From Candidatus Desantisbacteria bacterium CG1_02_38_46 (GTDB taxonomy: Bacteria > Desantisbacteria > UBA1551 > UBA1559), in contig MNUO01000122.1 of the NCBI GenBank assembly GCA_001871015.1, positions 1 to 8,273 of the forward strand: a stretch of DNA of 8,273 nt, in the 5' to 3' direction. The position numbers and the translations under genes are program-made. Of this stretch, positions 1 through 8,273 are shown piece after piece (position 1 is the stretch's first letter; the number at the start of each line of letters is the position of its first letter). The notes under the pieces are model-generated. The model was not told the DNA's origin, searched no databases, and was given only the letters and a program-made list of their open reading frames with translations.

Positions 1-126
1 CTCCACAAAGATTTCTTTCAACCTCCTGGATATTTCAGGATTCAGGATTCGATGGCGATACTTGGGAATCCAGACAAAATGATACTTGATTTCGTATACA
101 GCATGGCTTGTTCTTTGTAATCCCAT
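1..126 (-). CDS. tnpA: IS200/IS605-family Y1 transposase TnpA, N-terminal part (cut by window edge)
   Basis: This is a 42-codon open frame that starts with ATG at 126 and runs off the left edge. The translation begins MGLQRTSHAVYEIKYHFVWI and continues with PKYRHRIL. That is the typical start of Y1 (HUH) single-strand transposases of the IS200/IS605 group, where the YxxKYHxVWxxKYR segment forms the first strand of the fold. The HUH motif and catalytic tyrosine would lie beyond the edge. In this family TnpA cuts and rejoins single-stranded DNA at hairpin-marked ends. A TATAAT box ends only six bases before the ATG, so the transcript should be leaderless or nearly so. A longer open frame on the same strand (42-413) uses another reading frame and is not the gene. 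Whether the full protein is intact, or is a REP-associated (RAYT) relative, cannot be told from this fragment. Confidence 0.88.
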   Translation of the reverse strand, partial: MGLQRTSHAVYEIKYHFVWIPKYRHRILNPEISRRLKEIFVE

Positions 127-132
127 GCCTTA

Positions 133-161
133 ATTATATCATAAAAAAAGCTTTTTGTCCA
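133..161 (-). promoter_or_regulatory. Sigma70-type promoter of the IS200-like tnpA
   Basis: Read on the minus strand, TGGACA (161-156) is followed by a 17-base spacer and a perfect TATAAT (138-133). Transcription should begin near 126, the A of the ATG. The -35 box overlaps the distal arm of the 160-174 hairpin. Confidence 0.7.
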
Positions 162-176
162 GCCCTTCGGGCTGAC
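157..176 (-). terminator. GC-rich hairpin upstream of tnpA, possible read-through terminator
   Basis: CAGCCC (160-165) pairs with GGGCTG (169-174) around a 3-base loop, with GTC/GAC extending the stem across a bulge. On the minus strand the stem is followed by ACAAAAAGC and seven T residues (149-143). A terminator in this place would stop outside transcription from entering tnpA, as is known for IS200. The gap between stem and T-run makes terminator activity uncertain. Confidence 0.45.
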
Positions 177-179
177 CAA

Positions 180-221
180 AGCGCTTTCATCCCCACCGCA
201 AGCGGTGGGGCACTCAGCGCT
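180..221. repeat. Two-tier palindrome (9-bp GC stem inside a 6-bp stem), probable left-end hairpin of the IS200-like element
   Basis: CCCCACCGC (191-199) pairs with GCGGTGGGG (202-210) across an AA loop. It is nested inside AGCGCT (180-185) and AGCGCT (216-221), with five-base internal loops on both sides. IS200/IS605 elements carry such a subterminal hairpin upstream of tnpA, and TnpA binds it as single-stranded DNA. The exact element end cannot be set from one copy. Confidence 0.6.
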
Positions 222-270
222 AATTTTCGTAGTTATAAATTCCGTTTTTACGAACGCCAGTCTTTTAATG

Positions 271-293
271 ATTAAATCTTGTGTCCCCCAATT
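271..293. repeat. GTGTCCCC-type short repeat, intact copy lacking the AAG core
   Basis: This stretch reads ATTAAATC, TTGTGTCCCC, then CAATT. It closely matches the site split by the IS1111-type element, which reads ATTAAGTA, TTGTGTCCCC, then GGAATT when its halves are rejoined. Two similar copies in 8 kb point to a dispersed short repeat. From memory, motifs of this kind (GGGGACAC followed by a TTAAT-rich part) occur near Y1/RAYT transposase genes in many environmental genomes. I could not check this. Confidence 0.5.
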
Positions 294-413
294 TTGAACA
301 AACAAATCAATTCTCATTTGCTCATTACTGCAATTTTTAGTATACTTTATACCATATTTTGCAATTACTTGCAAGTAAAATGAACTTTCCACCTCGGATG
401 TAGGATTATACAT

Positions 414-475
414 TGTAGCGGTGCGATTTATCGCACTGCAATACTGTAGTGGCAGAGTTTACTCTGCTTTGTGGT
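414..475. repeat. Tandem pair of 31-bp units, each TGTAGYG plus a 16-bp palindrome
   Basis: Unit 1 starts with TGTAGCG (414-420) followed by GTGCGAT-TT-ATCGCAC (421-436). Unit 2 starts with TGTAGTG (445-451) followed by GCAGAGT-TT-ACTCTGC (452-467). Both have 7-bp perfect arms around a TT centre, and the period is exactly 31 bp. The leader is conserved while the arm sequence differs, so the fold is kept and not the letters. This is the behaviour of small mobile palindromic elements of the REP type. Confidence 0.6.
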
Positions 476-575
476 GACAGATATTGCTCTGCCATCTATC
501 ATCTATAATCTGCCATCCGTTTCTTCTTCTTTGATTTCCTACCAGCCGCAAAAAAATAGAACTGTTCACCCTTAT

Positions 576-896
576 TTATATAGTCCTTATCATTTTAGGT
601 GTTTGCTTGCCATCTTCATGGATCCAGCCTTCCTCATCATGAACTTCTGCATGGCAATTTGAACATAACAGTTCACATTTTTCAGATTCTTCTACCAATT
701 CTTTCCATGTTTTATGAGAAAGATTCTTTCCCGAAATGTTGAATTTTTTAACCTTTCCTTTTTTATGGTGAAAGCCAAGAGCTGATAAAGATTTGGAATA
801 GCCACACCTTTGGCATTTCCCACCTTTTAATTTTACCAGTTCCTCTTTACGCCTGTTCCTCTTATCTCGTAAATATTCACCGTGTTTCTTTCTCAA
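576..896 (-). CDS. Small HNH endonuclease-like zinc protein
   Basis: This encodes a 106-residue basic protein. Residues 28-31 form CxxC, H43-H44 form the FHH core of the HNH beta strand, and C78/C81 with N80, H82 and H86 form CSNCHxxxH. The four cysteines should hold a structural zinc and the His/Asn residues the catalytic metal, as in HNH nucleases of phages, introns and restriction systems. The lysine/arginine-rich first 27 residues suit DNA binding. The chosen start is TTG at 896, preceded by AAGGA eight bases upstream. No in-frame ATG exists between this codon and the upstream in-frame stop near 930. The gene stands alone, and the neighbouring IS1111-type element inserted about 50 bp upstream may have separated it from its original promoter. 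The substrate is unknown, and homing or phage origin is possible. Confidence 0.72.
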   Translation of the reverse strand: MRKKHGEYLRDKRNRRKEELVKLKGGKCQRCGYSKSLSALGFHHKKGKVKKFNISGKNLSHKTWKELVEESEKCELLCSNCHAEVHDEEGWIHEDGKQTPKMIRTI

Positions 897-943
897 ATTT
901 GTTTCCTTTTTCCATCCATCTGCATTCGATCAAGTCCGTCCGT

Positions 944-950
944 AATTAAG
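944..950. repeat. Left half of the insertion site with AAG core
   Basis: AATTAAG is the left side of the DNA in which the element sits. Rejoined to 2222 onward it gives AATTAAGTATTGTGTCCCC, similar to the intact repeat at 271-293. The last three bases are the core, duplicated at 2219-2221. Confidence 0.65.
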
Positions 951-954
951 ATGG

Positions 955-960
955 TATAAT
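955..960 (+). promoter_or_regulatory. TATAAT half of the circle-junction promoter
   Basis: This perfect -10 box sits four bases inside the left end. In the integrated state no good -35 box lies 16-18 bp upstream. When left and right ends are joined at the AAG core, TTGACA of the right repeat (2203-2208) is placed exactly 17 bp upstream (2209-2221 plus 951-954). Promoters formed only in the circular intermediate are known for IS110-family and IS3-family elements. Confidence 0.7.
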
Positions 961-976
961 ATAAAATGTCAACTCC
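960..976 (+). repeat. Left subterminal inverted repeat of the IS1111-type element
   Basis: TATAAAATGTCAACTCC is the perfect reverse complement of 2199-2215. It lies nine bases inside the left tip. The repeat carries TTGACA when read outward on the minus strand. Confidence 0.85.
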
Positions 977-1031
977 TTGAAAAAATTAAATAACATGATA
1001 AAATATCTACTGTAGAGAAATTTTCAAGGAG
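973..1031 (+). promoter_or_regulatory. Inverted repeat that can mask the transposase ribosome binding site
   Basis: CTCCTTGAAAA (973-983) is a perfect 11-bp reverse complement of TTTTCAAGGAG (1021-1031). The right arm contains most of the strong Shine-Dalgarno sequence AAGGAGG (1026-1032). Any RNA started upstream of 973, whether read-through or from the circle-junction promoter (start near 967), can fold and hide the site. RNA from the internal promoter cannot. Confidence 0.6.
977..1004 (+). promoter_or_regulatory. Internal promoter of the IS1111-type transposase
   Basis: TTGAAA (977-982), a 16-base spacer and TAAAAT (999-1004) each match the consensus at five of six positions. Transcripts would start near 1011, inside the left arm-to-SD interval. 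They would therefore lack the left arm of the inverted repeat that can cover the ribosome binding site. Confidence 0.5.
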
Positions 1032-1037
1032 GCAGAC

Positions 1038-2048
1038 ATGATGTATTTAGGCATTGATCATCACAAGCATTATTCACAGGTAGTGGTAATGGATAAAGAC
1101 GGTATAACCCATCTTAACAGAAAGATTAATAATGACAAAGAAAGTATCGAAACACTTAAAAGGCGTTTTAACCAGCCCATTAAGGCAGTTATAGAAGCCG
1201 GCCATAACTGGGGCAAGATGTACGACCTGTTAGAAGAATCAAATATAGCAACAGAAGTAGCCCATCCGCTGAAAGTGCGTGCCATAGCTGAAGCAAGGAT
1301 TAAAACGGATTCAATAGATGCCAAAACCCTTGCCCATTTATTAAGAACAGACCTGATTCCTTCTGTACATGTACCGTCAAAGGAAGTCAGGGAGCAGAAA
1401 AATCTGTTGCGCTATCGTTTATGGCTGGTAAGGCTTCAAACCATGACAAAGAACAGGATTTACAATGTTCTGGACCGTAACAGTATCGACACTAAAGGTC
1501 TAAATATATTTGCTAAGAAAACAAGGGAACAGATAAAGAATCTTTCGCTAAAAGATATTGACAAAAAACTACTTAAAGACCATTATGATATCTTGGAGGT
1601 AATAGAACAACACATAAAAGACACGGAATCCTGGATAGACAGTAGCCTTAAAGACAATCAGTATATAGCCATCCTGGATTCAATGCCCGGTTTTGCAAAG
1701 ATACTATCTGCATTAGCGGCCCTGGAAATAGATAATGTGGAACGTTTTGCCCATCCCGGGAAATTTGCCTCATACTGTGGTCTTATTCCTTCTACTTATT
1801 CCAGTGGCGGTAAAACTTATCACGGCAGATTAATTTGTACATGCAACTCTTATCTTAAATATGCTTTCATAGAGGCAGCATGGGCATCCATAAGAAGTTC
1901 TACCTACTGCAGAAGTTGCTATGAAAAAATCAAAGAATCTAAAGGAAGCAACGTTGCCATTGTTTCTCTGGCAAGGAGACTATCGCAAATTGCCTATAAG
2001 TGTCTTAAGGAGAACCGCAAATATGAAGAACGCCCTTATTTACAATAA
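1038..2048 (+). CDS. IS110-family (IS1111-type) DEDD transposase
   Basis: This RNA-guided recombinase of 336 residues is close to the usual family length. The N-terminal RuvC-like DEDD domain shows D7 (GIDHHK), E53 (VIEAGHNWG), D91 and D94 (KTDSIDAKTLAHLLR). A mainly helical linker follows, roughly residues 110-205. The C-terminal Transposase_20 domain spans about 210-295, with SMPGF, the CGLIPSTYSSGGK block holding the likely catalytic serine (S255 or S256), and the HGRL...N..LK..FIEAA block. The common KxGN turn of the family is CTCN here. ATG occurs twice. AAGGAGG (1026-1032) lies five bases before the first and eight before the second (1041), so 1041 may be the true start. The gene looks intact, so the element may be active. 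The RNA it would use lies directly downstream. Confidence 0.93.
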   Translation: MMYLGIDHHKHYSQVVVMDKDGITHLNRKINNDKESIETLKRRFNQPIKAVIEAGHNWGKMYDLLEESNIATEVAHPLKVRAIAEARIKTDSIDAKTLAHLLRTDLIPSVHVPSKEVREQKNLLRYRLWLVRLQTMTKNRIYNVLDRNSIDTKGLNIFAKKTREQIKNLSLKDIDKKLLKDHYDILEVIEQHIKDTESWIDSSLKDNQYIAILDSMPGFAKILSALAALEIDNVERFAHPGKFASYCGLIPSTYSSGGKTYHGRLICTCNSYLKYAFIEAAWASIRSSTYCRSCYEKIKESKGSNVAIVSLARRLSQIAYKCLKENRKYEERPYLQ

Positions 2049-2198
2049 GAATTATTCTCTGGCTGCCCTGTACAATACTTAACCTTTCAGGGTTTTTAAA
2101 TTAAGATTAGGGAGCCGGAGTTCTAATTACTATTTTGTGTCCCAAAGGGACGAAGAGAAGATTGATTGCTTTTAATTTCAAAGAGCTATTTTACATTT
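2049..2198 (+). ncRNA. IS1111-type guide RNA (bridge RNA / seekRNA) with target and donor loops
   Basis: The structure is read from the sequence. Stem 1 pairs CTCTGGCT (2057-2064) with AGCCGGAG (2113-2120), then CCCT (2066-2069) with AGGG (2109-2112), leaving G2065 bulged. Its loop holds AACC/GGTT (2081-2084/2091-2094) as an apical stem and two guides. ACAATACTTAA (2072-2082) is an 11-base complement of the rejoined empty site. AATTAAGAT (2099-2107) is identical to the left junction 944-952. Stem-loop 2 has TAAT/ATTG (2124-2127/2165-2168) at its base and GTCCC-AAA-GGGAC (2139-2151) at its tip. TACTATTTT (2128-2136) pairs with the left end 948-956 with two U-G pairs, and AGAGAAGAT (2154-2162) matches the right end 2215-2221 and runs on into the joined left end. 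A third hairpin is GCTTTT/AAGAGC (2168-2173/2181-2186). Bridge RNAs of the IS110 family have this two-loop layout. The exact RNA ends are not visible. Confidence 0.85.
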
Positions 2199-2215
2199 GG
2201 AGTTGACATTTTATA
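2199..2215 (-). repeat. Right subterminal inverted repeat of the IS1111-type element
   Basis: GGAGTTGACATTTTATA is the perfect reverse complement of 960-976. It ends only three bases before the AAG core. The uneven offset of the two repeats from the tips is usual for the IS1111 group. Confidence 0.85.
2203..2208 (+). promoter_or_regulatory. TTGACA half of the circle-junction promoter
   Basis: This consensus -35 box lies inside the right inverted repeat and points out of the element. It lacks a good -10 box in the present right flank, but pairs with TATAAT (955-960) at 17-bp spacing once the ends are joined. Confidence 0.7.
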
Positions 2216-2218
2216 GAG

Positions 2219-2241
2219 AAGTATTGTGTCCCCGGAATTCC
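2219..2241. repeat. Right half of the insertion site with AAG core
   Basis: AAGTATTGTGTCCCC followed by GGAATTCC is the right side of the split repeat. The first nine bases are complementary to the target guide at 2072-2080. GGAATTCC (2234-2241) is itself palindromic. The stop codon of the toxin-like gene lies four bases further on. Confidence 0.65.
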
Positions 2242-2244
2242 CAT

Positions 2245-2946
2245 TCATTTATAAGATTGAATCCGCTCTTTAAGAATTTCTTCACGCCAATACGCGTAGT
2301 TACCTTCATATCTCCCCGTAGTGTAATATTCAAGTTGACCAGAGAAAATTTGGAGAACATAATCTTTTAACCTTAGATCACAAGGCTCTAAGTGAGACCA
2401 AAAACATGCTTGAATTGAATCAAGTCTGCAGAAACTATTCTTAATACCACCTGCGCAAGCAGGAATGAAGAAAAATTGTGGATACTCCAGACACCTTACT
2501 TTTTCTATGAATTCAATAGGAAATTTTGTTTTCCCTTCTTTATTTTCCACGCTATAAAGAGGAGCAATAATACAAAGACGGCGATTGATTTTACCACCTC
2601 CTCGAACTTCATTTATTTTAATATCTTGGAGTGGAGGAGAAATTAGTATAACAGGTCGTTTTTTCGACTTCACAACAATAAATTCCTCATTGGTTTCTAG
2701 TTGGGGAGTATGCAAAGGCATGTTTCGATTAAAGGCGTCTGTTCCGGCTGGAACCATAATAAATTCCCTGGCACTAGTTTTAGACTCATCATAATCACTT
2801 GGTCGCCATAAAAATAATTTCTCTAAACAATATGATACAGGAACCCAGAAGAACTGCCCTCTAAGGAATGTATGTCTAAAATCTTCTCCTATTTCTTGGA
2901 AGAATTTATCTCTACCTACAATTTCGTCAAAAAAAACTCCTGACAT
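2245..2946 (-). CDS. Putative MazF/PemK-like toxin, distal gene of a toxin-antitoxin pair
   Basis: This is a protein of 233 residues. I see a diverged MazF/PemK-like barrel at about residues 85-200. RPVILISPP (97-105) resembles the second strand of MazF proteins, CIIAPLYS (125-132) the strand that follows the loop, and SFCRLDSIQACF...LEPCDLRL (171-193) the region where MazF proteins carry their conserved Ser/Asp strand and closing helix. MazF proteins are ribosome-independent or ribosome-linked mRNA interferases of about 110 residues. This one has an extra 85-residue N-terminus and a Tyr-rich tail, so the assignment is tentative. The gene starts with ATG 15 bases after the stop of the Panacea-type gene and has AGGGG six bases upstream, which gives the usual antitoxin-then-toxin order. 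Other small-barrel proteins are possible. Confidence 0.5.
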   Translation of the reverse strand: MSGVFFDEIVGRDKFFQEIGEDFRHTFLRGQFFWVPVSYCLEKLFLWRPSDYDESKTSAREFIMVPAGTDAFNRNMPLHTPQLETNEEFIVVKSKKRPVILISPPLQDIKINEVRGGGKINRRLCIIAPLYSVENKEGKTKFPIEFIEKVRCLEYPQFFFIPACAGGIKNSFCRLDSIQACFWSHLEPCDLRLKDYVLQIFSGQLEYYTTGRYEGNYAYWREEILKERIQSYK

Positions 2947-2961
2947 TGCAGCCCCTAGCTT

Positions 2962-3630
2962 TTAATATTCAGTATCTTTGTTCATCTTCTCAACTTCTTC
3001 CCAAAATAGAATATCATAATTTGGTTTGGTCTCAATACTCTTTTTTAATCTTTCATGTTCTTGCCGACATGTCTCTCGAAACTTTTTCCTAAGTTTTTCT
3101 AATTTCTCTTTGGATATTAAGCTGCTTGATAATTGAAATTCGGGAATGTTTTCTAATGAATGAATTTTTGAAAAATCAAGATCTTCTCCTCTATTTGCTT
3201 TCACCATTGGTTCGGTATAAAAATAAATATAGTCGAGCATTGGTCCAATTTTCTCATCAGCCCATCGGTCTACTAAACGCTGAATAGTAAGCCTATCGGT
3301 AGCGTCTTTAAAAACCTCACCTATATCTTTTTTTACTTTACTTTCTACAAATTCCGTATCAAAATCTAAACCCACACAATGCTTTATTGAAAAATCAAAA
3401 GACTGAGAGATGTCTTTGTATACAATTTCATATTCATGCGCCCAAGGTCCAAAATGATAAAATATCCAATTAAAACCAGTAAATGTCTCTTTGTATCTTC
3501 TAAAATATTCAACATCAATTAAATATAAATATTTAATTAATTTAGTTTTATTTAGGTAACCCTTTTTTTCGCTAACTCTATTGCTTATCGTTTTTATTAA
3601 ATCTATTAATTTATTCTTATTTTCTGACAT
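2962..3630 (-). CDS. Panacea/SocA-like (DUF4065) protein, probable antitoxin
   Basis: This is a protein of 222 residues. The N-terminal segment from about residue 20 to 75 reads LNKTKLIKYLYLIDVEYFRR followed by a TG.NWIFYHFGPWAHEYE block. These are signature blocks of the Panacea domain (DUF4065, SocA-like, also called phage-associated Gifsy domain). Proteins of this family are antitoxins that pair with many unrelated toxin domains. Residues 145-222 are strongly charged and helical and could form the toxin-specific binding part. The start ATG has GAGG (3639-3636) five bases upstream. The gene follows a 139-bp gap after the upstream operon gene, so it may have its own promoter, and is closely followed by the putative toxin. 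The family call is firm. The antitoxin role is inferred from family and position. Confidence 0.8.
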   Translation of the reverse strand: MSENKNKLIDLIKTISNRVSEKKGYLNKTKLIKYLYLIDVEYFRRYKETFTGFNWIFYHFGPWAHEYEIVYKDISQSFDFSIKHCVGLDFDTEFVESKVKKDIGEVFKDATDRLTIQRLVDRWADEKIGPMLDYIYFYTEPMVKANRGEDLDFSKIHSLENIPEFQLSSSLISKEKLEKLRKKFRETCRQEHERLKKSIETKPNYDILFWEEVEKMNKDTEY

Positions 3631-3705
3631 CTTAACCTCAAAAAGATAAAATTTGGAAAGACCAGGGATAGCAACTATTTATTTGTTTCATTTCCTGCCG
3701 GCAAA

Positions 3706-3733
3706 AATAGAAACTATGCCTTTTATTTCTATT
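3706..3733 (-). terminator. AT-rich inverted repeat in the 139-bp gap, terminator or operator
   Basis: AATAGAAA (3706-3713) and TTTCTATT (3726-3733) form 8-bp arms around a 12-base loop. On the minus strand the second arm is followed by TTT, giving TTTCTATTTTT. The repeat lies about 37 bases after the stop of the unknown gene and about 75 bases before the Panacea gene. It could therefore be a weak terminator of the restriction operon or an operator of the toxin-antitoxin pair. The rest of the gap (3631-3769) shows no clear promoter. Confidence 0.35.
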
Positions 3734-3769
3734 AGGAGTCTTTACTATAGAAAGGTGTAGTTCTAAATC

Positions 3770-4579
3770 TTATGTTGCACCTATAAGACAATACTCTGCC
3801 AGTTTTGCGTCCAATCTCCAAAAGAAACTGCGTTTTTTACTTATTAGGCTACCAGGAACCAGACCATGAAACATATACCAGTTTGCAATCCTTTGTGATA
3901 ATTTGTTAAGTATTTTTCTTTTTGTATCATAAATTTGTTGTGCTGCAAAAGCAAGATATAGCCGGTATTCCATCATTTTTTTCATTTTTGGTTTTTCACT
4001 GTATTCTTTAAATAGCCATCCTTCGCTCTTCAATTTTTCTTGGTTTTGTGATTTTTTCCTGATAAGAGGAATAACTTCTTTTGAAACCATAGCCGTATCA
4101 TATACAGGAATTATACTTGGAAAGAAATGATGAAGTACTTTTGAACCAAGCACTGGTTCAATTCTCATTGTATGTCTTACTTTAGAAATATTTTTTACAC
4201 TTTCCTCAATCGTTAAGAAAACTTTTTTATACTGTTTTTGACTCATACTTCCAAGATCCCTCGGTGATTTGACATTATATTTATTGAATACATCAGTTAG
4301 ATGGGTTACTTCATCTGCAACTATTTGCTCAAACTTCTTCCTATTCGTAATTGTTATGTTCCGTCTTGCACTCCATTCACCAGTTAAATGCCATACAATC
4401 ACGGAGCATTTATCAATTGCTCTATCATATGCCCAAGCCCACAAAGAGGAATCCTCTTGGTTTTTAGAAGCAGTTTCGTGAATAGTGAAAAAGGGTGCCA
4501 ATGCTTGAGCGTGACCACTACTATCCCATTTATTTTTTATCCAACCTTTAAAATTCTTATAAGTTATAAATGTTGACAT
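3770..4579 (-). CDS. Uncharacterised protein co-encoded with the type III-like restriction genes
   Basis: This is a protein of 269 residues if it starts at MSTFITYK (ATG at 4579), 17 bases after the res stop, with GGGA about seven bases upstream. An earlier in-frame ATG at 4651 would overlap the end of res by 56 bases and adds 24 residues without a clear binding site, so I prefer the shorter form. I do not recognise a named family. The protein looks mostly helical and basic. The central block MRIEPVLGSKVLHHFFPSII, followed by PVYDTAM, stands out. From memory, similar GSK-x-LHxxxP...PxxD blocks occur in several uncharacterised proteins near defence genes. No signal peptide or membrane segment is visible. 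Same strand and tight spacing place it in the mod-res operon, so it may be an accessory subunit or an effector of the restriction system. Confidence 0.75.
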   Translation of the reverse strand: MSTFITYKNFKGWIKNKWDSSGHAQALAPFFTIHETASKNQEDSSLWAWAYDRAIDKCSVIVWHLTGEWSARRNITITNRKKFEQIVADEVTHLTDVFNKYNVKSPRDLGSMSQKQYKKVFLTIEESVKNISKVRHTMRIEPVLGSKVLHHFFPSIIPVYDTAMVSKEVIPLIRKKSQNQEKLKSEGWLFKEYSEKPKMKKMMEYRLYLAFAAQQIYDTKRKILNKLSQRIANWYMFHGLVPGSLISKKRSFFWRLDAKLAEYCLIGAT

Positions 4580-4585
4580 ATCGTT

Positions 4586-4589
4586 TCCC
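4586..4589 (-). promoter_or_regulatory. Ribosome binding site that favours the 4579 start
   Basis: On the minus strand TGGGAAACGAT precedes the ATG at 4579, giving GGGA about six to seven bases upstream. I see no comparable site before the alternative ATG at 4651. Confidence 0.4.
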
Positions 4590-4595
4590 AAATAT

Positions 4596-7403
4596 CTACT
4601 CCAAAAGTGATGCAGGTTTAGGTTTCTCCAATTTTTTAAGGAATCCTGCAAAAGAATCTGCCGGGGCTTTAGTTAGATTGTCTGTTAATGATATATAATC
4701 GGTATATTTCACCTTTAAATAAAGCCACTTAGTTTTTACTAACTCAGATACATTCTTACACCAGTCTATTGCCGCAGCATCTTTGAATGGCACATCTTCT
4801 TTTTCCCACCCTTTCGTTTCAATCAACCACATTAGTAAGCCATCATTTAGTTTTTGCTCAGCGACAAAGTCCGGATAGTAAAAGGCTATGGCATTTTTAT
4901 GATTTAGGTATTCAATTGAAAATTTAGTATAAGTTTCTGCCAATTTAGCGAATTTGCCAATATCTTCAGTTTGATTTAAAAATTGGGCAAAATGCTTTTC
5001 AAAGTCATTAAAACAGGGCGTGATATTGAAAACAGTTCTCTCAAGTTCAACCCAGTCTCTTCGCCAGTAGAAACCATCCAGTTCAAGTAAATGCAAAGAT
5101 TCAGATTTTAATTTTGGAACAGTTCTGTTTATGCTTTTCTCCCCGATTTTCTTTGCCAATATAGTAATAATTTCAATTGCATTTCGAGAATCGAGAAGAA
5201 AACGTCTAATATTCTCCTGTTCAATATTTACTTTTTGACCAAAGAATATTTCCTGAATGTATTTTCTTACAAGAGGATAGACTACAGCAAATTGCCCTTC
5301 AATTCTTACTTCTTTACAGACACGATTTGTAATATGAACTAAAATTTCGTTTGTTCCAGGCAATCCGGTATCAATTGTTATCTGTTTCTGACCCATTGTC
5401 TTCTGGGTTATAGTCTCTATTAAATCAACCTTGGTTGTTTTGCTATCAGTCAGTGATATACCTTTAGGATTAGGCTTTAAGTCTTTAAGTATTGAATCAT
5501 CAAGAATCTGAAATTCACGACTATATGTAGAAGTAAGAATCGGCATTTCTATATCATATTTATTTTTTATTTTCATTGGATAGATATGAACACCAAGGGG
5601 TGGCGGTTCTTTTGTTACCCCAACACCTACACCCTCAACTTCAAGTTCCTTTACAAATTCTTCAAATCTTTGAGTTCCAATTATCTCAACAATCTGAATA
5701 TAGTCTGGTCCCACATTTTTCATAAGCCGCAAACCGCGCCCAACTGCTTGCTCCGGTAAAATATTAGCTTTTGCAGTAAATGGCCTAAGCCCTAAGATAA
5801 TAGAGACATTACGCACATCCCAGCCTTCGCGCAACATTAAAACACTTATTATTGCCTTTATTCTATTAGTTGGCAGGTCAATTAAGCGAGCTGATTCTCT
5901 AGCCTTATCCAGGTCTTTCTTTGTTATCTCGCCGGTTTTATCAGTATGGATTAGAAGAAGTTGATTTTCACCTTTGAATTCCGCCATCTTCTTCATTTCA
6001 TCATATATATCGTCTGCATCATTTGTATTTTCTGCCATAATAAAAAGCACAGGTCTTGAACCTACTTTTTTGTAGGCTTCATAATGTTCCTTCCAACGGG
6101 AAATCGCAATATTAATCCACTCTCCATATGCCACGCTTGCTCGGGAATATTTCTCTGGATCAGCCTTTTCTGTTTGATGAACAATTAAGGGTGCCTTTAT
6201 AATCCTATCTTCTATTGCCTGAGCCAATGGATAATCACATACAATCCAAGGGAAAAAGGTTCCATTCTGATCTTTGGGTGTAGCAGAAAAATCTAACTGT
6301 AAAAATAATTTATTTCGAAATTTTTCTTTTAGATTCTTTTGAAGTTCCAGAATGACCTTATACCACTCTAAATCTGTATCGTGAACGTGATGCGCTTCAT
6401 CATTAATAATAAGCAGTTCCTTGTGTTTTTTAATCCTATCCAGCATATCTTCTTCCCATGAACCAGTTGCATCTTTTGGTTTTGGACCTAATAATCTATT
6501 TACTGGGTCGTCGTCCTTTCTTTCGTTTCTCCCTTCATACAGTTGATGGATGTTGGTAAGATAAAGTGTACCTTCGGTGGAAGTTTTCCTTGACTCACCA
6601 CGCATGATAAAAGTCATTTGCCAATCGTGCTTCCATTCTTTGGGAATTAAATCCCATTCTTTAAAAATATTACCACTTTCAAAATCTTCTCTTAGTCTTT
6701 CAAATACAATTACATTTGGTGCGATTATTAAAAATGTTTTACTCAAAGATGAATCTCTTTCAAGTTTTTTGTGAAAATAAGACCAGGCAACTGCCATTGC
6801 CATAACAAGTGTTTTGCCAGAGCCTGTAGCCATTTTTACTGCATATCGGCAATGGTCAGACTGGGGAAGTTCCTGATGTGCAATGAGTCCTGTTTCTGGA
6901 ACGCGGCGGATTAAAATTCGTTCATTGCGCACATTTTCTTCAATATCTTTTCTCTTAGTAAATAAGTCTTCCCTGTATGCTTCCGGATCCATATACTTAA
7001 AAATCAAATCTGCTGCATCCCTGAGTTTCTTTATCTCATACAGATAAATTATTGTTTCTATTGCTTCTCTTTGACAAAAATAATATTCAAATTCAATATC
7101 GTTTTCAAATGTATGCATCTCATCAAACCACCATCCTAATAACCGTAAGGATGTAGCAGAAATTCCTCCTGGTATTTTATAGCCACTGGACCGCCACCCA
7201 TCAACTTCCTGCCTAATCTGATTAACAAGCAATGTTTTGCTAGGTCGGCGATAATTTTCAATAAGATAACCGCCCTTGCCATCTTTTATCAAATGTTGAA
7301 TTGGTGGAGAATAAGCATCTCTATCAGGAACTTCAGGCAGTTTCTGTTCTAATGTAATAATCGGCTTAGCCTTGGATTCTTTTGCTTCTTTTTTTCTTTT
7401 CAT
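4596..7403 (-). CDS. res: Type III-like restriction enzyme Res subunit (SF2 helicase plus PD-(D/E)XK nuclease)
   Basis: This protein of 935 residues is full length for the family. A Q-motif-like FEYYFCQREA lies near residue 105. Walker A MATGSGKT is at 191-198, DEAH at 335-338, DFSATP at 371-376, REGWDV at 525-530 and the arginine-finger block EQAVGRGLR at 551-559. A C-terminal nuclease follows, with D845 (YYPDF) and E862-T-K864 (IETKG) as the PD-(D/E)XK catalytic triad. ATP-driven movement along DNA and cleavage of unmethylated target sites is the known role of such subunits. The ATG at 7403 overlaps the methylase stop by one base (TGATG), with GGAGG (7418-7414) ten bases upstream, so the two are translationally coupled. 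All helicase and nuclease residues are present, so the enzyme looks functional. Whether the system is classical type III or a related two-gene type cannot be decided without the methylase N-terminus. Confidence 0.92.
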   Translation of the reverse strand: MKRKKEAKESKAKPIITLEQKLPEVPDRDAYSPPIQHLIKDGKGGYLIENYRRPSKTLLVNQIRQEVDGWRSSGYKIPGGISATSLRLLGWWFDEMHTFENDIEFEYYFCQREAIETIIYLYEIKKLRDAADLIFKYMDPEAYREDLFTKRKDIEENVRNERILIRRVPETGLIAHQELPQSDHCRYAVKMATGSGKTLVMAMAVAWSYFHKKLERDSSLSKTFLIIAPNVIVFERLREDFESGNIFKEWDLIPKEWKHDWQMTFIMRGESRKTSTEGTLYLTNIHQLYEGRNERKDDDPVNRLLGPKPKDATGSWEEDMLDRIKKHKELLIINDEAHHVHDTDLEWYKVILELQKNLKEKFRNKLFLQLDFSATPKDQNGTFFPWIVCDYPLAQAIEDRIIKAPLIVHQTEKADPEKYSRASVAYGEWINIAISRWKEHYEAYKKVGSRPVLFIMAENTNDADDIYDEMKKMAEFKGENQLLLIHTDKTGEITKKDLDKARESARLIDLPTNRIKAIISVLMLREGWDVRNVSIILGLRPFTAKANILPEQAVGRGLRLMKNVGPDYIQIVEIIGTQRFEEFVKELEVEGVGVGVTKEPPPLGVHIYPMKIKNKYDIEMPILTSTYSREFQILDDSILKDLKPNPKGISLTDSKTTKVDLIETITQKTMGQKQITIDTGLPGTNEILVHITNRVCKEVRIEGQFAVVYPLVRKYIQEIFFGQKVNIEQENIRRFLLDSRNAIEIITILAKKIGEKSINRTVPKLKSESLHLLELDGFYWRRDWVELERTVFNITPCFNDFEKHFAQFLNQTEDIGKFAKLAETYTKFSIEYLNHKNAIAFYYPDFVAEQKLNDGLLMWLIETKGWEKEDVPFKDAAAIDWCKNVSELVKTKWLYLKVKYTDYISLTDNLTKAPADSFAGFLKKLEKPKPASLLE

Positions 7404-8273
7404 CAGGATTTAACCTCCAAAATTCTTGTTGTATCATTTCCAAAAATATCAATTACTTTTATCATAATAAGGTGCTTACCTTTACTTTCATATTTATGTC
7501 CATCTGATTTTAATTCAAGATTACGCTCTTTGCGTGTGCGGTAGGACTGCCACATATTATGAAAAGTATCCTGATTCCAGTTCCAGTCCACAGCCCAGTA
7601 GTCAATATAATCAGACCATTTCTTTATTTTTTCTCTGACTTCCTGTGGAATTAAATCAAGGTTTGGTATTGCAAAATCCTGTAACTCTACTACAAACTCA
7701 TCATATTTATCCTTCTTTGCTTCTGCCTCTAAATAAGCAAGCTCATAAAAAGTAACATCTCCTTTTTCTACTGCCCTTGGGTCCATCACGTCTCTTGGAA
7801 TGCTGAATAAACGCAAATGGATACCACTTGATTTAGACTCTTTTTCCACCACATCATGTAATCCCATTTCCCACTCCCACCCTAAAATATCAAGGGAATT
7901 CTGCCCAGCCTTTTTTGTTTCAGCAATGGCTTCCTGAATTTCAGATAAAGTAACCGGTGCATCAACTGCTCCTACATGGACTAAACACTTTCCCCTTTTC
8001 CCGTGGATATGGAGCATACCAGAAATAGGCTCGGCATTATATAATTTAAGAATGAATTGGATATATTCGTAAATAGGCACTTGCTCGTCACTGCGTTTTG
8101 CAAAAGTTACTCCCTGCCAGTATTGCCTTTCATATTTTCCAAGGTTCTGAACAACAAAAGGTCTACAATCTTCAATATCTAATAATCGTTTTCTTGCTGT
8201 ATGAATAGCAAAACGACCCAGGTCTGTCATAAGCCAACGACGACCTAATTTCTCAGCTACTGCCCCAGTTGTG
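7403..8273 (-). CDS. mod: DNA methyltransferase (Mod) of the type III-like system, C-terminal part (cut by window edge)
   Basis: The frame stays open to the right edge. The first visible residues are TTGAVAEKLGRRWLMTDLGR, the segment just after motif I (FxGSG) in beta-class N6-adenine or N4-cytosine methylases. The Met at 8230 is therefore internal and not the start. In this class the catalytic DPPY motif lies N-terminal to motif I, so it should be outside the window. The remaining 260 or so residues form a conserved C-terminal extension, with NLGKYERQYW, KCLVHVGAVDAPV, LGWEWEMGLHD and IPRDVMDPRAVEKGD, followed by a Trp-rich stretch. This extension is typical of methylases paired with such Res subunits and probably binds Res or DNA. 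The protein ends in EVKS, and its TGA shares one base with the res ATG. Confidence 0.88.
   Translation of the reverse strand, partial: TTGAVAEKLGRRWLMTDLGRFAIHTARKRLLDIEDCRPFVVQNLGKYERQYWQGVTFAKRSDEQVPIYEYIQFILKLYNAEPISGMLHIHGKRGKCLVHVGAVDAPVTLSEIQEAIAETKKAGQNSLDILGWEWEMGLHDVVEKESKSSGIHLRLFSIPRDVMDPRAVEKGDVTFYELAYLEAEAKKDKYDEFVVELQDFAIPNLDLIPQEVREKIKKWSDYIDYWAVDWNWNQDTFHNMWQSYRTRKERNLELKSDGHKYESKGKHLIMIKVIDIFGNDTTRILEVKS
7414..7418 (-). promoter_or_regulatory. Ribosome binding site of res inside the end of mod
   Basis: GGAGG on the minus strand lies ten bases before the res ATG and within the last codons of mod. Together with the TGATG overlap it supports coupled translation of methylase and restriction subunit. 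Confidence 0.6.

What the first reader, a model, noticed from the sequence alone, without database searches (positions are those of the whole stretch)
2049..2198. All four guides of an IS1111-type bridge RNA can be read against its own insertion site
In the loop of the first 12-bp stem, ACAATACTTAA (2072-2082) is complementary to TTAAGTATTGT, the empty site rebuilt from 946-950 plus 2222-2227. AATTAAG (2099-2105) is identical to the left target 944-950. In the second stem-loop, TACTATTTT (2128-2136) pairs with the left end 948-956, using two U-G pairs, and AGAGAAG (2154-2160) equals the right end 2215-2221. Every guide runs through the same AAG core (CT/CTT on the other strand). The two-loop, four-guide design is established for IS110-family RNAs. 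The specific assignment here is my reading of this sequence.
Basis: partly seen in the sequence, partly recalled or inferred. Interest (0 to 1): 0.85.

Follow-up and report, generated by a model that had tools for sequence, protein, structure and literature searches.

The report
Jumping gene with self-targeting guide RNA
This is a small mobile DNA element whose own short RNA spells out both the place where it has landed and its own two ends; the reading was checked against dozens of related elements and it holds, so it is a well-documented new example of a recently discovered kind of RNA-guided jumping gene rather than a new kind.

Summary
Window 951-2221 is a single-copy, intact IS110-family element of IS1111-type layout: DEDD transposase at 1038-2048, perfect 17-bp subterminal inverted repeats, guide RNA downstream of the gene. 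A covariance model built only from relatives finds the RNA at 2051-2169 (E 2.7e-17). Its 12-bp first stem has compensatory changes at 11 of 12 pairs.

In about 20 divergent relatives the bases at the guide positions follow each element's own site. The left target, right target and right donor guides are each supported at P<=5e-5. The left donor guide is weaker.

Natural empty sites of two rhizobial relatives show clean insertion with one shared AG core.

Corrections: the left target match is 9 nt (944-952), not 7. The donor-guide matches are not significant from the window alone. The minimal core is AG. The extensions beyond the repeats are longer than the published 7 and 3 bp.

Verdict: a new member of a known kind, little surprise in itself. 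The more unusual lead is in its relatives: rhizobial and some other branches insert into Shine-Dalgarno sequences just before start codons.

The parts
951..2221 (+). the whole element, one core copy counted at the right end (equivalently 948-2218)
   Evidence: inverted repeats, guide matches, junction promoter spacing, empty sites of relatives
944..950 (+). left target AATTAAG, including core AAG 948-950; guide match continues to 952
2219..2227 (+). core AAG plus right target TATTGT
960..976 (+). left subterminal inverted repeat TATAAAATGTCAACTCC
   Evidence: 17/17 complementary to 2199-2215
2199..2215 (+). right subterminal inverted repeat GGAGTTGACATTTTATA
1038..2048 (+). DEDD transposase, 336 aa
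   Evidence: PF01548 E 3.7e-24 and PF02371 E 1.7e-20; NCBIfam NF033542 IS110 family RNA-guided transposase E 1.3e-68; related to solved ISCro4 and IS621 transposases
2051..2169 (+). guide (bridge/seek) RNA core
   Evidence: covariance model of relatives, 68 bits, E 2.7e-17
2057..2069 (+). 5' arm of stem 1 (bulged G at 2065)
   Evidence: pairs with 2109-2120; 93% of cells paired, 11 of 12 pairs with double changes in 21 sequences
2109..2120 (+). 3' arm of stem 1
2072..2082 (+). right target guide; [quoted passage not shown]
   Evidence: follows site in 22 relatives
2099..2107 (+). left target guide AATTAAGAT, same as top strand 944-952, so pairs with the bottom strand
2128..2136 (+). left donor guide, pairs with 948-956 using two G-U pairs
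   Evidence: weak alone; follows left end in relatives
2139..2151 (+). donor hairpin GTCCC-AAA-GGGAC
2154..2160 (+). right donor guide AGAGAAG, same as right end 2215-2221
   Evidence: follows right end in 22 relatives
2203..2208 (+). -35 box TTGACA, used only when the ends are joined in the circle
   Evidence: 17-bp spacer to 955-960 across the junction
955..960 (+). -10 box TATAAT completing the circle-junction promoter

Best explanation
An IS110-family insertion sequence with IS1111-type organisation whose downstream non-coding region makes a two-loop guide RNA. [quoted passage not shown] Loop 2 reads the joined element ends of the circular intermediate in the same polarity: its 5' guide (2128-2136) pairs with the left end and its 3' guide (2154-2160) with the right end. 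The transposase uses the RNA to bring circle and target together and exchanges strands at the shared AAG/AG core, so insertion leaves no duplication. Joining the ends also builds a TTGACA-17-TATAAT promoter that would transcribe transposase and RNA. Shown here: RNA homology, stem covariation, guide-site covariation, clean insertion in relatives, promoter geometry. Inferred: expression, processing, RNA-protein binding, recombination chemistry.
For: RNA model without the window hits 2051-2169, E 2.7e-17. Stem 1 compensatory changes at 11 of 12 pairs. Guide-site tests as mean longest match, own site against other sites: left target 6.75 vs 3.43 (20 elements, P<=5e-5); right target 6.59 vs 3.42 (22, P<=5e-5) and 5.48 vs 3.93 in 33 rhizobial elements (P<=5e-5); right donor 6.73 vs 4.27 (22, P<=5e-5); left donor 4.33 vs 3.40 (21, P 5e-5 exact, 0.016 with wobble). 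Window vs L036 (53% identical transposase): donor guides and ends almost unchanged, target guides and sites both changed (AATTAAG to GTATCAG; TATTGT to AACCGTCC). Natural empty sites of two rhizobial copies show exactly the one-core join, apart from strain point differences. Only that join gives a 17-bp promoter spacer in the window; the 7/3 join gives 12.
Against: Single copy, so target specificity of this very element rests on one site. No empty site for the window itself was found. The left donor guide is weak. Some relatives (L039, L040, L058, L075) show poor right-target matches. The extensions outside the repeats (9 and 6 bp) are longer than the 7 and 3 bp reported for IS1111 elements. 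No expression data.
Confidence: 0.94

Rival explanations
1. The guide matches are chance in an AT-rich sequence and the folded region is only a 3' untranslated structure.
For: Donor-guide matches alone occur in 8-10% of shuffles.
Against: Target matches occur together in 0 of 3000 shuffles; guide positions follow the sites in unrelated relatives; the RNA is homologous to theirs.
Confidence: 0.02
2. Same element, but the junction is at the 7/3 position of published IS1111 elements (953 and 2218), so the AAG repeat is incidental.
For: 7 bp left and 3 bp right are the reported IS1111 extensions (PMC11187229).
Against: It gives a 12-bp promoter spacer instead of 17; empty sites of two rhizobial relatives fit one shared core and not the 7/3 join counted from the TGAAA border; target guide pairing is continuous only over the AAG join.
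Confidence: 0.03
3. A dead relic: guides still match because it has not decayed, but it can no longer move.
For: One copy in an 88% complete assembly.
Against: Intact reading frame, perfect 17-bp repeats, all four guides intact, ideal junction promoter.
Confidence: 0.15

Closest known systems
IS1111-group insertion sequences with seekRNA (ISEc11, ISKpn4, ISPa11; Siddiquee et al. 2024, PMC11187229)
   Same: transposase length and motifs, subterminal inverted repeats, RNA downstream of the gene, top-strand complement before bottom-strand match, junction promoter in the circle
   Different: extensions outside the repeats are 9 and 6 bp rather than 7 and 3; 17-bp repeat against the usual 11-13; own target site; no experiment
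IS621 / IS110 bridge RNA (Durrant et al. 2024, PMC11208160)
   Same: two loops with four guides, target and donor each read on both strands, all guides including the core
   Different: RNA lies in the right end, guide order is reversed, long inverted repeats, core AG/AAG rather than CT; transposase only about 25% identical to IS621
IS110-family element of Elusimicrobia UBA4817 (L036)
   Same: 53% identical transposase, same or nearly same ends and donor guides, same RNA fold
   Different: different target guides matching a different site

Membership tests
IS110 family | DEDD RuvC-like N-terminal domain and Transposase_20 C-terminal domain with G--P----S(T)G motif | tested here: met
   PF01548, PF02371; NF033542; GLIPSTYSSG at residues 248-257
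IS110 family | non-coding RNA with loops complementary to target and to element ends | tested here: met
IS1111 group | subterminal inverted repeats | tested here: met
   17 of 17 bp
IS1111 group | long non-coding region downstream of the transposase gene | tested here: met
   2049-2198, RNA model hit 2051-2169
IS1111 group | top-strand complement lies 5' of the bottom-strand match in the RNA | tested here: met
   2072-2082 before 2099-2107
IS1111 group | extensions of 7 bp left and 3 bp right beyond the repeats (descriptive, not used to assign the group) | tested here: not met
   9 and 6 bp with the one-core junction
IS1111 group | transposase clusters with IS1111 rather than IS110 transposases | not tested
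   no reference tree made; length 336 aa is in the reported 330-350 range
IS1111 group | RNA bound by transposase and needed for transposition | not testable with these tools
   needs experiment

The most novel reading that the evidence does not exclude
The window's element is one branch of a lineage in which the donor half of the guide RNA is conserved while the target half is repeatedly rewritten. Other branches (rhizobia, Bdellovibrionia, Omnitrophota, Elusimicrobia) aim at translation starts: the left guide reads AAGGAG, the right guide reads the spacer and start codon and varies copy by copy, and the element's right end (TTGGAG) resupplies a Shine-Dalgarno sequence so that the downstream gene would stay translatable. 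Whether this has been reported could not be settled with the papers held.
Probability: 0.6. Interest if true: 0.55.

Novelty: new member of a known kind. Interest (0 to 1): 0.38.

Why it matters
It shows that all four guides of a bridge-type RNA can be read from a single genomic window and then confirmed on relatives. It adds a compact, AT-rich element with an AG/AAG core, from a genome whose phylum has only two genomes in the searched set, to the pool of programmable recombinases. The relatives give a ready data set for the guide code, including natural retargeting and a translation-start-targeting branch.

Tried and rejected
Single-protein scans of genome and viral contigs found no relatives. 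A viral scan with the alignment found none. DNA-level search of plasmids found none. The idea that the target is a dispersed repeat (TGTGTCCCC occurs twice in the window) was rejected: in the own genome the pattern is found 8 times with up to 2 mismatches, against 9 for the reversed control pattern. Rfam has no matching family above its gathering score. The 7/3 junction was tested and not favoured. L003 was not usable for the right end because the record is masked there. A wide search region made the left donor guide signal weaker (P 1.5e-3); a narrower register gave P 5e-5 for exact matches but 0.016 with wobble. A structure prediction was not run because sequence matches to solved ISCro4 and IS621 structures were enough.

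Full report
Observation. The transposase gene is 1038-2048, with DEDD_Tnp_IS110 and Transposase_20 domains, the NCBIfam model for IS110-family RNA-guided transposases, and sequence similarity to the solved ISCro4 and IS621 transposases. The inverted repeats 960-976 and 2199-2215 are identical over 17 bp. The element occurs once in the 1.73-Mb assembly.

Structure. An alignment of 21 diverse relatives supports the first stem (2057-2069 with 2109-2120): 93% of cells paired, 11 of 12 pairs with changes on both sides, covariation score 0.56 against 0.28 in shuffles and at most 0.25 when slid. A covariance model built from 17 relatives without the window finds 2051-2169 with 68 bits, E 2.7e-17, and nothing else in the window.

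Relatives. A scan with a five-member protein alignment gave 80 loci, the nearest L036 (53%) and L037 (50%), then many at 40-45%, among them a large rhizobial group also found on plasmids. Ends and guide regions were read out for about 60 of them.

Do the guides follow the sites? For each element I compared its own guide with its own site and with the sites of all others, with 20,000 permutations. The left target guide, right target guide and right donor guide all follow (P<=5e-5 each). The left donor guide follows weakly (P 5e-5 exact, 0.016 with wobble). The comparison of the window with L036 is instructive: right donor guide AGAGAAGATTGA and left donor guide ACTATTTTG are the same in both, and so nearly are the ends GAT(A/G)GTATAA and GAGAAG, while the target guides differ and each matches its own site. 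Permutations treat elements as independent, so related elements inflate significance somewhat; the non-rhizobial set spans many phyla and the effect is large.

Chance in the window alone. The two target guides are significant and the two donor guides are not.

Junction. Two rhizobial insertions have natural empty sites in other strains. L125 and L126 (for L033) and L124 and L127 (for L035) equal the two flanks joined with a single GGAG and no extra bases, apart from one to four strain point differences in the 64 bases shown. Transferred to the window this is the AAG join. It brings TTGACA (2203-2208) and TATAAT (955-960) to a spacing of 17, against 12 for the published 7/3 convention counted from this repeat. 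In L036, L037 and L038 the same spacing of 17 can be counted by hand from the sequences. This agrees with the circle-junction promoter described for IS1111 elements (PMC11187229).

Mechanism. Following PMC11208160 and PMC11187229, the RNA would hold the circle junction in loop 2 and the target in loop 1, each read on both strands through the core, and the transposase would exchange strands at the core. Shown here: sequence, structure, covariation, empty sites of relatives. Inferred: everything biochemical.

Classification. Layout, guide order and repeats are those of the IS1111 type. The published extension lengths are not met, and no tree with reference transposases was made. I file it as an IS110-family element of IS1111-type organisation.

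Beyond the window. Of 39 distinct sites of the Shine-Dalgarno type, 33 have a start codon 1-11 nt after the GGAG that opens at least 80 codons, against 10% at random positions. The right target guide in this group covers spacer and start codon and varies between near-identical copies. Copies sharing one guide (GGCAGTC) sit at several sites of different match quality, which fits guides choosing sites rather than guides adapting afterwards. Searches of the held papers for this targeting found nothing direct, which does not establish novelty.

Noticed in passing
L033, L035, L041-L109 (rhizobial), L039, L040, L075, L076, L094: Related elements sit inside Shine-Dalgarno sequences a few bases before a start codon; the right end ends in TTGGAG in most, so the downstream gene keeps a Shine-Dalgarno sequence (33 of 39 sites open a frame of 80 codons or more, 10% expected).
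   Followed up: partly
L033, L063, L066, L067, L070, L096: Near-identical rhizobial copies share the right target guide GGCAGTC but sit at sites with different numbers of mismatches; other close copies have different guides that match their own sites.
   Followed up: partly
window 1-126 (-): Start of an IS200-like transposase (MGLQRTSHAVYEIKYHFVWIPKYRHRILNPEISRRLKEIFVE, named by eye) cut by the contig end, followed by hairpins around 160-221.
   Followed up: no
window 2245-8230 (-): A type III restriction-modification locus: methyltransferase C-terminal part at 7403-8230 (PADLOC MTase_III), helicase/nuclease at 4596-7403, and further unnamed genes, one with weak SocA/Panacea similarity; the element sits at its downstream edge.
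   Followed up: partly
window 576-896 (-): Small HNH endonuclease-like ORF about 50 bp from the insertion; the element lies in the gap between it and the gene ending at 2245 and breaks neither.
   Followed up: partly
L032, L003 transposases: The residue aligned with the last D of the window's presumed DEDD set (D94) is S in these two elements.
   Followed up: no
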